DNA of 64,000 nucleotides, taken from an uncultured Spirochaetales bacterium. GTDB lineage: Bacteria > Spirochaetota > Spirochaetia > Sphaerochaetales > Sphaerochaetaceae. The stretch covers positions 1-64,000 of the forward strand of contig CALXRC010000001.1 in the NCBI GenBank assembly GCA_944390865.1. Reading direction: 5' to 3'. The notes under the pieces were generated by a model that made no database searches, was not told the DNA's origin, and saw nothing but the letters and a program-made list of their open reading frames with translations. Below, in pieces: positions 1-64,000 of this stretch (its first letter is position 1; the number at the start of each line of letters is the position of its first letter). Both the position numbers and the translations under genes were made by a program.

Positions 1-91
1 CAGTTCTCCATCGTCTTTGGAGACAGGGTCAAACTATGATTGAGAATTCCATTTACACAGAATTCTTGACAGCCCCCACGTGGAGGCAAAA

Positions 92-991
92 ATGCAGTAT
101 CTGATACTCCGGTTCTTCCAGCAAATCAGCACAGGCTTTCTCGCCAGCTGCGCGAATTTCTTCTCAATGCTTGCAGAAGAAGGCCTGCTCATCTTCTTCA
201 TGCTGCTTATCTACTACGTCTGGGATAAAAGGAAAGGCTTCAGCATCTTCTCCAGCCTGCTGTGCAGCCAGCTCATGACAAACTGCATAAAGGCTGTCGT
301 GCGCATGCCGCGCCCGTTCACGCTTTATCCTGAGCTTGATTCAGACAGGATTGCTACTGCAACAGGCTATTCATTTCCCTCAGGCCACAGCACAGGGGCA
401 GCCGCATTCTACACTGCGGCGGCAAAAGAGAAAGGAGGCCGGCTGTGGCTGGCGCTTTCAGTAATCCTTGCAGTCCTGGTAGGGCTGTCCAGGCTCATGC
501 TGAGAGTGCACTGGCCTCTGGATGTGTTCACCGGGCTTGTGATCGGCTTTGTCTTCGCCCTCGCCTTCACCACGGTCACTGACAGGATTTATGATCAGAA
601 GGAAAAGAGAATCTGCTGGTGCAGATGCTTCTCGCTCATCTCAGGCCTGGCCGGTACAGTCCTGATGATTCTTCTTTCCTTCAGGCTTGCTGATCCGACT
701 GCATTCTCTGACCTGATGAAGGTGCTTGCCCTCGCCTCAGGCTCCTATGCAGGCTGTCTGATCGAAACACTCTATGTCAGTTTCACTCTCCAGCGCGAGT
801 GGAGAAAAAGCATCATGACAGTTGTCCTGGCAATGCTTGGCGCAGCCCTGATCATGGCTGCAAAGCTCATTGTGCCGTCCCCGCTGTACTATCTTGGAGC
901 ACTGGTGCGCTATGCGCTTATCGGGCTGTGGGCGACAGGTCTCTGGCCTCTTATCGCAGTCCGTCTCGGTCTGATGGAATCAGATGCTTAG
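92..991 (+). CDS. PAP2-family membrane phosphatase
   Basis: This is an integral membrane phosphatase of the PAP2/lipid phosphate phosphatase family, expected to dephosphorylate a lipid phosphate or pyrophosphate at the membrane. All three family motifs are visible: K67-x6-R74-P75 (KAVVRMPRP), PSGH at 96-99, and S133-R134-x5-H140-x3-D144 (SRLMLRVHWPLD), so the catalytic His and the phosphate-binding residues are intact. Hydrophobic segments surround them, and about 100 extra residues with further membrane segments follow. I chose the ATG at 92 because GGAGG sits at 82-86, five bases upstream; an in-frame GTG at 80 has no such site. Its 3' end overlaps the convergent exonuclease gene by 41 bases. 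The substrate (undecaprenyl pyrophosphate, phosphatidate or other) cannot be read from the sequence. Confidence 0.85.
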   Translation: MQYLILRFFQQISTGFLASCANFFSMLAEEGLLIFFMLLIYYVWDKRKGFSIFSSLLCSQLMTNCIKAVVRMPRPFTLYPELDSDRIATATGYSFPSGHSTGAAAFYTAAAKEKGGRLWLALSVILAVLVGLSRLMLRVHWPLDVFTGLVIGFVFALAFTTVTDRIYDQKEKRICWCRCFSLISGLAGTVLMILLSFRLADPTAFSDLMKVLALASGSYAGCLIETLYVSFTLQREWRKSIMTVVLAMLGAALIMAAKLIVPSPLYYLGALVRYALIGLWATGLWPLIAVRLGLMESDA

Positions 992-1544
992 GATATCTGA
1001 TGTTCCTCATTGCAAGAAAGGCATCAAGCGTGGCTTTGTCAAAAAGGCGGTCTGAGAGCAGTCTGGCGAACAGCCGCCCGCAGGCTTCGGCGTCACTGAT
1101 CGCCACATGCGCGTCGTAATCGCTTTCCAGGTACTCATGGACAAGATAGCCGAGGGCATGCGACGGATAGGCCGGAAGCAGTGATCTGCTGACAGCAAGA
1201 GAGCAGTAATACTGCCAGTCAGGCAGCTTTATTCCATAGAAGGCAGCTGAGGCTTTCAGCACACGCATGTCAAAAGGTGCATTGTGGGCCACAAGACAGT
1301 CAGAGCCTATGAAAGAGGCAATGCGGTCAAAGAGATTGTCAAAGGTTTCCTGCCAGCGGCAGTCCGCAGGGCTCAGGCCGTGAACAGCCATGCATACAGG
1401 GTCGAAATACATCACAGGAGGACGGATGAGGGAATAAAAGGAGTCGGTCATCCTTCCATCGCTGTCAAAACGCGCCAGGCCTACTGCACAGGCGCTGGAC
1501 GGATCCTGATTCGCTGTCTCAAAATCTATTGCAACATATTCCAA
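951..1544 (-). CDS. DEDDh 3'-5' exonuclease (DnaQ/PolC epsilon-like)
   Basis: A 197-residue stand-alone exonuclease domain of the DnaQ superfamily. The motif I signature DFETAN near residues 7-12 supplies the first Asp and Glu. NAPFD near 90 gives the second Asp. HVAISDAEA near 145-153 gives the His-x4-Asp pair of the DEDDh class. No polymerase, BRCT or UvrC-like domain is attached, so it is either a small proofreading/repair nuclease or an RNase T-like enzyme. It lies three bases downstream of manA on the same strand and is probably co-transcribed with it. The 41-base convergent overlap with the PAP2 gene puts its last codons inside that gene. The family is certain; the substrate is not. Confidence 0.85.
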   Translation of the reverse strand: MEYVAIDFETANQDPSSACAVGLARFDSDGRMTDSFYSLIRPPVMYFDPVCMAVHGLSPADCRWQETFDNLFDRIASFIGSDCLVAHNAPFDMRVLKASAAFYGIKLPDWQYYCSLAVSRSLLPAYPSHALGYLVHEYLESDYDAHVAISDAEACGRLFARLLSDRLFDKATLDAFLAMRNIRYPKHLIPSDRDGLR

Positions 1545-1547
1545 GCT

Positions 1548-2726
1548 TCACTCCTCATCAGCGGAAAACAGGGCCTGATACACTTTTCCGCTGACTCTGA
1601 CATGATACTCTTCATCGCATGAAGGGATAAAGCAGCACTCCCCTTCTCTCAGCATGATGTGATCATCCGGAGTTCCGACTCTTGCCAGTCCTTCAAGGCA
1701 GAGAGAGAAGCAGGGCGTCTTTTCCCTGATATCATATGAGCCGCTGGACAGCACGGCAAGGGCAAAAGTGGGAGTTGAGGCAACGGAGCGCAATACGCTG
1801 TCAGGCTTCAGACAGACCTTTCCGCTGAATGAAGAGTCGAAGTCAATCAGGTTGAGCGCACCCTGAATATCCTTATGCTTCCGGCTCAGCGACAGCCGGA
1901 TCTCGTTATCGCTGGAATCCTCAATCTCGATGCCTGTTCCATGCGCATAAGAGTGAAGCACGCCGCTTTGGATGTAAATGGCTTCTCCGGGACGCACGGG
2001 AACGACATTCATCAGATAAGGCATGATGACGCCGGCATCATAGCCGAAGAGGGAGAAAGACTTTTCGCTGATGCCCCTTTCTGTAAGGTACAGACCGCCC
2101 CTCCTGCTTTCTTCCTCGGCCTCGTCAAGCTGCATGAGAAACTCATCAACTGCCCTTTTCAGGCAGTCTTCGTCAAGGCTGTACAGCGTCTTGACAAGTC
2201 CCCTGAGTGTCCTGTTTCTCGCAAAGTACTCATCATAGCAGAGCGGAAGCAGACGCCTGAGATGGTGCGAGGCTGATTCAAAATCACGAAAGCCGCACAG
2301 CAGGGTCGAAGGCGTCAGTGCATAGAAAAGCTCGCACTTCTGATTCGTGTCCCTGAAATTCAGCTGTCCGGCATTCTCAGGCCGTGAGCGCATGAGCTCT
2401 TCATCCTGCCAGCCGCGCAGAGCCTGGACTGCATCAGGATGTACATGAAGCGAGAGCGGGTTGTTGACAGCCAGCACCTTCATCATCAGTGGAAAACGTT
2501 CCTGATACTCTTTATGCCGGGGTCCGAAAAAACGCTCCGGGTCTGTATTCAGGTAATCAGAAAGCAGTGTGCCGTCCTCAAGTCTGGAAGGACCTGAAGG
2601 ATGAACTCCGAACCACATCTCAGCCTGACTCGTTCCATCCGGCTGATAGTGGAACATAGAAGGAAGAATGTCTCTTGAGCCCCAGTCATAATTCTTGACG
2701 CAGCCCTTAATCTTGACTATCTGCAT
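1548..2726 (-). CDS. manA: mannose-6-phosphate isomerase, class I
   Basis: Type I phosphomannose isomerase, a zinc cupin enzyme that interconverts mannose 6-phosphate and fructose 6-phosphate in the cytoplasm. The N-terminus carries the family's NYDWGS signature. PLSLHVHPD near residue 95 supplies zinc-binding His residues, the KCELFYAL segment a Glu ligand, and the HSYAHGTGIEIEDSSDNE stretch the conserved late His and Glu. The length of 392 residues is typical. I prefer the ATG at 2726 to an upstream GTG at 2753: a GGGAGG site lies four bases before the ATG, and the protein then begins MQIVKIKG as relatives do. A promoter-like element sits just upstream. Confidence 0.92.
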   Translation of the reverse strand: MQIVKIKGCVKNYDWGSRDILPSMFHYQPDGTSQAEMWFGVHPSGPSRLEDGTLLSDYLNTDPERFFGPRHKEYQERFPLMMKVLAVNNPLSLHVHPDAVQALRGWQDEELMRSRPENAGQLNFRDTNQKCELFYALTPSTLLCGFRDFESASHHLRRLLPLCYDEYFARNRTLRGLVKTLYSLDEDCLKRAVDEFLMQLDEAEEESRRGGLYLTERGISEKSFSLFGYDAGVIMPYLMNVVPVRPGEAIYIQSGVLHSYAHGTGIEIEDSSDNEIRLSLSRKHKDIQGALNLIDFDSSFSGKVCLKPDSVLRSVASTPTFALAVLSSGSYDIREKTPCFSLCLEGLARVGTPDDHIMLREGECCFIPSCDEEYHVRVSGKVYQALFSADEE

Positions 2727-2743
2727 AATGCCTCCCGAAAGAA

Positions 2744-2770
2744 AGTATAGCACGCATTAATCTTCTTCAA
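2744..2770 (-). promoter_or_regulatory. candidate extended -10 promoter for manA
   Basis: On the minus strand, TTGAAG (2765-2770) and TGCTATACT (ending at 2744) are separated by 15 bases. The TGn before TATACT is an extended -10, which can tolerate a short spacer. It lies inside the 3' end of the preceding gene and would give a leader of roughly ten bases carrying the GGGAGG site. This is pattern match only. Confidence 0.35.
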
Positions 2771-4007
2771 AGCCTATGCGGATGCAGAGTGTGATGAAAT
2801 CAAGCGGCTTGTCTCCCGGGTGCTCTCCATATTCCAGCGCCGCATACAGGAAATCAAGGCTGAACACCTGAAAGTCAAAGCAGAAGCCGAAGCTCATGTA
2901 GCCGCTGTTTATTCCGAAGCGGAAATCAAAGGTGCGCATGAGCGTCAGCTCCAGGCCGAAGTGCAGGCGCTGCAGGAAATTCTCGCAGCTCAGCCCGTCA
3001 GTAAAGAAAAGTGAATACACATCTGTGACATCCAGGCTGCCTGTGATGTCAATCCAGTCCCAGATGCCTCCGGCTGGAGTGCTCAGGGAAAAGCCGATGT
3101 CAAACGATACCGGAGTCGCATATCTGAACGAAGGCCCCTGCACAGGAGCCTCAGGCACGCTGTCTCCCAGATAGCCGCCAGTGAGCATGTAATACAGCTG
3201 GTTCGCAGAGCTGTACGTCTGCATGTGATAGATTCCATTCAGGTTCTTTATGACAAAGCCGGTCTTGAAAATATCACTGTAGGAATAGGTAAAGCCAAGA
3301 TCGAAGGGAATGGCGAAGCCGAATGCCACAGGAACCTGATTGAGCACAGAGGCAAGCACATCGTCAGACTGGTAGAAGTCGATCAGGGATGAGGCAGTAA
3401 AACCGCCGGGAATGATGTCTCCGCTCAGGCTCTCAATTGTGTATCCGCGGAAGACAAGATGGGCGCCAAGGCCGAAGCTCAGGCTGTGATGCTCTCCTAT
3501 GTGCCATGGCAGGGCTATTGCCAGAGAAAGGGCAAAATTGCCTTCCAGTATCAGCGTGGAAGACTCACCCCCTTCCCCCATACTGTGCACGTCTATGCCA
3601 GTGTCCAGACTGAGGCCTGCAATTCCTGAGATAAAACCGGCAGAAGCCTGAAAGGAGACCACATCGCCATTTCCGGCTCCGATTGAGTTGATCAGCTGGT
3701 TGAAGGCCCTGTTCATGTCCTCATCGCTGTTGTTCTGGGTGAAGAAGATGTCAAGGGCGCCGCCCGGCTGCACAAGCTTGTTTATGTTGTACAAAGTGAA
3801 GCTGGCAGAAGGTATGGAAAGAAACTGGTTGTCGCTGGTGACAAGCGCCGGGTTTGAGTAAAAGACCTCGCTGTAGCGGGCAGACGTGACTGATGTGCCT
3901 CCCAGTGCAAGATTTCTTGAGTACAGCGGAGCATAAGCTGAGCTGACTGCGGCATGCAGCGGCAGAATGGCAAGAAAAAGGGCCAGAAGCACTGCAAGCT
4001 TTCTCAT
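2757..4007 (-). CDS. outer-membrane beta-barrel protein (UPF0164/PorV-FadL-like)
   Basis: A 416-residue secreted protein. A classical signal peptide (MRKLAVLLALFLAILPLHA) is followed by a segment reading RNLALGGTSVTSA and then NPAL. This ALGG...NPA start is typical of the UPF0164/PorV and FadL-like outer-membrane families common in treponemes. The rest alternates short amphipathic strands with Gly/Asn/Asp turns, as a beta-barrel would. There is no lipobox. The start ATG overlaps the stop of the upstream lipoprotein gene (ATGA) and has AGGAG upstream, so the two are translationally coupled. A role in outer-membrane transport or secretion is family-based inference; no substrate is indicated. 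Confidence 0.65.
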   Translation of the reverse strand: MRKLAVLLALFLAILPLHAAVSSAYAPLYSRNLALGGTSVTSARYSEVFYSNPALVTSDNQFLSIPSASFTLYNINKLVQPGGALDIFFTQNNSDEDMNRAFNQLINSIGAGNGDVVSFQASAGFISGIAGLSLDTGIDVHSMGEGGESSTLILEGNFALSLAIALPWHIGEHHSLSFGLGAHLVFRGYTIESLSGDIIPGGFTASSLIDFYQSDDVLASVLNQVPVAFGFAIPFDLGFTYSYSDIFKTGFVIKNLNGIYHMQTYSSANQLYYMLTGGYLGDSVPEAPVQGPSFRYATPVSFDIGFSLSTPAGGIWDWIDITGSLDVTDVYSLFFTDGLSCENFLQRLHFGLELTLMRTFDFRFGINSGYMSFGFCFDFQVFSLDFLYAALEYGEHPGDKPLDFITLCIRIGFEED

Positions 4008-4762
4008 AGGGATCTCCTGACGTAGTCCAGAACACCGTCAAGCGCGCCGAAAAGCCAGTCAGAACCGATGCAGCGGGCCACACTCTTGCCCTGACCAAGC
4101 GCAAGGGCGACAGCATCTATGTATGAAGGTTCAATCTCTTCCGCACTCTGTTTAAGAGCATCCGTCACCTCGCCGAGAGTGACAGAAGTGTCTTCTTCAA
4201 AATAACTCAGTGCTGTTGACAGCAAAGAGACTGAGACCTGAAATGAGAGTATGTCCGCCAGTGTGAAGTCCTCACCTTCCCTGCAGAAGCGTGACAGGAC
4301 AGGAGCAAGCTTATGATCAGGTCCGAGATAGTCAACCAGATCAGAAAAGAGTGCTGCAGTGTTTCCGGCGGCAATGCAGGCTTCCTCACCCGCTTCCTGT
4401 CTGAGAAAGCGGGAGACAGCCTGCCGCTTCACTTTGTTCTCCCCAGCCAGAGCCAGTTCCTGCAGCAGAGTGCGGTCAGCCGGAGCAAGAACAAGAACAG
4501 GAGAGTCAGGATACAGAGGACTCAGGTTCAGCTTGCATGAAGGCAGGACAATGAAGCCTGAACTGACTAAAAGGGTTTCCGGATTCAGGACCTGAGCCTC
4601 AATATCCCGGATCAATGGAGCCGTATCCACATCAACAAGACCTGTGTTGACATAAATATTCTCTTTCAGAGAATCAGTCAGTCCTGCTATCCCTTCAAGC
4701 GTACTGAGGGAACAGGATGTCATGCAGACAGCAAGAATGAGTATGAGGATACAGGCTCTCAT
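4004..4762 (-). CDS. putative lipoprotein of unknown function
   Basis: A 252-residue protein with a hydrophobic signal segment (MRACILILILAV) ending in CMTSC, a plausible spirochaetal lipobox with Cys17 as the lipidated residue. The body is helical and Leu/Ala-rich with few Lys. I recognise no enzyme motif. It starts three bases after the stop of the NifX-like gene with no obvious ribosome-binding site of its own, so translation is probably coupled. It overlaps the next gene, encoding a beta-barrel protein, by four bases. An accessory role to that outer-membrane protein is a context-based guess. Confidence 0.55.
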   Translation of the reverse strand: MRACILILILAVCMTSCSLSTLEGIAGLTDSLKENIYVNTGLVDVDTAPLIRDIEAQVLNPETLLVSSGFIVLPSCKLNLSPLYPDSPVLVLAPADRTLLQELALAGENKVKRQAVSRFLRQEAGEEACIAAGNTAALFSDLVDYLGPDHKLAPVLSRFCREGEDFTLADILSFQVSVSLLSTALSYFEEDTSVTLGEVTDALKQSAEEIEPSYIDAVALALGQGKSVARCIGSDWLFGALDGVLDYVRRSL

Positions 4763-4765
4763 TAC

Positions 4766-5161
4766 TTAATGATGGCAGTGACAGCTTCCGCCCTCAGAAT
4801 GGTGATGGCACTCATGGCCCTCTTCATGATGATGGCTGCAGTTTGCGCTCTCGCTGTAGACCAGAGTTCCGTCAAGAAGCTTTCTGACAGCTTCATCACA
4901 GCTGCCCTGCACCCCTGCATACAGTCTGATCCCCGCATCTTTAAGGGCGGCCTGAGCACCGGTGCCAATGCCTCCGCAGATCAGTGCGTCGACTTTATTC
5001 CCGCTGAGCAGCACAGCAAGGGCGCCATGTCCCTGGCCGTCAGAAGAAAGAATACGCTGAGACAGGATTGAAGCACCATCAGTCTCATAAATCTTGAACT
5101 GCTCAGTATGTCCGAAATGCTGGAACACGAGCCCGTTTTCATAAGTGACTGCGATTGTCAT
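4766..5161 (-). CDS. NifX/NafY-type dinitrogenase cofactor domain protein with His/Cys-rich tail
   Basis: A small cytoplasmic protein of the dinitrogenase iron-molybdenum cofactor biosynthesis family (NifX/NifB-C-terminal/NafY fold). The N-terminus TIAVTYENGLVFQHFGHTE and the central DALICGGIGTGAQAAL followed by GIRLYAG are family signatures. Members outside nitrogen fixation are thought to bind or carry metal clusters; no nif genes are nearby. The last 24 residues (108-131) are an extreme metal-binding tail with ten His and four Cys (108, 118, 127, 129). It is the first gene of a three-gene set with a lipoprotein and an outer-membrane protein. Its Shine-Dalgarno region can pair with an upstream complementary tract (separate entry). 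The actual metal and role are unknown. Confidence 0.75.
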   Translation of the reverse strand: MTIAVTYENGLVFQHFGHTEQFKIYETDGASILSQRILSSDGQGHGALAVLLSGNKVDALICGGIGTGAQAALKDAGIRLYAGVQGSCDEAVRKLLDGTLVYSESANCSHHHEEGHECHHHSEGGSCHCHH

Positions 5162-5164
5162 AAA

Positions 5165-5212
5165 TTTCCTTTTCCTCCTCGTCTAATAATACCCAAAAAG
5201 GAGGAAAGGAAA
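5165..5212 (-). promoter_or_regulatory. inverted repeat that could sequester the ribosome-binding site
   Basis: Reading the minus strand, a pyrimidine tract TTTCCTTTCCTCCT (5212-5199) is followed by a 19-base spacer. A purine tract AGGAGGAAAAGGAAA (5179-5165) comes next and contains the ribosome-binding site of the NifX-like gene, whose ATG is at 5161. The arms pair over about 14 bases with one bulge. No U-run follows, so this does not look like a terminator. It could mask the Shine-Dalgarno sequence in the mRNA. Confidence 0.5.
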
Positions 5213-5217
5213 CAATC

Positions 5218-5517
5218 TCAATTTGTCGCTGCTATAAGTTTCTCGATTTTCTCAAGCAAGGCATCATCGGCCTGAATCAGCTTGTCTGCTATTGACCTGA
5301 CGCGGTCAGGATAGCCTTTTCTTCCTGTGAGAAGATATTCAGCCGATGTTCCCACAGCTTCGCTGAGAGCAAGCAGGTCCTCTGCCTTGGGAAAGCGGCA
5401 GTCACTTCTGTTATGAAGAAGACGATCATAGCGTATACCATATTTACGGCATATATCCTTCATTGATTCTTTTTTCAGTTCATCGAATCTCTGCCAAAAC
5501 TGATATGGTGAAATCAT
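5218..5517 (-). CDS. XRE/CI-type helix-turn-helix regulator
   Basis: A 99-residue protein with an N-terminal helix-turn-helix resembling XRE/phage-repressor domains: FWQRFDELKKESMKDICRKY, then IRYDRLLHNR as the recognition part, then FPKAEDLLALSEAVGTSAEYLLTG. A short C-terminal helix follows. I chose the ATG at 5517. An upstream in-frame ATG at 5559 lies only four bases from the tRNA-Gly 3' end and has no ribosome-binding site outside the tRNA, whereas AAAGGAGG precedes 5517, though with a long 13-base spacer. With no terminator between them, the gene appears to be read from the tRNA promoter. The target is unknown. Confidence 0.65.
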   Translation of the reverse strand: MISPYQFWQRFDELKKESMKDICRKYGIRYDRLLHNRSDCRFPKAEDLLALSEAVGTSAEYLLTGRKGYPDRVRSIADKLIQADDALLEKIEKLIAATN

Positions 5518-5563
5518 AGTGCCCCGGGCCCCTCCTTTAGGGACATATTTTAGGGACATTAGA

Positions 5564-5634
5564 AGCGATTGACGGGAATCGAACCCGCGTAACCAGCTTG
5601 GGAAGCTGGAGTACTACCATTGTACTACAATCGC
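5564..5634 (-). tRNA. tRNA-Gly (CCC)
   Basis: On the minus strand the sequence folds as a complete cloverleaf. The acceptor stem GCGATTG pairs with CAATCGC, and the anticodon arm is CCAGC-TTCCCAA-GCTGG with anticodon CCC at loop positions 3-5. The T-arm GCGGG-TTCGATT-CCCGT carries the TTCGA core. The D-loop is short, as in other glycine tRNAs. CCA is not encoded (the 3' flank reads TTCT). An XRE regulator begins about 47 bases downstream. Confidence 0.95.
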
Positions 5635-5645
5635 ATGACAGCTTA

Positions 5646-5674
5646 ATTCTAATTCTCAGAATGCCGGGAATCAA
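5646..5674 (-). promoter_or_regulatory. promoter of tRNA-Gly
   Basis: On the minus strand, TTGATT (5674-5669), a 17-base spacer, and TAGAAT (5651-5646) form a good sigma-70-type promoter. It ends eleven bases before the tRNA 5' end, which suits a stable-RNA promoter. Confidence 0.6.
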
Positions 5675-5827
5675 GCATTTTTATGAGAATCACCCGCCAT
5701 AGGCGTGAACAGCCTTGCCGTCAGACTTTCTCTGACAATATTTACCACATCCGTAGCTGGAGTGGAAGTATCAAACTCCGGGGCTGCAGGCATCAGGGAC
5801 AGTTTTTTGCTCTTTTCCGGGAATCCC

Positions 5828-6160
5828 TTACTTCCTCAGAAACTGTGAATCGGAATCAGGGACCCCTTCACTGTCAGCACTATACCGCTCTGCCCTCATG
5901 TGAAGATCATATTTCTCCCTGAGTTCTGAAATGGTTTTCATCATCGGCGAGGCGTGGTGACGGTCAAGCGCACACTGGTCGCGCCAGCTGTCAATCAGCA
6001 GCACGGTCTCAGGATCAGAAAGTGAAATGAAATATTCATATCCCAGATTGCCATCCTCTGCACGGATCAGGTCAGCTGTTCCGCTGTTCTCCATCTCCTG
6101 TGCAAATCTGCGTGCGGCGCCGTTTTTCCCTGTGTAGTACAGATTCACCGCGATGCTCAT
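5828..6160 (-). CDS. antibiotic-biosynthesis-monooxygenase (ABM/YgiN-like) domain protein
   Basis: A 110-residue single-domain protein of the dimeric alpha-beta barrel ABM family (putative quinol or small-molecule monooxygenases without cofactor). Family features are an early strand MSIAVNLYYT, a central GYEYFISLSDPETVLLIDSWRD (strand-loop-strand with conserved Trp) and LDRHHASPMMKTISEL with the conserved HHxSP. I chose the ATG at 6160 because GGAGGGG lies nine bases upstream; an ATG at 6187 precedes that site. The substrate cannot be inferred. It is the last gene of the pheS-pheT group. Confidence 0.75.
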   Translation of the reverse strand: MSIAVNLYYTGKNGAARRFAQEMENSGTADLIRAEDGNLGYEYFISLSDPETVLLIDSWRDQCALDRHHASPMMKTISELREKYDLHMRAERYSADSEGVPDSDSQFLRK

Positions 6161-6215
6161 ACAAGACTTCCCCTCCTTTTTTCTCATCAGCCTGCGCCAT
6201 CTTCCGGGTTATGCT

Positions 6216-7001
6216 CTATCTTCCTTCCGGCGGATATGATTCAAGCATTTTCACAAGATTCACGACAACGACTGCCAGAGTGGAGGCATCAACAGAGTCG
6301 TACACAATATCATAACGGCGGTGAAGCATGCTGCCAGGACCGAAGGGATCAATGGCCCTGAGCTTTCCGCCAAGAATTCTCGCATCTGCGGAGGATGAAA
6401 GCTCATCATCAAAGAAACAGCACCACTCAAAGGCCCTGTTTCCTTCTTCGTCCTCAATCGCCTCCGGATTTCCAAGCAATGTCAGGGAGATAAGGGCAGA
6501 CCGGTTCTCATCGCCGCTGCGCGACACTTCGATATAGCAGACAGCCTTTTCCCCGTCATAAAGATAGGTCCCGTTTCTGTCCGGCCGGACTGAACCGAAA
6601 CGGTAAGTGTCAAAGCCTTCACAGGTCAGCACCTCACGGGCCAGAGCAAGCCAGTATTCCCTGTATGAAGCGCTCTGCTGAGAATACTTTCTGATCAGCT
6701 CAAGCTTTTCCTCCTCACTCTGCCAGCCCATTGCGGCTGCGACGGCGGAAGCAAGCTCGCTGTCCTGAGATGAGGCAAGATAGGAAAACAGGGCGCTTGA
6801 TGCCTTTCTGAAACGCACTGCAGTGAAATCAGGAAGTCCTGCATAAGAAGAGAAGAGCTTTTTCAGTCTGCTGTCTTCCTCAGCAGACAGCACGGAAGAC
6901 TCCCCGCTCTCCTCATCGATGCGTGTTATCATCTCAAGCAGATCTTCTTTTCCCACAGGCTGTGAGAAAAGAAGATAGCCCTCTGCAGTACGCTCAAGCA
7001 T
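6216..7001 (-). CDS. conserved hypothetical protein downstream of pheT
   Basis: A 261-residue soluble protein without signal peptide or membrane segment. It is acidic and helical in its first half (SEEEKLELIRKY region) and mixed strand in its second half, including a repeated Asp/Glu-rich portion and a C-terminal VVVVNLVKMLESYPP segment. I recognise no family. It begins nine bases after the pheT stop with GAGG five bases ahead of the ATG, so it belongs to the phenylalanyl-tRNA synthetase transcript. Any role in translation is guilt by position only. Confidence 0.6.
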   Translation of the reverse strand: MLERTAEGYLLFSQPVGKEDLLEMITRIDEESGESSVLSAEEDSRLKKLFSSYAGLPDFTAVRFRKASSALFSYLASSQDSELASAVAAAMGWQSEEEKLELIRKYSQQSASYREYWLALAREVLTCEGFDTYRFGSVRPDRNGTYLYDGEKAVCYIEVSRSGDENRSALISLTLLGNPEAIEDEEGNRAFEWCCFFDDELSSSADARILGGKLRAIDPFGPGSMLHRRYDIVYDSVDASTLAVVVVNLVKMLESYPPEGR

Positions 7002-7010
7002 AGCTGCCTC

Positions 7011-8702
7011 TCAGTGCATGAGGTCGAGATCGAACTCAGCCATTACCGCAGGCATCGAGCAGCCCCAGCTCTCGAGAACCTGCGGATGAACCTCGCCATA
7101 CACGCCGATCTGTCTGCCGCCGGAAATCACCCTTGCCGCACGGCCCTCAATAAAGCGCTGATCTCCGTCAGCCGGCTCAAGGGTGTAATCAATGCGCAGG
7201 AAATAAAGCAGCGTATTCACATAGCTTGATGCTTCATTGAAACCGATCTGGTTATCTGCGGCAAGGAAGCCGAGATTGTTTTTCGTCACTGTTCCGCTGT
7301 TGTCTGAATCATCCTTGTAGCAGACCTTTCCGAGCTCAAAGATCCTGTGCGGGTAGACGGCATGGCCTGAGACAGACTCGCTCTCAAGCAGTGAGGGGAG
7401 AATGCTGGGGCGCACGACCTCATAGTTCTCGCTCATCGGGTTGGCGATGAAGACAACTTTCTCGTCACTGATGTGCATGTTCTCAACATATTCTTTTCTG
7501 CTGCCGAGGTAGTTGTACATCATTTCCTGGAAGCCAAGTCCGACCATGATCTTCTTGACCTTTCTTGAATACTCCTCTGCCCCGGAAAGATAACCCAGCG
7601 TGAAATCAGAGGGCATGACAGGCTCGAATCTGCCAAGGCCATGACCGATCATTATGTCTTCCACAATGTCTACAGCATGAAGGAAATCGTTTCTGTACTC
7701 AGGACAGCGTACTGTGATGACATCATCCTTAACAGAGGCCCTGACTCCCATTCTTCTCAGTGCATCAATGCACTCCTGGGCACTGAGCTTCAGTCCAAGC
7801 TCCTTTTCGACAAAGTCAAGCGTGCAGCTTGTTTCCTGCTGGAAATAGTAAGGCACAGTAATCTCGCGTCCGTACTTTGTATCACGGGCAAGAGTGACCT
7901 TGACAGGGAGAATCCTGAATCCGAGATCAGCCATGTCGCAGGCAAGTATGCTGGCTGCGAGCAGAATGTCATCAATAATGGGTCCTGAAATGTCGACAAA
8001 GAGATTCTCATCTCCGACCTGGACTGCGCCGGCACGCGCGCTGTTGATGATAGGAGAGAAGCTCAGCGTCTCGCCTTCATCATCTGTCAGATATGGATAG
8101 CGAGGCTTGTCGGCAATGATGTGGCCGTATTCCTTTCCTTTCGGATGCTTCTCGAGAATCTCACGGAGAGTGAGCTTTTCCGTCATTCCAAGCGGGACAA
8201 AAGCTGTCTTGTCCGGATCTGCACCATAGTAATGGACAGGATACTTGATAAGATCTGAGCGGAAGATTCCGATCGCAATGGTCTTGCGCTTGCGTCCGAA
8301 GTTCTGGCAGAGCTTCTCCTGGCTCTGGATGAGATTCACAAGCAGATCTTCAGTGACACGGCAGCCATCTGCCGCAAAGCTGATGGAGAAATCCCTTATT
8401 CCCAGAGCGCTCTCGTCATCAATGTGGACCCTGCCGCCGCAGTCCATTGCCTTTGATGCGCTTGAGAAGAAATTATACTCGGGAATCTCTCCGCTTTCAT
8501 ATGTCTTCAGAGCTCTGGCGACACCTGCAACCGACCACAGGTCAGGTCTGTTTGTATCGTTGAGCTCAATCTTTATGCTTCCTTCTTCCCTTCCGTCGAG
8601 TTCTGCCTTGGCGACAGGGAAAATGTCATTCATCTCATCATCTGTATATTCCCTTCCCGCAAGGCTGAAGAAGAGTTTCTCAGGTACTTCTATCTTGGGC
8701 AT
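7011..8702 (-). CDS. pheT: phenylalanyl-tRNA synthetase beta subunit, archaeal/eukaryotic type
   Basis: Beta chain of PheRS, which charges tRNA-Phe together with PheS. At 563 residues it is the short archaeal/eukaryotic form rather than the roughly 800-residue bacterial form. The N-terminal EMAP-like tRNA-binding domain and the C-terminal FDX-ACB domain are absent. It opens MPKIEVPEKLFFSLAGREYTDDEM, continues through a B3/B4-like editing region (IELNDTNRPDLWSV, early) and a B5-like domain, and ends with a catalytic-like core. The start overlaps the pheS stop by one base (TGATG). Spirochaetes are known to carry this transferred type of PheRS, which supports the phylum call. Confidence 0.92.
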   Translation of the reverse strand: MPKIEVPEKLFFSLAGREYTDDEMNDIFPVAKAELDGREEGSIKIELNDTNRPDLWSVAGVARALKTYESGEIPEYNFFSSASKAMDCGGRVHIDDESALGIRDFSISFAADGCRVTEDLLVNLIQSQEKLCQNFGRKRKTIAIGIFRSDLIKYPVHYYGADPDKTAFVPLGMTEKLTLREILEKHPKGKEYGHIIADKPRYPYLTDDEGETLSFSPIINSARAGAVQVGDENLFVDISGPIIDDILLAASILACDMADLGFRILPVKVTLARDTKYGREITVPYYFQQETSCTLDFVEKELGLKLSAQECIDALRRMGVRASVKDDVITVRCPEYRNDFLHAVDIVEDIMIGHGLGRFEPVMPSDFTLGYLSGAEEYSRKVKKIMVGLGFQEMMYNYLGSRKEYVENMHISDEKVVFIANPMSENYEVVRPSILPSLLESESVSGHAVYPHRIFELGKVCYKDDSDNSGTVTKNNLGFLAADNQIGFNEASSYVNTLLYFLRIDYTLEPADGDQRFIEGRAARVISGGRQIGVYGEVHPQVLESWGCSMPAVMAEFDLDLMH

Positions 8703-10243
8703 CAGTTTCCCCTCCTCATTCTCACACTCTCAATATCAGGAGTGAAGAGTTCTCTCAGGTCGTTCAGACCGAGATGCATCAGAGCCATTCTGTCAATACC
8801 GAGGCCCCATGCAAGCACAGGCACGTCAAGGCCCAGGCTCTTTGTGACTTCAGGGCGGAAGATTCCGCTTCCGCCAAGCTCAAACCATCCAAGCACAGGA
8901 TGTTTTATGTGAACTTCGATGCTCGGCTCTGTGAACGGAAAGTATCCGGGCACGTATTTGACTTCCTCAGCGCCGGCAACTTCCTTTGCGAACATCTTCA
9001 GCAGTCCAAGCAGATTTCTCAGGTTCACGTCCTTGCCCACGACAATGCCTTCTGTCTGATAGAAGTCTGCACCATGGGTGGCATCTACCTGATCGTAGCG
9101 GAAACAGCGTGCAATGCCGAAATACTTTCCGGGGATCTTTGCCTTTGGAAGCTGTGTCGCGGAAAGGACAGTACCCTGGCTGCGCAGGATCTGGCGTCTG
9201 GTGAACTCATGATCAAAGCTGTAGCCCCAGCCTCTTGAACCAGTGTCGCCTCCGTCCTCATGCGTCTTTGCCACGCGGCTGAGCCAGGGCTCCTCGATTT
9301 TCCTGCAGTGAGACGGATCCTTGACATAATAGACGTCATGGATATCCCTTGCAGAGTGGAACTGAGGCATGAACAGGGCATCACCGTTCCAGAACTCATT
9401 GACCACGAGCGGTCCGTCGTATTCTTCAAAGCCGAGAGAGACAAGCTTGTCCTTAACCCACTGCAGATAATCCGCATATGCGTTTGTGCGTCCCGGGATG
9501 AGGCGAGAGACAGGAGCATTCAGTCCGTAAGGACGGAAAGTGCCGTTCTTCCAGCTTCCTGTCTGGATCATCTGTGCGGTAAGCTGTCCGAATTCCTCAC
9601 CAGTGATGTTTGCCTTCAGCAGCGCCTGCTTGACCTCACTGCCCTTTTCAGTAAGGACATAGACAACGTCTTCTTTCTCAACCTGCTTGAAAGTCGCGCT
9701 TCCTGCACCTCTCTTCTTCGCAAGCTTTGATATTGCCTGCCTTTCCTTATCGCTGAGCTCAGCTTCTTTCAGCAGACCGGCAGTCTTTGCCCTGTCAAGC
9801 AGAGTTCTCTGAATCCTGATCTCCTCAGGAAGCTCAGAAGAAAGCAGCTCAGCCTTCTTCTCTTCGTTCATGGCTGCAGTCCTGCTGCCAGAAAGGAGTC
9901 CGAATGCAGAACCGACATCGCTCTGCTGAAGACCGAGAGACTCAGCCAGCGTAGGAAGGCTCTGCGGACCGTTTTCTGCCAGAGAAGCGAAAATGCGCTC
10001 TGCCGGCAGCCCGGACTCTGCCTGCTGCAGACCTGTCTCTGTCAGCTCATATAATGTGTATTTTTCCCTTGATTTCTCGCTGATGCAGCCCTTGGCCGTC
10101 AACCAGCTGAAAGCCTGATTGCACTGTCCGATCTTGTAATCAAGTTCATTGACCAGACGTTCTGCAGTAATATCCTCTCCGGCTGAAACATGGCGAAGCA
10201 GCTTGACTTCCAGCGGATGCAGATTCTTGACCTCGATATCCAT
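8702..10243 (-). CDS. pheS: phenylalanyl-tRNA synthetase alpha subunit, archaeal/eukaryotic type
   Basis: Catalytic alpha chain, 513 residues, compared with about 330 in the usual bacterial form. The extra N-terminal half is built of winged-helix-like modules (LVNELDYKIGQCNQAFSWL; LAESLGLQQSDV) that bind tRNA in eukaryotic and archaeal enzymes. The C-terminal half is a class II synthetase core, with motif 2 in the IARCFRYDQVDATHGADFYQ region and motif 3 in GLGIDRMALMHLG near the end; GGSGIFRPEV is also typical. The start ATG at 10243 has GGGAG ten bases upstream. It forms an operon with pheT and two small genes. Confidence 0.93.
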   Translation of the reverse strand: MDIEVKNLHPLEVKLLRHVSAGEDITAERLVNELDYKIGQCNQAFSWLTAKGCISEKSREKYTLYELTETGLQQAESGLPAERIFASLAENGPQSLPTLAESLGLQQSDVGSAFGLLSGSRTAAMNEEKKAELLSSELPEEIRIQRTLLDRAKTAGLLKEAELSDKERQAISKLAKKRGAGSATFKQVEKEDVVYVLTEKGSEVKQALLKANITGEEFGQLTAQMIQTGSWKNGTFRPYGLNAPVSRLIPGRTNAYADYLQWVKDKLVSLGFEEYDGPLVVNEFWNGDALFMPQFHSARDIHDVYYVKDPSHCRKIEEPWLSRVAKTHEDGGDTGSRGWGYSFDHEFTRRQILRSQGTVLSATQLPKAKIPGKYFGIARCFRYDQVDATHGADFYQTEGIVVGKDVNLRNLLGLLKMFAKEVAGAEEVKYVPGYFPFTEPSIEVHIKHPVLGWFELGGSGIFRPEVTKSLGLDVPVLAWGLGIDRMALMHLGLNDLRELFTPDIESVRMRRGN

Positions 10244-10284
10244 AAGCGGAATACTCCCTGATAACTTAAAAACAATTGTGTCAA

Positions 10285-10313
10285 AGTTTATCCATTTGCC
10301 CGGATTAGAACAA
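10285..10313 (-). promoter_or_regulatory. candidate promoter of pheS-pheT
   Basis: On the minus strand, TTGTTC (10313-10308), a 17-base spacer, and TAAACT (10290-10285). It would give a leader of about 35 bases before pheS. No T-box or leader-peptide structure is visible in this short region. Confidence 0.4.
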
Positions 10314-10333
10314 GATGGCGGGGAAAGGCCGCA

Positions 10334-10939
10334 TCAGGAGTGAGGCTGCTCCCGGATCAGGTCATAGAAGGCAATCTCGCTGCTGACCCGGCGTATCTGC
10401 GCTAGCCTCATGCCCAGATGCATGTACATCTCAGCCTTTGCCGACTCATCAGTTTCAAGCACACAGTCCAGTCCCCGTTCATCAGCAATGAAAAAGGCAT
10501 ATTCAGTCAGCCTCCTCATCCAGCCCTGCTTCTGCCACTGAGGCAGCACGCACAGCATCTCCACATGGACAAAAGGCTTTCCGGCCCTCCGCATTGCCGC
10601 TGCAAGCGGTTTTCTGTCTCCATTTCTGAGTTTTGCAAGCCTTGCCATCCGGCACAGGCCGACAGCCCTGACGGCCTGTGCGAGATTGCTGAGCATGGCA
10701 GAAAAAGGAACCCTGTCGTCACTGAAGTCAATGGCAATCCAGGCCTCGCCTCCTTCGCTGCGGTAAAGCCAGCCGCAGCGGGAAAGAGTCTTTATCCCGG
10801 CTTTAAGATAGGCAATGACTGCCTTTTCATCCCCCAGAAGGGAGAAAATGCTCTTTTCACCTTCTCTGAACTGATACTCAAGATAGGCACGGGCTATCTT
10901 TTCCGCACTTGTGTCATCAATATGTCTTTCCTGAATCAT
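10334..10939 (-). CDS. GNAT-family N-acetyltransferase
   Basis: A 201-residue protein whose C-terminal half matches the GNAT fold. The strand HVEMLCVLPQWQKQGWMRRL holds motif A (the Q/R-x2-G-x-G/W acetyl-CoA loop, here QKQGW). DCVLETDESAKAEMYMHLGM corresponds to motif B with the conserved Tyr and Leu-Gly. The N-terminal half is less conserved. I start it at the ATG 10939, preceded by GAGG; an earlier in-frame ATG at 10960 has no ribosome-binding site. The acceptor substrate is unknown. Confidence 0.75.
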   Translation of the reverse strand: MIQERHIDDTSAEKIARAYLEYQFREGEKSIFSLLGDEKAVIAYLKAGIKTLSRCGWLYRSEGGEAWIAIDFSDDRVPFSAMLSNLAQAVRAVGLCRMARLAKLRNGDRKPLAAAMRRAGKPFVHVEMLCVLPQWQKQGWMRRLTEYAFFIADERGLDCVLETDESAKAEMYMHLGMRLAQIRRVSSEIAFYDLIREQPHS

Positions 10940-11062
10940 TTCCTTTTCCTCTGCTTTCAATGATGCAAGATAGATGCCAGCAGCCAGATAAAAGCTGTCT
11001 GACGGCTGATCAGACCGGAAAGAATGGTGAAATATGCCATCTGCAATGCTACACTATGATTC

Positions 11063-11731
11063 ATGGAATTTGAATCTGCAGGAAAGCTCATCAGGCTGTA
11101 CGGGACAGAAAAAGGGAGTCCTCTCATCATAATGAATACAGCAGGCACAGAAAGCAGCGCTGTGTTTGAATGCGTTAAGAAGCTGACAGCAAGCCCGTTC
11201 ACGCTTGCTTCAGTCAGCGGAATAAAGTGGAATGATGAGATGACTCCCTGGCCTTCCCCGCCTGTTTCTTCATGGGATACGCCTTATTCCGGGCTTGCGG
11301 ACAAATATCTGTCGCAGCTGGAAGAAACAATAATCCCGGAAATAATCAGCAGGCTTGGTGCAGAACCTGAATACATAGCAGCTGCAGGATACTCGCTCGG
11401 AGGGCTGTTTGCACTGTACGCCCTTTTCAGGGCTGATATTTTTTCCAGAGCCGCAAGCATATCAGGATCCCTCTGGTATCCTGGATTTGCAGACTTTGCA
11501 GCAGCCAATGAGCTGAAATGCCGCCCTTCGCTGATCTATGTATCTCTTGGAGACAGGGAAGCAAAGAAAGGCAGTCCTGTGATGAGAAGCGTTCAGGAGA
11601 AAACCGAATCCATCGTGTCTGCTTTCAGGCAAAAAGAACTGAATGTCATCTTTGAAATGAACCCGGGCAGCCATTTCAGCCAGCCTGAGATGAGGACAGC
11701 GAAAGCAATTAAGGCACTTCTGTCCGTATAA
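11063..11731 (+). CDS. alpha/beta-hydrolase esterase (IroE/Fes/esterase-D type)
   Basis: A 222-residue esterase of the putative-esterase family that includes siderophore esterases. The nucleophile elbow GYSLGGLFALYALF (Ser near residue 114) is intact. A catalytic-His region, NPGSHFSQPEM, lies near the C-terminus, and YVSLGDREAKKG fits the acid-residue strand. There is no signal peptide, so it is cytoplasmic. No Shine-Dalgarno sequence precedes the ATG, and TATGAT lies three bases upstream of it, so a leaderless or near-leaderless message is possible. No siderophore genes are adjacent, so the substrate is open. Confidence 0.7.
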   Translation: MEFESAGKLIRLYGTEKGSPLIIMNTAGTESSAVFECVKKLTASPFTLASVSGIKWNDEMTPWPSPPVSSWDTPYSGLADKYLSQLEETIIPEIISRLGAEPEYIAAAGYSLGGLFALYALFRADIFSRAASISGSLWYPGFADFAAANELKCRPSLIYVSLGDREAKKGSPVMRSVQEKTESIVSAFRQKELNVIFEMNPGSHFSQPEMRTAKAIKALLSV

Positions 11732-11912
11732 CACGGCCAGTATGGCAAATCCACAGTGTTCAATCCCTTCGATTGGTATTTCTGGTGTTTAAGCGGAGCA
11801 CCAGGTAGAGGACAACATAATCTGCACTGTTTTCCGACTCATCAGAAAGTCCATGTCATACTCCAGATTCCAACAAAACTGTGCAGGAACCATTTAGAAA
11901 GCACCTAAGTAT

Positions 11913-11949
11913 AAAAAAAGATGCCAAAATTTAGCAAAATTTTGACATC
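11913..11949 (-). terminator. rho-independent terminator of tRNA-fMet
   Basis: On the minus strand, a 13-bp stem (11949-11937 with 11932-11920, one G-U pair) closes a four-base loop and is followed by seven T residues (11919-11913). It lies directly downstream of the tRNA. Confidence 0.85.
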
Positions 11950-11954
11950 ACTTT

Positions 11955-12027
11955 TAGCAGGGGTAGGACTCGAACCTACGACCCCCGGGTTATGAGCCCG
12001 ATGAGCTGCCAACTGCTCTACCCTGCG
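11955..12027 (-). tRNA. initiator tRNA-Met (fMet, CAT)
   Basis: The minus strand folds as a full cloverleaf with anticodon CAT in the loop CTCATAA. Three features mark it as the initiator and not an elongator: the 1-72 pair is a mismatch (C1 opposite T72), the anticodon stem ends in three G-C pairs (GGG/CCC), and the D-stem has the A11:T24 orientation. CCA is not encoded. It has its own promoter and terminator. Confidence 0.95.
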
Positions 12028-12041
12028 TCGATCGTTTCATT

Positions 12042-12070
12042 AAAATATCCTGAAGGAAAAATAATGTCAA
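12042..12070 (-). promoter_or_regulatory. strong promoter of tRNA-fMet
   Basis: On the minus strand, a consensus TTGACA (12070-12065), an exact 17-base spacer and TATTTT (12047-12042), fifteen bases before the tRNA. Confidence 0.8.
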
Positions 12071-12197
12071 TACTGGAACCCCCTGTGCCGGAACAATTTT
12101 CTGAAAAAACGGATTATGACTGCAACTGTTTTTTCAAGACAAGATCAGAGATATGAAAAATGCAACAAAAATACAACAAATTAGTCTCTTTTCTGCA

Positions 12198-12224
12198 TTG
12201 AACAAGCTTTCCTTTTTCTATAAG
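12198..12224 (+). promoter_or_regulatory. candidate promoter of the purine operon
   Basis: TTGAAC and TATAAG are separated by 15 bases, leaving a leader of about 35 bases before purE. Further upstream a 9-bp inverted repeat (TGAAAAAAC at 12102-12110 with GTTTTTTCA at 12128-12136) is present. No purine riboswitch core is recognisable. Confidence 0.35.
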
Positions 12225-12264
12225 TTGTTCTCATCCCGATTTTTTGCAACAAGGAGCCCCTGTC

Positions 12265-12762
12265 GTGAGAAAGGCCGCAATTATCATGGGCAGTGATTCA
12301 GATCTGCCAGTCGCAGAAAAAGTGGTTTCAAAGCTTTCCCAGCTTTCAGTGCCTTATGAGGTACATGTAATCAGCGCACACAGAACACCGGAAACGGCCC
12401 GTACATTTGCCAGAGACGCAGAGAAGAACGGATTTGGAGTCATCATCTCAATTGCAGGAAAGGCCGCACACCTTGGAGGTGTTCTGGCTTCCCACACACT
12501 GCTTCCCGTAATCGGGATTCCAGTCTCATCCCCTGATTTCTCAGGCATGGATGCGCTGCTGTCCACTGTACAGATGCCGCCTGGAGTGCCTGTGGCATCT
12601 ATGGCAGTGGGAGGTGCTGTCAACGCGGCTGTCTTCGCAGCCCAGATCCTCGCACTCAGCGACACAGAGCTGGCACGGCGTCTGGATGCAGACAGAAATG
12701 ACATGAGAGATAAAGTCATCAGAAAAGACAAGGAAATAGGAGAAAGGTTTAATGGCAACTAA
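12265..12762 (+). CDS. purE: N5-carboxyaminoimidazole ribonucleotide mutase / AIR carboxylase PurE
   Basis: PurE converts the carboxylated AIR intermediate to CAIR in purine synthesis. The 165-residue protein has the family motifs [12 protein letters not shown] near the start, SAHRTPE (substrate phosphate and catalytic His region) and AGKAAHLGG with the conserved AAHL, then [15 protein letters not shown]. The SAHRTP and AAHL motifs are class I-like (ATP-dependent PurK partner expected), but purK is absent from the window. I chose GTG 12265, which has AAGGAG eight bases upstream; a TTG at 12244 lies before that site. It overlaps purC by 11 bases and heads the operon. Confidence 0.92.
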
Positions 12763-13474
12763 GCTCAGGCAGCTTTACGAAGGAAAGGCAAAGAAAGTAT
12801 TTGAATGTGAAGACCCTACCATGTGCATTGTCTCTTACAAGGATGATGCGACAGCCTTCAACGGACTCAAGAAAGGAACTATCAGGGGAAAGGGCGTGAT
12901 CAACAACCGCCTTACCAACTATCTTATGCAGAAGCTGGAGAAGGAAGCAGGAATCCCAACCCATTTTGTCCAGGAACTCAGCGATACTGACACACTCGTC
13001 AGGAAAGTCGACATTGTCCCGCTGGAAGTGATCGTCAGAAATGTTGTGGCAGGCTCTCTTTCAAAGCGGGTGGGAAAGGAAGAGGGAACCAGCCTGCTCT
13101 GCCCTGTCCTTGAATTCTCTTACAAGGACGATGAGCTTGGAGACCCTATGGTCAATGATTACCACATCAGGGCAATGGGATGGTGCAGCGATGAGACTCT
13201 TGAGAAGATCAAGGAGTACGCGCTGAGGATCAACGACTATCTTGTCTCTTATTTCAAGACTCTGGGAATTGACCTCATTGATTTCAAGCTTGAGTTCGGC
13301 ATCACGGCAGACGGCACGCTTGTCCTTGCGGATGAGATCAGTCCGGATACCTGCCGCTTCTGGGACAGCACGACACACGAGAAGCTTGACAAGGACCGCT
13401 TCAGGAGAGACCTCGGAGATGCTGAAGGGGCCTACAGAGAAGTGCTGAGAAGAGTCTTTGGAGATAACAACTGA
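12752..13474 (+). CDS. purC: SAICAR synthetase PurC
   Basis: Phosphoribosylaminoimidazole-succinocarboxamide synthase joins CAIR and aspartate with ATP. The 240-residue length is typical. The N-terminus [11 protein letters not shown], the [14 protein letters not shown] segment, the IPLEV-like [17 protein letters not shown] and LIDFKLEFG are family signatures. [13 protein letters not shown] carries the conserved Asp-Glu near the active site. The start lies inside the end of purE with AGGAGAAAGG upstream, and its stop overlaps the purF ATG by one base, so all are coupled. Confidence 0.95.
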
Positions 13475-14901
13475 TGTCAGGCGGAATACACGAGGAGTGC
13501 GGAATTTTCGCACTCTCCCTGCCCCGGCGCTGCGATATCGCACCGCTGACCTATTACGGACTGTATGCCCTGCAGCACAGAGGACAGGAAGGAGCAGGCA
13601 TCGCAGTCTGTGATGACGGGGTCATCAGCATCCACAAGGATGCAGGTCTGGTAAGCGACGTCTTTGACAGTGATGTGCTGTCAAAACTCCCTCAGGGGAC
13701 TATGGCGTTGGGCCATGTGCGCTACGGGACAACAGGAAACAATCCCCGCCTCAATGTCCAGCCTCTTGTGATAAACCATCTGAAAGGCCGCATGGCGCTG
13801 GCCCATAACGGAAACCTCACAAATGACTATGAGCTGAGGGAAGAGCTGGAGCTGAAAGGTTCGATCTTCCATACGACAAGCGACACAGAAGTAATAGCCT
13901 ACACAGTCACAAAGCACCGGCTGACAGAGAAAGCGCTTGAGGATGCAGTGATCAGGGCAATGGACGATCTTAAGGGTGCATACAGCCTTGTTGTCATGTC
14001 TTCGCAGAAGCTCATTGCGGCACGAGATCCATGGGGCTTCAGGCCGCTGTGCCTCGGATCCTTCGAAGGCGGCTATGTCATCTCAAGCGAGACATGCGCC
14101 CTTGATGCCATAGGCGCAAAGTTCATAAGAGACATCCTGCCGGGAGAAGTAATCACTATCTCAAACGGTGAGCTGAAAAGCGATACAAGCCACTGCAATA
14201 AGGAAAGAAAGCACCTGTGCGTTTTCGAGCTGATCTACTTCGCACGCCCGGACTCAGTCATGGACGGACATTCAGTCCAGACTGCGAGGCAGAGAGCCGG
14301 AGCCTTTCTGGCACTTGAACACCCAGTGCAGGCGGACATTGTGGTCGGCGTCCCGGATTCAGGCATTGAGGCAGCCATGGGCTTTGCACGCCAGTCAGGC
14401 ATTCCCTATGGCACAGGATTCATAAAGAACAAGTATATCGGACGCACATTCATCCAGCCGACTCAGAGCATGAGGGAAAACGAAGTAAGGATAAAGCTCA
14501 ATCCTATTGCCTCTGCTGTCAGGGGAAAGCGTGTTGTCCTAATTGATGACTCAATTGTCAGGGGCACGACATCCATAAGGATAGTAAGGCTGCTCAGGGA
14601 AGCAGGAGCCAGAGAGGTACACTTCCGCTCCTCTGCCCCCAAATTCCTCTACCCCTGCTACTTCGGCACTGACATTGACTCATCTGAGAATCTGTTTGCA
14701 TACAAGTACACAGATGAAGAGATGAAGAAGCTGCTCGACGTGGACTCCCTGGGCTTTCTCTCAGTCGAGAACGTCATCAGGCTGACGGAAGACGGCGATC
14801 ATAATTTCTGCACAGCATGCTTCAGCAGGGATTACCCCTGTCCTCCTCCAAAAGTAACGAAGAAAGACAAGTTCTCGATGCCGGTTTCCGGAAAAGGATG
14901 A
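13474..14901 (+). CDS. purF: amidophosphoribosyltransferase PurF
   Basis: The committed step of purine synthesis, forming phosphoribosylamine from PRPP and glutamine. It is 475 residues long. The first eight residues form a short propeptide that would be cleaved to expose the nucleophile Cys9 (EECGIF). Glutaminase residues follow, including RYGTTG and HNGN. The PRPP loop reads VVLIDDSIVRGTTS. A late CTAC pair and earlier Cys residues match the 4Fe-4S-containing Bacillus-type enzyme, not the cluster-free Escherichia coli type, suggesting oxygen sensitivity. It sits between purC and purM with a one-base overlap upstream. Confidence 0.95.
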   Translation: MSGGIHEECGIFALSLPRRCDIAPLTYYGLYALQHRGQEGAGIAVCDDGVISIHKDAGLVSDVFDSDVLSKLPQGTMALGHVRYGTTGNNPRLNVQPLVINHLKGRMALAHNGNLTNDYELREELELKGSIFHTTSDTEVIAYTVTKHRLTEKALEDAVIRAMDDLKGAYSLVVMSSQKLIAARDPWGFRPLCLGSFEGGYVISSETCALDAIGAKFIRDILPGEVITISNGELKSDTSHCNKERKHLCVFELIYFARPDSVMDGHSVQTARQRAGAFLALEHPVQADIVVGVPDSGIEAAMGFARQSGIPYGTGFIKNKYIGRTFIQPTQSMRENEVRIKLNPIASAVRGKRVVLIDDSIVRGTTSIRIVRLLREAGAREVHFRSSAPKFLYPCYFGTDIDSSENLFAYKYTDEEMKKLLDVDSLGFLSVENVIRLTEDGDHNFCTACFSRDYPCPPPKVTKKDKFSMPVSGKG

Positions 14902-14904
14902 TTT

Positions 14905-15945
14905 ATGGAAAAGAGTTTCAGCGAAAGTTATAAGGCAAGCGGTGTTGACATCACTGCAGGATACAGGGCAGTCGAGCTGATGAAAGAACACGTCAGGCGA
15001 ACGCGCACATCTGCCTCAATTGATGACATCGGAGGCTTTGGCGGCTGTGTTGACATCTCGTCGGAAAGCGGAGACGTGCTTGTAAGCGGAACAGACGGAG
15101 TCGGCACAAAGCTGCGGCTTGCCTTCCTGATGGACAGGCATGACAGTGTGGGAATCGACTGCGTCGCAATGTGCGTGAATGACATTGTCTGCACAGGCGC
15201 GAAGCCTCTGCTCTTTCTGGACTACATAGCCTGCGGGAAAAACCATCCCGAGAAGATTGCAGCAATTGTCAAAGGCGTCAGCGAAGGCTGCATACAGGCA
15301 GGCTGCGCCCTTGTCGGCGGAGAGACAGCTGAGATGCCTGGCTTCTACAGCGAGGATGAATACGACCTGGCAGGCTTCTCGACAGGCATTGTCAGACGCT
15401 CAGACATGCTGGTCAGAAAAAACGTGAAGCCTTCAGACGTGATTATCGCACTGGCGTCGTCAGGAGTCCACTCCAACGGCTTTTCCCTGGTCAGAAAGGT
15501 TTTCAGGATTGAGGAAGATCCGCAGGTCCTGACAAAAATAAGGCTTTCTGACTCAAGAACGCTGGGACAAACCCTTCTTGAGCCGACAAAGATCTATGTC
15601 AGGCAGATTCTGGCCCTGACAGACAGGATCAGAGTGCATTCCGTCTGCCACATCACAGGCGGCGGCTTTTACGAGAACATTCCCCGGGCTCTTCCTGAGG
15701 GCTGCACTGCAGTGATAAGGAAAGCAGATATCCGCACCCCGGAAATCTTTTCACTCATCGCCTCTGCCGGCAGCATTCCGGAACGCGACATGTTCAACAC
15801 ATTCAACATGGGTGTGGGCATGGCCGTCATCACAGCAGCAGAAGATGAAAAGGAGGCCCTTGAGGTGCTCAACAGCTTTGAAGGGACGCAGGCCTACACC
15901 ATCGGAAGAATCGAGAAAGGAGAAAGAGGAGTCAGGCTATGGTGA
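14905..15945 (+). CDS. purM: AIR synthetase PurM
   Basis: Phosphoribosylformylglycinamidine cyclo-ligase, ATP-dependent formation of AIR. It is 346 residues long. It shows the early SYKASGVDITAGYRAVE segment, the DGVGTKLRLAF nucleotide loop, DCVAMCVNDIVCTGAKP, and LVGGETAEMPGFY followed by the late HITGGGFYENIPR. All are diagnostic, and the fold is complete. It starts four bases after the purF stop and overlaps purN by seven bases. Confidence 0.95.
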   Translation: MEKSFSESYKASGVDITAGYRAVELMKEHVRRTRTSASIDDIGGFGGCVDISSESGDVLVSGTDGVGTKLRLAFLMDRHDSVGIDCVAMCVNDIVCTGAKPLLFLDYIACGKNHPEKIAAIVKGVSEGCIQAGCALVGGETAEMPGFYSEDEYDLAGFSTGIVRRSDMLVRKNVKPSDVIIALASSGVHSNGFSLVRKVFRIEEDPQVLTKIRLSDSRTLGQTLLEPTKIYVRQILALTDRIRVHSVCHITGGGFYENIPRALPEGCTAVIRKADIRTPEIFSLIASAGSIPERDMFNTFNMGVGMAVITAAEDEKEALEVLNSFEGTQAYTIGRIEKGERGVRLW

Positions 15946-16544
15946 ACACCGCTGTTCTCGTCTCTGGCGGAGGCACAAATCTTGAAGCAGTCCTCACGGC
16001 TGTCGAGAACAAGACAATCAGGAGCGCGCGTGTGGCTCTTGTAGCTGCTGACCGCCCCGGCTGCTATGCCCTGAAAAGAGCAGAGCTCCACAACGTCCCG
16101 CATCTCTGTCTGGACCGCAGAAGCCTCGGGAAAAAATGTTTTGAGGCAGCCTTGAAAAAGGCAGTTGAAGAGCATGAATGCCGGCTCATTGTCCTGGCAG
16201 GCTTTCTGTCCATTCTCTCAGAAGACTTCGTCAGGGCCTTTGAAGGGAGGATAATCAACATACATCCTTCCCTCATACCCTCCTTCTGCGGAGACGGGTT
16301 TTATGGCCTTAAGGTGCATCAGGCCGCCCTCGAACGCGGCGTGAAGATCACAGGCGCCACTGTACATCTTGTCAATGAGATTACAGATGGTGGTAAAATA
16401 CTCTTGCAGAAGGCGGTAGAGGTGAAGGACGGAGACAGTCCGGAGAGCCTTCAGGAAAGAGTCATGAGAGAAGCCGAGCACATCATCCTGCCGCAGGCAG
16501 TGGAGATGATGGCAGCAGAGCTTCAGAAAGAGGAGGATGTATGA
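15939..16544 (+). CDS. purN: GAR transformylase PurN
   Basis: Folate-dependent phosphoribosylglycinamide formyltransferase, 201 residues. The start VLVSGGGTNLEAV binds the substrate phosphate. NIHPSLIPSFCG carries the catalytic Asn and His. GATVHLVNEITDGG carries the conserved His and Asp region. LAGFLSILSEDFV is a further family stretch. It overlaps purM by seven bases and the next gene by four (ATGA). No formate-dependent PurT is seen, so this is presumably the only GAR transformylase of the locus. Confidence 0.94.
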   Translation: MVNTAVLVSGGGTNLEAVLTAVENKTIRSARVALVAADRPGCYALKRAELHNVPHLCLDRRSLGKKCFEAALKKAVEEHECRLIVLAGFLSILSEDFVRAFEGRIINIHPSLIPSFCGDGFYGLKVHQAALERGVKITGATVHLVNEITDGGKILLQKAVEVKDGDSPESLQERVMREAEHIILPQAVEMMAAELQKEEDV

Positions 16545-17221
16545 CAATCAGCGAGTATTTCACATCAAGAAAGTATCCTGGAAGAGTTATCATCGCAGGC
16601 AGCACTGCCAGCGGGAAGAGCGTGCTCTGCTATGCCATCATGGGCAGAAGCGAAAACAGCCGCAACCGTGTGTTTGCCTTTGATGATGAGGGAAAGCTCC
16701 AGACCAGAGTCTTTGATGAGTCAAAGGTCTCAGACCCGTCGCTCATTATCTACAATGCCATGAGGCAGACAGGAAACAGCATTATCCTGACAAACGGCAG
16801 CCAGACAGACCTGATTTATGATGAACTTGAAAACGGCAGAAGCTTTGAAGACGCTGTCATCAAAATGTCTTACGAGCCGGATGAGCCGAACTGGACCAGC
16901 AGAATCAGCGCACTGTTTGATGAGGAGACTTCCTCCTACCAGCTTGCAGTTGTCAGGAAAGAGGGAGATGCGACTGGACGCGTGATTTACAAGTACCCGC
17001 AGCAGAAAGGCTATGGACACTGTATCCACACATATCTTGAAAGCGATGACGACAGCCTGCTTCCACCCTTCACAAAGGATCCGGAAAGACTGAATCTGCC
17101 GGACTCGCTGGCAGAACTCACATCCCAGCTGTGGAATTCGCTGGACCAGGAAAACAAGATCTCGCTCTTCGTGCAGGTGGGCGATGAGATGACAATCCTC
17201 AACAAGAACAATGGAGACTGA
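16541..17221 (+). CDS. purO: archaeal-type IMP cyclohydrolase (PurO-like)
   Basis: A 226-residue protein resembling the IMP cyclohydrolase family first known from archaea. The N-terminus YPGRVIIAG followed by YAIMGRSENSRNRVF is the family hallmark, and later segments such as NDN-like TNGSQTD and MSYEPDEPNWTSRIS fit. It would close FAICAR to IMP, the last step of the pathway. Position supports this: AGGAGG lies four bases before its start, it overlaps purN by four bases, and the following gene is an AICAR transformylase that lacks its own cyclohydrolase domain. The family is confident; activity is inferred. Confidence 0.8.
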   Translation: MTISEYFTSRKYPGRVIIAGSTASGKSVLCYAIMGRSENSRNRVFAFDDEGKLQTRVFDESKVSDPSLIIYNAMRQTGNSIILTNGSQTDLIYDELENGRSFEDAVIKMSYEPDEPNWTSRISALFDEETSSYQLAVVRKEGDATGRVIYKYPQQKGYGHCIHTYLESDDDSLLPPFTKDPERLNLPDSLAELTSQLWNSLDQENKISLFVQVGDEMTILNKNNGD

Positions 17222-17223
17222 GA

Positions 17224-18393
17224 GTGGAAACCCTGACACTTAAATACGGCTGCAATCCAAACCAGGCAAACGCTTCTGTCAGCTGTGAAGGAAAACTTCC
17301 TGTAACTGTTCTCAACGGACGCCCGGGCTACATCAATCTGCTTGATGCCCTGAACGGCTGGCAGCTTGTCAGCGAGCTGCAGAAGGCCACTGGCCTGGCT
17401 GCGGCGGCAAGTTTCAAGCATGTCTCGCCTGCCGGAGCCGCTGTGGCTCTTGAGCTTGATGAAACCGAGCGCAGAATGTACATGGTCAGCCCAAAGGCAG
17501 AACTCTCGCCTGTCGCCACAGCCTACGTCAGGGCAAGAGGCGCTGACAGGATGAGTTCATTCGGCGACTTCATCGCCCTGTCGGAGCAGTGCGACCTGTC
17601 CTGCGCAAAGATAATCAGCAGAGAAGTGAGCGACGGAGTCGTTGCTCCTTCATACAGCGAAGAGGCGCTTAAGCTGCTCAGCGCGAAGCGCAGAGGAAGC
17701 TATGTCGTGCTTCAGATGGACAAAAGCTATGTGCCTCCTGTCAGGGAGACCAGAGTTGTATACGGAATAACATTCACGCAGGATCATAACAGCTTTATCC
17801 CTTCGGACAGGGATTTCAGCAGCATCGTCACAAAAAACAAGGAGCTTCCCCAGTGGGCACGCCGGGATCTCACTGTCGCGCTGTGCGCCCTTAAATACAC
17901 TCAGTCAAACTCTGTCTGCTACGCTTTCCGCGGGCAGACAATCGGTGTGGGCGCCGGTCAGCAGAGCAGGATACACTGCACAAGGCTGGCCGGAGACAAG
18001 GCAGACCTGTGGCTTCTCAGGCATCATGAGAAAGTGCTCAGCCTCCCATTCCTGCCGGATCTCAGCCGCAACGACAAGGACAATGTCATCGAACAGTACC
18101 TTGCCGAGGAAAAAGAGGAAGATGTCACAGCAGACTGGCAGAAGTATTTTGAGCACAGGCCTGAAGAGCTGACAAAAGAGGAAAAGAAGGCCTGGCTCAG
18201 GAAGGCAAAGGGAGTCAGCCTCGCCTCAGACGCCTTCTTCCCCTTCCGCGACAATATCGACAGAGCGGCCAGAAGCGGAGTCAGCTACGTAAGCGAGCCA
18301 GGCGGATCCGTGAGAGATGACATCGTAATCCAGGCCGCAGACGAACACGGCATGACAATGTGCTTCACATCAGTGAGGCTTTTCCACCACTAA
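17224..18393 (+). CDS. purH: AICAR formyltransferase domain protein (PurH lacking the cyclohydrolase domain)
   Basis: A 389-residue stand-alone AICAR transformylase. Its start, LKYGCNPNQANASV, is where the transformylase half begins inside normal PurH. ASFKHVSPAGAAV carries the catalytic Lys-His, and SVCYAFRGQTIGVGAGQQSR with the late SDAFFPFRDNID are also diagnostic. The roughly 200-residue MGS-like IMP cyclohydrolase domain that normally precedes it is missing; the PurO-like protein immediately upstream should supply that step. The start is GTG at 17224, with GGAG upstream. This form is sometimes called PurV. Confidence 0.9.
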   Translation: METLTLKYGCNPNQANASVSCEGKLPVTVLNGRPGYINLLDALNGWQLVSELQKATGLAAAASFKHVSPAGAAVALELDETERRMYMVSPKAELSPVATAYVRARGADRMSSFGDFIALSEQCDLSCAKIISREVSDGVVAPSYSEEALKLLSAKRRGSYVVLQMDKSYVPPVRETRVVYGITFTQDHNSFIPSDRDFSSIVTKNKELPQWARRDLTVALCALKYTQSNSVCYAFRGQTIGVGAGQQSRIHCTRLAGDKADLWLLRHHEKVLSLPFLPDLSRNDKDNVIEQYLAEEKEEDVTADWQKYFEHRPEELTKEEKKAWLRKAKGVSLASDAFFPFRDNIDRAARSGVSYVSEPGGSVRDDIVIQAADEHGMTMCFTSVRLFHH

Positions 18394-18412
18394 GGAAAAC
18401 AAGGAGAGGATC

Positions 18413-19681
18413 TTGAATATTCTTGTACTCGGATCAGGAGGCAGGGAAAGTGCTGTTGTCCAGGCCCTGTCAAAGCCCGGGCGGACTGTATACGCCCTGC
18501 CGGGAAACGGAGGCATTGAACACTGCCTGCCCGGTTCGGTCATGGATAAGGCTGCTGTGCTGCAGGCCTGCAGGGAAAACAGCATTTCATTCTGCGTCGT
18601 CACGCCGGATGACCCGCTTGCAATAGGCATGTGCGACTATCTTGAGGCAAACGGAATTCCCTGCTTCGGACCAGGCCGGAAAGCTGCCAGAATCGAATCA
18701 AGCAAGGCTTTCTCGAAGGCGCTGATGAAAAAATACGGCATACCGACAGCTGAAGCGGAAGTCTTCTCTGACCTCAGCCAGGCTCTGGATTACATACATA
18801 ACCTGAAATCATTCCCCGCCGTCATAAAGGCAGACGGTCTGGCTCTCGGAAAAGGAGTTGTGATAGCCCGGACTGCAGCCGAGGCAGAAGAGGCTCTCAG
18901 GCAGATGATGGAGGAAGGACGCTTTGGAGAGGCAGGACGGACTGTCGTAATTGAGGAATTTCTCACCGGCCCTGAGGTGTCAGTGCTCTCATTCACTGAC
19001 GGCAGGACAATCGTCCCGATGGTCTCTTCCATGGATCATAAGAGAGCCTGGGACGATGACAGGGGGCCGAACACAGGAGGAATGGGAACTGTGGCTCCCA
19101 ATCCTTACTATACTCCGGACATTGCAGCAGAATGCATGGAAAGAATTTTCCTGCCGACAATAAGGGCAATGGAAAGCGAAGGCTGCCCCTTCTCCGGCTG
19201 CCTCTATTTCGGACTGATGCTGACAGAACAGGGGCCGAAAGTCATTGAGTACAATGCACGTTTCGGCGACCCTGAGACCCAGGTCGTCCTTCCGCTGCTT
19301 GAAAGCGATCTTCTGAAAATAATGACTGCCTGCAGAAACGGCACGCTGGCTGAGGAAGAGGTCAGGTTCTCATCAGACAGTGCCTGCTGTCTCGTGCTTG
19401 CGAGCAAAGGCTATCCCGGCCCTTATGAGAAAGGCAGGGAAATAACGGCTGATCCCGGCATCAGGAGTTCAGTCATGATTGCAGGGGCATGCATGAAGGA
19501 CGGCAGGCTTGTCACCTCAGGAGGAAGAGTGCTCGGACTTGTCGCAAAGGCAAAGGATCTTAAAAGTGCGGTAGACCAGGTCTACAGTGACTGTGACAGA
19601 ATCCACTTTGACGGCAAGCAGTACAGAAAGGACATTGGCGCGAAAGCGCTGGAGGCATATGGTATACAGAATCTACGTTGA
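18413..19681 (+). CDS. purD: phosphoribosylamine-glycine ligase PurD
   Basis: GAR synthetase, an ATP-grasp enzyme of 422 residues. The N-terminal MNILVLGSGGRESAV binds the substrate, IKADGLALGKGVVIA is the ATP-grasp Lys loop, and GPNTGGMGTVAPNPYY and IEYNARFGDPETQ (metal ligands Glu, Asn) complete the active site. The start is TTG at 18413 with AAGGAGAGG directly upstream. Its final 23 bases overlap the start of purL. Confidence 0.95.
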   Translation: MNILVLGSGGRESAVVQALSKPGRTVYALPGNGGIEHCLPGSVMDKAAVLQACRENSISFCVVTPDDPLAIGMCDYLEANGIPCFGPGRKAARIESSKAFSKALMKKYGIPTAEAEVFSDLSQALDYIHNLKSFPAVIKADGLALGKGVVIARTAAEAEEALRQMMEEGRFGEAGRTVVIEEFLTGPEVSVLSFTDGRTIVPMVSSMDHKRAWDDDRGPNTGGMGTVAPNPYYTPDIAAECMERIFLPTIRAMESEGCPFSGCLYFGLMLTEQGPKVIEYNARFGDPETQVVLPLLESDLLKIMTACRNGTLAEEEVRFSSDSACCLVLASKGYPGPYEKGREITADPGIRSSVMIAGACMKDGRLVTSGGRVLGLVAKAKDLKSAVDQVYSDCDRIHFDGKQYRKDIGAKALEAYGIQNLR

Positions 19682-22600
19682 GAAGAAGGAAGGCTTCAGA
19701 CAGGAGGCAGACAACCTGCGCTGCGATCTTGAGTCAGCCCTCGGCATCAGGCTTCCCCTGCTGAGGATAATCAACCGCTATGATGTGGAGAACATTTCCC
19801 GTCAGCTGTTTGAGAAAGCAGCGGAAACGGTTTTCAGTGAAAAAAGCGTGGATGTCACCTACACCAGCCTCCCGGAAAGCGGATCATGCTTTGCAGTATG
19901 CCCGCTGCCCGGACAGTTTGATCTGCGCAGCCATTCAGCCGCCGAGTGCATCTCCTTCATAGATCCCCAGGCCAGGGTAGAAGTGAAAGCCGCAAAGGTG
20001 TATCTGCTGGACAAGACAGAACCGGAAGTCCTTGAAAGAATAAAGAAATATGTCATCAACCCGGTTGAAGCCGCTGAAGACAGCCTGGACGAGGTGGAGA
20101 CCCTGGACAGGAGCTGCGAAGTCAAGACCTCCGTCAGAACTCTCACAGGCTTCACGAAACTGTCTGACGATGAGCTTGAGAAGCTGCTGCATGAACTCTC
20201 GCTCGCAATGGATGCCGATGATCTGGCCTGTCTGAGAGATTACTTTGCCTCTGTCGGACGGGATCCCACTATCACTGAAATAAGAGTATGCGACACATAC
20301 TGGTCAGATCACTGCCGCCACACAACCTTCCAGACAAAACTTGAGAATATCCGCTTTGAGGACAGCAGCGCACAGGCAATGTACCAGGAGTATCTGTCAT
20401 TAAGACAGAAGCTCGGATGCACAAAGCCTGTGACGCTGATGGATGCCGCCACAATAGGAGCACGCTGGCTGAAGGCAGAGGGAAAGCTGATACAGCTTGA
20501 TGAGAGCGAGGAGATCAACGCTTGCTCAATCAAGGTGAAAGTCACATTCCAGGACCGCAGTCAGGAAGACTATCTGCTGATGTTCAAGAATGAAACGCAC
20601 AACCACCCCACCGAGATAGAACCCTTCGGAGGAGCTGCCACCTGCATTGGGGGTGCAATCAGGGACCCTCTTTCCGGCAGGGCCTATGTCTATCAGGCAA
20701 TGAGAATCACAGGCAGCGGAGATGTGACGGCCCCTGTATCTTCCACGCTGGAAGGCAAGCTTGCCCAGAAGAAGATCGGACAGACGTCCAGTGCAGGCTA
20801 CAGCTCATACGGCAACCAGATCGGACTGGCAACAGGACTCGTGGATGAAATCTATCACCCGGGCTACATTGCAAAGCATATGGAACTCGGCGCGGTAGTC
20901 GCAGCAGCAAAGGCCGCAGATGTAAGGCGCAGCCGTCCTGAGCCCGGAGATGTCGTCATCCTTACAGGAGGGAGGACAGGACGCGATGGAATCGGAGGCG
21001 CCACAGGCTCGTCAAAGAGCCATAACAGCACCTCTGTCGATACAGCCTGCGCAGAGGTCCAGAAAGGCAACGCGCCGGAAGAACGCAAGCTCCAGCGTCT
21101 TTTCCGCAACCCCGCAGCCCAGCACATGATAAAGCGCTGCAATGATTTCGGTGCAGGCGGAGTTGCAGTGGCCATCGGAGAACTGGCTGCCGGCCTTGAG
21201 ATCAATCTGGACAGGGTTCCCAGGAAATACCAGGGTCTTGACGGGACAGAGCTTGCCATCTCTGAAAGCCAGGAGCGCATGGCAGTCGTCGTCTCAGCAG
21301 AAGATGCCCCTGCCTTTCTCAGTCTTGCAGAAAGCGAAAATCTTGAAGCGACTGCAGTGGCTGAAGTGACAGAGGAGCCCGTGCTGAAAATGACCTGGGC
21401 AGGAAAGACCATTGTCTGTCTGGACAGATGGTTCCTGGACACGAACGGAGCCGGGAAGACAGCTGAGGTCCTTGTCTCAAAGCCCGCAGAGGTCAGCAGG
21501 GACGAGTCTGACCTGAAGACAGCTCTCTCAAGCCTGAAGTTCTGCTCACGGCAGGGCCTTGCAGAACGGTTTGACTCAACCATCGGAGCGGGAACAGTGA
21601 TCATGCCCTTCGGCGGCAGATATCAGAAGACGCCATCCCAGATAATGGCAGCCCTTATCCCGGATGAGCACAGGAGAGCGAGGACAGCAAGCCTCTTCAG
21701 CTACGGCTTTGATCCGGACTATACAGAAGCTGATCCCTTCGGCGGTGCCTATGATGCTGTTTTCACCTCAGTCGCAAAGCTTGTCGCAGCAGGCAGCAGC
21801 AGAAAAAACTGCTGTCTCTCTCTTCAGGAGTTCTTCGGCAGGACCGGAAGGAATCCGGAGCGCTGGGGACGTGTTCTGGCCGCACTGCTTGGAGCACTCC
21901 GGGCCCAGCTTGATCTGGAGACGGCGGCCATAGGCGGAAAAGACAGCATGTCAGGAACCTTTGAAGATCTCAATGTTCCAAACACTCTTGTCTCCTTTGC
22001 CATAAACACGCTGGATGCAGACAGAATAATCACAAATGACATGAAGAAGGCAGGCAGCTTTGTCTATCTGGTGCGCCAGGAGGCACAGGAAAGCCCGGCA
22101 GACTTTCTGGACAGGACTGAGGCTCTGCTGAAGGAGACAAAAGCCCTCTCTGCCTGCTATGTGGAACACGGACGTCCTGATGTGGCAATCGCCAGAATGT
22201 GCTTCGGCTCAATGATCGGCTTCCAGCCGCTTTCAGACCTTTCCTTCTGCAGGGAGCATGCGTTCATCATTGAGACAGAGACGGAAACAGACAAGGCTGT
22301 GCTGGCAGGCGTCACAGCTGACAGCGGATGCTTCGGCTCCTTCACACTGACTGAGCTTCTCGAGGCCTGGCAGAAAACGCTTGAAGGAGTCTATCCGCAG
22401 CATGTGGAACAGGAAGGCAGCGTGCACAGCATCACAAGCACTGCCGCATGCACTCATCCCCACAGCCGCATCAGCTGTGCAAAGCCAAGAGTGCTCATAC
22501 CTGTTTTCCCGGGAACGAACTGCGAATATGACACAGCTCTTGCCTTTGAGAGGGCAGGAGCCAGACCTGAGACCTTTATCATCAACAACCTTGATGAGCA

Positions 22601-23279
22601 GCATCTTGCTGAAAGCATCAGAAGCTTTGCAGCCAGGGTGAGCGAAAGCCAGATCCTTTTCATTCCGGGAGGCTTTTCCGGAGGCGATGAGCCGGACGGT
22701 TCCGGCAAGTTCATCACAGCCTTCATGCGCAACAGCGCCGTGATGGATGAGATAATGAAGCTGCTGAATGTCAGAGACGGTCTTGCCGGAGGCATATGCA
22801 ACGGCTTTCAGGCCCTGATCAAGCTCGGTCTGCTGCCTTATGGGGAGTTCCGCCCTGCCAGAGCTGACAGCCCCACCCTGACGTACAACAGAATCGCACG
22901 CCACCAGTCAAAGCTTGTCGAGACACGCATCTGCTCCAGACTCAGTCCATGGCTGAGCCGGTACGAGCTCGGACAGGTGCAGATGGTTCCGGTAAGCCAT
23001 GGAGAAGGACGGTTCATCGCATCAGAAGATGAACTGAGGATGCTGGAAGCAAACGGACAGATCTGCACGCAGTACACCTCCCCTGACGGGCTGGCTTCAA
23101 TGGATGTGAGATACAACCCAAACGGGTCAGCAATGGCTGTTGAGGGACTGTGCTCGCCTGACGGAAGAGTTTTCGGACGCATGGGACATATAGAACGGTG
23201 CTATAATGAGCTGTACAGGAATGTGGTCAGCACAAGCTGCTCTTCATTCTTCGAAGGTGCTGTGGAATACTTCAGATAG
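19659..23279 (+). CDS. purL: phosphoribosylformylglycinamidine synthase, single-chain PurL
   Basis: A 1206-residue FGAM synthetase that combines the synthetase and glutaminase parts, so separate PurS and PurQ are not needed. It has an N-terminal PurS-like region, then a linker with TYWSDHCRHTTF (conserved in all PurL). The FKNETHNHPTEIEPFGGAAT segment and the DFGAGG region are catalytic. The C-terminal class I amidotransferase runs from PRVLIPVFPGTNCEYD with the nucleophile Cys in GGICNGFQAL. I place the start at ATG 19659 (MVYRIYVEKK), preceded closely by GGAGG; longer frames upstream lie inside purD. Confidence 0.94.
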   Translation: MVYRIYVEKKEGFRQEADNLRCDLESALGIRLPLLRIINRYDVENISRQLFEKAAETVFSEKSVDVTYTSLPESGSCFAVCPLPGQFDLRSHSAAECISFIDPQARVEVKAAKVYLLDKTEPEVLERIKKYVINPVEAAEDSLDEVETLDRSCEVKTSVRTLTGFTKLSDDELEKLLHELSLAMDADDLACLRDYFASVGRDPTITEIRVCDTYWSDHCRHTTFQTKLENIRFEDSSAQAMYQEYLSLRQKLGCTKPVTLMDAATIGARWLKAEGKLIQLDESEEINACSIKVKVTFQDRSQEDYLLMFKNETHNHPTEIEPFGGAATCIGGAIRDPLSGRAYVYQAMRITGSGDVTAPVSSTLEGKLAQKKIGQTSSAGYSSYGNQIGLATGLVDEIYHPGYIAKHMELGAVVAAAKAADVRRSRPEPGDVVILTGGRTGRDGIGGATGSSKSHNSTSVDTACAEVQKGNAPEERKLQRLFRNPAAQHMIKRCNDFGAGGVAVAIGELAAGLEINLDRVPRKYQGLDGTELAISESQERMAVVVSAEDAPAFLSLAESENLEATAVAEVTEEPVLKMTWAGKTIVCLDRWFLDTNGAGKTAEVLVSKPAEVSRDESDLKTALSSLKFCSRQGLAERFDSTIGAGTVIMPFGGRYQKTPSQIMAALIPDEHRRARTASLFSYGFDPDYTEADPFGGAYDAVFTSVAKLVAAGSSRKNCCLSLQEFFGRTGRNPERWGRVLAALLGALRAQLDLETAAIGGKDSMSGTFEDLNVPNTLVSFAINTLDADRIITNDMKKAGSFVYLVRQEAQESPADFLDRTEALLKETKALSACYVEHGRPDVAIARMCFGSMIGFQPLSDLSFCREHAFIIETETETDKAVLAGVTADSGCFGSFTLTELLEAWQKTLEGVYPQHVEQEGSVHSITSTAACTHPHSRISCAKPRVLIPVFPGTNCEYDTALAFERAGARPETFIINNLDEQHLAESIRSFAARVSESQILFIPGGFSGGDEPDGSGKFITAFMRNSAVMDEIMKLLNVRDGLAGGICNGFQALIKLGLLPYGEFRPARADSPTLTYNRIARHQSKLVETRICSRLSPWLSRYELGQVQMVPVSHGEGRFIASEDELRMLEANGQICTQYTSPDGLASMDVRYNPNGSAMAVEGLCSPDGRVFGRMGHIERCYNELYRNVVSTSCSSFFEGAVEYFR

Positions 23280-23288
23280 GAGGATGCT

Positions 23289-23966
23289 GTGGTGGATGCA
23301 AACAAAGCAAAGGCAGAGAACATGAGGATTGCAAAGGTCCTGAGAGCGCTTGAGAACAACAACATGAACGCAGTCTACGTCCAGACAAAGGAAGATGCCC
23401 TGAAGGTTGTCAAGCAGCTTGTTCCCCCTTCTTCAATGACAGGAACCGGAGGCTCGGCAACGCTGGCCCAGTGCGGAATAACCGATTACCTGAGAAAGGA
23501 AACAAACTACACGGACCGCGCACAGAAAGGCCTGAACAGAGACGAGGTCAGACGCAGGGACGGACTGATCTTCCTCAGCGACTGGTATCTTACTTCTGCC
23601 AACGCGATCACAGAGCATGGCGAGATATATCAGGTGGACGGAAGAAGCAACAGGATCAGTGCGCTGGCATTCGGGCCAGAGCATGTCATCATTGTCGCAG
23701 GAATCAACAAGATAGTCCCTCATCTGCGCGCAGCCGTAGAGAGAGTCAAGAGGCAGGCAGCTCCTGCCAACTGCATACGCCTTGACGTAGATTCAGTCTG
23801 CGCAAAGACAGGAGTCTGCGTGTCCCCCTCCTTTGACGAGAATGATCTCATGTGCCACGCCGACTGCGGGAACGGCACAATCTGCTGCAACACGCTGATC
23901 ATGAAGAGACAGAGAGTGAAAGGCAGGGTCACAGTCATCATAGTTGGAGAAGAGCTTGGCTATTAA
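23289..23966 (+). CDS. LUD-domain protein (LutC/YkgG family)
   Basis: A 225-residue protein of the LUD family (lactate-utilisation subunit C/YkgG). ALENNNMNAVYVQTKEDALKV, TGTGGSATLAQCGI and the GIKIG-like INKIVPHLRAAVERVK match the family. The C-terminus is Cys-rich (VCAKTGVCV ... MCHADCGNGTICC). LutA and LutB partners are not present here. The start is GTG at 23289 or 23292, both served by GGAGG. Its position nine bases after purL suggests co-transcription with the purine genes, but the biochemical link is unclear. Confidence 0.8.
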   Translation: MVDANKAKAENMRIAKVLRALENNNMNAVYVQTKEDALKVVKQLVPPSSMTGTGGSATLAQCGITDYLRKETNYTDRAQKGLNRDEVRRRDGLIFLSDWYLTSANAITEHGEIYQVDGRSNRISALAFGPEHVIIVAGINKIVPHLRAAVERVKRQAAPANCIRLDVDSVCAKTGVCVSPSFDENDLMCHADCGNGTICCNTLIMKRQRVKGRVTVIIVGEELGY

Positions 23967-24603
23967 GATTGACTGGACGGTTTTCCCCGGCAGGGACAAG
24001 CGAAAAGCCTTTACGGACAGGCTCATTCCTGAATCTCCGTTCAGGAGCGCAGGGGTGAGCATTCCCCAGGCAAGAAAGACAGCCTCAGCGCTTTCTCCGG
24101 ATGATGAGATCGAGTTTGAATACATAGAGGACATCATAGTGCGGGGAATAGTCATCTTCAGCGCACGCATCAGCTTTGAAGAGAAAAAGACGCTGATAGA
24201 GGCTTTTCTGCCCTTCCTCTGCAGCTGGATGGTCACTGACATTGTCTCCTCGTCACTCTGGTACAGAAAGGATGAGAAAAAGGACGTCTTTTCCTACTTT
24301 TTCTCCCTTATTGACAGAAAAGAGGAAATGACGCAGCGGCTCGGCATTGTCGCACTCATGGACAGGTCCTTCATGGATGAAGAGCACATTTCCCTGATGC
24401 TGGACAAGATCAGCGCAATACATACAGATCATTATCTTCTGAACATGGGCGCCGCCTGGTATTTCGCCTCAGCCTACACCCGCCTGCCCGACCTCGCCTA
24501 TGCCTGGTATCCCAGACTGGATGGCAGGATCAGGAAAATGGCAAGGCAGAAATGCAGGGATTCAAGACGCATTTCACAGCAGGACAAGCAGCGTCTCGGC
24601 TGA
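23956..24603 (+). CDS. AlkD-like DNA alkylation repair protein
   Basis: A 215-residue all-helical protein resembling the AlkD/AlkC HEAT-repeat alkylpurine glycosylase family. The features are FPGRDKRKAFTDRLIPES, a WMVTDIVSSSLWY segment (Trp/Asp region corresponding to VDxxA-like motifs) and LLNMGAAWYFASAY near the C-terminus with a late MARQKCRDS. I use TTG at 23956, which has GGAG six bases before it; a TTG at 23944 is alternative. It overlaps the LUD gene by 11 bases and closes the operon. Whether the catalytic Asp is retained needs alignment. Confidence 0.7.
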   Translation: MAIKIDWTVFPGRDKRKAFTDRLIPESPFRSAGVSIPQARKTASALSPDDEIEFEYIEDIIVRGIVIFSARISFEEKKTLIEAFLPFLCSWMVTDIVSSSLWYRKDEKKDVFSYFFSLIDRKEEMTQRLGIVALMDRSFMDEEHISLMLDKISAIHTDHYLLNMGAAWYFASAYTRLPDLAYAWYPRLDGRIRKMARQKCRDSRRISQQDKQRLG

Positions 24604-24639
24604 CGGCTGGAAAAAGTGAGCACTGAAGCGGAAATTCTG

Positions 24640-24676
24640 TTGACAATGTGTTTCTATATACAGTAATGTTTCTATA
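24640..24676 (+). promoter_or_regulatory. trpB promoter with tandem 10-base repeat
   Basis: A consensus TTGACA (24640-24645) and TAATGT (24664-24669) lie 18 bases apart. Two copies of TGTTTCTATA begin at 24649 and 24667, 18 bases apart on the same face. One lies in the spacer and one overlaps the -10, the arrangement expected for an operator. No attenuator or T-box is visible. Confidence 0.45.
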
Positions 24677-24700
24677 AACAAAAACACAGGAGACAGCATT

Positions 24701-25990
24701 ATGAAAAACCTTGTCAACGAGAAAATAAACACAGCATCACTTCCGGATGAGAACGGCTACTTCGGCTCCTACGGCGGTTCATTCGTCCCTCCAGAGCTTC
24801 AGAGTGTAATGGATGAAGTCACTCAGGCTTATGAGAAAATCAGCAGGGATCCTGAGTTCATAGCCCAGCTCAGGGATCTTCAGGAGCACTATACAGGACG
24901 CCCCTCGCCTGTCTTTCATGCAAAAAACCTCAGCAGGGCTGCGGGAGGAGCCCAGATCTATCTCAAGAGAGAGGATCTGAACCATACAGGCGCACACAAG
25001 ATAAACCACTGTCTCGGCGAAGCCCTGCTTGCAAAGCGGATGGGCAAGAAGAAAGTCATTGCGGAAACAGGAGCAGGCCAGCACGGCGTGGCACTGGCAA
25101 CGGCTGCTGCCCTTCTGGGACTTGAATGCGACATCTATATGGGAGAGGTGGATGTGATGAAGGAAGCTCCCAATGTCTCAAGGATGAAGATTCTCGGAGC
25201 CAGGGTCATTCCTGTGAAAAGCGGTACAAGGACGCTGAAAGATGCGGTTGACGAGGCATTCAAGGCCTATCTCAAGGATCCTGTCACTCAGATCTACTGC
25301 ATCGGTTCTGTTGTCGGTCCTCACCCTTTCCCGATGATGGTCCGCGACTTCCAGTCTGTCATAGGCGTCGAAGCAAAAGAGCAGATGCAGAAGATGACAG
25401 GACGGCTTCCTGACAGCATCGTGGCCTGCGTAGGCGGCGGGAGCAATGCAATGGGTATCTTCTCAGCCTTCCTTGATGACAGGGACGTCTCGCTCTACGG
25501 CGTTGAGCCTGCGGGCATGGGTCTTGATACAGACCAGCATGCAGCTTCGATAACAATGGGAAAGCCGGGCATCCTGCACGGCTTCAAGACGATCCTGATT
25601 CAGGATGAGAACGGACAGCCGCTGCCTGTCTACTCCATTGCCTCCGGCCTTGACTATCCTGGAGCAGGCCCTCAGCACTGCTATCTTCACGATATAAAGA
25701 GAGTGAATTACACGACAATCACAGACAGGGAGGCTGTTGAAGCCTTCTATGCCCTGAGCAGAATGGAGGGAATCATTCCCGCCCTTGAATCAAGCCATGC
25801 AGTGGCATACGCTGTGAAACTGGCACAGACAATGGACAAGGACAAGACAATCCTCGTCAACCTTTCAGGCCGCGGAGACAAGGACATAGACTTTGTCATG
25901 GCGAACTACCCTCTGGTGGAATACGAACCGGAAGAAGGCAGCAGAAATGATTACAAAGAGTTCCTGACTCACATTCACTCACGCCGCTGA
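24701..25990 (+). CDS. trpB: tryptophan synthase beta subunit, stand-alone
   Basis: PLP enzyme that makes tryptophan from indole and serine. At 429 residues it is slightly longer than usual because of the N-terminal and C-terminal tails. [23 protein letters not shown] carries the PLP Lys (HK pair); the [11 protein letters not shown] segment contains the catalytic Glu. [10 protein letters not shown] is the phosphate loop, and NLSGRGDKD closes the site. All catalytic residues are present. No trpA or other trp gene is in the window, so it may work on scavenged indole. It has its own promoter and terminator. Confidence 0.95.
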
Positions 25991-26018
25991 GATCTTTTTC
26001 TGTTTTCAGCTATGCAGG

Positions 26019-26052
26019 CAGCTCTTTCCTTTGCAGGGAAGAGCTGTTTCTG
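26019..26052 (+). terminator. rho-independent terminator after trpB
   Basis: CAGCTCTTTCC pairs with GGGAAGAGCTG around a six-base loop (11 bp, one G-U), followed by TTTCTG. Confidence 0.7.
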
Positions 26053-26070
26053 TCATGCGATGTCAAGAAA

Positions 26071-26085
26071 AGTCTGTTCCAGACT
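26071..26085. promoter_or_regulatory. palindrome upstream of rhaM
   Basis: AGTCTG-TTC-CAGACT is a perfect 6-bp inverted repeat with a three-base centre, 27 bases before the rhaM start. It could be an operator; it does not match the palindrome before rhaB. Confidence 0.3.
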
Positions 26086-26112
26086 GCTGGCTGGGCCATT
26101 ATCCTTTCAGAT

Positions 26113-26430
26113 ATGGAAAAACGTGAAGCATTCAAGATGTATTTGAAGGAAGGCTGCAAGGAAGAATACAAGAAGCGCCATGCAGCACTCTGGCCTGAGG
26201 TGAGGAAAATCCTCAAGGACAGCGGCGTCTATGATTACTCTATTTATCTTGATGAGGAAAGCGGCACGCTGTTTGCCTTTCAGAAGATCAGCGGCTCGCA
26301 GTCAAGTCAGGATCTTGGAGCAGAGGATGCAATAAAGAAGTGGTGGCACTACATGGCGCCGCTCATGAAGACAAACGAAGACGAGAGTCCTGTCTCTGTT
26401 CCGCTTGAGGAGATGTTCCACTTAGACTGA
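26113..26430 (+). CDS. rhaM: L-rhamnose mutarotase
   Basis: A 105-residue dimeric alpha-beta barrel enzyme that interconverts the anomers of L-rhamnose. Family signatures are an early FKMYLKEGCKEEYKKRHAALWPEV (catalytic His in RHAALW), YDYSIYLDEESGTLFAF and a late KWWHYMAPLM. The length matches RhaM. There is no evident Shine-Dalgarno sequence. Its stop overlaps the convergent AraC gene by nine bases. It belongs functionally to the rhamnose set that follows. Confidence 0.92.
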   Translation: MEKREAFKMYLKEGCKEEYKKRHAALWPEVRKILKDSGVYDYSIYLDEESGTLFAFQKISGSQSSQDLGAEDAIKKWWHYMAPLMKTNEDESPVSVPLEEMFHLD

Positions 26431-27366
26431 GTTTCTTTCTCTCCAGACTTCCGGGCTGACGCGGTAATAAGACTTAAAGGTGCGGCTGAAATGTTCAGGA
26501 GAGCTGTACCCCACCATCCAGGCTATCTGCTTGCAGGACAGCCTGTCCTTTCTGAGCAGCCTGCAGGCCTCTTCCATCCTGAGCTTTCTGACAATCTGGG
26601 AAAAGGACAGGCCTGTCTTCTCATGGATGAGCCGGGAGGCATACTGCTCTGTTATTCCGAAGTCACGTGCAAAGGAAGTGAGGGTCGCGTCCTTGCTGTG
26701 CTCTTCAAGATAGCTCATTATGCGGAACACTTCGCGTCTCTCGCCACCGGTCATGGCTGAGCGGAGACTGCCCGAACGCTTTATCTTCAGAATCATTCTC
26801 TCAAACAGGACTTCCTTGAAGCGCATGCTCAGGCTGTCATTTATTCTGTCCTGCTGCAGCATTTCCTCCACATCGTCATCCAGGCTGTTGCCGGAAAAAA
26901 TGACAAAGGACTTGTCTCTCAGCGAGAGCGAGAAACGCTGATCAAGGGAAAAGAAGAAGTCCCGGCTGATGAGGAAATTCAGCGCGATTGTCTTCTCATC
27001 CGCGCTCCAGATGCTGTGATAATAACCGGGAAAGATTATTGCCGCATCCCCCTGGGCCAGCTTCTCATCCTGCCCTTCTATGCTCTGCTCTGCCTCTCCG
27101 CGGCAGATGTATACAAGCTCAACAAACTTGTGCGAGTGCAGATAGCGCGGCATGTAGCACGGATGCTTCAGGATTATGACGCTTTCATCAATCCTGCTGC
27201 TGTAATAGGAGGAAGACAGGACAATCTTCTCCTCCAGACGTGCGAACTCCTGCACAGGGGAAGGAAGGTTTATGTACTCGACAGTGCTCCTGCCCTCCTC
27301 ATACAGCTTCCTGTAATAAAGCTCTTCATCACTTAAAGTATAAAATTCATCAATAAGCTGTCCCAT
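26422..27366 (-). CDS. AraC-family regulator, probable rhamnose regulator
   Basis: A 314-residue transcription regulator. The N-terminal half is a cupin-like sensor (HSHKFVELVYICRGEAEQ, then GDAAIIFPGYYHSIW). The C-terminal hundred residues hold the paired helix-turn-helix of AraC proteins (LTSFARDFGITEQYASRLI and the typical CKQIAWMVGYSSPEHFSRTFK). It is divergent from rhaB and convergent with rhaM, so rhamnose control resembling RhaS/RhaR is likely. I use ATG 27366; an in-frame TTG at 27417 would extend it into the intergenic palindrome. Neither has a clear ribosome-binding site. Confidence 0.82.
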   Translation of the reverse strand: MGQLIDEFYTLSDEELYYRKLYEEGRSTVEYINLPSPVQEFARLEEKIVLSSSYYSSRIDESVIILKHPCYMPRYLHSHKFVELVYICRGEAEQSIEGQDEKLAQGDAAIIFPGYYHSIWSADEKTIALNFLISRDFFFSLDQRFSLSLRDKSFVIFSGNSLDDDVEEMLQQDRINDSLSMRFKEVLFERMILKIKRSGSLRSAMTGGERREVFRIMSYLEEHSKDATLTSFARDFGITEQYASRLIHEKTGLSFSQIVRKLRMEEACRLLRKDRLSCKQIAWMVGYSSPEHFSRTFKSYYRVSPEVWRERNSV

Positions 27367-27409
27367 AAGATGATTATGGGTCACGCAATGGATAAAATCA
27401 ATCAATAAG

Positions 27410-27433
27410 TTGTGCAAATTGTCAATTGCACAA
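27410..27433. promoter_or_regulatory. palindromic operator candidate between the regulator and rhaB
   Basis: TTGTGCAA and TTGCACAA form a perfect 8-bp inverted repeat separated by eight bases, and a second palindrome AATTG-T-CAATT lies between the arms. It sits in the divergent control region, 28 bases before the rhaB start. AraC proteins normally use direct repeats, so another regulator or a dimeric arrangement is possible. Confidence 0.45.
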
Positions 27434-27460
27434 AGCCCTTACAGGGAGGATGATTCAGAT

Positions 27461-28816
27461 ATGACATACCTTGCGATGGATATCGGAGCATCAAGCGGAA
27501 AGCTGATCCGCTCCTGTCTTGCTGACGGAAAGATAAAGACTGAAGTTGTCTGCCGCTTTGAGAACAGTCTCATTGAGCGCAATGGACATCTGTGCTGGGA
27601 CATTGACAGGCTTTATGACGAAATGGTCGCAGGCCTGAGGCTTGCGGGAAAGGCAGACTGGATCAGCATCGACACCTGGGCTGTGGACTATGTCCTTCTG
27701 GACGGAAACGGAAAGCGCATCAGCGATGCTGTCTCCTACCGCGACAGCCGGACGGACAATGTCAGCTGCCCGGTTTCCCGTCATGAGATGTACCAGCATA
27801 CCGGCATCCAGTACCAGAAGTTCAACACAGTCTATCAGCTGCTGGCACAGAAAGAGGAAGAGCCGGAAATCTTTGACAGGGCGGAGCATCTGCTCTTTGT
27901 TCCTGACTACCTGGCTTACAGACTTACAGGAAAGATGTGCCAGGAGTATACAAACGCAAGCACGACGGGACTTCTGAAGGCCGGGACAAGGGAATGGGAC
28001 GCTGAACTCATTGAACGCCTAGGCCTGAAAAAAACCCTTTTCAAGCCGCTTACAATGAGCGGAACTGTTCTCGGCCCTGTCACGGAGGACATAGGCTATG
28101 ACGCCTCATTCATCCTCGCACCCACTCATGACACGGCCTGCGCCGTGCTGGCCTGTCCTCTGACAGAATCATCACTCTATCTGTCTTCCGGGACCTGGTC
28201 GCTGCTCGGCACAGTCAGCCGAACGCCATACACATCCCGGGCTGCAGAGGATGCAAACCTTACAAATGAGGGAGCTGATGACGGAAAGATAAGGCTGCTG
28301 AAAAACATCATGGGAACATGGATGTTCCAGAATGTGAGAAAGGAAAACGGCAATGTCAGCTTCTCAGTCCTGCAGGAAGAAGCAGAGCACTCGCAGCTCA
28401 TCGGGTGCATCGATGCGCTTGACGACCGTTTTCTCTCTCCCTCTTCCATGACAGATGAAATCGCCTCAGCCCTGTCAGAACAGGGTCTCAGGAAGCCGCG
28501 GACAAGAGGAGAGACTGCCAATGTCATCTATCACAGTCTCGCCCTTGCATACAGGAAAGCTGCTGAGGAGCTCAGTGCGATAACAGGAAGGACCTTCACC
28601 CATCTTGCCATCGCAGGCGGCGGCTCTAAGGACAGCTACCTCAATGCACTGACAGCCAGATACACGGGACTTGAGGTGACAGCAGGACCTGTCGAGGCAA
28701 GCGCAGCGGGAAACATACTCTCAGCAATGATCCACACCGGACTTGTTGAAAGAGCTGAGGCAAAAGATCTGATCACATCGTCATTTGACATAAAAACAGT
28801 GAAAGCGGAGGAATAG
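27461..28816 (+). CDS. rhaB: L-rhamnulokinase
   Basis: FGGY-family kinase that phosphorylates L-rhamnulose at the 1 position. The 451-residue protein begins MTYLAMDIGASSGKLI (phosphate loop), continues with DTWAVDYVLLD and the PTHDTACAVLACP segment, and ends with the nucleotide-binding AIAGGGSKDSYLNALTA. I use ATG 27461, preceded by GGGAGG; an in-frame start at 27410 would fall in the operator. It abuts rhaA without a gap. Confidence 0.93.
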   Translation: MTYLAMDIGASSGKLIRSCLADGKIKTEVVCRFENSLIERNGHLCWDIDRLYDEMVAGLRLAGKADWISIDTWAVDYVLLDGNGKRISDAVSYRDSRTDNVSCPVSRHEMYQHTGIQYQKFNTVYQLLAQKEEEPEIFDRAEHLLFVPDYLAYRLTGKMCQEYTNASTTGLLKAGTREWDAELIERLGLKKTLFKPLTMSGTVLGPVTEDIGYDASFILAPTHDTACAVLACPLTESSLYLSSGTWSLLGTVSRTPYTSRAAEDANLTNEGADDGKIRLLKNIMGTWMFQNVRKENGNVSFSVLQEEAEHSQLIGCIDALDDRFLSPSSMTDEIASALSEQGLRKPRTRGETANVIYHSLALAYRKAAEELSAITGRTFTHLAIAGGGSKDSYLNALTARYTGLEVTAGPVEASAAGNILSAMIHTGLVERAEAKDLITSSFDIKTVKAEE

Positions 28817-30052
28817 ATGTACAGCGAAGCAAAAGAGATTTACGCCAGATACGGCATTGATACGGAAAAGGTGCTGGCACAGCTGGCAAAGGTGCCTGTC
28901 AGCATCAACTGCTGGCAGGGAGATGATGTCATAGGCTTTGAGAAAAACGCAGGTCCGCTGACAGGCGGCATCCAGACAACCGGAAACTATCCGGGAAGAG
29001 CGAGAAATCCGCAGGAGCTGATGAATGACTTCACCTTCGCCTCTTCTCTCATTCCCGGAGCCAAGCGCCTCAACCTGCATGCAAGCTACCTCATCAGCGA
29101 CAGGCCGAAGGACAGGAATGAGATAACAGAGGAGGATTTCAGGCCCTGGATTGACTATGCAAAGGCGCACGGGCTCGGACTTGACTTCAATCCGACCTGC
29201 TTTTCTCACCCGATGGTTGTAAACAACCTCACTCTTTCATCTCCTCACAAGGAAGTCAGGGATTTCTGGATTGAGCACTGCAGGAGAAGCAGGAGAATTG
29301 CAGGCTGTTTTGCGAAGGAGCTTGGCACATATTCAGTGTGCAATCTCTGGATCCCGGACGGATTCAAGGACACCCCGGCAGACCGCCTCAGCCCAAGACT
29401 GAGGCTGGAAGATTCTCTCAACCAGATCTTTGAGGAGAAAATTGACGGCGTCATCGACAGCGTGGAAAGCAAGGTCTTCGGAATCGGAGTTGAGTCGTTC
29501 ACCGTCGGCTCAAGCGAGTTCTACCTGGGTTATGCAGCCCGCCACAAAGGTGTTTACCAGCTGCTTGACAGCGGTCACTATCATCCGACGGAAATGATTT
29601 CCGAAAAGATATCTGCCCTGCTCACAGTCTTTGACAGGATCCCTCTCCACGTCACGCGCTCTGTCAGGTGGGACAGCGATCATGTTGTCCGTCTTGATGA
29701 CGAGCTGAAAGAAATCGCAAAGGAAATCGTACGCAATGATGCTCTGGACAAAGTGCTTGTCGGCCTTGACTTCTTCGATGCGTCCATCAACCGCATTGTG
29801 GCCTGGGTCGTGGGAACAAGGAACATGAAGAAAGCCCTCCTGATGGCTATGCTTGAAGACAACAGGACAATGAAGGAAGATCAGGAGGCAGAGAACTACA
29901 CTCACCTCTTCGCCTACAGCGAGCAGATGAAGAACCTTCCCTGGCAGGAAGTGTGGAATGAAGCGCTGCGCAGGGAGAATCTCAGCACAGACTTCTCATG
30001 GTTTGACGAAGTCATGAAGTATGAGAAAGACGTGCTGTCAAAAAGGAGCTAG
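28817..30052 (+). CDS. rhaA: L-rhamnose isomerase
   Basis: Metal-dependent (Mn) TIM-barrel enzyme that converts L-rhamnose to L-rhamnulose. It has 411 residues, near the usual length. Diagnostic segments are VSINCWQGDDVIGFE, NLHASYL, GLDFNPTCFSHP and WIPDGFKD in the first half. DSGHYHPTE and SVRWDSDHVV carry metal-binding Asp and His, and GLDFFDASINR follows. It starts on the base after the rhaB stop. Confidence 0.95.
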   Translation: MYSEAKEIYARYGIDTEKVLAQLAKVPVSINCWQGDDVIGFEKNAGPLTGGIQTTGNYPGRARNPQELMNDFTFASSLIPGAKRLNLHASYLISDRPKDRNEITEEDFRPWIDYAKAHGLGLDFNPTCFSHPMVVNNLTLSSPHKEVRDFWIEHCRRSRRIAGCFAKELGTYSVCNLWIPDGFKDTPADRLSPRLRLEDSLNQIFEEKIDGVIDSVESKVFGIGVESFTVGSSEFYLGYAARHKGVYQLLDSGHYHPTEMISEKISALLTVFDRIPLHVTRSVRWDSDHVVRLDDELKEIAKEIVRNDALDKVLVGLDFFDASINRIVAWVVGTRNMKKALLMAMLEDNRTMKEDQEAENYTHLFAYSEQMKNLPWQEVWNEALRRENLSTDFSWFDEVMKYEKDVLSKRS

Positions 30053-30057
30053 GAAAA

Positions 30058-30858
30058 ATGCAGAAAGTACTGGAAGACTACATCAGGATGTGCTATGACG
30101 GCTTTCTTCAGGGCTGGCATGAGCGCAACGGAGGAAACCTGACATACAGAATGAGGGAAGAGGAAGCGGCTTCCTGCGCCCCTCTGTTCAGCCAGGACAG
30201 GCACATTGCCCTGCCTGTCGAGGTGCCTGCCCTGAAAAATGAATATTTCATAACCACAGGAAGCGGACGCTATATGAGAAATGTCCCGCTGGCTCCGCAG
30301 GAGAACATCGGAATCATCAGGATTGATGATGACGGCAGGGGCTACACGATACTCTGGGGACTGGAAGGAGGCGCAAGGCCGACCAGCGAACTGCCAAGCC
30401 ATCTGCTCAATCATGTAAGCCGCATGGAAGCGACCGGCGGAAAATGCAGGGTAATATATCATGCGCATCCTGCGAACATCACGGCACTCAGCTATACAAT
30501 CGAGCCTGATGCAAAGACTCTCTCACGCATTCTCTGGCAGAGCGAGACAGAATGTGCAGTCGTGTTCCCGGAAGGCGTCGGAATTCTCGACTGGATGATT
30601 CCCGGCGGCACAGACATCGCAGCAGAAAGCGCGAAGCTCATAAGGAAATATCCGGCAATTGTATGGGCCTTCCATGGGATCTTCGGCTCCGGAGAGACCT
30701 TTGACGAGACCTTCGGACTTGTTCACACAATCGAGAAGGCTGCAGAAATCTATCTCAAGGCAAAGGGCGCCGGAATAATCAGGACAATAAGCGATGATCA
30801 GCTGAGAATCCTAGCCTCCGCCTTCGGCGTCAGGATAAACGAGGACTTTCTCAACTAG
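30058..30858 (+). CDS. rhaD: L-rhamnulose-1-phosphate aldolase
   Basis: Class II zinc aldolase that splits rhamnulose 1-phosphate to dihydroxyacetone phosphate and L-lactaldehyde. It has 266 residues. WHERNGGNLTYR near the N-terminus binds the phosphate, VIYHAHPANITALS carries two zinc His residues, and a third lies in WAFHGIFGSG. AGGAAAA precedes the ATG. It is the last rha gene; no lactaldehyde reductase or rhamnose transporter is adjacent. Confidence 0.94.
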   Translation: MQKVLEDYIRMCYDGFLQGWHERNGGNLTYRMREEEAASCAPLFSQDRHIALPVEVPALKNEYFITTGSGRYMRNVPLAPQENIGIIRIDDDGRGYTILWGLEGGARPTSELPSHLLNHVSRMEATGGKCRVIYHAHPANITALSYTIEPDAKTLSRILWQSETECAVVFPEGVGILDWMIPGGTDIAAESAKLIRKYPAIVWAFHGIFGSGETFDETFGLVHTIEKAAEIYLKAKGAGIIRTISDDQLRILASAFGVRINEDFLN

Positions 30859-30879
30859 ACAAGACTCCGGCCTGAGAGG

Positions 30880-30911
30880 AAAAGACCGCCATCAATGAGC
30901 GGTCTTTTCTG
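30880..30911 (+). terminator. rho-independent terminator after rhaD, probably bidirectional
   Basis: A perfect 10-bp stem AAAAGACCGC/GCGGTCTTTT with a nine-base loop, followed by CTG and further T residues. The A-run on the left arm would serve as the T-run for the converging mgtC-like gene. Confidence 0.75.
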
Positions 30912-30914
30912 TCT

Positions 30915-31604
30915 TTATGAAATCTTTATTCTGTTTATCTCACAGATAAAGCCAAGCCGTCTGATGCGGCACATGAGCTCGCTGACGCTCATCTGGCTCC
31001 TGAACACGACGCGGCCGGTGAAGACAAGACTGCTGTCATCAGCAATCTCCAGCTGGGCATTCCTGACTGATATGCCGGCCTTCTTGAGCGAGGCGACCAC
31101 CATTTCCAGAGTGAGATTCATGTCCTTGATGCTCACAGTCATTTCGGCCGATGTGAACGCGCTGCTGTAGAGGAAATGGCTGTGGAGAATGAACTGTATG
31201 ATGAGGATGAAAATGGTGAACACAATGCCTGTGACATACATCCCGGCTCCAATTGCAATTCCCATTCCGACAGTTGCCCACAGCCCGGCAGAAGTTGTCA
31301 GTCCAACTGTGTTTTCTTTCCTGACGAATATGACGCCGGCGCCAAGAAAGCCGATCGCGGTGACAACGCCGGCAGCTATTCTCGATGCATCCAGTGATAT
31401 CCCCTCATATCCGACAACATCGAAAAAGCCGTACTTTGAGACAGCCATCATCAGCGCAGATGAAATCGCAACCAGAATGTGAGTCCTGATTCCGGCGTTC
31501 TTTGCCCTTCTCTCACGCTCTATTCCTATCAAGGATCCGCATACAGCGGCTATGAATATCCGGATGATGCATTCCGGTTCAAAAGGTTGCACAATACTGT
31601 CCAA
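30915..31604 (-). CDS. MgtC/SapB-family membrane protein
   Basis: A 229-residue protein with an N-terminal MgtC domain of about four to five membrane helices (ECIIRIFIAAVCGSLIGIER, GIRTHILVAISSALM, GFLGAGVIF, GLTTSAGLWAT) and a C-terminal ACT-like cytoplasmic domain. Family members modulate magnesium homeostasis and, in some pathogens, intracellular survival. I start it at TTG 31604, seven bases after GGAGG; a TTG at 31610 is only one base from that site. The leader is too short for an M-box riboswitch. Confidence 0.82.
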   Translation of the reverse strand: MDSIVQPFEPECIIRIFIAAVCGSLIGIERERRAKNAGIRTHILVAISSALMMAVSKYGFFDVVGYEGISLDASRIAAGVVTAIGFLGAGVIFVRKENTVGLTTSAGLWATVGMGIAIGAGMYVTGIVFTIFILIIQFILHSHFLYSSAFTSAEMTVSIKDMNLTLEMVVASLKKAGISVRNAQLEIADDSSLVFTGRVVFRSQMSVSELMCRIRRLGFICEINRIKIS

Positions 31605-31648
31605 ACGCAAGCCTCCATGCCATTTTCAGTGCAAAAGTTTGGATACAC

Positions 31649-31678
31649 ATGATAGTCGCCGCTTTTCCGGTTTGTCAA
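31649..31678 (-). promoter_or_regulatory. promoter of the mgtC-like gene
   Basis: Minus-strand TTGACA (31678-31673) and TATCAT (31654-31649), 18 bases apart, with about 35 bases of leader. Confidence 0.6.
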
Positions 31679-31760
31679 ATTTTTTTCATTTTTTAGCTGC
31701 AGATCTGTCCATGCCGGCCTGTCTCATGCTGCACCGCCCAGGCAAGAGCACGGGAGTCTG

Positions 31761-31795
31761 AAAAAAATCTCCGGGAATGCAGTTTCCCGGAGATT
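31761..31795 (-). terminator. rho-independent terminator of the sialic-acid-type operon
   Basis: On the minus strand, AATCTCCGGGAA pairs with TTCCCGGAGATT (12 bp) around a six-base loop, followed by a run of seven T. It lies just past the epimerase stop. Confidence 0.85.
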
Positions 31796-31815
31796 GCAGA
31801 CAGCTAAGAAAAACT

Positions 31816-33000
31816 TCAGGCCTTCATTGAATCAATAAGTTCAATGCACTTCATATACATGCGCGGCACATGGAAAGGACCTTTATACAGATTGCCCTTG
31901 ATGCGCGTAGCCAGACTGCCATCTCTGTGAAAATATCCAAACCATTCTCCATACTCTCTGTCTGTGAAACGTGCCTCTATATAATCATCCACAAGCTCAA
32001 AGCGTGTCAGCCATTTCGGCTCCCGGGTTATCTTGTATGCCATCAGCGTCGCAATGGCGGCCTCGCACTGCGGCCACCAGAACTTCATGTCCTGATGGTA
32101 CTCACTGACAGGAAGCCCCAGAGCATCCCTGTACTGGATTATTCCGCCTCCATACTCCTCATCCCAGCCAATCTTCCACATCCACTCAAGCATCTTCAGA
32201 CCTAGTCCTGTCAAATGCTCATCAGCGGTATTAATGCCTTCATTCATTATGAACCAGGCTCCTTCAATGGCATGTCCGGGATTAAGCAGACGGCCCTCAT
32301 AATGTTCGCTCATGAAGCGTCCGTCAGGCGCGCACTGCTCCAGAACGAGCTTCAGGTCATCCCTCACGAAGAAAGTCTCAACCTCCTTCAGGAGCCTTGT
32401 CATATAAGCATTTATCTCCGCACTGTTTTCAGGGCAGGCCGATCTGAGCTCAGAAAGGACATTCAGAAGAATCATGGGCCCGCCGAAGCCGATTGAGGCT
32501 TCAGTCTCAGGATTGAACTTTGGTATCAGGATGCCGGGAGTCGTGCGCAGATGCTCCACAAACTCAAACAGTCTGAGAGCCTTCTGCTTATATTCACTCT
32601 TTCCCGTTACCCTCGCATAGGCGGCAAATCCAATGACCGCAAAAGTCTCGCTGAAAAAATATCTCAGCCTCTTGATCACAGGCTTGCCGTCAGCCGTTAC
32701 ACGAAAGAACATCCTTCCATCCTCATCAAAACAGTGTTCTTCGATAAAGCGGACCAGCGAATGGGCAGCTTCCAGATACTCTGGCCTTTTTTCAATTTTT
32801 TCATAAGCCGTGCAGAAGGTCCACAGAGCCCTTCCCTGAAACCAGACGGACTTATCGATCTCCATCAGGCTTCCATCACGGTCAAGGCCTGTATAAATTC
32901 CTCCATTGACCTTATCCATTCCATATCTGAGCCAGAAAGGCAGCACATCGCCGACCAGCTCATCGCAGTAACGTTTTCTGACAGAATCCAACTGAATCAT
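31816..33000 (-). CDS. N-acylglucosamine 2-epimerase (AGE/RenBP type)
   Basis: A 394-residue alpha/alpha-barrel epimerase expected to convert ManNAc to GlcNAc, the step after the sialate lyase. KVNGGIYTGLDRDGS and SVWFQGRALWTFC near the N-terminus, RYFFSETFAVIGFAAYA, NPGHAIEGAWF with a catalytic-type His, and FWWPQCEAA near residue 315 are typical of the family. I chose ATG 33000, preceded by GGAGG at four bases; a longer frame begins inside an intergenic hairpin. It takes the place of NanE/NanK, as in Bacteroides. Mannose 2-epimerase activity is the alternative. Confidence 0.82.
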   Translation of the reverse strand: MIQLDSVRKRYCDELVGDVLPFWLRYGMDKVNGGIYTGLDRDGSLMEIDKSVWFQGRALWTFCTAYEKIEKRPEYLEAAHSLVRFIEEHCFDEDGRMFFRVTADGKPVIKRLRYFFSETFAVIGFAAYARVTGKSEYKQKALRLFEFVEHLRTTPGILIPKFNPETEASIGFGGPMILLNVLSELRSACPENSAEINAYMTRLLKEVETFFVRDDLKLVLEQCAPDGRFMSEHYEGRLLNPGHAIEGAWFIMNEGINTADEHLTGLGLKMLEWMWKIGWDEEYGGGIIQYRDALGLPVSEYHQDMKFWWPQCEAAIATLMAYKITREPKWLTRFELVDDYIEARFTDREYGEWFGYFHRDGSLATRIKGNLYKGPFHVPRMYMKCIELIDSMKA

Positions 33001-33021
33001 TCTACCTCCGGTGTTATTAAA

Positions 33022-33042
33022 CAGCCCGGGATAACCGGGCTG
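33022..33042 (-). promoter_or_regulatory. intercistronic stem-loop before the epimerase gene
   Basis: CAGCCCGG and CCGGGCTG form a perfect 8-bp stem with a five-base loop between yhcH and the epimerase. TTTAAT follows on the minus strand. It may reduce read-through or stabilise the upstream RNA. Confidence 0.45.
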
Positions 33043-33062
33043 AAAGGAAAATGAAAAAAGCC

Positions 33063-33506
33063 TCAGCACAGTAGCTTGAACACAGCTTTTCTTACAGTAT
33101 CATCATTTGCCCTGATGCCGCTTTTATGCAGCTCTCCGGGGAAATAGATGACAAAGCAGCCCTTGCCCAGCACAAGCTCATCATCCGCCTGCCCGTCGGC
33201 AAAGGCAATGTCCGCACTGCAGAACGCTGGATCATTCATGTCAGCGCAAGAACGGGCAGATTTGCATACCTCACTTCCGGAAAGCATGACAAAGGCATCA
33301 CAGTTGCGCTTATGATACTCAAATGGCTTGTCTTCACTGCCTGTATCAAACGTCATGATACTGCATGCAAGATCAGCCCTGCCTGTCTCAAAGCTTCCGT
33401 CAGGCGCAGATCTGAAACTGGCAGAAGAGACAATATGGGCCAGCGTTTCAATGGCAGGATGCAGGTCCCTGTATCTGAGAAGATTGTCCAACGAATCAAA
33501 GATCAC
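33063..33506 (-). CDS. YhcH/YjgK/YiaL-family protein (probable sialic acid anomerase)
   Basis: A 147-residue cupin-like protein of the DUF386/YhcH family, which accompanies sialate catabolic genes in many bacteria and has been assigned anomerase-type roles. It shows MIFDSLDNLLRYRDLHPAIETLAHIV at the start, a central FEYHKRNCDAFVMLSG and a late YFPGELHKSGI, which carries the metal-type Glu and His residues. It overlaps nanA by four bases, so the two are coupled. The function is from family and context. Confidence 0.8.
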   Translation of the reverse strand: MIFDSLDNLLRYRDLHPAIETLAHIVSSASFRSAPDGSFETGRADLACSIMTFDTGSEDKPFEYHKRNCDAFVMLSGSEVCKSARSCADMNDPAFCSADIAFADGQADDELVLGKGCFVIYFPGELHKSGIRANDDTVRKAVFKLLC

Positions 33507-34411
33507 AGAAACCTCCTCAGCGCATCATCAATCATCTTGCAGGCTTCATCAATGACAGGCTCATCCTCCGCTCTGAAGCCCTGAAGAGGACGGCGGACAG
33601 AACCAAGATACAGCCCGTCACGCTTTCTGATCACTTCTTTGAGTACGGAATAGAGATTCCCGCTGCATTCGCACATTTTGTAAATAATCGCATCAATAGC
33701 ATTCTGCAGATCTCTGGCACGCTGGTTCATTCCCTTTTCAACCGCCTCATCCGCTGCGATCAGAAGCTCCGGCATCACGCCATAAGTGCCGCCGATGCCG
33801 CCGTCAGCGCCAATCAGGCGTCCTGCGACAAACTGTTCGTCCGGACCGTTGAAAACAGTGAAATCCTCACCTCCATACATCTTGAACATCTGAATATCCT
33901 GTACAGGCATTGAAGAGTTCTTGACGGCCCTGACGCGCGGATTTTCCAGCATCCTGCAGAAAAGAGGCATTGTCAGGGCAACTCCTGCAAGCTGAGGAAT
34001 ATTATAGATCACAAAGTCCGTATCAGGCGCTGCCGATGAGATATCATTCCAGTAAGCGGCTACAGAAGCTTCCGGAAGGTGGAAGTAGATTGGAGGAATT
34101 GAAGCGATTGCATCAACACCGCAATCCTGCGCATGTCTGGCAAGCTCCATGCTGTCTGCTGTATTGTTGCAGGCAACATGAGCGATCACTCTGACTCTTC
34201 CCCTGCTGACCGCCATGACATTCTCAAGTATGGTTTTGCGCTCTTCCACACTCTGATAGATGCACTCGCCGGAAGATCCACCGACATAAAGCCCCTGAAC
34301 TCCCTTGCTGATAAGATTCTCTGCAAGCTCTCTGACAGCCTGAGCACTGACAGCTCCGCTTTCATCATAGCAGGCATAGAATGCCGGATATATTCCATGA
34401 TATTTCTTCAT
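33503..34411 (-). CDS. nanA: N-acetylneuraminate lyase
   Basis: Class I aldolase of the DHDPS/NAL family that splits N-acetylneuraminate to pyruvate and ManNAc. The 302-residue TIM barrel begins YHGIYPAFYACYDE. GGSSGECIYQS is the carboxylate-binding loop, FVIYNIPQLAGV holds the active-site Tyr, and VRAVKNSS holds the Schiff-base Lys. GTYGVMPELL follows. Neighbouring YhcH and epimerase genes support the sialate role over dihydrodipicolinate synthase. AGAGG precedes the ATG. Confidence 0.88.
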   Translation of the reverse strand: MKKYHGIYPAFYACYDESGAVSAQAVRELAENLISKGVQGLYVGGSSGECIYQSVEERKTILENVMAVSRGRVRVIAHVACNNTADSMELARHAQDCGVDAIASIPPIYFHLPEASVAAYWNDISSAAPDTDFVIYNIPQLAGVALTMPLFCRMLENPRVRAVKNSSMPVQDIQMFKMYGGEDFTVFNGPDEQFVAGRLIGADGGIGGTYGVMPELLIAADEAVEKGMNQRARDLQNAIDAIIYKMCECSGNLYSVLKEVIRKRDGLYLGSVRRPLQGFRAEDEPVIDEACKMIDDALRRFL

Positions 34412-34428
34412 TTTTTCCTCTTTCAGAC

Positions 34429-34451
34429 AACCGGCCTGATTAAGACCGGTT
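34429..34451 (-). promoter_or_regulatory. short stem-loop between the oxidoreductase and nanA
   Basis: AACCGG and CCGGTT form a 6-bp stem with an 11-base loop. There is no T-run. It is one of three such structures at gene junctions of this operon. Confidence 0.3.
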
Positions 34452-34460
34452 ATCGATTTC

Positions 34461-35573
34461 TCACTTTCCAGTCACTTCGCTGACTGCAACTTTACGGTTT
34501 TCAAAGCGGGAGATTGTGGCTGCATCAGCCGTGGCAATGGCAGCCCTTGCGGCCTCTCCTGTCATAAGGGCTCTGAACTCTTCAGGAACAGGATCTCCAT
34601 GCATGATTCCATTGAAGAATCCCATCTCATTCTTAATCACGCTCTGAAGCCACATCGGAGGCTTCTTTCCGGGATGTCCGTACTGAATGGCACCGTCCAT
34701 CTCAGTGCTGTGATAAATATGAGTACGATCTTCATCAAGCTCTTTTGAATCATGAGTCGTGTCTGTGACGACAGTGCCATCTTTGGTCTTCATAGTGAAA
34801 CCGGTGTTGCACATATCAATACGAATAAAGCCCTCAGTGCCTTCTATGAGCACATAGTGTTCAGGATAATGAAAGGCAGAACCATACTCGATTACGGCAT
34901 AAGTGTTGTTTCCAAACTCAAGCGAGAGCAGCAGCATGTCATCCTCATCGCCGAACATCTCCCCCTGATGAGCCACATTGCCGCCAACCATAACAACCTC
35001 CTTGGCCGGGCCCATGATGAACTGAATGCAGTCAAGCTCGTGAATATGATGATAAAGATGTCCGCCGGACTTTGCTCTTATCTTCTTCCAGCTGATCTCA
35101 GGCTGCGGTTCCTCCCAACCGTTTCTTGCAGAGTGGGCATACAGCACACGGCCGATCTTTCCCTGCTGAATGTACTGCTTGGCGATCCTTACTCCATGAA
35201 AGAAGTTCATGATATGACCGGCCATGAAAATGACTCCGTTCTCCTGAGCTGTCTTCACCATCTCGTCACAGTCTTTATAGCACAGGGCAATCGGCTTTTC
35301 GCAGAACACATGCTTTTTATGCCTGGCGGCACAGAGAACAGGTTCCTTGTGCAGATAGTTCGGGGTTGCGACGATGACAGCATCAATATCGGTCCTTGAG
35401 CACAGGGCCTCAAGGCTCTCAGCCGCATCACAGCCGAATTCTTCAGCAATTGTCTTTCCGTTTGAGGGATCGTAGACAGCCTTTACAGCAGCTCCGTCCA
35501 GAGTATTCAGGATTCTTCCCAGTTCAGCACCAAAATATCCTGTGCCGACAATACCATATCCGATATTTTTCAT
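34461..35573 (-). CDS. Gfo/Idh/MocA oxidoreductase, possibly 2,7-anhydro-sialate oxidoreductase (NanOx-like)
   Basis: A 370-residue NAD-dependent sugar oxidoreductase. The N-terminal Rossmann loop GIVGTGYFGAEL is followed by VIVATPNYLHKEPVL and the family's EKP motif in CEKPIAL. The C-terminal domain has SGGHLYHHIHELDCIQF, a His-rich stretch in the active-site region. Its length and place between nanA and an ABC importer match NanOx/YjhC enzymes, which convert 2,7-anhydro-Neu5Ac to Neu5Ac. That specific role is inference from context and resemblance; other sugar substrates are possible. AAGGAG precedes the ATG. Confidence 0.75.
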   Translation of the reverse strand: MKNIGYGIVGTGYFGAELGRILNTLDGAAVKAVYDPSNGKTIAEEFGCDAAESLEALCSRTDIDAVIVATPNYLHKEPVLCAARHKKHVFCEKPIALCYKDCDEMVKTAQENGVIFMAGHIMNFFHGVRIAKQYIQQGKIGRVLYAHSARNGWEEPQPEISWKKIRAKSGGHLYHHIHELDCIQFIMGPAKEVVMVGGNVAHQGEMFGDEDDMLLLSLEFGNNTYAVIEYGSAFHYPEHYVLIEGTEGFIRIDMCNTGFTMKTKDGTVVTDTTHDSKELDEDRTHIYHSTEMDGAIQYGHPGKKPPMWLQSVIKNEMGFFNGIMHGDPVPEEFRALMTGEAARAAIATADAATISRFENRKVAVSEVTGK

Positions 35574-35588
35574 TTTTCTCTCCTTTTT

Positions 35589-36425
35589 TTATTTAACAGA
35601 GCCTTCAGTAAGGCCGCCTGCAAGCTTATTTTGAATCAGAATGAAGAAGAAGATTGATGGAAGGACAACGAGGGCACTTGCGGCCATCATTGAACCCCAG
35701 TTCAGGATATCTGCCCCTTCAAGAGTGCGGACTGCGACAGACAGCGTTGTCTTGCTTGAACTTGAGACAAGCAGCATCGCATACAGGAATTCGTTCCAGG
35801 CATTGATGAACACATAAATTGCAGTGGACACTATGCCGGGACGCACAAGAGGAAGAACGACCTTTGTGAAGACCTGGATACGGTTCGCGCCATCAATCCT
35901 TGCAGCTTCTTCAATTCCGATCGGGACGGTCTTGAAAAATCCTACAAGCATCCATACCGCATAAGGAACACTGAATGACATATATACAAGAACAAGTCCT
36001 GTTCTTGTGTTTGTCAGATGAATGTTCCTCATGACAACGGCATAAGGAATGACAAGCATGATGGATGGAAACATGTAGCTTGTGATCAGAATCTTTGTCA
36101 TGATGTTTCCGAGCTTCGGAAAGAATCTGATGATTCCATACGCAGCCAGAGCAGAGATCACAGTGGCAATCACTGTTGTGGCAAGAGCGATGATCAGACT
36201 GTTCTTGATGTTCACTGTAAAACGCAGTGTAAAAAGAACGGTCTTGAAATTCTCGAGCGTCCAGTCCACAGGCAGGATTTTCGTGGGATTGGCCAGCATT
36301 TCACCGCTGGACTTGAATGCCGATACAACAAGCCAGATCAGAGGAAAGATTGCCATGACGCAGAGGACTGCCAGATAGATGTATGAAAAGCAGCTGCCAG
36401 CCGTAAATCGTTTTTTCAGACTCAT
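35589..36425 (-). CDS. CUT1 ABC transporter permease (MalG-like)
   Basis: A 278-residue inner-membrane permease with six predicted segments. The cytoplasmic EAA loop reads EEAARIDGANRIQVFTKVVLP, which couples to the ATPase. The C-terminus (GGLTEGSVK) is typical of MalG-type proteins. It overlaps the partner permease by four bases. No ATPase gene is in the cluster, so it likely shares a housekeeping MsmK-type ATPase. Confidence 0.9.
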   Translation of the reverse strand: MSLKKRFTAGSCFSYIYLAVLCVMAIFPLIWLVVSAFKSSGEMLANPTKILPVDWTLENFKTVLFTLRFTVNIKNSLIIALATTVIATVISALAAYGIIRFFPKLGNIMTKILITSYMFPSIMLVIPYAVVMRNIHLTNTRTGLVLVYMSFSVPYAVWMLVGFFKTVPIGIEEAARIDGANRIQVFTKVVLPLVRPGIVSTAIYVFINAWNEFLYAMLLVSSSSKTTLSVAVRTLEGADILNWGSMMAASALVVLPSIFFFILIQNKLAGGLTEGSVK

Positions 36426-37339
36426 TTGACATCCTCCTTTTCCCAGTGATTAATGACTTTGAAGTACAGGACACAGAGAATGACGAGGAAGAGCAGAAGC
36501 AGGACAGATGCAGTTGATGCGCGGCCGACCATCCTTCCAGTCCAGCCTGTATCATAAATGTAAATTGGCATTGTAGAGCTTGCTCCCGCAGGGCCGCCGC
36601 CTGTTATCATGTAAATCAAATCGAAGTTGTTGAAAATCCACACAGTGCGCAGGACTACAAGCAGGCCCACAACAGTCCTGATATGGGGGACCGTGATGTG
36701 AATGAATGACTGCAGGGCTGAGGCTCCGTCAATCTGCGCCGCCTCATACTGATCCTGTGGAATTGTCTGCAGCGCTGCATAGACATTGACCATTATCAGT
36801 GGAAAGCCATACCAGATGTTGATAAAAATCAATGAAGGCAGAACAAGGTCAGGATCAGAGAAAAACTGTACAAGACCTTCCGACAGTCCCAGATTCTGAA
36901 GTGAGACCGGCACAAAGCCATAAATACCGTTCAGCAGCCATTTCCATACCATTGCTGTTGCAATTGACGGAAAAGCCCATGGTATGATTGCCGTGATCCT
37001 GAATACATTGCGCATCACAGGAGATTTGATTCTGTTGAGGCAGAGTGCCCCGATGAATCCAATGATAATCTGCCCCAGCACACCAAAGACTGTCCAAATC
37101 AGAGAATTGACAAAAGATGACCAGAAGCCCGAATCGGTCAGTATGCGCTGATAGTTCTCAAAGCCGGTGAAATTATAGCTGCTGCGTATCATTGTCTTGT
37201 CAGTGAAACTGTAAAAGACTGTTGAGCAGAGCGGGTAAATCAGCAGGCAGATGACAACAAGCATTGCAGGGCCGACAAAAAACCATCTGGTCAGGGAACT
37301 GCCCTGTATTGATGACTTCCCCTTAAAGTTGTATCGCAT
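36422..37339 (-). CDS. CUT1 ABC transporter permease (MalF-like)
   Basis: A 305-residue permease with about six membrane segments, beginning in a short cytoplasmic tail. The EAA loop reads YEAAQIDGASALQSFIHITVP. GFENYQRIL and the late GGGPAGASSTMP are typical of sugar permeases of this family. It pairs with the overlapping MalG-like gene and the upstream binding protein to form an importer, here predicted for sialic acid or its anhydro form from the neighbouring catabolic genes. Confidence 0.9.
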   Translation of the reverse strand: MRYNFKGKSSIQGSSLTRWFFVGPAMLVVICLLIYPLCSTVFYSFTDKTMIRSSYNFTGFENYQRILTDSGFWSSFVNSLIWTVFGVLGQIIIGFIGALCLNRIKSPVMRNVFRITAIIPWAFPSIATAMVWKWLLNGIYGFVPVSLQNLGLSEGLVQFFSDPDLVLPSLIFINIWYGFPLIMVNVYAALQTIPQDQYEAAQIDGASALQSFIHITVPHIRTVVGLLVVLRTVWIFNNFDLIYMITGGGPAGASSTMPIYIYDTGWTGRMVGRASTASVLLLLFLVILCVLYFKVINHWEKEDVK

Positions 37340-37357
37340 ATTTCTTTTCCAATAATC

Positions 37358-37378
37358 TGCGGGGCTTACGGCCCCGCA
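37358..37378 (-). promoter_or_regulatory. stem-loop between binding-protein and permease genes
   Basis: TGCGGGGC and GCCCCGCA form a perfect 8-bp GC-rich stem with a five-base loop and no T-run. Such structures commonly protect the abundant binding-protein mRNA and lower permease expression. Confidence 0.5.
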
Positions 37379-37398
37379 TCAATTTGACTCGCTTCAGT

Positions 37399-38727
37399 TC
37401 ACTGAACCATAGTAGCGAAGATTTCATTGAGTTCTGCTTCTGCCGCAGCGGCTGCTTCTTCAACAGGTGTTCCGTTCATTATGATATCCTGGAACATTTC
37501 TTCAATGATTCCCTGGTTGGCAAGAAGTCCTGCCTGGGCACTCGGGCCGTGTTCGAATCCGATAGCACGTCCCATGTCAACTGCCTGTGCAATGACGGCC
37601 TCTTCCTCTGCGAACTGCTGGACAATCTCGTTGCTTCTGTAAGCTTCTGTCTCAGAGATTCCGGAAATCGCAGGAAGCATTCCGACAGGAACAGCACTGA
37701 GGAAATCAATGTAGTTTGATTCTTCATACAGATACTCTATGAAAGCCTCACAGATTTCAGGATGCTCACTGTTTTCCCAGATAACCAGAGGAATGTGCGT
37801 GGCCTCTGCGCTGTAGAGAGGATCATCCTCATTCATCCTCGGCAGCATTGCGCATGATACTTCAGGAAGCAGATCAGGGCGGTTGTTCCTGACGCCGTCA
37901 ATCATGAAGCCTGAGTTGAAGTCAAAGGCTGTAATGCCCTGGTAATACAATGTGGCATGGTCGTTGACTGTGTAGTTGATAGTCTCAGCCGGAGAACAGT
38001 TCTCATAGACCTTGACCCAGAATTTGATTCCTTCGATAGCCTCAGTACTTGTGAGGTTAGCCGTCAGATCATCGTTGAGCAGGCTTCCGCCGGCTGAACG
38101 CACATAGTAGTTCAGATAGCGTGTTCCAAGCAGATCGTTCGGACTGAGTGACACTGCTGCACCATAGACACCGTCTTTTGTAAGGGCGACTGCTGCATCA
38201 TAGAACTCGTCCCACGTCTGAGGAACTTCTAGTCCGGCAGCGGCAAGAAGGTCTTCTCTGTACCACATAACCTGGGCATGAGAATAATAAGGAATACCAT
38301 AAACGACGCCGCCGACTGTCATGTCTCCAAGAGCATTTGCACTGAAACGGTCCCTTCCTATGGCATCAATCACACTGTCAACAGGGTGAAGCACTCCGAC
38401 ATTCAGCATCTCAGCGACTTCTCCTGTATTCTGTGCTGTGCTCATATCGGGAAGATCTCCAGTTGTGAGACCAGCATTCCACTTGGTATTGAAATCGCCC
38501 CAGGCCATTGTCTCAATATTGATCGTGACGCCCGGATGCATTGCCATAAACTCTTCTGCAGCAGCTTGAATCGCCTCCATTCTCTTGCCCTGTGTGAATG
38601 AGTGCCAGAATGTGATGGTTCCGGAAAGTTCTCCATCAGCAGCCTGTGATGTTTCAGCAGAGCCCCCGGCAAATACCAGAGAAATGGACATCAGCAGCAA
38701 AAGTACTGCACTTGCTAGTTTCTTCAT
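37399..38727 (-). CDS. extracellular sugar-binding protein of a CUT1 ABC transporter
   Basis: A 442-residue family 1 solute-binding protein. A signal peptide (MKKLASAVLLLLMSISLVFA) is followed by GGSAETS, with no Cys after the signal, so it should be periplasmic and not lipidated. The mature start GTITFWHSFTQGKRMEAIQAA, GLTTGDLPDMSTAQNTGEV, and GVVYGIPYYSHAQVMWYREDLL are classical. Ligand preference is inferred from the neighbouring sialate genes. GGAGG precedes the ATG. Confidence 0.9.
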   Translation of the reverse strand: MKKLASAVLLLLMSISLVFAGGSAETSQAADGELSGTITFWHSFTQGKRMEAIQAAAEEFMAMHPGVTINIETMAWGDFNTKWNAGLTTGDLPDMSTAQNTGEVAEMLNVGVLHPVDSVIDAIGRDRFSANALGDMTVGGVVYGIPYYSHAQVMWYREDLLAAAGLEVPQTWDEFYDAAVALTKDGVYGAAVSLSPNDLLGTRYLNYYVRSAGGSLLNDDLTANLTSTEAIEGIKFWVKVYENCSPAETINYTVNDHATLYYQGITAFDFNSGFMIDGVRNNRPDLLPEVSCAMLPRMNEDDPLYSAEATHIPLVIWENSEHPEICEAFIEYLYEESNYIDFLSAVPVGMLPAISGISETEAYRSNEIVQQFAEEEAVIAQAVDMGRAIGFEHGPSAQAGLLANQGIIEEMFQDIIMNGTPVEEAAAAAEAELNEIFATMVQ

Positions 38728-38791
38728 TAATTTTACCTCCGTGTTTTCCGTTTGTATTTTCAGGATAAGTTGATAAAGCAGAAACCACGCA

Positions 38792-38827
38792 AGAATACGA
38801 TTCGCTTAATACTAGCATAAAACGATT
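38792..38827 (-). promoter_or_regulatory. candidate promoter and direct repeats before the binding-protein operon
   Basis: On the minus strand, TTATGC (38820-38815) and TATTCT (38797-38792) lie 17 bases apart. On the plus strand, ACGATT occurs at 38797 and again at 38822 (25 bases apart), each followed by two variable bases and CT. AraC-type regulators often bind such direct repeats beside the -35 element. Confidence 0.35.
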
Positions 38828-38850
38828 AACTTTTGAGCGTATATTATATA

Positions 38851-39744
38851 TTATTCTGCATTTCTTCTGTATTCCTGAGGAGAAATGCCGAAGTTTTCCC
38901 TGAAAAGGCGGCTAAAGTAGTTTGGATCCTCAATTCCGACAGAATAGGCAATCTGTGCTATATGCTCATTTGAGACCAGGAGCCTTCTGGCTGCCACTGT
39001 CAGTCGGCTGTCCGTAATGAAATCCACAGGGCTCTTGCCGGTATGCTTCTTGAACAGACGGCGCATTGATGATTCGCTCAGGCCAACCATCTCAGCAAGC
39101 CTGCTGCAGGATAGTGTCTGGTCAAAATGAGTAAGAATATAATCAGTCAGGGCATTGATGCGTGGATCCTGAGTCCTTTTGCTGATGATAGTCTCTCGCT
39201 GCAGTACATCCTCAATTTTATACTGCTTAATCGTTTCAGAAAGCTTCTTTTCAACAATTGCTGCCTTCTCGGTATCACCATGCTCGCACAGCCAGGCGAT
39301 GATGAGCTCCAGGTTTCCTCTGATGCGGAAAACCTTAGATCTGCAGCTGCTTACCGCAGCTGTCAGAGTCTGGTTGAAGCAGTGTGAAACAAACCTGTCG
39401 CCGAGGGTGTCAGTCACTCTTGCTATGTGATAATAATCCGCCAGGAAATCACCCTCATCCAGCTGAACACGCAGACGAAAGCGGATTGATATGAACTGAA
39501 ACGACTTAGAGCTTGTCTCGCAGAAAAGCCTGCACCCCTGCGGGATGTAGACAACCTGTCCCTCATGAACAGGAAACTCTTCCCCGTCTATCATGAAAAG
39601 CGCATCGCCCTTCTCTATCAGGCGGATCATGCAGTAAGGAATATAGCTCTCAGGATAGACCCATCCCCTCTGAAAGTTGTAGCGGTCGATATAGAGAAAG
39701 TCGAGCCGCATCGCCGTATAGAGCGTGTTCTTAAGATCATCCAT
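38851..39744 (-). CDS. AraC-family transcription regulator of the sialic-acid-type operon
   Basis: A 297-residue regulator with an N-terminal cupin sensor (GDALFMIDGEEFPVHEGQVVYIPQGCRLF) shortened here to its core, and a C-terminal AraC DNA-binding domain (CSRLAEMVGLSESSMRRLFKK and IAQIAYSVGIEDPNYFSRLF). It lies immediately upstream of the transporter operon on the same strand and probably controls it. No Shine-Dalgarno sequence is evident before the ATG. Confidence 0.82.
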   Translation of the reverse strand: MDDLKNTLYTAMRLDFLYIDRYNFQRGWVYPESYIPYCMIRLIEKGDALFMIDGEEFPVHEGQVVYIPQGCRLFCETSSKSFQFISIRFRLRVQLDEGDFLADYYHIARVTDTLGDRFVSHCFNQTLTAAVSSCRSKVFRIRGNLELIIAWLCEHGDTEKAAIVEKKLSETIKQYKIEDVLQRETIISKRTQDPRINALTDYILTHFDQTLSCSRLAEMVGLSESSMRRLFKKHTGKSPVDFITDSRLTVAARRLLVSNEHIAQIAYSVGIEDPNYFSRLFRENFGISPQEYRRNAE

Positions 39745-39803
39745 GAGAAAAAGTCTATCACATAATCAGCACAGTCCGGACAAAAATCTGATATGCAGAA
39801 AAC

Positions 39804-40979
39804 TCAGGAAGCCTGCTCTCTCCTGCTTATGACAAGCTTTGCAGCCATCAGTGCAAGCATCACGGCAAGCGCAAATAGAATAAGGGAGATTCCGCTTTCA
39901 AGTCCCTGCGTCTCAGCAACAGCACCGATGATGATAGGCATGATGATTCCGCCCACAGTAGCAACAGCAATACAGGTGCCTGTGGCAACTGTTGAAGAGT
40001 TGTACCTGCCTGGCATTGTGGACAGTGTTGTAGGATAGATTCCGCTCATGCTCATGCCGACGCCGAGCACTCCGATGACAGCCAGGACAGGTGTTCCGCT
40101 GAACACCATAAGTGCGAAGAAAGCTGTCATTATGAGACCAAGTATGAGAATGAGAATATTCTTGTTCATTTTATTGCTGATGCTTGTGCAGATCAGACGG
40201 CCGGCCAGAATCATGATCCACAGGAGAGACTGGATTGAAGGAGCGATTGATGCAGGGATCATGCCTGTATCTTTGAAATAAGTGACAAGCCAGCCTGTCA
40301 GGGAAGCTTCTGCACAGAGGTAGAAGAACATGATCATGGTGTTGAACCAGAAGTACTTGTCTTTCAGGAAGCTGTTTTCTCCGCCGTCTTTCTCCTTCTT
40401 TATCTTCTCACTGCTCAGCTTAGATGTGCCAAGCAGGATCAGTGCAAGAAGCATCAGCGCTGAGATTATCCAGCAGGGTGTGCGCCATGAAGAAGGAACA
40501 GCCACAGCGATCAGGGGAGAGACAAAGGCACCGACTGCGAAGCAGGCATGCAGCAGATTCAGGCCGCCTGCCTTGTTTGATGCATTCTGCCCTACTACAA
40601 CGTTTGTCATATTAGACAGAGTGCCTCTGCCAATACCTGTAAGGGCAAAGGCAAACATCAGTAAAAACGGATTCCCGTAAAGCGTCATCAGAACAAGTCC
40701 CAGAATAATGCCTGAGGCTCCAAGGACTGTGCTCTTCTTCCTGCCAAGGGCGTACGGCAGGAATCCGGCTAAATAAACAGCAAAGAGGTTTCCTATCTGG
40801 TGGAAGGAAAGCATGGTGCCCTGCACGGAATAAGACAGACTGTACTCTGCAGAAAGGCTTGGCAGCACTGCACCAAGCACAGTGCTGGTCATTCCTGAAA
40901 CCAGGAACGCGTAGTAGGTATAATAGAGCAAAGGTGCGTTTTCCCTTTTTACCCCAAGAAAGGAATTAAGTGATGCCAT
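39804..40979 (-). CDS. MFS transporter
   Basis: A 391-residue major facilitator with about twelve membrane segments. The segment AGFLPYALGRKKSTVLGA is the family's signature loop between helices 2 and 3 (G-x3-D/Y-x2-GR-K/R). TGIGRGTLSNMTNVVV and the central charged loop (SSEKIKKEKDGGENS) fit the two six-helix halves. The tail reads SRREQAS. The substrate is unknown; sugar permease relatives of FucP type are the closest impression. It lies between an AraC gene and a fused E1 gene on the same strand. GGAGG lies eleven bases before the ATG. Confidence 0.8.
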   Translation of the reverse strand: MASLNSFLGVKRENAPLLYYTYYAFLVSGMTSTVLGAVLPSLSAEYSLSYSVQGTMLSFHQIGNLFAVYLAGFLPYALGRKKSTVLGASGIILGLVLMTLYGNPFLLMFAFALTGIGRGTLSNMTNVVVGQNASNKAGGLNLLHACFAVGAFVSPLIAVAVPSSWRTPCWIISALMLLALILLGTSKLSSEKIKKEKDGGENSFLKDKYFWFNTMIMFFYLCAEASLTGWLVTYFKDTGMIPASIAPSIQSLLWIMILAGRLICTSISNKMNKNILILILGLIMTAFFALMVFSGTPVLAVIGVLGVGMSMSGIYPTTLSTMPGRYNSSTVATGTCIAVATVGGIIMPIIIGAVAETQGLESGISLILFALAVMLALMAAKLVISRREQAS

Positions 40980-41013
40980 AGTGTAAGCAGCCTCCAGAAC
41001 AGAGCAAAAAATA

Positions 41014-42957
41014 TCACGCCTGCATCAAGTCTTCAATAGCACCGGCAACATCTTCTTCTGCGGGAATAGTGCTGCGTTCCAGCGTACGCGTGAACGGATT
41101 GGGCCTGTCTTTGGCAGACAATATCCGTACAGGACGCTTCAATGCACTGAAACACTCGCTGTCAGAGGCAATGAGGGCCGCTACAGTCGAGGCGACAGAG
41201 CCGGAAAGCGGAGTGTCCTCGACAATGACAGCCCGTCCTGTCTTTCTGACGCTGTTAAGGATTGTCTCCTCATCAAGCGGTTTTATTGTGGCAAGGTCAA
41301 TGTGCTCCACGTCGCAGTCAACAAGGCTGAGAGCCCTTCTGCAGACCAGGGTCGCATGAGAATAGGAAATGAGAGTCAGCTGGCTGCCTTCCCTGAGAAC
41401 CTGAGCCTTTCCTATCGGCCATGAGCTCAGACTGTCACCGGCCTCTCCCACACTGTCGTAAAGCGCCTTGTGCTCAATGAAAAGCACGGGATCAGGATCG
41501 CCTGCGGCAGCTTTCAGAAGACATTTTGCGGTGAAAGGATCAGAAGGAGCGACAATCTTCAGTCCGGGAATGCTGAGAAACATGGTCTCCAGACACTGTG
41601 TATGCTGGCTTCCATGCCCCGTTCCGCTTCCCATCGGAGTGCGCAGGACCATGGGACAGGAAAGCTGTCCGGCACTCATGTACCTGAGCTTCGCGGCATG
41701 GTTGATGAGACCGTCTGATGCCAGTGTCGAGAAATCTCCGTACATTATTTCGACAACAGGGTGTTCGCCAAGCGCGGCGGCTCCGACAGCCATTGTGGTG
41801 AAAGCCTCCTCACTGACAGGCGTTTCCAGCACCTGATCAGGGAAAGCCTCACTCAGCCCCTGCGTGACGGAAAAGCAGCCTCCGTACAGCCCGACATCCT
41901 CACCGATCAGGCTGGCTCTGCTGTCACTGGCAAGAATCTCAGCAAGCGCCTCGCGTATGGCCTGTCTGTAGCTTGCCGGATGCAGGCCGCTCCTGCGGAC
42001 AGGACACTGCACAGGAGGAGCGCAGACATAAGAGTCAAGCTCATCCTCAGAAAGCATGTCAGACCTGTTTTCCAGCGCCTCTTTGTGCGCCTTTTCCACC
42101 TCAAGCCAGACTTCCTGCCTGATCTGTCTGATGCCGGCCTTCGTCAGATTGAGCTTTTCCTCATATCTGGCGATAGGATCCCTTTCCTTCCAGGCCGCCT
42201 CCTCTTCCCTGCTCCTGTAGGCACAGGAGTCAGACTTGCTGTGTCCGCACTGGCGGTAAGTGTCCACCTCAATGAACACCGGCTCGCAGTGAGAGATGAT
42301 ATAGCTGCGCGCTGCCCTCACTGTCTCAATGACGGCATCAAGATCGTTTCCGTCAACCCGGAAAGACTTGATCGAGTACCCCGCAGCTCTTGAAGCAATG
42401 TCATCAGTGGAGATCATCCTCGCCTGGGCGGCAGACATTCCGTAATGGTTGTTCTCGCAGTAGAAAAGCACTGGAAGCGACCAGACGGAAGCAAGGTTCA
42501 TCGATTCATGAACAACACCGCGGCTTGTGGCCCCGTCTCCCATGATCGCAGCAGCTATCTGCTTTTTCTTCTGTCTGGCAAGCGCAAAGGCAATGCCTGT
42601 GGCAAGAGCGACTGATGAGCCGACTATGGCAGAAGAGCCGAAGTCGTGAGTAGAGACATCAGTCATGTGCATTGAGCCTCCGATTCCCTTGCAAAGTCCC
42701 TGTCTTGAGCCGTAAAGCTCACTGAACATGGCAGCAAGATCAGAACCGCGTGCGACATTAAAGCCATGGCAGCGATGTGTCGGAACTATCCAGTCACCCT
42801 CATCAAGGGCAAGGCAGAGGCCTGTATGGCTGGCCTCCTGAGCAATATTGAGATGCGTTGTCCCGTACATTCCGCCCTCAGCAAACAGCTGCTGGACCTT
42901 TTCCTCAAAAAAGCGGGAACGGAGCATCAGACGGTAAGATTCGATTTTATCTGTCAC
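41014..42957 (-). CDS. fused E1 alpha-beta thiamine-diphosphate dehydrogenase subunit
   Basis: A 647-residue protein that joins the alpha and beta chains of a 2-oxo-acid or acetoin dehydrogenase E1. Residues 1 to about 310 are the alpha part, with the thiamine-diphosphate motif GDGATSR ... ENN (GDG-x-NN). After a linker containing VCAPPVQCP, the beta part begins near HPASYRQAIREALAEIL and includes IGEDVGLYGG and the ETPVSEEAFTTMAVGAA segment. Both halves look complete. No E2 or E3 gene is near, so the partner and the exact 2-oxo acid are unknown. The start is GTG at 42957. Confidence 0.88.
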   Translation of the reverse strand: MTDKIESYRLMLRSRFFEEKVQQLFAEGGMYGTTHLNIAQEASHTGLCLALDEGDWIVPTHRCHGFNVARGSDLAAMFSELYGSRQGLCKGIGGSMHMTDVSTHDFGSSAIVGSSVALATGIAFALARQKKKQIAAAIMGDGATSRGVVHESMNLASVWSLPVLFYCENNHYGMSAAQARMISTDDIASRAAGYSIKSFRVDGNDLDAVIETVRAARSYIISHCEPVFIEVDTYRQCGHSKSDSCAYRSREEEAAWKERDPIARYEEKLNLTKAGIRQIRQEVWLEVEKAHKEALENRSDMLSEDELDSYVCAPPVQCPVRRSGLHPASYRQAIREALAEILASDSRASLIGEDVGLYGGCFSVTQGLSEAFPDQVLETPVSEEAFTTMAVGAAALGEHPVVEIMYGDFSTLASDGLINHAAKLRYMSAGQLSCPMVLRTPMGSGTGHGSQHTQCLETMFLSIPGLKIVAPSDPFTAKCLLKAAAGDPDPVLFIEHKALYDSVGEAGDSLSSWPIGKAQVLREGSQLTLISYSHATLVCRRALSLVDCDVEHIDLATIKPLDEETILNSVRKTGRAVIVEDTPLSGSVASTVAALIASDSECFSALKRPVRILSAKDRPNPFTRTLERSTIPAEEDVAGAIEDLMQA

Positions 42958-43005
42958 AATACACCCCGGATGTAGAGTCCGGCGGTCACCCCCTCAGCAC
43001 GATTG

Positions 43006-43503
43006 TCAGATATAGACATGCTCAATCTGGCCTGAAAAAGACCAGTGCACATCTTTTTCCTTATAATAGACAGCTGCCACACTCTTGTCCAGAATGAGGC
43101 GCTCATCCATCTCCCTCATATATATTTTCCTGCAGGCAAAAGTCAGGTTTGCCTCATTATAGACGACATAGTCCCCTATTCTCTCATCAGTCAGGCCTGA
43201 TCCTGCAAGCTTGTCCACATCCCAGCCCCTGTGGGTCTCGCAGTATTCCAGCACCCTGCTGTGCTCATGGGGAAAGAATGAGACAGTGAACCTGTCGGTG
43301 GTGCGCAGGAAATCACAAGTATAGCGTGAGGGCCTGACATAGACAGTGACCACAGGGTGCCCCCACAGAAAACCCATCAGCCCCCAGGAAGCAGTTGTCA
43401 GCGCGACCTGGCTTGACTTTGCGGCGCTGATAAGAAAGCCCTCCTCTCCGATCATTGAAAAGGGGTTGAACTCAAGCTGGCTGATAAGCACTTCTGATTT
43501 CAT
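43006..43503 (-). CDS. flavin reductase-like FMN-binding protein
   Basis: A 165-residue protein of the flavin reductase/DIM6-NTAB family with a split-barrel FMN-binding fold. NPFSMIGEEGFLISA at the start, TTASWGLMGFLWGHPVVTVYV with conserved Trp, RPSRYTCDFLRTTDRFTVSFF and the YCETHRGWDVDKLAGSGL segment are typical. I use ATG 43503, preceded by AGGAGG at seven bases; an upstream in-frame start would include an unrelated leader. It heads a minus-strand run with the fused E1 gene. The partner monooxygenase or other role is unknown. Confidence 0.82.
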   Translation of the reverse strand: MKSEVLISQLEFNPFSMIGEEGFLISAAKSSQVALTTASWGLMGFLWGHPVVTVYVRPSRYTCDFLRTTDRFTVSFFPHEHSRVLEYCETHRGWDVDKLAGSGLTDERIGDYVVYNEANLTFACRKIYMREMDERLILDKSVAAVYYKEKDVHWSFSGQIEHVYI

Positions 43504-43649
43504 TGCGGTACCTCCTGAGATCAATTCTAGCATATGCCTGTCTGTTATCAAGCTCAAAGAGGGGGCTGACAGGCATTTTCCCACAGGCTGTACAAAGAGG
43601 CCGGAGTTTGCCTAAAATACAGCTGTCAACAAATTTTCAAGGAAGTGCG

Positions 43650-44213
43650 ATGGCTAAATCACTGACAATTCCGCCTCTTACAGAGGATCTGGCTCAGGTG
43701 CTGATTGATGCGGCAACCATTGAGCGCCGTGTGGACGAGCTTGCTTTTGAAATCAGCAAGGATTACCAGAACATCTCGCAGCCCCTTCTCATCATCGGAG
43801 TGCTGAAAGGTTCGTTCATCTTCCTGGCAGACCTGTGCAGGAAGCTTTCTGTCCCCCATGTTGTCGATTTCATTGCGATCTCAAGCTACGGAAGCGGCGG
43901 AGACCAGCAGGGAAATGTCAGAATGCTGATGGATATCAGGGAGAACATGGCAGGCCGCGACGTGCTGATTGTGGAAGACATTCTCGACAGCGGAAACACA
44001 CTGGCCTATCTTCAGCGCAATTTCAGCACAAGAGGTGCAAAGAGCGTGAGAATAGCCACATTCCTGGACAAGCCGGAACGCCACAAGGTGGACCTGAAGC
44101 TTGATTACATGGGCTTCACAATCCCTGATGTGTGGGTTGTCGGCTACGGGCTTGACTACAAGGAGAAGTACCGCACTCTCCCTTATATCGCAGAAATGTA
44201 TCCAGTACACTAG
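43650..44213 (+). CDS. hpt: hypoxanthine phosphoribosyltransferase
   Basis: Purine-salvage enzyme that forms IMP or GMP from base and PRPP. It has 187 residues. IIGVLKGSFIFLADLCR is the early LKGS-type loop, and VLIVEDILDSGNTLAYL is the PRPP-binding motif with the catalytic Asp. The later segment PDVWVVGYGLDYKEKYR contacts the purine. I chose ATG 43650, preceded by AAGGAAG. It opens a salvage and AMP-forming cluster (hpt, a second transferase, purA, purB). Confidence 0.92.
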   Translation: MAKSLTIPPLTEDLAQVLIDAATIERRVDELAFEISKDYQNISQPLLIIGVLKGSFIFLADLCRKLSVPHVVDFIAISSYGSGGDQQGNVRMLMDIRENMAGRDVLIVEDILDSGNTLAYLQRNFSTRGAKSVRIATFLDKPERHKVDLKLDYMGFTIPDVWVVGYGLDYKEKYRTLPYIAEMYPVH

Positions 44214-44226
44214 GCGGAGGACATAT

Positions 44227-44772
44227 ATGAGCGACAAGTTTTATGTAAGCTACAACACAGTGCACAAACTGGTTAAAGGGCTTGCACAGAAAATTCTGGA
44301 CAGCGGCTTCGATCCTGATGTTATCGTTGCCATCGGATCTGGCGGCTTCATTCCTGCCAGAATTATCAAGACTTTCATCAACAGACCAATTTATGCTGTC
44401 GGCATTTCCTATTACGGAGTTGACAAGAAGCATAAGGATCACCCGACAAAGATCCAGTGGATTGATGAGGTCGCTGATCAGCTCAGGGGCAAAAAGGTTC
44501 TGCTCATCGATGAGGTTGATGACACAAGAGCGACGCTTGCCTACTGTGTCGGAGAACTGCTGAGCTACAAGCCGGAGGAGATTGCTGTCCTGGTGCTCCA
44601 CAACAAGCTCAAGAAGAAGGATGTGGAATTCCCGCCTGAGATCAGACGCTACTACCCCGCACTTGAAATTGAGGACAAGTGGATCAAGTATCCATGGGAT
44701 GCGGAAGATATTGATGAGCATACACGCCTTGAGGCTGAGATGCTCAGCGAAATGAACAAGGAGAAGCTATGA
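44227..44772 (+). CDS. second purine phosphoribosyltransferase (xanthine/guanine type)
   Basis: A 181-residue type I phosphoribosyltransferase. VIVAIGSGGFIPARIIKTF is an atypical early loop and VLLIDEVDDTRATLAYCV is the PRPP motif (two acidic residues then Thr). The base-binding C-terminus with KWIKYPWDAED is like xanthine-guanine transferases. It starts 13 bases after the hpt stop with GGCGGAGG, and overlaps purA by four bases. Specificity for xanthine or guanine is inferred from the hpt neighbour already covering hypoxanthine. Confidence 0.8.
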   Translation: MSDKFYVSYNTVHKLVKGLAQKILDSGFDPDVIVAIGSGGFIPARIIKTFINRPIYAVGISYYGVDKKHKDHPTKIQWIDEVADQLRGKKVLLIDEVDDTRATLAYCVGELLSYKPEEIAVLVLHNKLKKKDVEFPPEIRRYYPALEIEDKWIKYPWDAEDIDEHTRLEAEMLSEMNKEKL

Positions 44773-46040
44773 GTGTCAATGCTGTAGTAGGAGTCCAGTG
44801 GGGAGATGAGGGCAAGGGAAGAATCGTCGACTACCTTGCAAAGGATGCAGAGCTCGTCATCCGTTTCCAGGGCGGGGACAATGCAGGGCATACAGTCATC
44901 AACGATCAGGGGAAGTTTGCCCTTCACATCATTCCGTCAGGAGTCTTCAATCCTGATACAATGAACATCGTCTCAGCCGGAACAGTCGTCAATTTTGACA
45001 CTATGGCCGGAGAGATTGACCATATTGAGCAGGTCAGCGGACGCAGTGTCGACAATGTCTTCATTGACCGCAGGGCCCATCTTATCATGCCATATCACTG
45101 CCTGCTTGACGGCGCAGAGGAGAACAAGCGCTCTGACAGCCAGAAAATAGGAACCACAAAGCGCGGAATCGGACCATGCTACAGCGATAAGGCTGCCAGA
45201 ATGGGACTGAGAGCCGGCGACATTCTCGATGAGGACTGGCTGAGGACAAGGATCGAGCTTCTGCTGCCTAAGAAGAACAGAGATCTTGAATACTATGGCC
45301 TCAAGACCTTCACGGTCGATGAGCTCATGGAGCTGTGCGCCAGATGGAAGGCACGCTTCGGCTCTTATATCATCGACTCTGTTCCTGTCGTGCGTGAAGC
45401 GGTTGAATCAGACAAGAAGATCCTGCTCGAAGGACAGCTGGGCATCATGAGAGACAATGACTGGGGCATCTATCCTTATACCACAAGCTCCAACCCGACT
45501 GTTGCAGGAGCCTGCAACGGCGCAGGCATTGCGCCCTGCCGCATCAGCAGAGTCTACGGTGTGATCAAGGCCTACTCCACTTCTGTAGGAGGAGGTCCGT
45601 ACATGACAGAACTCTTTGACTCCGACGGAGAGAAGCTGAGGAGAATCGGAGGAGAATTTGGAGCGACTACAGGCAGACCGAGACGCTGCGGCTGGCTCGA
45701 CCTCGTTGCCGCAGACTACGCCTGCTATATGAACGGCGTCACAGATCTTGCCCTCACGAAGCTTGACGTGCTTGACAGCTTTGAGACAATCAAGGTCTGT
45801 ACAGGCTATATGATCGACGGAGAGTATTACAGCTATCTTCCTGACACTTCCTATCAGGAAAGGGCAAAGCCTGTTTATGAGGAATGGTCAGGCTGGATGT
45901 GCGACACCACAAAATGCAGGACCTGGGAAGAGCTGCCGGAAAAGGCAAGAGCCTATATCCTTGCCATAGAGGAAAAGCTGCACACCCACATCACTTACAT
46001 TTCTGTCGGCCCAGAGCGGGATCAGCTCATCGTCCGCTGA
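44769..46040 (+). CDS. purA: adenylosuccinate synthetase
   Basis: GTP-dependent enzyme that converts IMP and aspartate to adenylosuccinate. It has 423 residues, the usual length. The start VVGVQWGDEGKGRIVDYL is the GTP loop with catalytic Asp, and GGDNAGHTV supplies the catalytic His. GTTKRGIGPCYSDKAAR, ILLEGQLGIMRD and the late TTGRPRRCGWLDL are all family marks. It lies between the transferase and purB. An attenuator-like hairpin follows. Confidence 0.95.
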   Translation: MSVNAVVGVQWGDEGKGRIVDYLAKDAELVIRFQGGDNAGHTVINDQGKFALHIIPSGVFNPDTMNIVSAGTVVNFDTMAGEIDHIEQVSGRSVDNVFIDRRAHLIMPYHCLLDGAEENKRSDSQKIGTTKRGIGPCYSDKAARMGLRAGDILDEDWLRTRIELLLPKKNRDLEYYGLKTFTVDELMELCARWKARFGSYIIDSVPVVREAVESDKKILLEGQLGIMRDNDWGIYPYTTSSNPTVAGACNGAGIAPCRISRVYGVIKAYSTSVGGGPYMTELFDSDGEKLRRIGGEFGATTGRPRRCGWLDLVAADYACYMNGVTDLALTKLDVLDSFETIKVCTGYMIDGEYYSYLPDTSYQERAKPVYEEWSGWMCDTTKCRTWEELPEKARAYILAIEEKLHTHITYISVGPERDQLIVR

Positions 46041-46051
46041 AGTGCATTATA

Positions 46052-46085
46052 ATGCCGGCACACTGCCGGCATTAACTGTTTTTGG
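46052..46085 (+). terminator. hairpin between purA and purB (terminator or attenuator)
   Basis: AATGCCGGCA and TGCCGGCATT form a perfect 10-bp stem with a three-base loop, then AACTGTTTTT. It lies 13 bases before the purB ATG and overlaps the approach to its ribosome-binding site, so it may lower purB expression. A TATAAT also occurs at 46049-46054 but without a good -35. Confidence 0.55.
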
Positions 46086-46096
46086 AGACATATTTT

Positions 46097-47503
46097 ATGA
46101 CTGAATTCACTCATGACACCTTCATATCCCCATTCACCTGGCGCTATGGCTCGCAGCAGATGAGGGCTATTTTCAGCGAACGGCACAAGAGAGAGCTGCT
46201 GAGACAGATCTGGATTGCCATAGCAAAAGCGGAATCAAAGGCAGGCCTGGTCAGCCAGAGGCAGATCGACGAGCTTGAGGCACATGCCCGCGACATTGAC
46301 ATTGAGAGAGCCTCACAGATCGAAAGCGAGATCAGGCACGACCTGATGGCAGAGATCAAGACTTATGCAGAGCAGTGTCCGGAAGCAGGCGCCATCATCC
46401 ACCTTGGCGCCACCAGCATGGATATTCTGGACAACATGGATGCAGTCAGGCTGAAAGAGGCGCTGTCGCTCGTGATAAAGGAAACAGGCAGCCTTCTTTC
46501 TGCCTTCCAGGAGAAAATGGAAGCTTACAGGGACACTCCATGCATGGCCTTCACGCATCTTCAGCCTGCCGAGATAACCACAATAGGCTACCGTCTCAGC
46601 CAGAGTGCGCAGGATCTGTGCGACGATCTGGAAGAGCTGATCCATGTCAGTGAATCAGTCAGGGGAAAGGGCCTGAAAGGCGCTGTGGGAACAGGTGCAA
46701 GCTACAAGGAGCTTGTAAAAGGCAGCGGCCTGACTTCCATGGAGCTGGAAGCGCTCGTGATGAAGGAACTTGGGCTGAAGTGCTACGATGCCGCCACACA
46801 GATCTACACGAGGAAGCAGGATCTCAGAATCATCCAGGCCCTCTCCTCGCTGTGCTGCACAATGTATAAGTTCGCTGCGGACTTCCGCATCATGCAGTCT
46901 CCTCCTGTCGGAGAATGGTCTGAGCCTTTCGGCAGGAAACAGGTCGGCTCCTCTGCCATGCCGTTCAAGCGCAACCCGATCAACTGCGAGAAAGTAGACT
47001 CCCTGACCCGCTTTGTCTCATCGCTTTATATGACAGCCTGGCAGAACGGCGCCACAACCTTCCTGGAACGCACGCTGGATGACAGCGCGAACAGGAGAAT
47101 CATGCTCCCTGAAGCCTTCCTTGCGACAGAAGAGGCCCTGCTGACGCTGACAAAGGTCGTAAAAGGAATGGATGTGCATATGGCGGCAGTGCAGCGCCTC
47201 ATGTCATCCTACGGAATCTTCAGCGCAACGGAGCGGCTGCTGATGAAAGCAGGAAAGCGCGGTGCTGACAGGCAGGAGATGCATGAAGTCATCAGGGAGG
47301 AAAGTCTCAAAGCCTGGGCTGAAGTGCAGGAAGGCAGAAGCAACAACCTCAGAGAGAGCCTGATCAGCGACAAAAGGCTTCTTGATTACTTCAGCAAGGA
47401 TGAGATCGCCTCGCTTCTGAATGCGGATGACTATACAGGCGACGCCGCCCAGCGCACTGACCTTGTGCTTGAGCGCATCAGGCAAGTACTAGGCCGGCTT
47501 TGA
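46097..47503 (+). CDS. purB: adenylosuccinate lyase
   Basis: Lyase acting twice in purine synthesis, on SAICAR and on adenylosuccinate. The 468-residue protein has IHLGATSMDILDN (conserved His-Leu-Gly-Ala-Thr-Ser), TPCMAFTHLQPAEITTIGYR with the catalytic His, and the flexible signature loop KQVGSSAMPFKRNPINCE. I use ATG 46097, eight bases after GGAGA; an in-frame TTG at 46082 lies ahead of that site. Its 3' end overlaps the convergent VTT gene by 26 bases. It completes the pathway left open in the operon at 12-23 kb. Confidence 0.94.
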   Translation: MTEFTHDTFISPFTWRYGSQQMRAIFSERHKRELLRQIWIAIAKAESKAGLVSQRQIDELEAHARDIDIERASQIESEIRHDLMAEIKTYAEQCPEAGAIIHLGATSMDILDNMDAVRLKEALSLVIKETGSLLSAFQEKMEAYRDTPCMAFTHLQPAEITTIGYRLSQSAQDLCDDLEELIHVSESVRGKGLKGAVGTGASYKELVKGSGLTSMELEALVMKELGLKCYDAATQIYTRKQDLRIIQALSSLCCTMYKFAADFRIMQSPPVGEWSEPFGRKQVGSSAMPFKRNPINCEKVDSLTRFVSSLYMTAWQNGATTFLERTLDDSANRRIMLPEAFLATEEALLTLTKVVKGMDVHMAAVQRLMSSYGIFSATERLLMKAGKRGADRQEMHEVIREESLKAWAEVQEGRSNNLRESLISDKRLLDYFSKDEIASLLNADDYTGDAAQRTDLVLERIRQVLGRL

Positions 47504-48062
47504 AAAGGAAGAAGTAGATTCCGTTGCGCAGGATCCTGAACAGGCAGCAGGGAAGCACTTTCTTGCTGCTCAGCTTCACGGCACCGGCTGCCATGCATAC
47601 TGTAGAGAATGGAATTGGCGTAAGCGTGGAGAGAATGACAAAGACAATGCCGTAGCGGTTAATGTATTTTCCCCACTTGTCCTTTGCCTTCTCAACCCAT
47701 TTGTCGATTACGGGCACCCTTATAAGCAGCCGGCCGATGAAATAGCTGGCCCAGCCGCCCAGGGCTGATGCCAGGCCTATGACAGGCACGACTTCATACC
47801 ACGGCATGCCTGCCACTACCGGAAAGACAAAGTCCGGAGAAAGGGGAAGGATGAGAGTGTCAACAATGAAGACATACAGGAAAATGCCGGCAAGCCCGAA
47901 ATTCTCGTCAACATAGCTGACAATCCTGTCGTAGTTCTCAGTTCCTATCAGCTGGACAGCAATATAAAAGGCTGCGAATATCAGCACAATCGGGATCAGC
48001 CCGATCGTAATGACCTTCGCCCAGTTCAGCTTTGCATCATCATTTTTGTCAATTTCACTCAT
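47478..48062 (-). CDS. VTT-domain (DedA/TVP38-type) membrane protein
   Basis: A 194-residue integral membrane protein with about five hydrophobic segments and the VTT/SNARE-associated domain. LPLSPDFVFPVVAGMPWYEVVPVIGLA, ASYFIGRLL and the late TLTPIPFSTVCMAAGAVKL are the conserved parts (with the P-x-P/S region). Family members act in lipid scrambling or membrane homeostasis. I start at ATG 48062, preceded by AAGGAAG. Its 5' end overlaps the upstream alanyl-editing gene by eight bases. Confidence 0.8.
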   Translation of the reverse strand: MSEIDKNDDAKLNWAKVITIGLIPIVLIFAAFYIAVQLIGTENYDRIVSYVDENFGLAGIFLYVFIVDTLILPLSPDFVFPVVAGMPWYEVVPVIGLASALGGWASYFIGRLLIRVPVIDKWVEKAKDKWGKYINRYGIVFVILSTLTPIPFSTVCMAAGAVKLSSKKVLPCCLFRILRNGIYFFLFKAGLVLA

Positions 48063-49191
48063 TGGATTCTTCCTTCTCAAACATATCAGAGACAACACTC
48101 ATCAGTTCCGTCCTGCTGCACTGGGCCCTGCCCTGAAACAGCGGGGCTCTGCCGCCTCCGCTGATTCTGAGGGCAGAGAAATGAGTCCTGAATTCATTAA
48201 AGAGCTCCTGAGATCCGCTCAGCAGCCAGACAATGACTCCATCCTTCTCTCTGAGAGCAAAGAACTGCTTCCGGCCTGCGCATTTCTGGAATGCAGAAAG
48301 CTCAAACGGAGAGTCAAAGACCGGCGGGCAGCACTCAATAAAGGAAGCAGCCGCATTTTCAGACACAGTCCTCAGCTCCGCTCTGAGCGCCTTCACCTCT
48401 TCAAGCACAGTTTCCAGCGCACAGACCACATTATCTGCAGGAGCAGAGAGCAAGGCTCCGGCTCTCATGACAATTTCCCGGTTGGCATGATTGTATCTGA
48501 GCGCATTGTCAGCATAATGCCAGAATGTGCGTACATGGCCGCGTATCTTTTCCTGACCGGCATAGGCCACAAGACCCACCTCTGCGGCTGATGACACGTG
48601 AAGGCCGCCGCAGGCGATGAGATCAGTATTATCGATGCTGACAAGACGGACAGGCCCTGTCACCTTGACAGAACGCCTCAGGCCCATTGAGACAGCCTCT
48701 TCATGACTCACAGTCCGGCTTGTCACCTTCTCTGCGCTGCAGATGTGTTCATTGATAAGGCTCTCAAGTTCATACAGCAGACTGTCATCGCACGGCTGGA
48801 CAAACTCGACAGTCAGCTCATCGTCTCCAAGATGGATTGCGACAGTATCAAGCTGGAAATGCGTATAGGCCAGACCTGCGATCATGTGCTGTGCGGTATG
48901 GGCCTTCATGAGATGGTAGCGCTTCGGCCAGTCGACAAGGAGACGGACACTGTCACCCGGATGAAAGGCCGAGCTGCCTTCTGTCAGATGAACTGTCTCA
49001 CCGCCGCGGCAGACTGTTGATGTGACAGGAATGCCGCTGATCAGGCCGCTGTCGCCGCGCTGTCCTCCGCCTTCCGGATAAAAGACAGTCCGGTTCAGCA
49101 CCAGGCCGTCAGGATAAACAGCCAGCACCTTCGCATCCAGCTCTGTCAGATAGGGATCGCTGTAATAAACTTTTTCAGTCTCTAATGGCAT
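48055..49191 (-). CDS. AlaX-type alanyl-tRNA editing protein with DHHA1 domain
   Basis: A free-standing editing protein that removes mischarged serine or glycine from tRNA-Ala. It has 378 residues. The N-terminal AlaRS-like part shows TVFYPEGGGQRGDSGLI, and the zinc ligands are HTAQH (H-x3-H) and CGGLH (C-x3-H). The C-terminal DHHA1 domain ends with ISGGGRAPLFQGRA. This is the longer AlaX-L form. ATG 49191 is my choice on protein alignment grounds (MPLETEKVYYSD); no clear ribosome-binding site is seen. Confidence 0.85.
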   Translation of the reverse strand: MPLETEKVYYSDPYLTELDAKVLAVYPDGLVLNRTVFYPEGGGQRGDSGLISGIPVTSTVCRGGETVHLTEGSSAFHPGDSVRLLVDWPKRYHLMKAHTAQHMIAGLAYTHFQLDTVAIHLGDDELTVEFVQPCDDSLLYELESLINEHICSAEKVTSRTVSHEEAVSMGLRRSVKVTGPVRLVSIDNTDLIACGGLHVSSAAEVGLVAYAGQEKIRGHVRTFWHYADNALRYNHANREIVMRAGALLSAPADNVVCALETVLEEVKALRAELRTVSENAAASFIECCPPVFDSPFELSAFQKCAGRKQFFALREKDGVIVWLLSGSQELFNEFRTHFSALRISGGGRAPLFQGRAQCSRTELMSVVSDMFEKEESNE

Positions 49192-49302
49192 AACAGAATG
49201 AAAATTAATCTTATAAACGGAATTGGGCAACGGGGTGAAACAGACAGCAGGACGCAGCTTTGTCTGACAGGTCAATTTTCTTGCAGAACTAACGAAATAT
49301 TA

Positions 49303-49938
49303 TCAGCCCTTTTTCTCTTCTCCGACCATTCTGGCCACAGGAAGCTTAAGGTTATGCCTTATCGCATAGATGCGGATCAGGCTGACAAGGACAGCGCAGA
49401 CAGCAAAGCGCAGCCCGGTGCCGGTTGAAGGGAAGTTCTCCAGAATAATGTACACGACGGCTCCGATTACTGAGGCCGTGGCATAAAAGTCAGATTTGAG
49501 CACAGATGGGATCTCTTTGGAAAACACATCTCTCAGCACTCCTCCGCCAACTGCCCCCAGCAGTCCTGACAGCACCTGGCCTGCCGTTCCGAGGCCGATG
49601 AGGCAGGCTTTCTCAAGTCCGATGGCAGTGAAGACTCCAAGCCCGATGGCATCGCAGTAGAGGATTGTGCGCCAGCGTCCGACAAACTTGGGCGCAGTAA
49701 AGAAGACAATGATGCCTGTGACTGCAGACAGGATGATGTAGGCACTGTCCGTAAAGGCGGCAACAGGAGTGAGTCCCAGCAGGCAGTCCCTCGTCATTCC
49801 CCCGGCGCAGCCGACAGTCACGGCCATGACGATGACGCCGAAGAAATCGAGCCTGAGACGCACTGCCTTGACAGCGCCGGTGATTGCGAAGATCACAGTC
49901 CCGAAAAGATCAAAAAAATAAATCACGTCCTGCTGCAT
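49303..49938 (-). CDS. TRIC-family (UPF0126/YicG) membrane protein
   Basis: A 211-residue protein with about seven membrane helices in two similar halves. The first has FDLFGTVIFAITGAVKA and AGGMTRDCLLG; the second has IGLGVFTAIGLEKA and GGGVLRDVFSKEIPSVL. The paired GG-x-x-RD motifs identify the trimeric intracellular cation channel family, whose bacterial members conduct potassium-like cations or glycine. I use ATG 49938; a TTG upstream would add fifteen residues. No clear ribosome-binding site. Confidence 0.85.
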   Translation of the reverse strand: MQQDVIYFFDLFGTVIFAITGAVKAVRLRLDFFGVIVMAVTVGCAGGMTRDCLLGLTPVAAFTDSAYIILSAVTGIIVFFTAPKFVGRWRTILYCDAIGLGVFTAIGLEKACLIGLGTAGQVLSGLLGAVGGGVLRDVFSKEIPSVLKSDFYATASVIGAVVYIILENFPSTGTGLRFAVCAVLVSLIRIYAIRHNLKLPVARMVGEEKKG

Positions 49939-50020
49939 GGCCAGAAGTGTATTCCAAAAACTGCCTGTTGTTAAGATCAGCAAAAAGCATTATTTTCCAT
50001 TAACAGGGAGGAAAAGAAGA

Positions 50021-50605
50021 ATGTCAAAAATCAGATCTGCCTGGGAAATAGCCCTGGAAAAGACAGAGAACATTGAAATAGACAAAAGCAAGCTTGAGAA
50101 GGAAGAGAATATAAGGCAGGCAAGGACGCTCGCCGGCCGGTATCTTAACTATGATGAAGAGATGACAAAGGAAAGGCTTGTATCTTCATACAGGGAAATC
50201 AGCGGAAAGGAAGGAGTCAGGGACGGCGTGAAGGCTACAATCCTTCAGAATCTCACCCTGCCCTCAGCACCTGTGCTGAATGACAGATTTGAGCGTGTCG
50301 AGACTCTTGTGAGCATGATCTCCAGTGATCCGGCAGTCATGGAGCTCACTGGTCAGATCATTGCCTTCCTGAAGCAGTATCCGGAACACCAGAAACAGCT
50401 CGTAGAGCAGCTGAAAGACCGCTTTGCCCCTGCCCTGGAGCAGAAGTCAGCCGAACTGAGCAGGCAGTATGGCCAGGAAATCCACCTGGAGGCGGAAAAC
50501 GATCAGGAATTCATGAAACTCGCACAGCAGCAGCTTGACGCACTGCGCAAGCAGTATGAGACAACGCTTGAGGATGCAAAAGGAAAGCTTGAAGCAAGTC
50601 TTTAG
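50021..50605 (+). CDS. hypothetical charged helical protein
   Basis: A 194-residue soluble protein without recognised domain. It is rich in Glu, Lys and Gln and mostly helical, with a coiled-coil-like C-terminus (LKQYPEHQKQLVEQL and QQQLDALRKQYETTLED). The start ATG at 50021 has GGGAGG upstream; longer frames before it are in the promoter region. Similar short proteins occur in treponemes in my impression, but I cannot name a function. Its stop overlaps the convergent Fic gene by four bases. Confidence 0.6.
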   Translation: MSKIRSAWEIALEKTENIEIDKSKLEKEENIRQARTLAGRYLNYDEEMTKERLVSSYREISGKEGVRDGVKATILQNLTLPSAPVLNDRFERVETLVSMISSDPAVMELTGQIIAFLKQYPEHQKQLVEQLKDRFAPALEQKSAELSRQYGQEIHLEAENDQEFMKLAQQQLDALRKQYETTLEDAKGKLEASL

Positions 50606-51366
50606 TCTCTTTTCACAAGCATGTCTTCAAGCACGTTGACCAGAGCCTGATAGTCCCCGTCAATGGCAGCAATGGAAGCTTCAAGCATCCTGTCGGCATC
50701 ACAGCCTGCCCAGTGAAGCTTCCTGCCTGTCCGGCTGACAAGCCGGTTGAAGAAGAACCTGACAGCCCTTCCGTTGCCGTCTCTGAACGGATGAAGCGCC
50801 TCAGCCTCACCCATGTAGAAGGCCAGGTCATTCGCAAAGTCCGCATCATCTTCAATGTTCCTCAGATAATTGTCGCGGCTGAGGCGGGAGAAAAGCTCCT
50901 GGCTGTAGCGCTCAATGTACTGAGGACGGCAGAAATCCTTCCGCTTGCTCGCATCCTTTGTCCTCAGCACGCCTGCACTGGGATAGATATCACCAAAAAG
51001 ATGGGAATGAACGAAAACCAGATAGCTGAACGTGAACTCGCTTTCCATCGGCATCAGGAAAAGCTGGGCCGTACGGATATTGACAAAGAAGTGCTCGCAC
51101 TGCCTCAGTTCTGCCTTATCCCTGATATTGAAATAGTTTACAAGACATTTGGTGCCGGGGTACTTCTCCATCTCGTCATAGCCTGCCTCATAGTTCGTTC
51201 CGAGTCCGTGATCCGTAATGTAGCGTGATACTTCCTCATCCGCGCTGAGGCTGCCTTCAAGAATGCCCCTCGCAGTTTCTTCAACATGGCTGTCAAGCTG
51301 GCTGCCTTCCAGCTCCATTGTGAATTTTATATAGTCGATACAGTCCTGCACCTGGCTGTCTTTCAT
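50602..51366 (-). CDS. Fic-domain AMP transferase with N-terminal inhibitory helix
   Basis: A 254-residue Fic protein. The catalytic motif HPFRDGNGRAVR (192-203) fits the HPFx(D/E)GNGR consensus with the active-site His192, so it should transfer AMP to a target. The first 60 residues resemble the antitoxin VbhA: T16-M-E-L-E20-G21 fits the inhibitory motif (S/T)xxxE(G/N), followed by the helix ETARGILEG. Antitoxin and toxin thus appear fused in one chain, so the protein is probably auto-inhibited. The target is unknown. GGAGG lies 12 bases before the ATG. Confidence 0.85.
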   Translation of the reverse strand: MKDSQVQDCIDYIKFTMELEGSQLDSHVEETARGILEGSLSADEEVSRYITDHGLGTNYEAGYDEMEKYPGTKCLVNYFNIRDKAELRQCEHFFVNIRTAQLFLMPMESEFTFSYLVFVHSHLFGDIYPSAGVLRTKDASKRKDFCRPQYIERYSQELFSRLSRDNYLRNIEDDADFANDLAFYMGEAEALHPFRDGNGRAVRFFFNRLVSRTGRKLHWAGCDADRMLEASIAAIDGDYQALVNVLEDMLVKRD

Positions 51367-51430
51367 AAACCAAAAATTTCCTCCAATGCTTAGAATATAT
51401 AGTGAGAGCGGACAATTGTGAAGCCTCTCT

Positions 51431-51819
51431 CCATCTAAACTGCATTCAGTTATAGATGGAACTTCCCTTCTGGCGCGGTAATCCCAGCTGCCTCTTCAGG
51501 AGGCAGGGAACGGCTGCTGAAGATAACAAGGCAGACCTTCAGAAAATAGAAATGCAATGTCATCAGCGCAGAAAGCTCTCTGGATCACCTGCATGTGTAT
51601 TTTTCTGCACCGCCGCAGGTGCGGCTTTCCGGCCTGATCAATAATTACAAGACTGTAAGCGCAAGGCTTATAAGAAAGGAATTCCCGTCAGAGCTTGCGC
51701 CTTATTACTGGAAGCCCAGCTTCTGATCCCGCTCCTGCTTCCTGTCAACTGCATCCGAAGTTGATGACAAGACTATCCGGGACTATATCGAAAACCAGAA
51801 CAAGGACGATGCATCCTGA
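51431..51819 (+). mobile_element. decayed IS200/IS605-type insertion sequence
   Basis: The only gene-free stretch above 300 bases (51367-51958) holds this relic. An imperfect hairpin at 51431-51459 (CCATCTAAACTG with CAGTTaTAGATGG, one bulged A) resembles the bulged subterminal hairpins recognised by IS200/IS605 transposases. A second perfect hairpin CTGCCTC/GAGGCAG lies at 51488-51506. A broken transposase follows. I cannot fix the right end. The element is inactive. Confidence 0.6.
51506..51819 (+). pseudogene. Y1/HUH transposase (TnpA) remnant of IS200/IS605 family
   Basis: Translation in the frame with GAT at 51583 gives DHLHVYFSAPPQ, containing the HUH metal-binding pair (H-L-H). It continues through LSGLINNYKTVSARLIRKEF and YYWKPSF to a TGA at 51724-51726, where relatives have Trp. 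The frame continues with SRSCFLSTASEVDDKTIRDY (catalytic Tyr at 51784-51786) to the stop at 51817. The part before 51583 is recognisable only in another frame (KIEMQ). One stop and at least one frameshift make it a pseudogene. Confidence 0.75.
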
Positions 51820-51909
51820 TTCTGCAAGCCCCTTTCTCCACCATGGCAGACAGACAGGGATGGAGTATGCGAGGCTTAATTCTCATCAACAAAGGCGGAA
51901 GCCGGAGAC

Positions 51910-51940
51910 AAAAAAACCGGCAGAGCAATGCATCTGCCGG
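51910..51940 (-). terminator. rho-independent terminator after the FN3/barrel gene
   Basis: On the minus strand, CCGGCAGA and TCTGCCGG form a perfect 8-bp stem with an eight-base loop, followed by seven T. Confidence 0.85.
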
Positions 51941-51958
51941 CCTTGCAGCTCACTTCTC

Positions 51959-52978
51959 TCAGAATGAGAAGCCCATGTAGAGTCTCGGGGTGACTGCATG
52001 TGAGTTGGCGTCGAAGTCGTAAACATACTGACCTTCGAGACCAAGGCTGAACCAGCCGATATTCCATCTGAAGCCGAGGATGCCTGTGATCTGCACCAGA
52101 CCGTCAAAGTCGCCGAGCTCGAAAATAGGATCTGCGACTGCAGCATTGTGCATCATGAGAAGCCTTGCACCGCCGTCAAGATAGAACTGTGTGCTTCCGG
52201 CCTTGAGGTTGAAGCCTGTCAGCAGGTCAGCAAACATGCCGTGAGTATAGTTGTCGGGATTGAAGAAGGTTCCGAAATCCATATCGCTTATCATATCGCT
52301 GATGTCATAGTTGATATGTCCGATATAACCGAGATTCATCCTGATGTCCCAGCCGGCGATGTCATTTGCGACAATGTCCTCAAAACCGAGTCCGATGACA
52401 CCTTGAATGTCATAGTTCAGAGTCTCTCCGATATTATTGAGGCCGGGGCCTGTTCCAAGAGTGAGAGTGAACTTGAATGTTGAAGGTGAGCTCACAGCTT
52501 CAGCGGCTGCAGGAGCAGGAGTCTCTTCCACGACAACGGCAGGAACCTCTTCAAGAGGCACAGCTTCAGCAGGAGTCTCCTCCACTGCTGCAGGAGTCTC
52601 TTCCGCAGCTGTCTCAGGCTCAGTCACAGCAGCAGGAACTGTCTCCTCTGTGATCACAGGCTCTTCAATGGCAGCTTCTGCGGGTACTGCAGGCTGAGAA
52701 GTTGAAGAAGCGCTTTCTGACCAGTAGACACCGTCATAAGACTGCTGGAGATAGAGAGTATAGCTCTTTGAGCCGTCAAGTCCGCTGACAGAATAGTTTG
52801 TGACACTGGAAGACACGACTGTCCATCCGTCATCAGCCTCTCCGTCCAGCTGGTATCTGAAATACTGAACGGCTGAGTCGTTCTTCGCCCAGTTCCAGTC
52901 AACTGTAACCTGCACAGCAAAAACAGGAAGTGCAAAGCAGGCAATCAGCAAAGCCAGTAACAAAATTCTCTTTTTCAT
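51959..52978 (-). CDS. fibronectin-III domain outer-membrane beta-barrel protein
   Basis: A 339-residue secreted protein in three parts. A signal peptide (MKKRILLLALLIACFALPVFA) is followed by a fibronectin type III-like domain of about 75 residues (VTVDWNWAKNDSAVQYFRY ... YTLYLQQSYDGVYWSES). A linker of about 70 residues is almost entirely Pro, Glu, Ala, Val and Thr. The C-terminal part is beta-strand rich and ends LYMGFSF, the terminal Phe typical of outer-membrane barrels. The linker is long enough to cross the periplasm or surface space. The role is unknown, perhaps structural or adhesive. GGAGG precedes the ATG; the mRNA leader is long and structured. Confidence 0.7.
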   Translation of the reverse strand: MKKRILLLALLIACFALPVFAVQVTVDWNWAKNDSAVQYFRYQLDGEADDGWTVVSSSVTNYSVSGLDGSKSYTLYLQQSYDGVYWSESASSTSQPAVPAEAAIEEPVITEETVPAAVTEPETAAEETPAAVEETPAEAVPLEEVPAVVVEETPAPAAAEAVSSPSTFKFTLTLGTGPGLNNIGETLNYDIQGVIGLGFEDIVANDIAGWDIRMNLGYIGHINYDISDMISDMDFGTFFNPDNYTHGMFADLLTGFNLKAGSTQFYLDGGARLLMMHNAAVADPIFELGDFDGLVQITGILGFRWNIGWFSLGLEGQYVYDFDANSHAVTPRLYMGFSF

Positions 52979-52987
52979 AACTTACCT

Positions 52988-53006
52988 CCGTATGTTTGGC
53001 ATACGG
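52988..53006 (-). promoter_or_regulatory. hairpin touching the ribosome-binding site of the FN3/barrel gene
   Basis: On the minus strand, CCGTATG-CCAAA-CATACGG is a perfect 7-bp stem whose last two G residues are the first bases of the GGAGG ribosome-binding site. It may tune translation. Confidence 0.4.
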
Positions 53007-53102
53007 CATCTCCTTATTTGCGGCTTATCTGCCTCAGGGCAGGAGAGACTGAATCTTCTCATCTCTCTGTGCCAAAGCTCAAACAGGCACCTTTATTTCA
53101 AT

Positions 53103-53131
53103 ATTATAGGTATTAACGGCAAGGATAACAA
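53103..53131 (-). promoter_or_regulatory. promoter of the FN3/barrel gene
   Basis: On the minus strand, TTGTTA (53131-53126) and a consensus TATAAT (53108-53103) lie 17 bases apart. The leader to the ATG at 52978 would be about 118 bases. Confidence 0.7.
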
Positions 53132-53219
53132 GAAAAAATTCTTTTTGAAGGCTAATTGCCGGATTATTGCACAAGTACCAGCTGTTGGCCTCATTTTGTT
53201 AATATGATAACATACGGGC

Positions 53220-53801
53220 ATGACAAAACCATCATCAGCAGCTGTTTTCTGCGCTTCATCCGTTCCCAGTGATGAAGCTTTCATCGAATCCGCCCGGCAG
53301 CTCGGCACTCTGCTTGCCCATAGCGGCATCACTATGGTATACGGCGGAGGGACAAGAGGGCTCATGGGACAGGCCGCAGCCGCATGCCACAAAGCAGGAG
53401 GCCGCGTCACGGGAGTGCTGCCTGAAGTCTTCGACCGCCCTGAGGTGAGAAAAGGCGAACTGTTCACCGAGCTTCATATCGTCGGCAGCATGCATGAGAG
53501 AAAGGCAAAAATGTATGAGCTTGCCGATGCCTTCATCATACTGCCGGGAGGCATAGGCACACTTGATGAGTTTTTCGAGATCTACACCTGGAAGCAGATA
53601 GGCTTCCATACGAAAAACATCATCCTACTCAATATAAAAGACTTCTTCACTCCCCTGCTTGACTGGCTTGACGGGCTTGCAGAGAAAGGTTTCCTGTCAC
53701 GGGAAGTGAGAGAAAGCCTCATCGTCTGCTCTTCCTGCACTCAGGTGCTGGCGGCACTTGACCAGGAAGAGAGAAAACTTCCTGACAAGGTATCTGAATA
53801 A
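53220..53801 (+). CDS. LOG-family phosphoribohydrolase (TIGR00730)
   Basis: A 193-residue Rossmann-fold protein of the lysine-decarboxylase-like/LOG family. Members cleave nucleoside 5'-monophosphates such as cytokinin ribotides to base and ribose phosphate. The motifs are GGGTRGLMGQAA near residue 42 and PGGIGTLDEFFEIYTWKQ near 103, the invariant PGGxGTxxE. The start ATG lies after a weak ribosome-binding region. It overlaps the next gene by one base (TAATG). The substrate is unknown. Confidence 0.88.
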   Translation: MTKPSSAAVFCASSVPSDEAFIESARQLGTLLAHSGITMVYGGGTRGLMGQAAAACHKAGGRVTGVLPEVFDRPEVRKGELFTELHIVGSMHERKAKMYELADAFIILPGGIGTLDEFFEIYTWKQIGFHTKNIILLNIKDFFTPLLDWLDGLAEKGFLSREVRESLIVCSSCTQVLAALDQEERKLPDKVSE

Positions 53802-54715
53802 TGCAGCTGAAAACAAAACAGAAATTCATTGACTACACATATATCATCATCGGCAGTGCCGTAACGGCGCTGTCCATCGCCCTCTTCACTACCCCTGCCC
53901 AGATTGCTCCGGGAGGAGTCAGCGGCATAGGAACAATCCTCTATCACATGTTCGGAATTGACGTGGGCCTGTCAATCTTCGTGCTTTCAGTGCCTGTCTT
54001 CATTGCAGGAGTCAGGCTCTTCGGCTCTCTTTATGGCATCAAGAGCCTTATCGGAACTGTCGCGCTCTCAGCCTTCACTTCTTTCTGGAACCTCATTTTC
54101 GGATACGGCGGAATTCTGGACTACTCAAGGGAAATGTCGCTCTGGCTCAGCGTACTGTACGGCGGAGTGCTTGCCGGAATCGGCATCGGGCTTGTGATGA
54201 AGGGAGGAAGCAACACAGGCGGCACAGACATCATGGCACTGATCCTGGCCCGCTACACAAAAATCACCACAGGGACCAGCCTGATGATCATAGATGCAGT
54301 CATCATCGCTGCATCAGCCTTCGTCTTCAGCCTTGAAAGCGCGCTGTATGCCATCGTTGTCGCCTTCATCACGTCTGTCGCCCTGGACAAAGTCGTCCTG
54401 TCAATCGGAACCGGCTATGCGAAAGAGATAACAATCATTTCTGACAGACTTGAGGAAATAGGCACGTTCATCACAAAGGAACTGGACAGGAGCGGGACAG
54501 TGCTGCCTGCAAAGGGCCTGTACTCAGGACAGGACAAGAAAATGCTGATGACGGTCATCCCAAAGGAATACATTTCCCGTCTGGTGAGAAAAGTCCATGA
54601 GCTGGACAACAGCGCATTCATGATCATACAGGACACATACCATGTGCTTGGAGAAGGCTTCGTCCCCATCGAGGAGATGGTCGCAAAGCAGCATAACGAC
54701 GTGACTCAGTACTGA
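53801..54715 (+). CDS. YitT-family membrane protein
   Basis: A 304-residue protein with an N-terminal membrane domain of about five to six helices (YITT/DUF161: TTPAQIAPGGVSGIGTIL, KGGSNTGGTDIMALIL). The C-terminal DUF2179 cytoplasmic domain has KKMLMTVIPKEYISRLVRKV. The function is unknown in the family. It is coupled to the LOG gene by a one-base overlap. Confidence 0.85.
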   Translation: MQLKTKQKFIDYTYIIIGSAVTALSIALFTTPAQIAPGGVSGIGTILYHMFGIDVGLSIFVLSVPVFIAGVRLFGSLYGIKSLIGTVALSAFTSFWNLIFGYGGILDYSREMSLWLSVLYGGVLAGIGIGLVMKGGSNTGGTDIMALILARYTKITTGTSLMIIDAVIIAASAFVFSLESALYAIVVAFITSVALDKVVLSIGTGYAKEITIISDRLEEIGTFITKELDRSGTVLPAKGLYSGQDKKMLMTVIPKEYISRLVRKVHELDNSAFMIIQDTYHVLGEGFVPIEEMVAKQHNDVTQY

Positions 54716-54781
54716 AAGTGACAGCTCTTCATACTTTTTCTCCGTTCCGGCCTGGATATATCCCATTTTTGCCATTATTCA

Positions 54782-56089
<1,308 letters not shown>

Positions 56090-56129
56090 CAGTCAACAGA
56101 CTTCCACAAGAAGTCAGCTGTGATTCACG

Positions 56130-56166
56130 CAAGCATGTGGAAGGACTCCTTTCACATGCTTGTTTT
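56130..56166 (+). terminator. intercistronic hairpin between mglB and mglA
   Basis: CAAGCATGTG and CACATGCTTG form a perfect 10-bp stem around a 13-base loop, followed by TTTT. It probably terminates part of the transcripts, leaving the binding protein more abundant than the ATPase. Confidence 0.6.
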
Positions 56167-56211
56167 GGCTTAGAGGAGCAATCCGAACGGCATAAGGAAA
56201 ACAATTAGAAT

Positions 56212-57705
56212 ATGGACAATACAATACTTGAGATCAGGAATCTGTCCAAATCTTTTGCAAAGAACAAAGTCCTTGACGGCATAAACCTGACATTGGAGAA
56301 AGGTTCTGTCCTCGGCCTCATGGGAGAGAACGGAGCAGGAAAATCCACAATGATGAAGTGCCTTTTCGGAATCTATGCAAAAGACGAGGGACAGTTCATC
56401 TTTGACGGCCGTCAGATTAATTTCAACAGCCCCAAAGAAGCTCTGGAAAACGGCGTGGCAATGGTTCATCAGGAATTGAACCAGTGCCTTGACAGATCCG
56501 TCACAGACAACCTCTTTTTAGGGCGCTACCCCACAAAGGGCGGAATTATCGATGAGAACAAGATGCTGACGGAAGCAAACAAGCTCTTTGCTTCTCTCAA
56601 CATGAACGTCAACCCGACGACAATTATGAGAACGATGTCCGTTTCCCAGCGTCAGATGGTTGAGATCGCAAAGGCTGTAAGCTACAACGCAAAGATCATT
56701 GTTCTCGATGAGCCTACCTCATCACTGACAGAACGTGAAGTGAAGAAACTCTTCTCCATTGTCAACGAGCTTAAGGCAAAGGGTGTTTCCTTCATCTACA
56801 TTTCTCACAAGATGGATGAGGTCTTTGAAGTCTGTGATTCAGTAGCTGTCCTGCGCGACGGCAAGATGATCATGGTCAAGAAGACGAAAGACACGAACAT
56901 GAATGAGCTGATAAGCGCCATGGTCGGACGGTCTCTGGATAAGCGATTCCCGGATGTTGACAATATACCGGGAAGAGACTATCTGGAAGTAAGCCACCTG
57001 TCAACGAAGTTTGATCCAAAGCTTGAAGACATTTCCTTCACCGTCCGCAAAGGAGAGATATTCGGACTTTACGGTCTTGTCGGCGCAGGAAGGAGCGAGC
57101 TGCTCGAATCAATGTTCGGAATAAGGACAATTGCTTCAGGACGCCTGATCCTTGACGGCAAGCCGCTGCGCTTCCGCTCGTCAAAGGACGCAATGGATTA
57201 CGACTTTGCGCTTGTCACCGAAGAGCGCAAGCTCAACGGAATGTTCGGCAAGGATACAATACGCTTCAACACTGTCATCACAAATCTTGAAAGCTACAAG
57301 ACTCACAAGATGCTGAACAACAGGCTCATGACTGATGCCGCAAACAGGCAGATCAGGCAGATGAATACGAAGTGCGTCTCCTGCGATGAGCTGATCACTG
57401 CCCTCTCCGGGGGCAACCAGCAGAAGGTCATCATCGGCAAGTGGCTGGAGAGGGAGCCGAACGTATTCCTGATGGACGAGCCCACACGAGGCATTGATGT
57501 CGGCGCGAAGTACGAGATCTACCAGCTCATCATTGAAATGGCAAAGAACGGCAAGACAATCATCGTCGTATCCAGTGAGATGCCCGAGATTCTCGGAATC
57601 ACAAACAGGATCGCGGTCATGTCGAACCACCGTCTGGCCGGCATTGTTGAAACAAAGGAAACCAATCAGGAAGAGCTGCTGCGTCTTTCTGCTATGTATC
57701 TGTAA
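56212..57705 (+). CDS. mglA: galactose/methylgalactoside ABC ATPase MglA
   Basis: Double ABC ATPase of the CUT2 type, 497 residues. The first domain has Walker A GENGAGKSTMMKC and Walker B IIVLDEPTSSL; the second has a degenerate Walker A (GLVGAGRSELLES), a second signature SGGNQQKVIIGKW, and VFLMDEPTRGIDVGAK. The mix of one canonical and one divergent site is normal for this class. AAGGAAAA precedes the ATG. Lies between the binding protein and permease. Confidence 0.94.
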   Translation: MDNTILEIRNLSKSFAKNKVLDGINLTLEKGSVLGLMGENGAGKSTMMKCLFGIYAKDEGQFIFDGRQINFNSPKEALENGVAMVHQELNQCLDRSVTDNLFLGRYPTKGGIIDENKMLTEANKLFASLNMNVNPTTIMRTMSVSQRQMVEIAKAVSYNAKIIVLDEPTSSLTEREVKKLFSIVNELKAKGVSFIYISHKMDEVFEVCDSVAVLRDGKMIMVKKTKDTNMNELISAMVGRSLDKRFPDVDNIPGRDYLEVSHLSTKFDPKLEDISFTVRKGEIFGLYGLVGAGRSELLESMFGIRTIASGRLILDGKPLRFRSSKDAMDYDFALVTEERKLNGMFGKDTIRFNTVITNLESYKTHKMLNNRLMTDAANRQIRQMNTKCVSCDELITALSGGNQQKVIIGKWLEREPNVFLMDEPTRGIDVGAKYEIYQLIIEMAKNGKTIIVVSSEMPEILGITNRIAVMSNHRLAGIVETKETNQEELLRLSAMYL

Positions 57706-57717
57706 AGGGAGGAGTAA

Positions 57718-59391
57718 ATGGCAAACAACATGACAAATGTTCCGGCAGCTCTGGACGAAGATGTAAAAGTCAGGCAATACATCACCAGACTTGCTGAATT
57801 GAGAAGCACCGGCGTGACCCGCGTGACAGATCTGAAACAGCAGATCACTGCCGCAAAGAAAAGCAAAATGCTGGCCGAGGAGGCAAAGGCAAAGCTGATC
57901 GAAGACTGCAGGAAGCAGATTGCAGTTGCTCAGGAAGACGCTTCAAGGCACAAGGGCGAGATCGATGCACTTACAAAAGAGGCAGTTGCCTATGTGAACA
58001 AAGCCAGTGCTGAAATCGAAAAGCGTGTTGAAGAGACAGAGAATGCCAATATCGCACGTTTCAAGGCAGAATATCAGCAGCAGATCCAGAAGATCAAGGA
58101 AAACACGGCTCAGAGGATCAGCAAGATCACTATTGCGGATGCGAAGGCCAGAAAGGAAGAAATTGATCAGATCCGCTATGAGGAGAAGTCTGCCCTCTTT
58201 GATGCAAAGAGCCACTATACAGCAAATGTTGACAGGGCCAAGGCCGCAAGAAATCAGGCCTATGTCGACCATGTGCAGACTAACCGCACACTGCGCAACG
58301 GCAAGACAAAGTTCAGCGAGGACATGAAGCTGAAGTGGAAGGATTACATCAACCGCTTCAAGTTCTCAACCTTCATGCTGAACAACGGCCTCTATATTGC
58401 AGTCCTGATCTTCTTCATCGTCTGTGTGGTCGTGGCTCCGCTGCAGGGAAGAGGTGCCCTGCTCTCGCTGCCGAACATTCTGACCATTCTTGAGCAGTGC
58501 TCGACCAGAATGTTCTATGCACTTGGCGTAGCCGGCCTGATCCTGCTTGCCGGTACCGACCTTTCAGTCGGACGAATGGTTGCTCTCGGTTCTGTCACCA
58601 CAGGTCTGCTCCTGCACAGAGGAACAAACATCGTGCGAGTATTCGGAGCAGAGCCCTGGACCTTTGATGCAATCCCCATGGGACTCAGAGTCGTGATCGC
58701 CCTGGTGCTGTCAATTATCTTCTGTGTGGCCTTTTCCAGTTTTGCCGGCGTCTTCACTGCAAAGCTGAAAATCCATCCGTTCATCTCAACGCTTTCCACA
58801 CAGCTCATCATCTACGGCCTTCTGTTCTTCGGAACAAGCGGAACACCTGTTGGTTCAATTGACAGTTCCATCAAGGATCTTCTGGGAGGACGCTGGACTC
58901 TGGGTGTTCTTGGAGGACAGGTGATAACATTCCCGAAACTGATTGTTCCTGCCGCAATTGCCTGTGTGGTCGCATGGTTCATCTGGAACAAGACAACCTT
59001 CGGAAAGAACATGTACGCAGTAGGCGGAAACAGCGAGGCGGCTGCCGTATCCGGAATTTCAGTATTCAAGGTAACGATGGGAGTCTTCATCATGGCCGGT
59101 ATCTTCTACGGCTGCGGAGCCTTCCTTGAAGCCTTCAGGGCCAACGCTTCTGCCGGTACGGGCCAGGGCTATGAGACAGATGCCATCGCAGCCTGCGTTG
59201 TCGGCGGAATCTCGTTCAACGGCGGTATCGGAAAGATCGGAGGCGCAATCATCGGCGTCATCATCTTCACCGGTCTGACATACTGTCTGACCTTCCTCGG
59301 AATCGACACAAACCTCCAGTTTGTATTCAAGGGTGCCATCATCATCGCAGCTGTCGCCCTGGACAGCGTGAAATACCTGAAGAAGAAATAA
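57718..59391 (+). CDS. mglC: galactose ABC permease MglC with long N-terminal coiled-coil extension
   Basis: The C-terminal 340 or so residues are a complete MglC/RbsC-type permease of the CUT2 family (LAGTDLSVGRMVALGSV, HPFISTLSTQLIIYGLLFFG, the KTTFGKNMYAVGGNSEAA loop, NGGIGKIGGAIIGV). The first 210 residues are different: a highly charged stretch rich in Lys, Glu, Gln and Ala with heptad-like patterning (LKQQITAAKKSKMLAEEAKA ... IEKRVEETENANIARFKAEY), no membrane segment, then a membrane entry near residue 222. Standard MglC has about 336 residues. The extension should lie in the cytoplasm. GGAGG precedes the ATG; no internal break is seen, so it is one protein. Confidence 0.88.
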   Translation: MANNMTNVPAALDEDVKVRQYITRLAELRSTGVTRVTDLKQQITAAKKSKMLAEEAKAKLIEDCRKQIAVAQEDASRHKGEIDALTKEAVAYVNKASAEIEKRVEETENANIARFKAEYQQQIQKIKENTAQRISKITIADAKARKEEIDQIRYEEKSALFDAKSHYTANVDRAKAARNQAYVDHVQTNRTLRNGKTKFSEDMKLKWKDYINRFKFSTFMLNNGLYIAVLIFFIVCVVVAPLQGRGALLSLPNILTILEQCSTRMFYALGVAGLILLAGTDLSVGRMVALGSVTTGLLLHRGTNIVRVFGAEPWTFDAIPMGLRVVIALVLSIIFCVAFSSFAGVFTAKLKIHPFISTLSTQLIIYGLLFFGTSGTPVGSIDSSIKDLLGGRWTLGVLGGQVITFPKLIVPAAIACVVAWFIWNKTTFGKNMYAVGGNSEAAAVSGISVFKVTMGVFIMAGIFYGCGAFLEAFRANASAGTGQGYETDAIAACVVGGISFNGGIGKIGGAIIGVIIFTGLTYCLTFLGIDTNLQFVFKGAIIIAAVALDSVKYLKKK

Positions 59392-59413
59392 TTCAGGCCA
59401 GATACAGACCAGA

Positions 59414-59446
59414 GCCGCTGCCTGCAGTACGGGCAGCGGCTTTTTT
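59414..59446 (+). terminator. rho-independent terminator after mglC
   Basis: GCCGCTGCC pairs with GGCAGCGGC (9 bp) around a nine-base loop, followed by six T residues. Confidence 0.88.
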
Positions 59447-59496
59447 CTGCCCCTTCTTCCTTAATTCCTTATATTTGTGTACTATATGCTTCGCTT

Positions 59497-60432
59497 ATGA
59501 AGAAAAGTCCAATTGAAAACGGTCAGTTAGCTGAATACCTGAAGAAAATGGAAGATGACAGCAAGGCTGTATACCTGCTCAGCGGAGGGCAGGCCCGCCT
59601 GACTGTCGTCAGCTCAACACATATTGTCAACCAGATGAAGGCCAACCACAGACTCGGCCTGCTGGAGACATACATACTCGGACAGGCCTATACGGCAGGC
59701 CTGCTGCTTACCTCTACAATCAAGGGCAATGACAGAGTCATCCTGACTATCGAGTGCGGAGGACCTGTGAAAGGCCTGAGCGTTGAAGCCTGGGCCTGCG
59801 GTGCAGTGCGCGGCTATCTGCTGCAGAACCCAATCCCGCTCACAGAAGAGCTGAAGAGTCTGGACACATCCATGCTTTTCGGCCCAGGATTCATTACGGT
59901 CAGCAGGCTGCTTGAAGGAAGCAAGGAACCTGTGAGCGGCACCGTGATGATGCAGTATGGGAACATTGCAAAGGATCTTGCCGTCTATTTTGATGAGAGC
60001 GAGCAGACGCCCACCCTGTTCTACATTTCCCTCCAGTTTGATTCGAAAGCTGAAGTGACCGGTGCAGGAGGCCTTTTCATTCAGGCAATGCCGGGCTGCA
60101 GCGATGAGACTCTGGCCAGTCTGAGCAGCAAGGCCTCAGCTTTGTCGAATCTTGGCAGGGCTGTCAGCGAAGGAAAGACAGTGAGCGACTACATCGAGGC
60201 TGAATTCGCAGCCTTTTCTCCTGAAAAGCTTTCCGAAAGCTTCGTAGCCTTTTCCTGCCCGTGCACGAGAGAGCATTTCCAGTCATACCTTTCAAAACTG
60301 CCACAGAAAGAAAAAGATGAGATTCTTGCCGGCACCTTCCCGCTTGAACTCGAATGCTTTAACTGTGGAACTGTATATTCATTTACAAAAAGCGAAGTGG
60401 AAGCGCTTTTTGAGAAGGAGAAAGACCGATGA
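59497..60432 (+). CDS. hslO: redox-regulated chaperone Hsp33
   Basis: Zinc-dependent redox-switch chaperone that holds unfolding proteins during oxidative stress. The 311-residue protein has the conserved N-terminal fold (GQAYTAGLLLTSTIKG, GGPVKGLSVEA) and the C-terminal zinc centre formed by SCPC and CFNCG (C-x-C and C-x2-C). It overlaps the rlmKL gene by four bases (ATGA). No Shine-Dalgarno sequence is visible before the ATG. Confidence 0.93.
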   Translation: MKKSPIENGQLAEYLKKMEDDSKAVYLLSGGQARLTVVSSTHIVNQMKANHRLGLLETYILGQAYTAGLLLTSTIKGNDRVILTIECGGPVKGLSVEAWACGAVRGYLLQNPIPLTEELKSLDTSMLFGPGFITVSRLLEGSKEPVSGTVMMQYGNIAKDLAVYFDESEQTPTLFYISLQFDSKAEVTGAGGLFIQAMPGCSDETLASLSSKASALSNLGRAVSEGKTVSDYIEAEFAAFSPEKLSESFVAFSCPCTREHFQSYLSKLPQKEKDEILAGTFPLELECFNCGTVYSFTKSEVEALFEKEKDR

Positions 60433-62648
60433 TCTATTTCGTCCAGGTTGCTGCCAACCAGAATGATCTGGTGGCCAGAGAAGCCGAAAAGGCAGGTGCG
60501 TCACAGGTAAAGGCCGTGTCCTCCGGAGTGCAGTTTTCCGGAGACCTTGAAGTGGGATACCGCTTTACAATGACAACAAGAGTGGCGAGCCGTGTTCTGC
60601 TTGCCCTCTTCTATGATGACAGCATAGATGATGCGGATGAGTTCTATGCACAGTGCACGGCTCTCAACTGGGAAGATTTTCTTTCCCCTGAGCAGAGTTT
60701 TCAGGTCACTGTCACCGCAAAAGCCTGCAACTGGCTGAAAAACAGCCATTTCGCGGCACTCAGGCTCAAGGATGCGATTGTAGACAGGATCAAGGAGAAG
60801 ACAGGAGGACAGCGTCCTGATGTCGACACAGAGAATCCTGACTTCACATTTCATGTTCACATCAAGGGCACAAGAGTAATCATTTACATCGACTTTTCCG
60901 GAGAGGGCCTTTACAAGAGAGGCTACCGCTCTGCAGATCCTGAGGCCGTGCTGAAAGAGCATCTGGCCTCTGCCGTGATTTACAGAAGCGAGTGGTACAA
61001 GAGCGTGCTTGACGGCCAGATTCTGCCCCTGATGGATCCTTTCTGCGGAATCGGAACAATCCCGATTGAGGCAGCACAGATCGCAGCACAGATCGCACCC
61101 GGGCTGACAAGGAAGACCCCATACGCATTTGAGAAGCACAAGACCTTCGATCCTGATCTGTACAACAAAGTCCTGGATGAGCTGTCGGATGAGGCTGAAA
61201 AGGCACGCGGCAGGGATATCAGGATTTATGCAGGCGACATCAGCAGGATGAACATAGAGCTTGCAAAAGCAGCCGCGCTGAAGGCAGGCGTCGCTGATTA
61301 CATCACGTTCACAGTGAAGGATTTCACAAAGTACACGGAAGCTGACGTGCCGGCAGAAAAAGGCTGCATCATCACTGACCCTCCTTACGGCGTGAGAATG
61401 GCTGATGTTGATGTGAAGACACTGTACAGCAGGATTGGCACTCAGCTGCAGAATCTTTTCAAGGGCTGGAGGGCATCCATACTGTGCGCAGACAGCCAGC
61501 TGCTGTCCAATATAGACATGAAGCCTGACAGGACAAACACTGTATTCAACGGAGGGCTGCTGTGCCAGCTGGCTCATTACAAGGTCTTCACCGATGAGGA
61601 GAAGCAGGCAATCATAGAAAAGGCAAAGCAGAGAAAGCAGGAGCGGCTTTCTGCCCCGCTCTCTCCCGGAGCCCAGATGGCTTACAACAGGCTTGTGAAG
61701 AATCTTGCGGCAATCAGGCCCGTGATGGAAAAGGAAGGCGTCACCTGCTACCGCATTTATGATGCGGACATGCCGGAATACAGTGCTGCAATTGACATGT
61801 ATGAAGGCAGATACATCAATCTGGCTGAATATGCGCCTCCGGCAACCATTGATCCGGAAGACGCGGAGCGCCGCCTGGAAGAGCTTGTGCTTGCCACTGA
61901 AAGGGCTACAGGCATTGATTATGAGAATATCTTTGTAAAGCAGAGAAAGGAGCAGAAAGGCAAGAACCAGTACAAAAAGCTGGGAAATGTCGACAAGTTC
62001 TATATCGGACATGAAAACGGAGTGGCCTTCCTGCTGAACTTCACAGATTATCTGGATACCGGAATCTTTCTTGACCACAGGCCGATCAGGAAATACATTC
62101 AGGAGCACGCAGAGGGAAAGAGATTCCTCAACCTCTTCTGCTATACGGCAACAGCAAGCCTCAATGCAGTAAAGGGCGGTGCTGTCAGCACGACAAGCGT
62201 GGATGCAAGCTCAACCTATCTGGACTGGGCTGTCGAGAACTTCAAGCTCAACGGCTACTCGTCGGATATCGGCAACTTCTTCTACCGCAGCGACGCTGTC
62301 CAGTTCCTCTGGGACACATTCGAGCGCTATGATCTCATCTTCTGCGATCCGCCTACATTCTCAAACAGCAAAAGCCGCGGAAACTTTGATGTCCAGCGCG
62401 ATCATTCAAGGCTCATTGATGCAGCCATGATGCACCTGGAAAAAGACGGTCTCATGATTTTCAGCTGCAACTACAGACGCTTCAGGCTGGATGACTATGT
62501 GACTGAAAAGTACGCAGTAGAGGATATCACGCAGCAGACAATCGGAGCAGATTTCGAACGTGATGAGAAGATTCACAAGTGCTATCTGATCAGACATAAG
62601 TTCAGGATCGCGAAAGAGACCAGGAAAGTCATAAAGGTGAAAAAGTGA
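60429..62648 (+). CDS. rlmKL: bifunctional 23S rRNA guanine-N2/N7 methyltransferase RlmKL
   Basis: A 739-residue protein joining two methyltransferases that modify 23S rRNA (m2G2445 by RlmL, m7G2069 by RlmK in Escherichia coli numbering). After an N-terminal THUMP domain, the first catalytic part has MDPFCGIGTIPIEAA and TDPPYGVRM. The second has FLNLFCYTATASLNAVKGG and FCDPPTFSNSK. Both SAM sites look intact. It overlaps hslO by four bases and the next gene by one. Confidence 0.93.
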   Translation: MIYFVQVAANQNDLVAREAEKAGASQVKAVSSGVQFSGDLEVGYRFTMTTRVASRVLLALFYDDSIDDADEFYAQCTALNWEDFLSPEQSFQVTVTAKACNWLKNSHFAALRLKDAIVDRIKEKTGGQRPDVDTENPDFTFHVHIKGTRVIIYIDFSGEGLYKRGYRSADPEAVLKEHLASAVIYRSEWYKSVLDGQILPLMDPFCGIGTIPIEAAQIAAQIAPGLTRKTPYAFEKHKTFDPDLYNKVLDELSDEAEKARGRDIRIYAGDISRMNIELAKAAALKAGVADYITFTVKDFTKYTEADVPAEKGCIITDPPYGVRMADVDVKTLYSRIGTQLQNLFKGWRASILCADSQLLSNIDMKPDRTNTVFNGGLLCQLAHYKVFTDEEKQAIIEKAKQRKQERLSAPLSPGAQMAYNRLVKNLAAIRPVMEKEGVTCYRIYDADMPEYSAAIDMYEGRYINLAEYAPPATIDPEDAERRLEELVLATERATGIDYENIFVKQRKEQKGKNQYKKLGNVDKFYIGHENGVAFLLNFTDYLDTGIFLDHRPIRKYIQEHAEGKRFLNLFCYTATASLNAVKGGAVSTTSVDASSTYLDWAVENFKLNGYSSDIGNFFYRSDAVQFLWDTFERYDLIFCDPPTFSNSKSRGNFDVQRDHSRLIDAAMMHLEKDGLMIFSCNYRRFRLDDYVTEKYAVEDITQQTIGADFERDEKIHKCYLIRHKFRIAKETRKVIKVKK

Positions 62649-63844
62649 TGAAACTCAAGCTGCTTGCAGTGTCTTTCCTCCTCACTCTGGCCCTTCCGCT
62701 GGCGGCGGCGACATCCTACTCGCTCATTGCGGGCATGGGGCACATGTCAAACTTTGCCTTCGGAAACATCACCTCCTTCCCTGCCTCGGCTGAAATCGAG
62801 CAGGGAGTCAATGATCTGGGCTGGTTTGATGATGTGGACAGCTCGCTTGTCATGGATATGAGCTTCGGGCTCACGCAGCGCCGTCTGGTTCAGGATCCGC
62901 TGACAGGCCATTACCTTGATTCAGCGCAGCTGGGAAACGGGCAGTTCAACTACTCCACTTTCTATTCACAGATCAGCTACTCTTTCCGCAACTCCCTGTT
63001 TGACAACATCAGGACGGAAGGCAAGTATCTAACGCTTGATGCGGCCCTCAATATCCGCTTTGAGCAGGCCTTCGACTCCTTTGACAACATCAGGACAGGA
63101 CGAAGCTTTCTTGACACCTATCTTGAGCAGCTGAATCAGGGCGATACGACATACTGGAATGCGGACCAGCATTTCATAGCGGCGCCTGACATTGAGGGAG
63201 AGGCCTACATGCTTGCAAACTCCCTCTCCCTCAGCGCATCCTGGGATGACATGTACAGGGAAGAGAACAAGATCTACCGCGAAGGCCTGACTGCTTCCGG
63301 AAAGCTGACGCTTGCCCCATGGTTCATGGCAAACAGGATGCCGAAGTTCTTTGACACGAAGGTTGACTACTATTCACTCTCTGCTGACGTGACATACGCA
63401 AAGGTCCTGTACAGCAGGGAAGACTGGAAGAGATGGAACAGGCTGTCCATTGTCATTGAGAACAGGACCTTTGCCCAGATACTGTTCGGACAGGATGTGC
63501 CGAAGTTCGCTGATACAATCTCATACCCGGGCATTGGATACACAAACCTGCCGATTGTCATCCAGAACCAGCTTAAACTTTATGTCTACGGCCCGAACTT
63601 CCTGTCAGACAATACGATTCCATACGGCTACATCTTTGTAGACACAGGTCTTGCTGCAGGTGTGCCAAACAACAGCAGCGGCGCTGACTGGGAGAATTTT
63701 GTCTATATTGAGACAGGCATCAACCTGCACTTTGAGCTTCTGGGCTCCCTCCATCTTACAGCAGAAGTCAGCTATGTCTTCAGCAACATTCCGAATTATG
63801 GAAACTTCCTGGACTGGAGAGTCGGTGCTTATTTCTCTTTCTAG
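62648..63844 (+). CDS. putative outer-membrane beta-barrel protein
   Basis: A 398-residue secreted protein with signal peptide (MKLKLLAVSFLLTLALPLAAA). It alternates aromatic-rich short strands (SLSLSASWDDMY, LYVYGPNFL), and the last residues read VGAYFSF with the terminal Phe common to outer-membrane barrels. No lipobox. I recognise no named family. ATG 62648 (TGATG overlap with rlmKL) is preferred over a GTG at 62645. AAGGTG lies nearby. A porin-like or structural role is a guess. Confidence 0.6.
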   Translation: MKLKLLAVSFLLTLALPLAAATSYSLIAGMGHMSNFAFGNITSFPASAEIEQGVNDLGWFDDVDSSLVMDMSFGLTQRRLVQDPLTGHYLDSAQLGNGQFNYSTFYSQISYSFRNSLFDNIRTEGKYLTLDAALNIRFEQAFDSFDNIRTGRSFLDTYLEQLNQGDTTYWNADQHFIAAPDIEGEAYMLANSLSLSASWDDMYREENKIYREGLTASGKLTLAPWFMANRMPKFFDTKVDYYSLSADVTYAKVLYSREDWKRWNRLSIVIENRTFAQILFGQDVPKFADTISYPGIGYTNLPIVIQNQLKLYVYGPNFLSDNTIPYGYIFVDTGLAAGVPNNSSGADWENFVYIETGINLHFELLGSLHLTAEVSYVFSNIPNYGNFLDWRVGAYFSF

Positions 63845-63886
63845 CCGCATCAGGCAGAAGAAGCTGAAAATTGGCTGATTATCATC

Positions 63887-63926
63887 TTGACAAGGACTGC
63901 TCTGATTTAAGAAAATGGTCAGAGCA
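63887..63926 (+). promoter_or_regulatory. tRNA-Pro upstream region with consensus -35 and inverted repeat
   Basis: TTGACA (63887-63892) lies 38 bases before the tRNA, with a weak -10 (TAAGAA, 15 bases on). TGCTCTGA and TCAGAGCA (63898-63905, 63919-63926) form a perfect 8-bp inverted repeat across the putative -10 region. Confidence 0.4.
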
Positions 63927-63930
63927 TCAA

Positions 63931-64000
63931 CGGGCAGTAGCGCAGGGGCTAGCGCGCTTGGTTCGGGACCAAGAAGTCGGGGGTTCAAATCCCCCTTGCC
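63931..64000 (+). tRNA. tRNA-Pro (CGG), 3' end cut by the window
   Basis: Cloverleaf with 5' acceptor strand CGGGCAG, anticodon arm CTTGG-TTCGGGA-CCAAG (anticodon CGG) and T-arm GGGGG-TTCAAAT-CCCCC. The 3' acceptor strand begins TTGCC and lacks its last bases because the window ends. Confidence 0.93.

Follow-up and report, generated by a model that had tools for sequence, protein, structure and literature searches.

The window analysed here, a stretch of 64,000 nucleotides from an uncultured Spirochaetales bacterium of the gut, carries on its forward strand adjoining genes for a binding protein, a double ATPase and a permease (positions 54881-59391). This is a layout of the mglBAC type, and by sequence comparison the system is assigned to the galactose/glucose-type importer branch. 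The first gene, mglB (54881-56089), encodes a sugar-binding protein of 402 aa in which Peripla_BP_4, at residues 12-258, is followed by PF18610 at residues 324-393 (E 9.5e-33, 112.6 bits). PF18610 is the mark of T. pallidum MglB-2, a circularly permuted lipoprotein, as described by Brautigam (2016, PMC4990184), and with this domain at its C-terminal end the window MglB is of the permuted MglB-2 ('Type Ic') form. Residues 95-303 of E. coli MglB align to residues 26-263 of the window protein, and the sole trace of the E. coli N-terminal end is a 12-residue match near the window C-terminus (E 0.72). The second gene, mglA (56212-57705), encodes the double-ATPase subunit of 497 aa, scoring 675.7 bits against the NCBIfam MglA model; its alignment with canonical MglA revealed no insertion, and compared with E. 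coli MglA it has no extra domain. The third gene, mglC (57718-59391), encodes an extended CUT2 permease of 557 aa, which is the subject of the present analysis.

A separate observation concerns the export signal of the binding protein. The signal peptide of the window MglB has no lipobox cysteine (SVFAQGGAE), and the same was found for the MglB of two further loci (L116, 434-1636, and L117); the T. pallidum and Agathobacter forms carry the cysteine. A suggestion made in PMC4990184 is that the permuted topology arose through membrane tethering, and permuted MglB proteins that are free of a lipobox argue against such an origin.

The mglC gene is one open frame of 557 codons with zero internal stops. 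Twelve bases separate the end of mglA at 57705 from the mglC ATG at 57718, and between them lies the ribosome-binding site GGGAGGAG (57707-57714, forward strand). Both the start codon and an equivalent purine-rich run before it are kept among relatives. The first-pass annotation had pointed to the single frame and the good ribosome-binding site as signs of a real fusion, and this is borne out. A rival possibility is that the working permease is a shorter MglC beginning at Met203, with the extension cleaved or untranslated, and 33 of the 41 relatives do have an in-frame ATG at this residue. However, the best purine run ends a mere 2 nt upstream of this codon and three close relatives have TGG at the position, whereas a strong and conserved ribosome-binding site precedes residue 1. 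The extension itself is under purifying selection: near pairs give dN 0.055 with dS 0.31 and dN 0.010 with dS 0.30, and dN/dS is ~0.03-0.18 among near relatives with unsaturated silent sites. Poor spacing, lack of universality and selection on residues 1-215 led us to reject Met203 as the start, and a shorter working permease is highly improbable.

The permease part of the protein, residues 216-557 (58363-59388, forward strand), is conventional. PF02653 (BPD_transp_2) spans residues 253-546 (E 6.5e-31; 107.9 bits against a cut-off of 26.8), and residues 211-557 match the NCBIfam MglC model over nearly its entire length, so the earlier description of the last ~340 residues as a complete CUT2 permease stands. 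The MglC equivalog NF007014 scores 284 bits, which is below its cut-off of 386, yet it is the best family for the window protein. In the predicted structure, a model of modest confidence, the permease part resembles HmuU, BtuC and their relatives (Z 13.2-16.6). E. coli-type MglC aligns with the window protein from residue 211 onward, and the MglC proteins of E. coli, Fusobacterium and Cetobacterium (336-339 aa) have 8-11 residues before the permease; standard MglC therefore lacks the extension, as had been claimed. The E. coli system shares with the window the gene order mglB-mglA-mglC, PF02653 and ~41% identity over residues 211-557, but its MglC is 336 aa long with ~8 residues before the permease, and its MglB is canonical where that of the window is permuted.

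The N-terminal extension (residues 1-215; 57718-58362, forward strand) is conserved in relatives and has no hydrophobic segment, the maximum 19-residue hydropathy being 0.29; the first membrane segment begins at ~216. It is charged, as the first-pass annotation had noted, with 43 K/R against 33 D/E, and contains one proline and three glycines. In permeases of the BtuC/HmuU fold the N-terminus is cytoplasmic, and given the BtuC/HmuU-like fold predicted for the permease part the extension is therefore very probably cytoplasmic as well, in agreement with its initial placement.

The same annotation had described this region as a heptad-like coiled-coil stalk, which the analysis does not uphold. 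The hydrophobicity of the extension, averaged over the alignment, shows no significant 3.5-residue period (p 0.05-0.78 by segment), and a classical heptad coiled coil was rejected on this basis. AlphaFold2 modelling of the extension alone, from 41 sequences, gave a mean pLDDT of 91.8 (89.1-91.8 over five models) and a pTM of 0.77, and the full-length MglC model is concordant with it. Helices are predicted at residues 16-30, 33-48, 54-135, 142-192 and 199-213, all joined by short loops; the last of them (58312-58356, forward strand) is an amphipathic-looking junction helix just before membrane segment 1. On these models the extension is helical and no simple stalk, and a classical coiled coil could not be demonstrated. 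It is predicted to be a compact helical domain, with a conserved base (residues ~15-32, 78-95 and 150-214) from which two deletable antiparallel hairpins project, and the base is predicted to sit where membrane helix 1 ends.

Conservation peaks at the membrane-proximal base. Column entropy is lowest at residues 181-200 (0.56-0.64 bits), and the most conserved base motif, QAYVDHVQTNRTLRNGKT, occupies residues 180-197 (58255-58308, forward strand). N189, R190, R193, N194 and G195 are invariant in the 41 alignment rows, and the polar and basic positions conserved in the base comprise R29, K48, K79, K87, N94, N189, R190, R193, N194 and K196. The least conserved stretches are the N-terminal tail and the regions near residues 51-70 and around residues 131-140.

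Natural deletions were found in the hairpins. The first arm (residues 33-77; 57814-57948, forward strand), formed in the model by helices 33-48 and 54-135 with a loop at 49-53, is removed in two Treponema MglC proteins, one deleted for residues 33-77 (L126) and the other for 33-76 (L127), and both deletions straddle the predicted loop. In a third treponeme case (G245) the extension profile matched only from position 77. The tip of the second arm (residues 117-149; 58066-58164, forward strand), between helices 54-135 and 142-192, is deleted in the 531-aa MglC of a genome of T. pallidum size (L114), again straddling a predicted loop, at 136-141. When placed on the predicted structure, each natural deletion takes out a single hairpin and does not reach the base, which argues for a conserved base with two deletable arms rather than a stalk of fixed length. 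Two helical arms trimmed independently by different lineages around one conserved base make a neat structural case.

These features bear on the idea that the arms pair between neighbouring transporters and so cluster MglC, or tether it to the envelope. Long helices, of the kind predicted here, often self-associate; however, the heptad pattern is not significant, arm lengths vary and arms can be lost, which makes such a role unlikely. Tethering to the flagellar region, another early proposal, fares poorly, the window genome having no flagellin and no match to the chemoreceptor signalling domain. Among 25 extension-bearing genomes of the window's family, flagellin was found in none (0/25), and no chemoreceptor signalling domain scored above cut-off, with one marginal match at E 8e-4. 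The extension is therefore not a general flagellar or chemotaxis tether, and attachment of the arms to flagella or chemoreceptor arrays is likewise unlikely.

Searches against known families returned little. With residues 1-215 as query, nothing in Pfam or NCBIfam exceeded its curated cut-off (the best was DUF7286, at 16.7 bits against 27) and no match was obtained in a sequence search of the PDB. Fold searches with the extension alone gave a best Foldseek E of 0.044 and a best VIA Z of 9.2, both within the noise of helical bundles, for which Z under ~13 is uninformative. A viral structure library yielded no match to the extension at E <= 0.001, and viral contigs held no relatives of it. Among the papers searched, none connects an N-terminal extension with MglC or with CUT2 permeases, and the main text of PMC4990184, searched for 'permease' and 'extension', makes no mention of one; the extension is apparently undescribed so far.

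Among the weak structural matches of the full MglC model were the SPX domains of XPR1 (Z 7.0-7.6). SPX domains occur on phosphate transporters, and that of XPR1 is likewise an N-terminal cytoplasmic helical domain on a transporter, at a weak Z of ~7. By analogy, the extension might sense a cytoplasmic ligand, such as an anion or a nucleotide, through the conserved polar and basic residues of its base. However, the two domains have no sequence similarity, SPX is not among the listed matches when the extension is searched alone, and a Z of this size says little for a helical bundle. The match being weak and listed for the full model only, an SPX identity was set aside, and an SPX-like sensing role is a distinctly unlikely one.

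How widely spirochaetes share the extension had been left as a question, and it is clearly not unique to the window genome. Full extended MglC is encoded in 12 of 41 near genomes (66-100% identity), and 45 of the 297 Spirochaetia genomes scanned carry the extension. When 84,980 species were searched with exact peptides from spirochaetes, queries that would not pick up Firmicutes, 43 loci were returned, all in spirochaetes, including Bullifex porci and Breznakiella homolactica. In a draw across the phylum 67 of 393 genomes matched the extension, two of them by chance (G356 and G462, from another class, where the weak match is a short frame of an unrelated protein). Carriers thus comprise Treponemataceae, Sphaerochaetaceae-type spirochaetes, Breznakiella, the genome of T. 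pallidum size and one gut Firmicute. Every full extension match that was inspected is fused to a permease. Matches over the extension obtained by tblastn in Subdoligranulum and Shinella were discarded, the alignments having run back into the upstream mglA.

The Firmicute is Agathobacter rectalis, where a plasmid carries mglB-mglA-mglC with a 549-aa MglC (WP_015515560.1). Against the spirochaete profile its extension reaches 69.3 bits, and shuffled copies score <=5.8; the plasmid system resembles the window system in having a permuted-type MglB, MglA and a homologous extension on MglC; it differs in that the LRNGK motif is not conserved and the second arm is ~6 residues shorter. This mglBAC is followed downstream (L104, 6292-10551) by genes for a response regulator, a sensor histidine kinase and a further substrate-binding protein, a set possibly for sugar sensing.

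In a tree of the permease part only, extended MglC forms one clade (bootstrap/SH-aLRT 100/100) with one label change, and a larger quick tree agrees on a single clade; on these trees the extension is placed as a single gain within the sample. One Treponema genome (G534) offers two further forms. At L124 (C49, 3269-4954) there is a second and diverged copy of extended MglC, accompanied by an mglA of its own, a paralogous system. At L123 (C29, 765-2954) an MglA with an internal deletion runs directly, within one frame of 729 aa, into the second half of the extension and then the permease; this could be a paralogue in decay, a natural fusion of MglA with MglC or an error of assembly.

A long permease from outside the spirochaetes was also considered. 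Mesomycoplasma hyopneumoniae encodes a 604-aa CUT2-like permease beside inositol genes (L106, 4198-6012) which likewise has a charged N-terminal part, of ~280 residues; it scores -5.1 bits against the extension profile, the level of shuffled sequence, and was rejected as a relative. The two extensions, unrelated by profile, look independent, and this one may be a separate gain of a cytoplasmic extension.

The extension keeps close company with the permuted binding protein. Among the 297 Spirochaetia genomes, PF18610 is above cut-off in 46, the extension is present in 45, and 44 have both. The one genome with the extension and no PF18610 (G218, L111) has a contig that ends within mglA, and the two with PF18610 and no extension (G215, L113 643-1854; G275, L112 5252-6490) hold an orphan permuted mglB with no adjoining mglA or mglC. 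Permuted mglB and mglA lie directly upstream of extended mglC in 42 of 43 named loci, the remaining one being on a short contig. We take extended MglC and permuted MglB to belong to one transporter branch, as this gene content suggests, although co-inheritance of the operon alone could explain the pairing.

The MglB-2 glucose transporter of T. pallidum (TP0684-0686, PMC4990184) shares with the window the operon and the permuted MglB, and homologues of TP0686 are reported to be distributed like those of TP0684, among treponemes and Gram-positives (Brautigam 2016, PMC4990184). The MglC of the T. pallidum-size genome (1,139,633 bp) has a 189-residue N-terminal part and differs from that of the window by the missing second arm tip. 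Extended MglC is thus retained even in a 1.14-Mb genome.

The peak of conservation at the membrane-proximal base and the confinement of deletions to the arms point to a function of the extension near the membrane and MglA. Binding to MglA was among the first-pass proposals, and the reading that we tentatively prefer, at somewhat less than an even chance, has the base in contact with MglA and/or with MglC on its cytoplasmic face, where it would stabilise or regulate the importer. We see MglC as the permease of a distinct mglBAC branch that combines a permuted binding protein with a gained N-terminal cytoplasmic domain. In the MglC dimer two copies of this domain would flank the MglA ATPase under the membrane, and contact of the base with MglA and/or MglC might stabilise the complex or adjust the ATPase cycle, the arms serving as a variable and tolerant surface. 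The extension could thereby play, in a CUT2 transporter, the part that falls to separate regulatory domains elsewhere among ABC importers. Nevertheless, MglA has no insertion in operons with extended MglC and so no marked partner surface, which counts against contact with MglA, and conservation of the base could also reflect contact with lipid or with some other protein.

A rival reading makes the extension a docking platform for a distinct cytoplasmic partner, such as a sugar kinase or a signalling protein like HPr, which would couple uptake to metabolism. A large, charged, surface-rich and helical domain would suit this purpose, and HPr was found in 13/13 and HPr kinase in 12/13 of the spirochaete genomes tested; however, both occur equally with and without the extension and are uninformative on a link to it. 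Moreover, the arms, which would be the obvious binding surface, are variable and deletable, and the operon has no conserved partner gene; docking seems less likely than not.

A bolder reading is that residues 1-215 are an unrecognised cytoplasmic regulatory domain which evolved once together with the permuted MglB and controls the ATPase cycle or senses the energy state; we regard this as possible, if on the doubtful side. CUT2 importers make up a large class of sugar transporters in bacteria, and a cytoplasmic regulatory domain built into their permeases or ATPases is not known to us. Were the domain to control uptake, sugar import would have a new point of control in host-associated spirochaetes and in Firmicutes of the gut. 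On the bolder reading the domain would govern glucose uptake in such spirochaetes, the syphilis agent among them, and in certain gut Firmicutes; T. pallidum is believed to rely on the MglB-2 transporter for glucose (PMC4990184).

Elsewhere in the window, a 535-aa open frame on the minus strand (60501-62108) lies antisense to a 739-aa methyltransferase-like gene (60429-62648) and is probably an artefact of composition.
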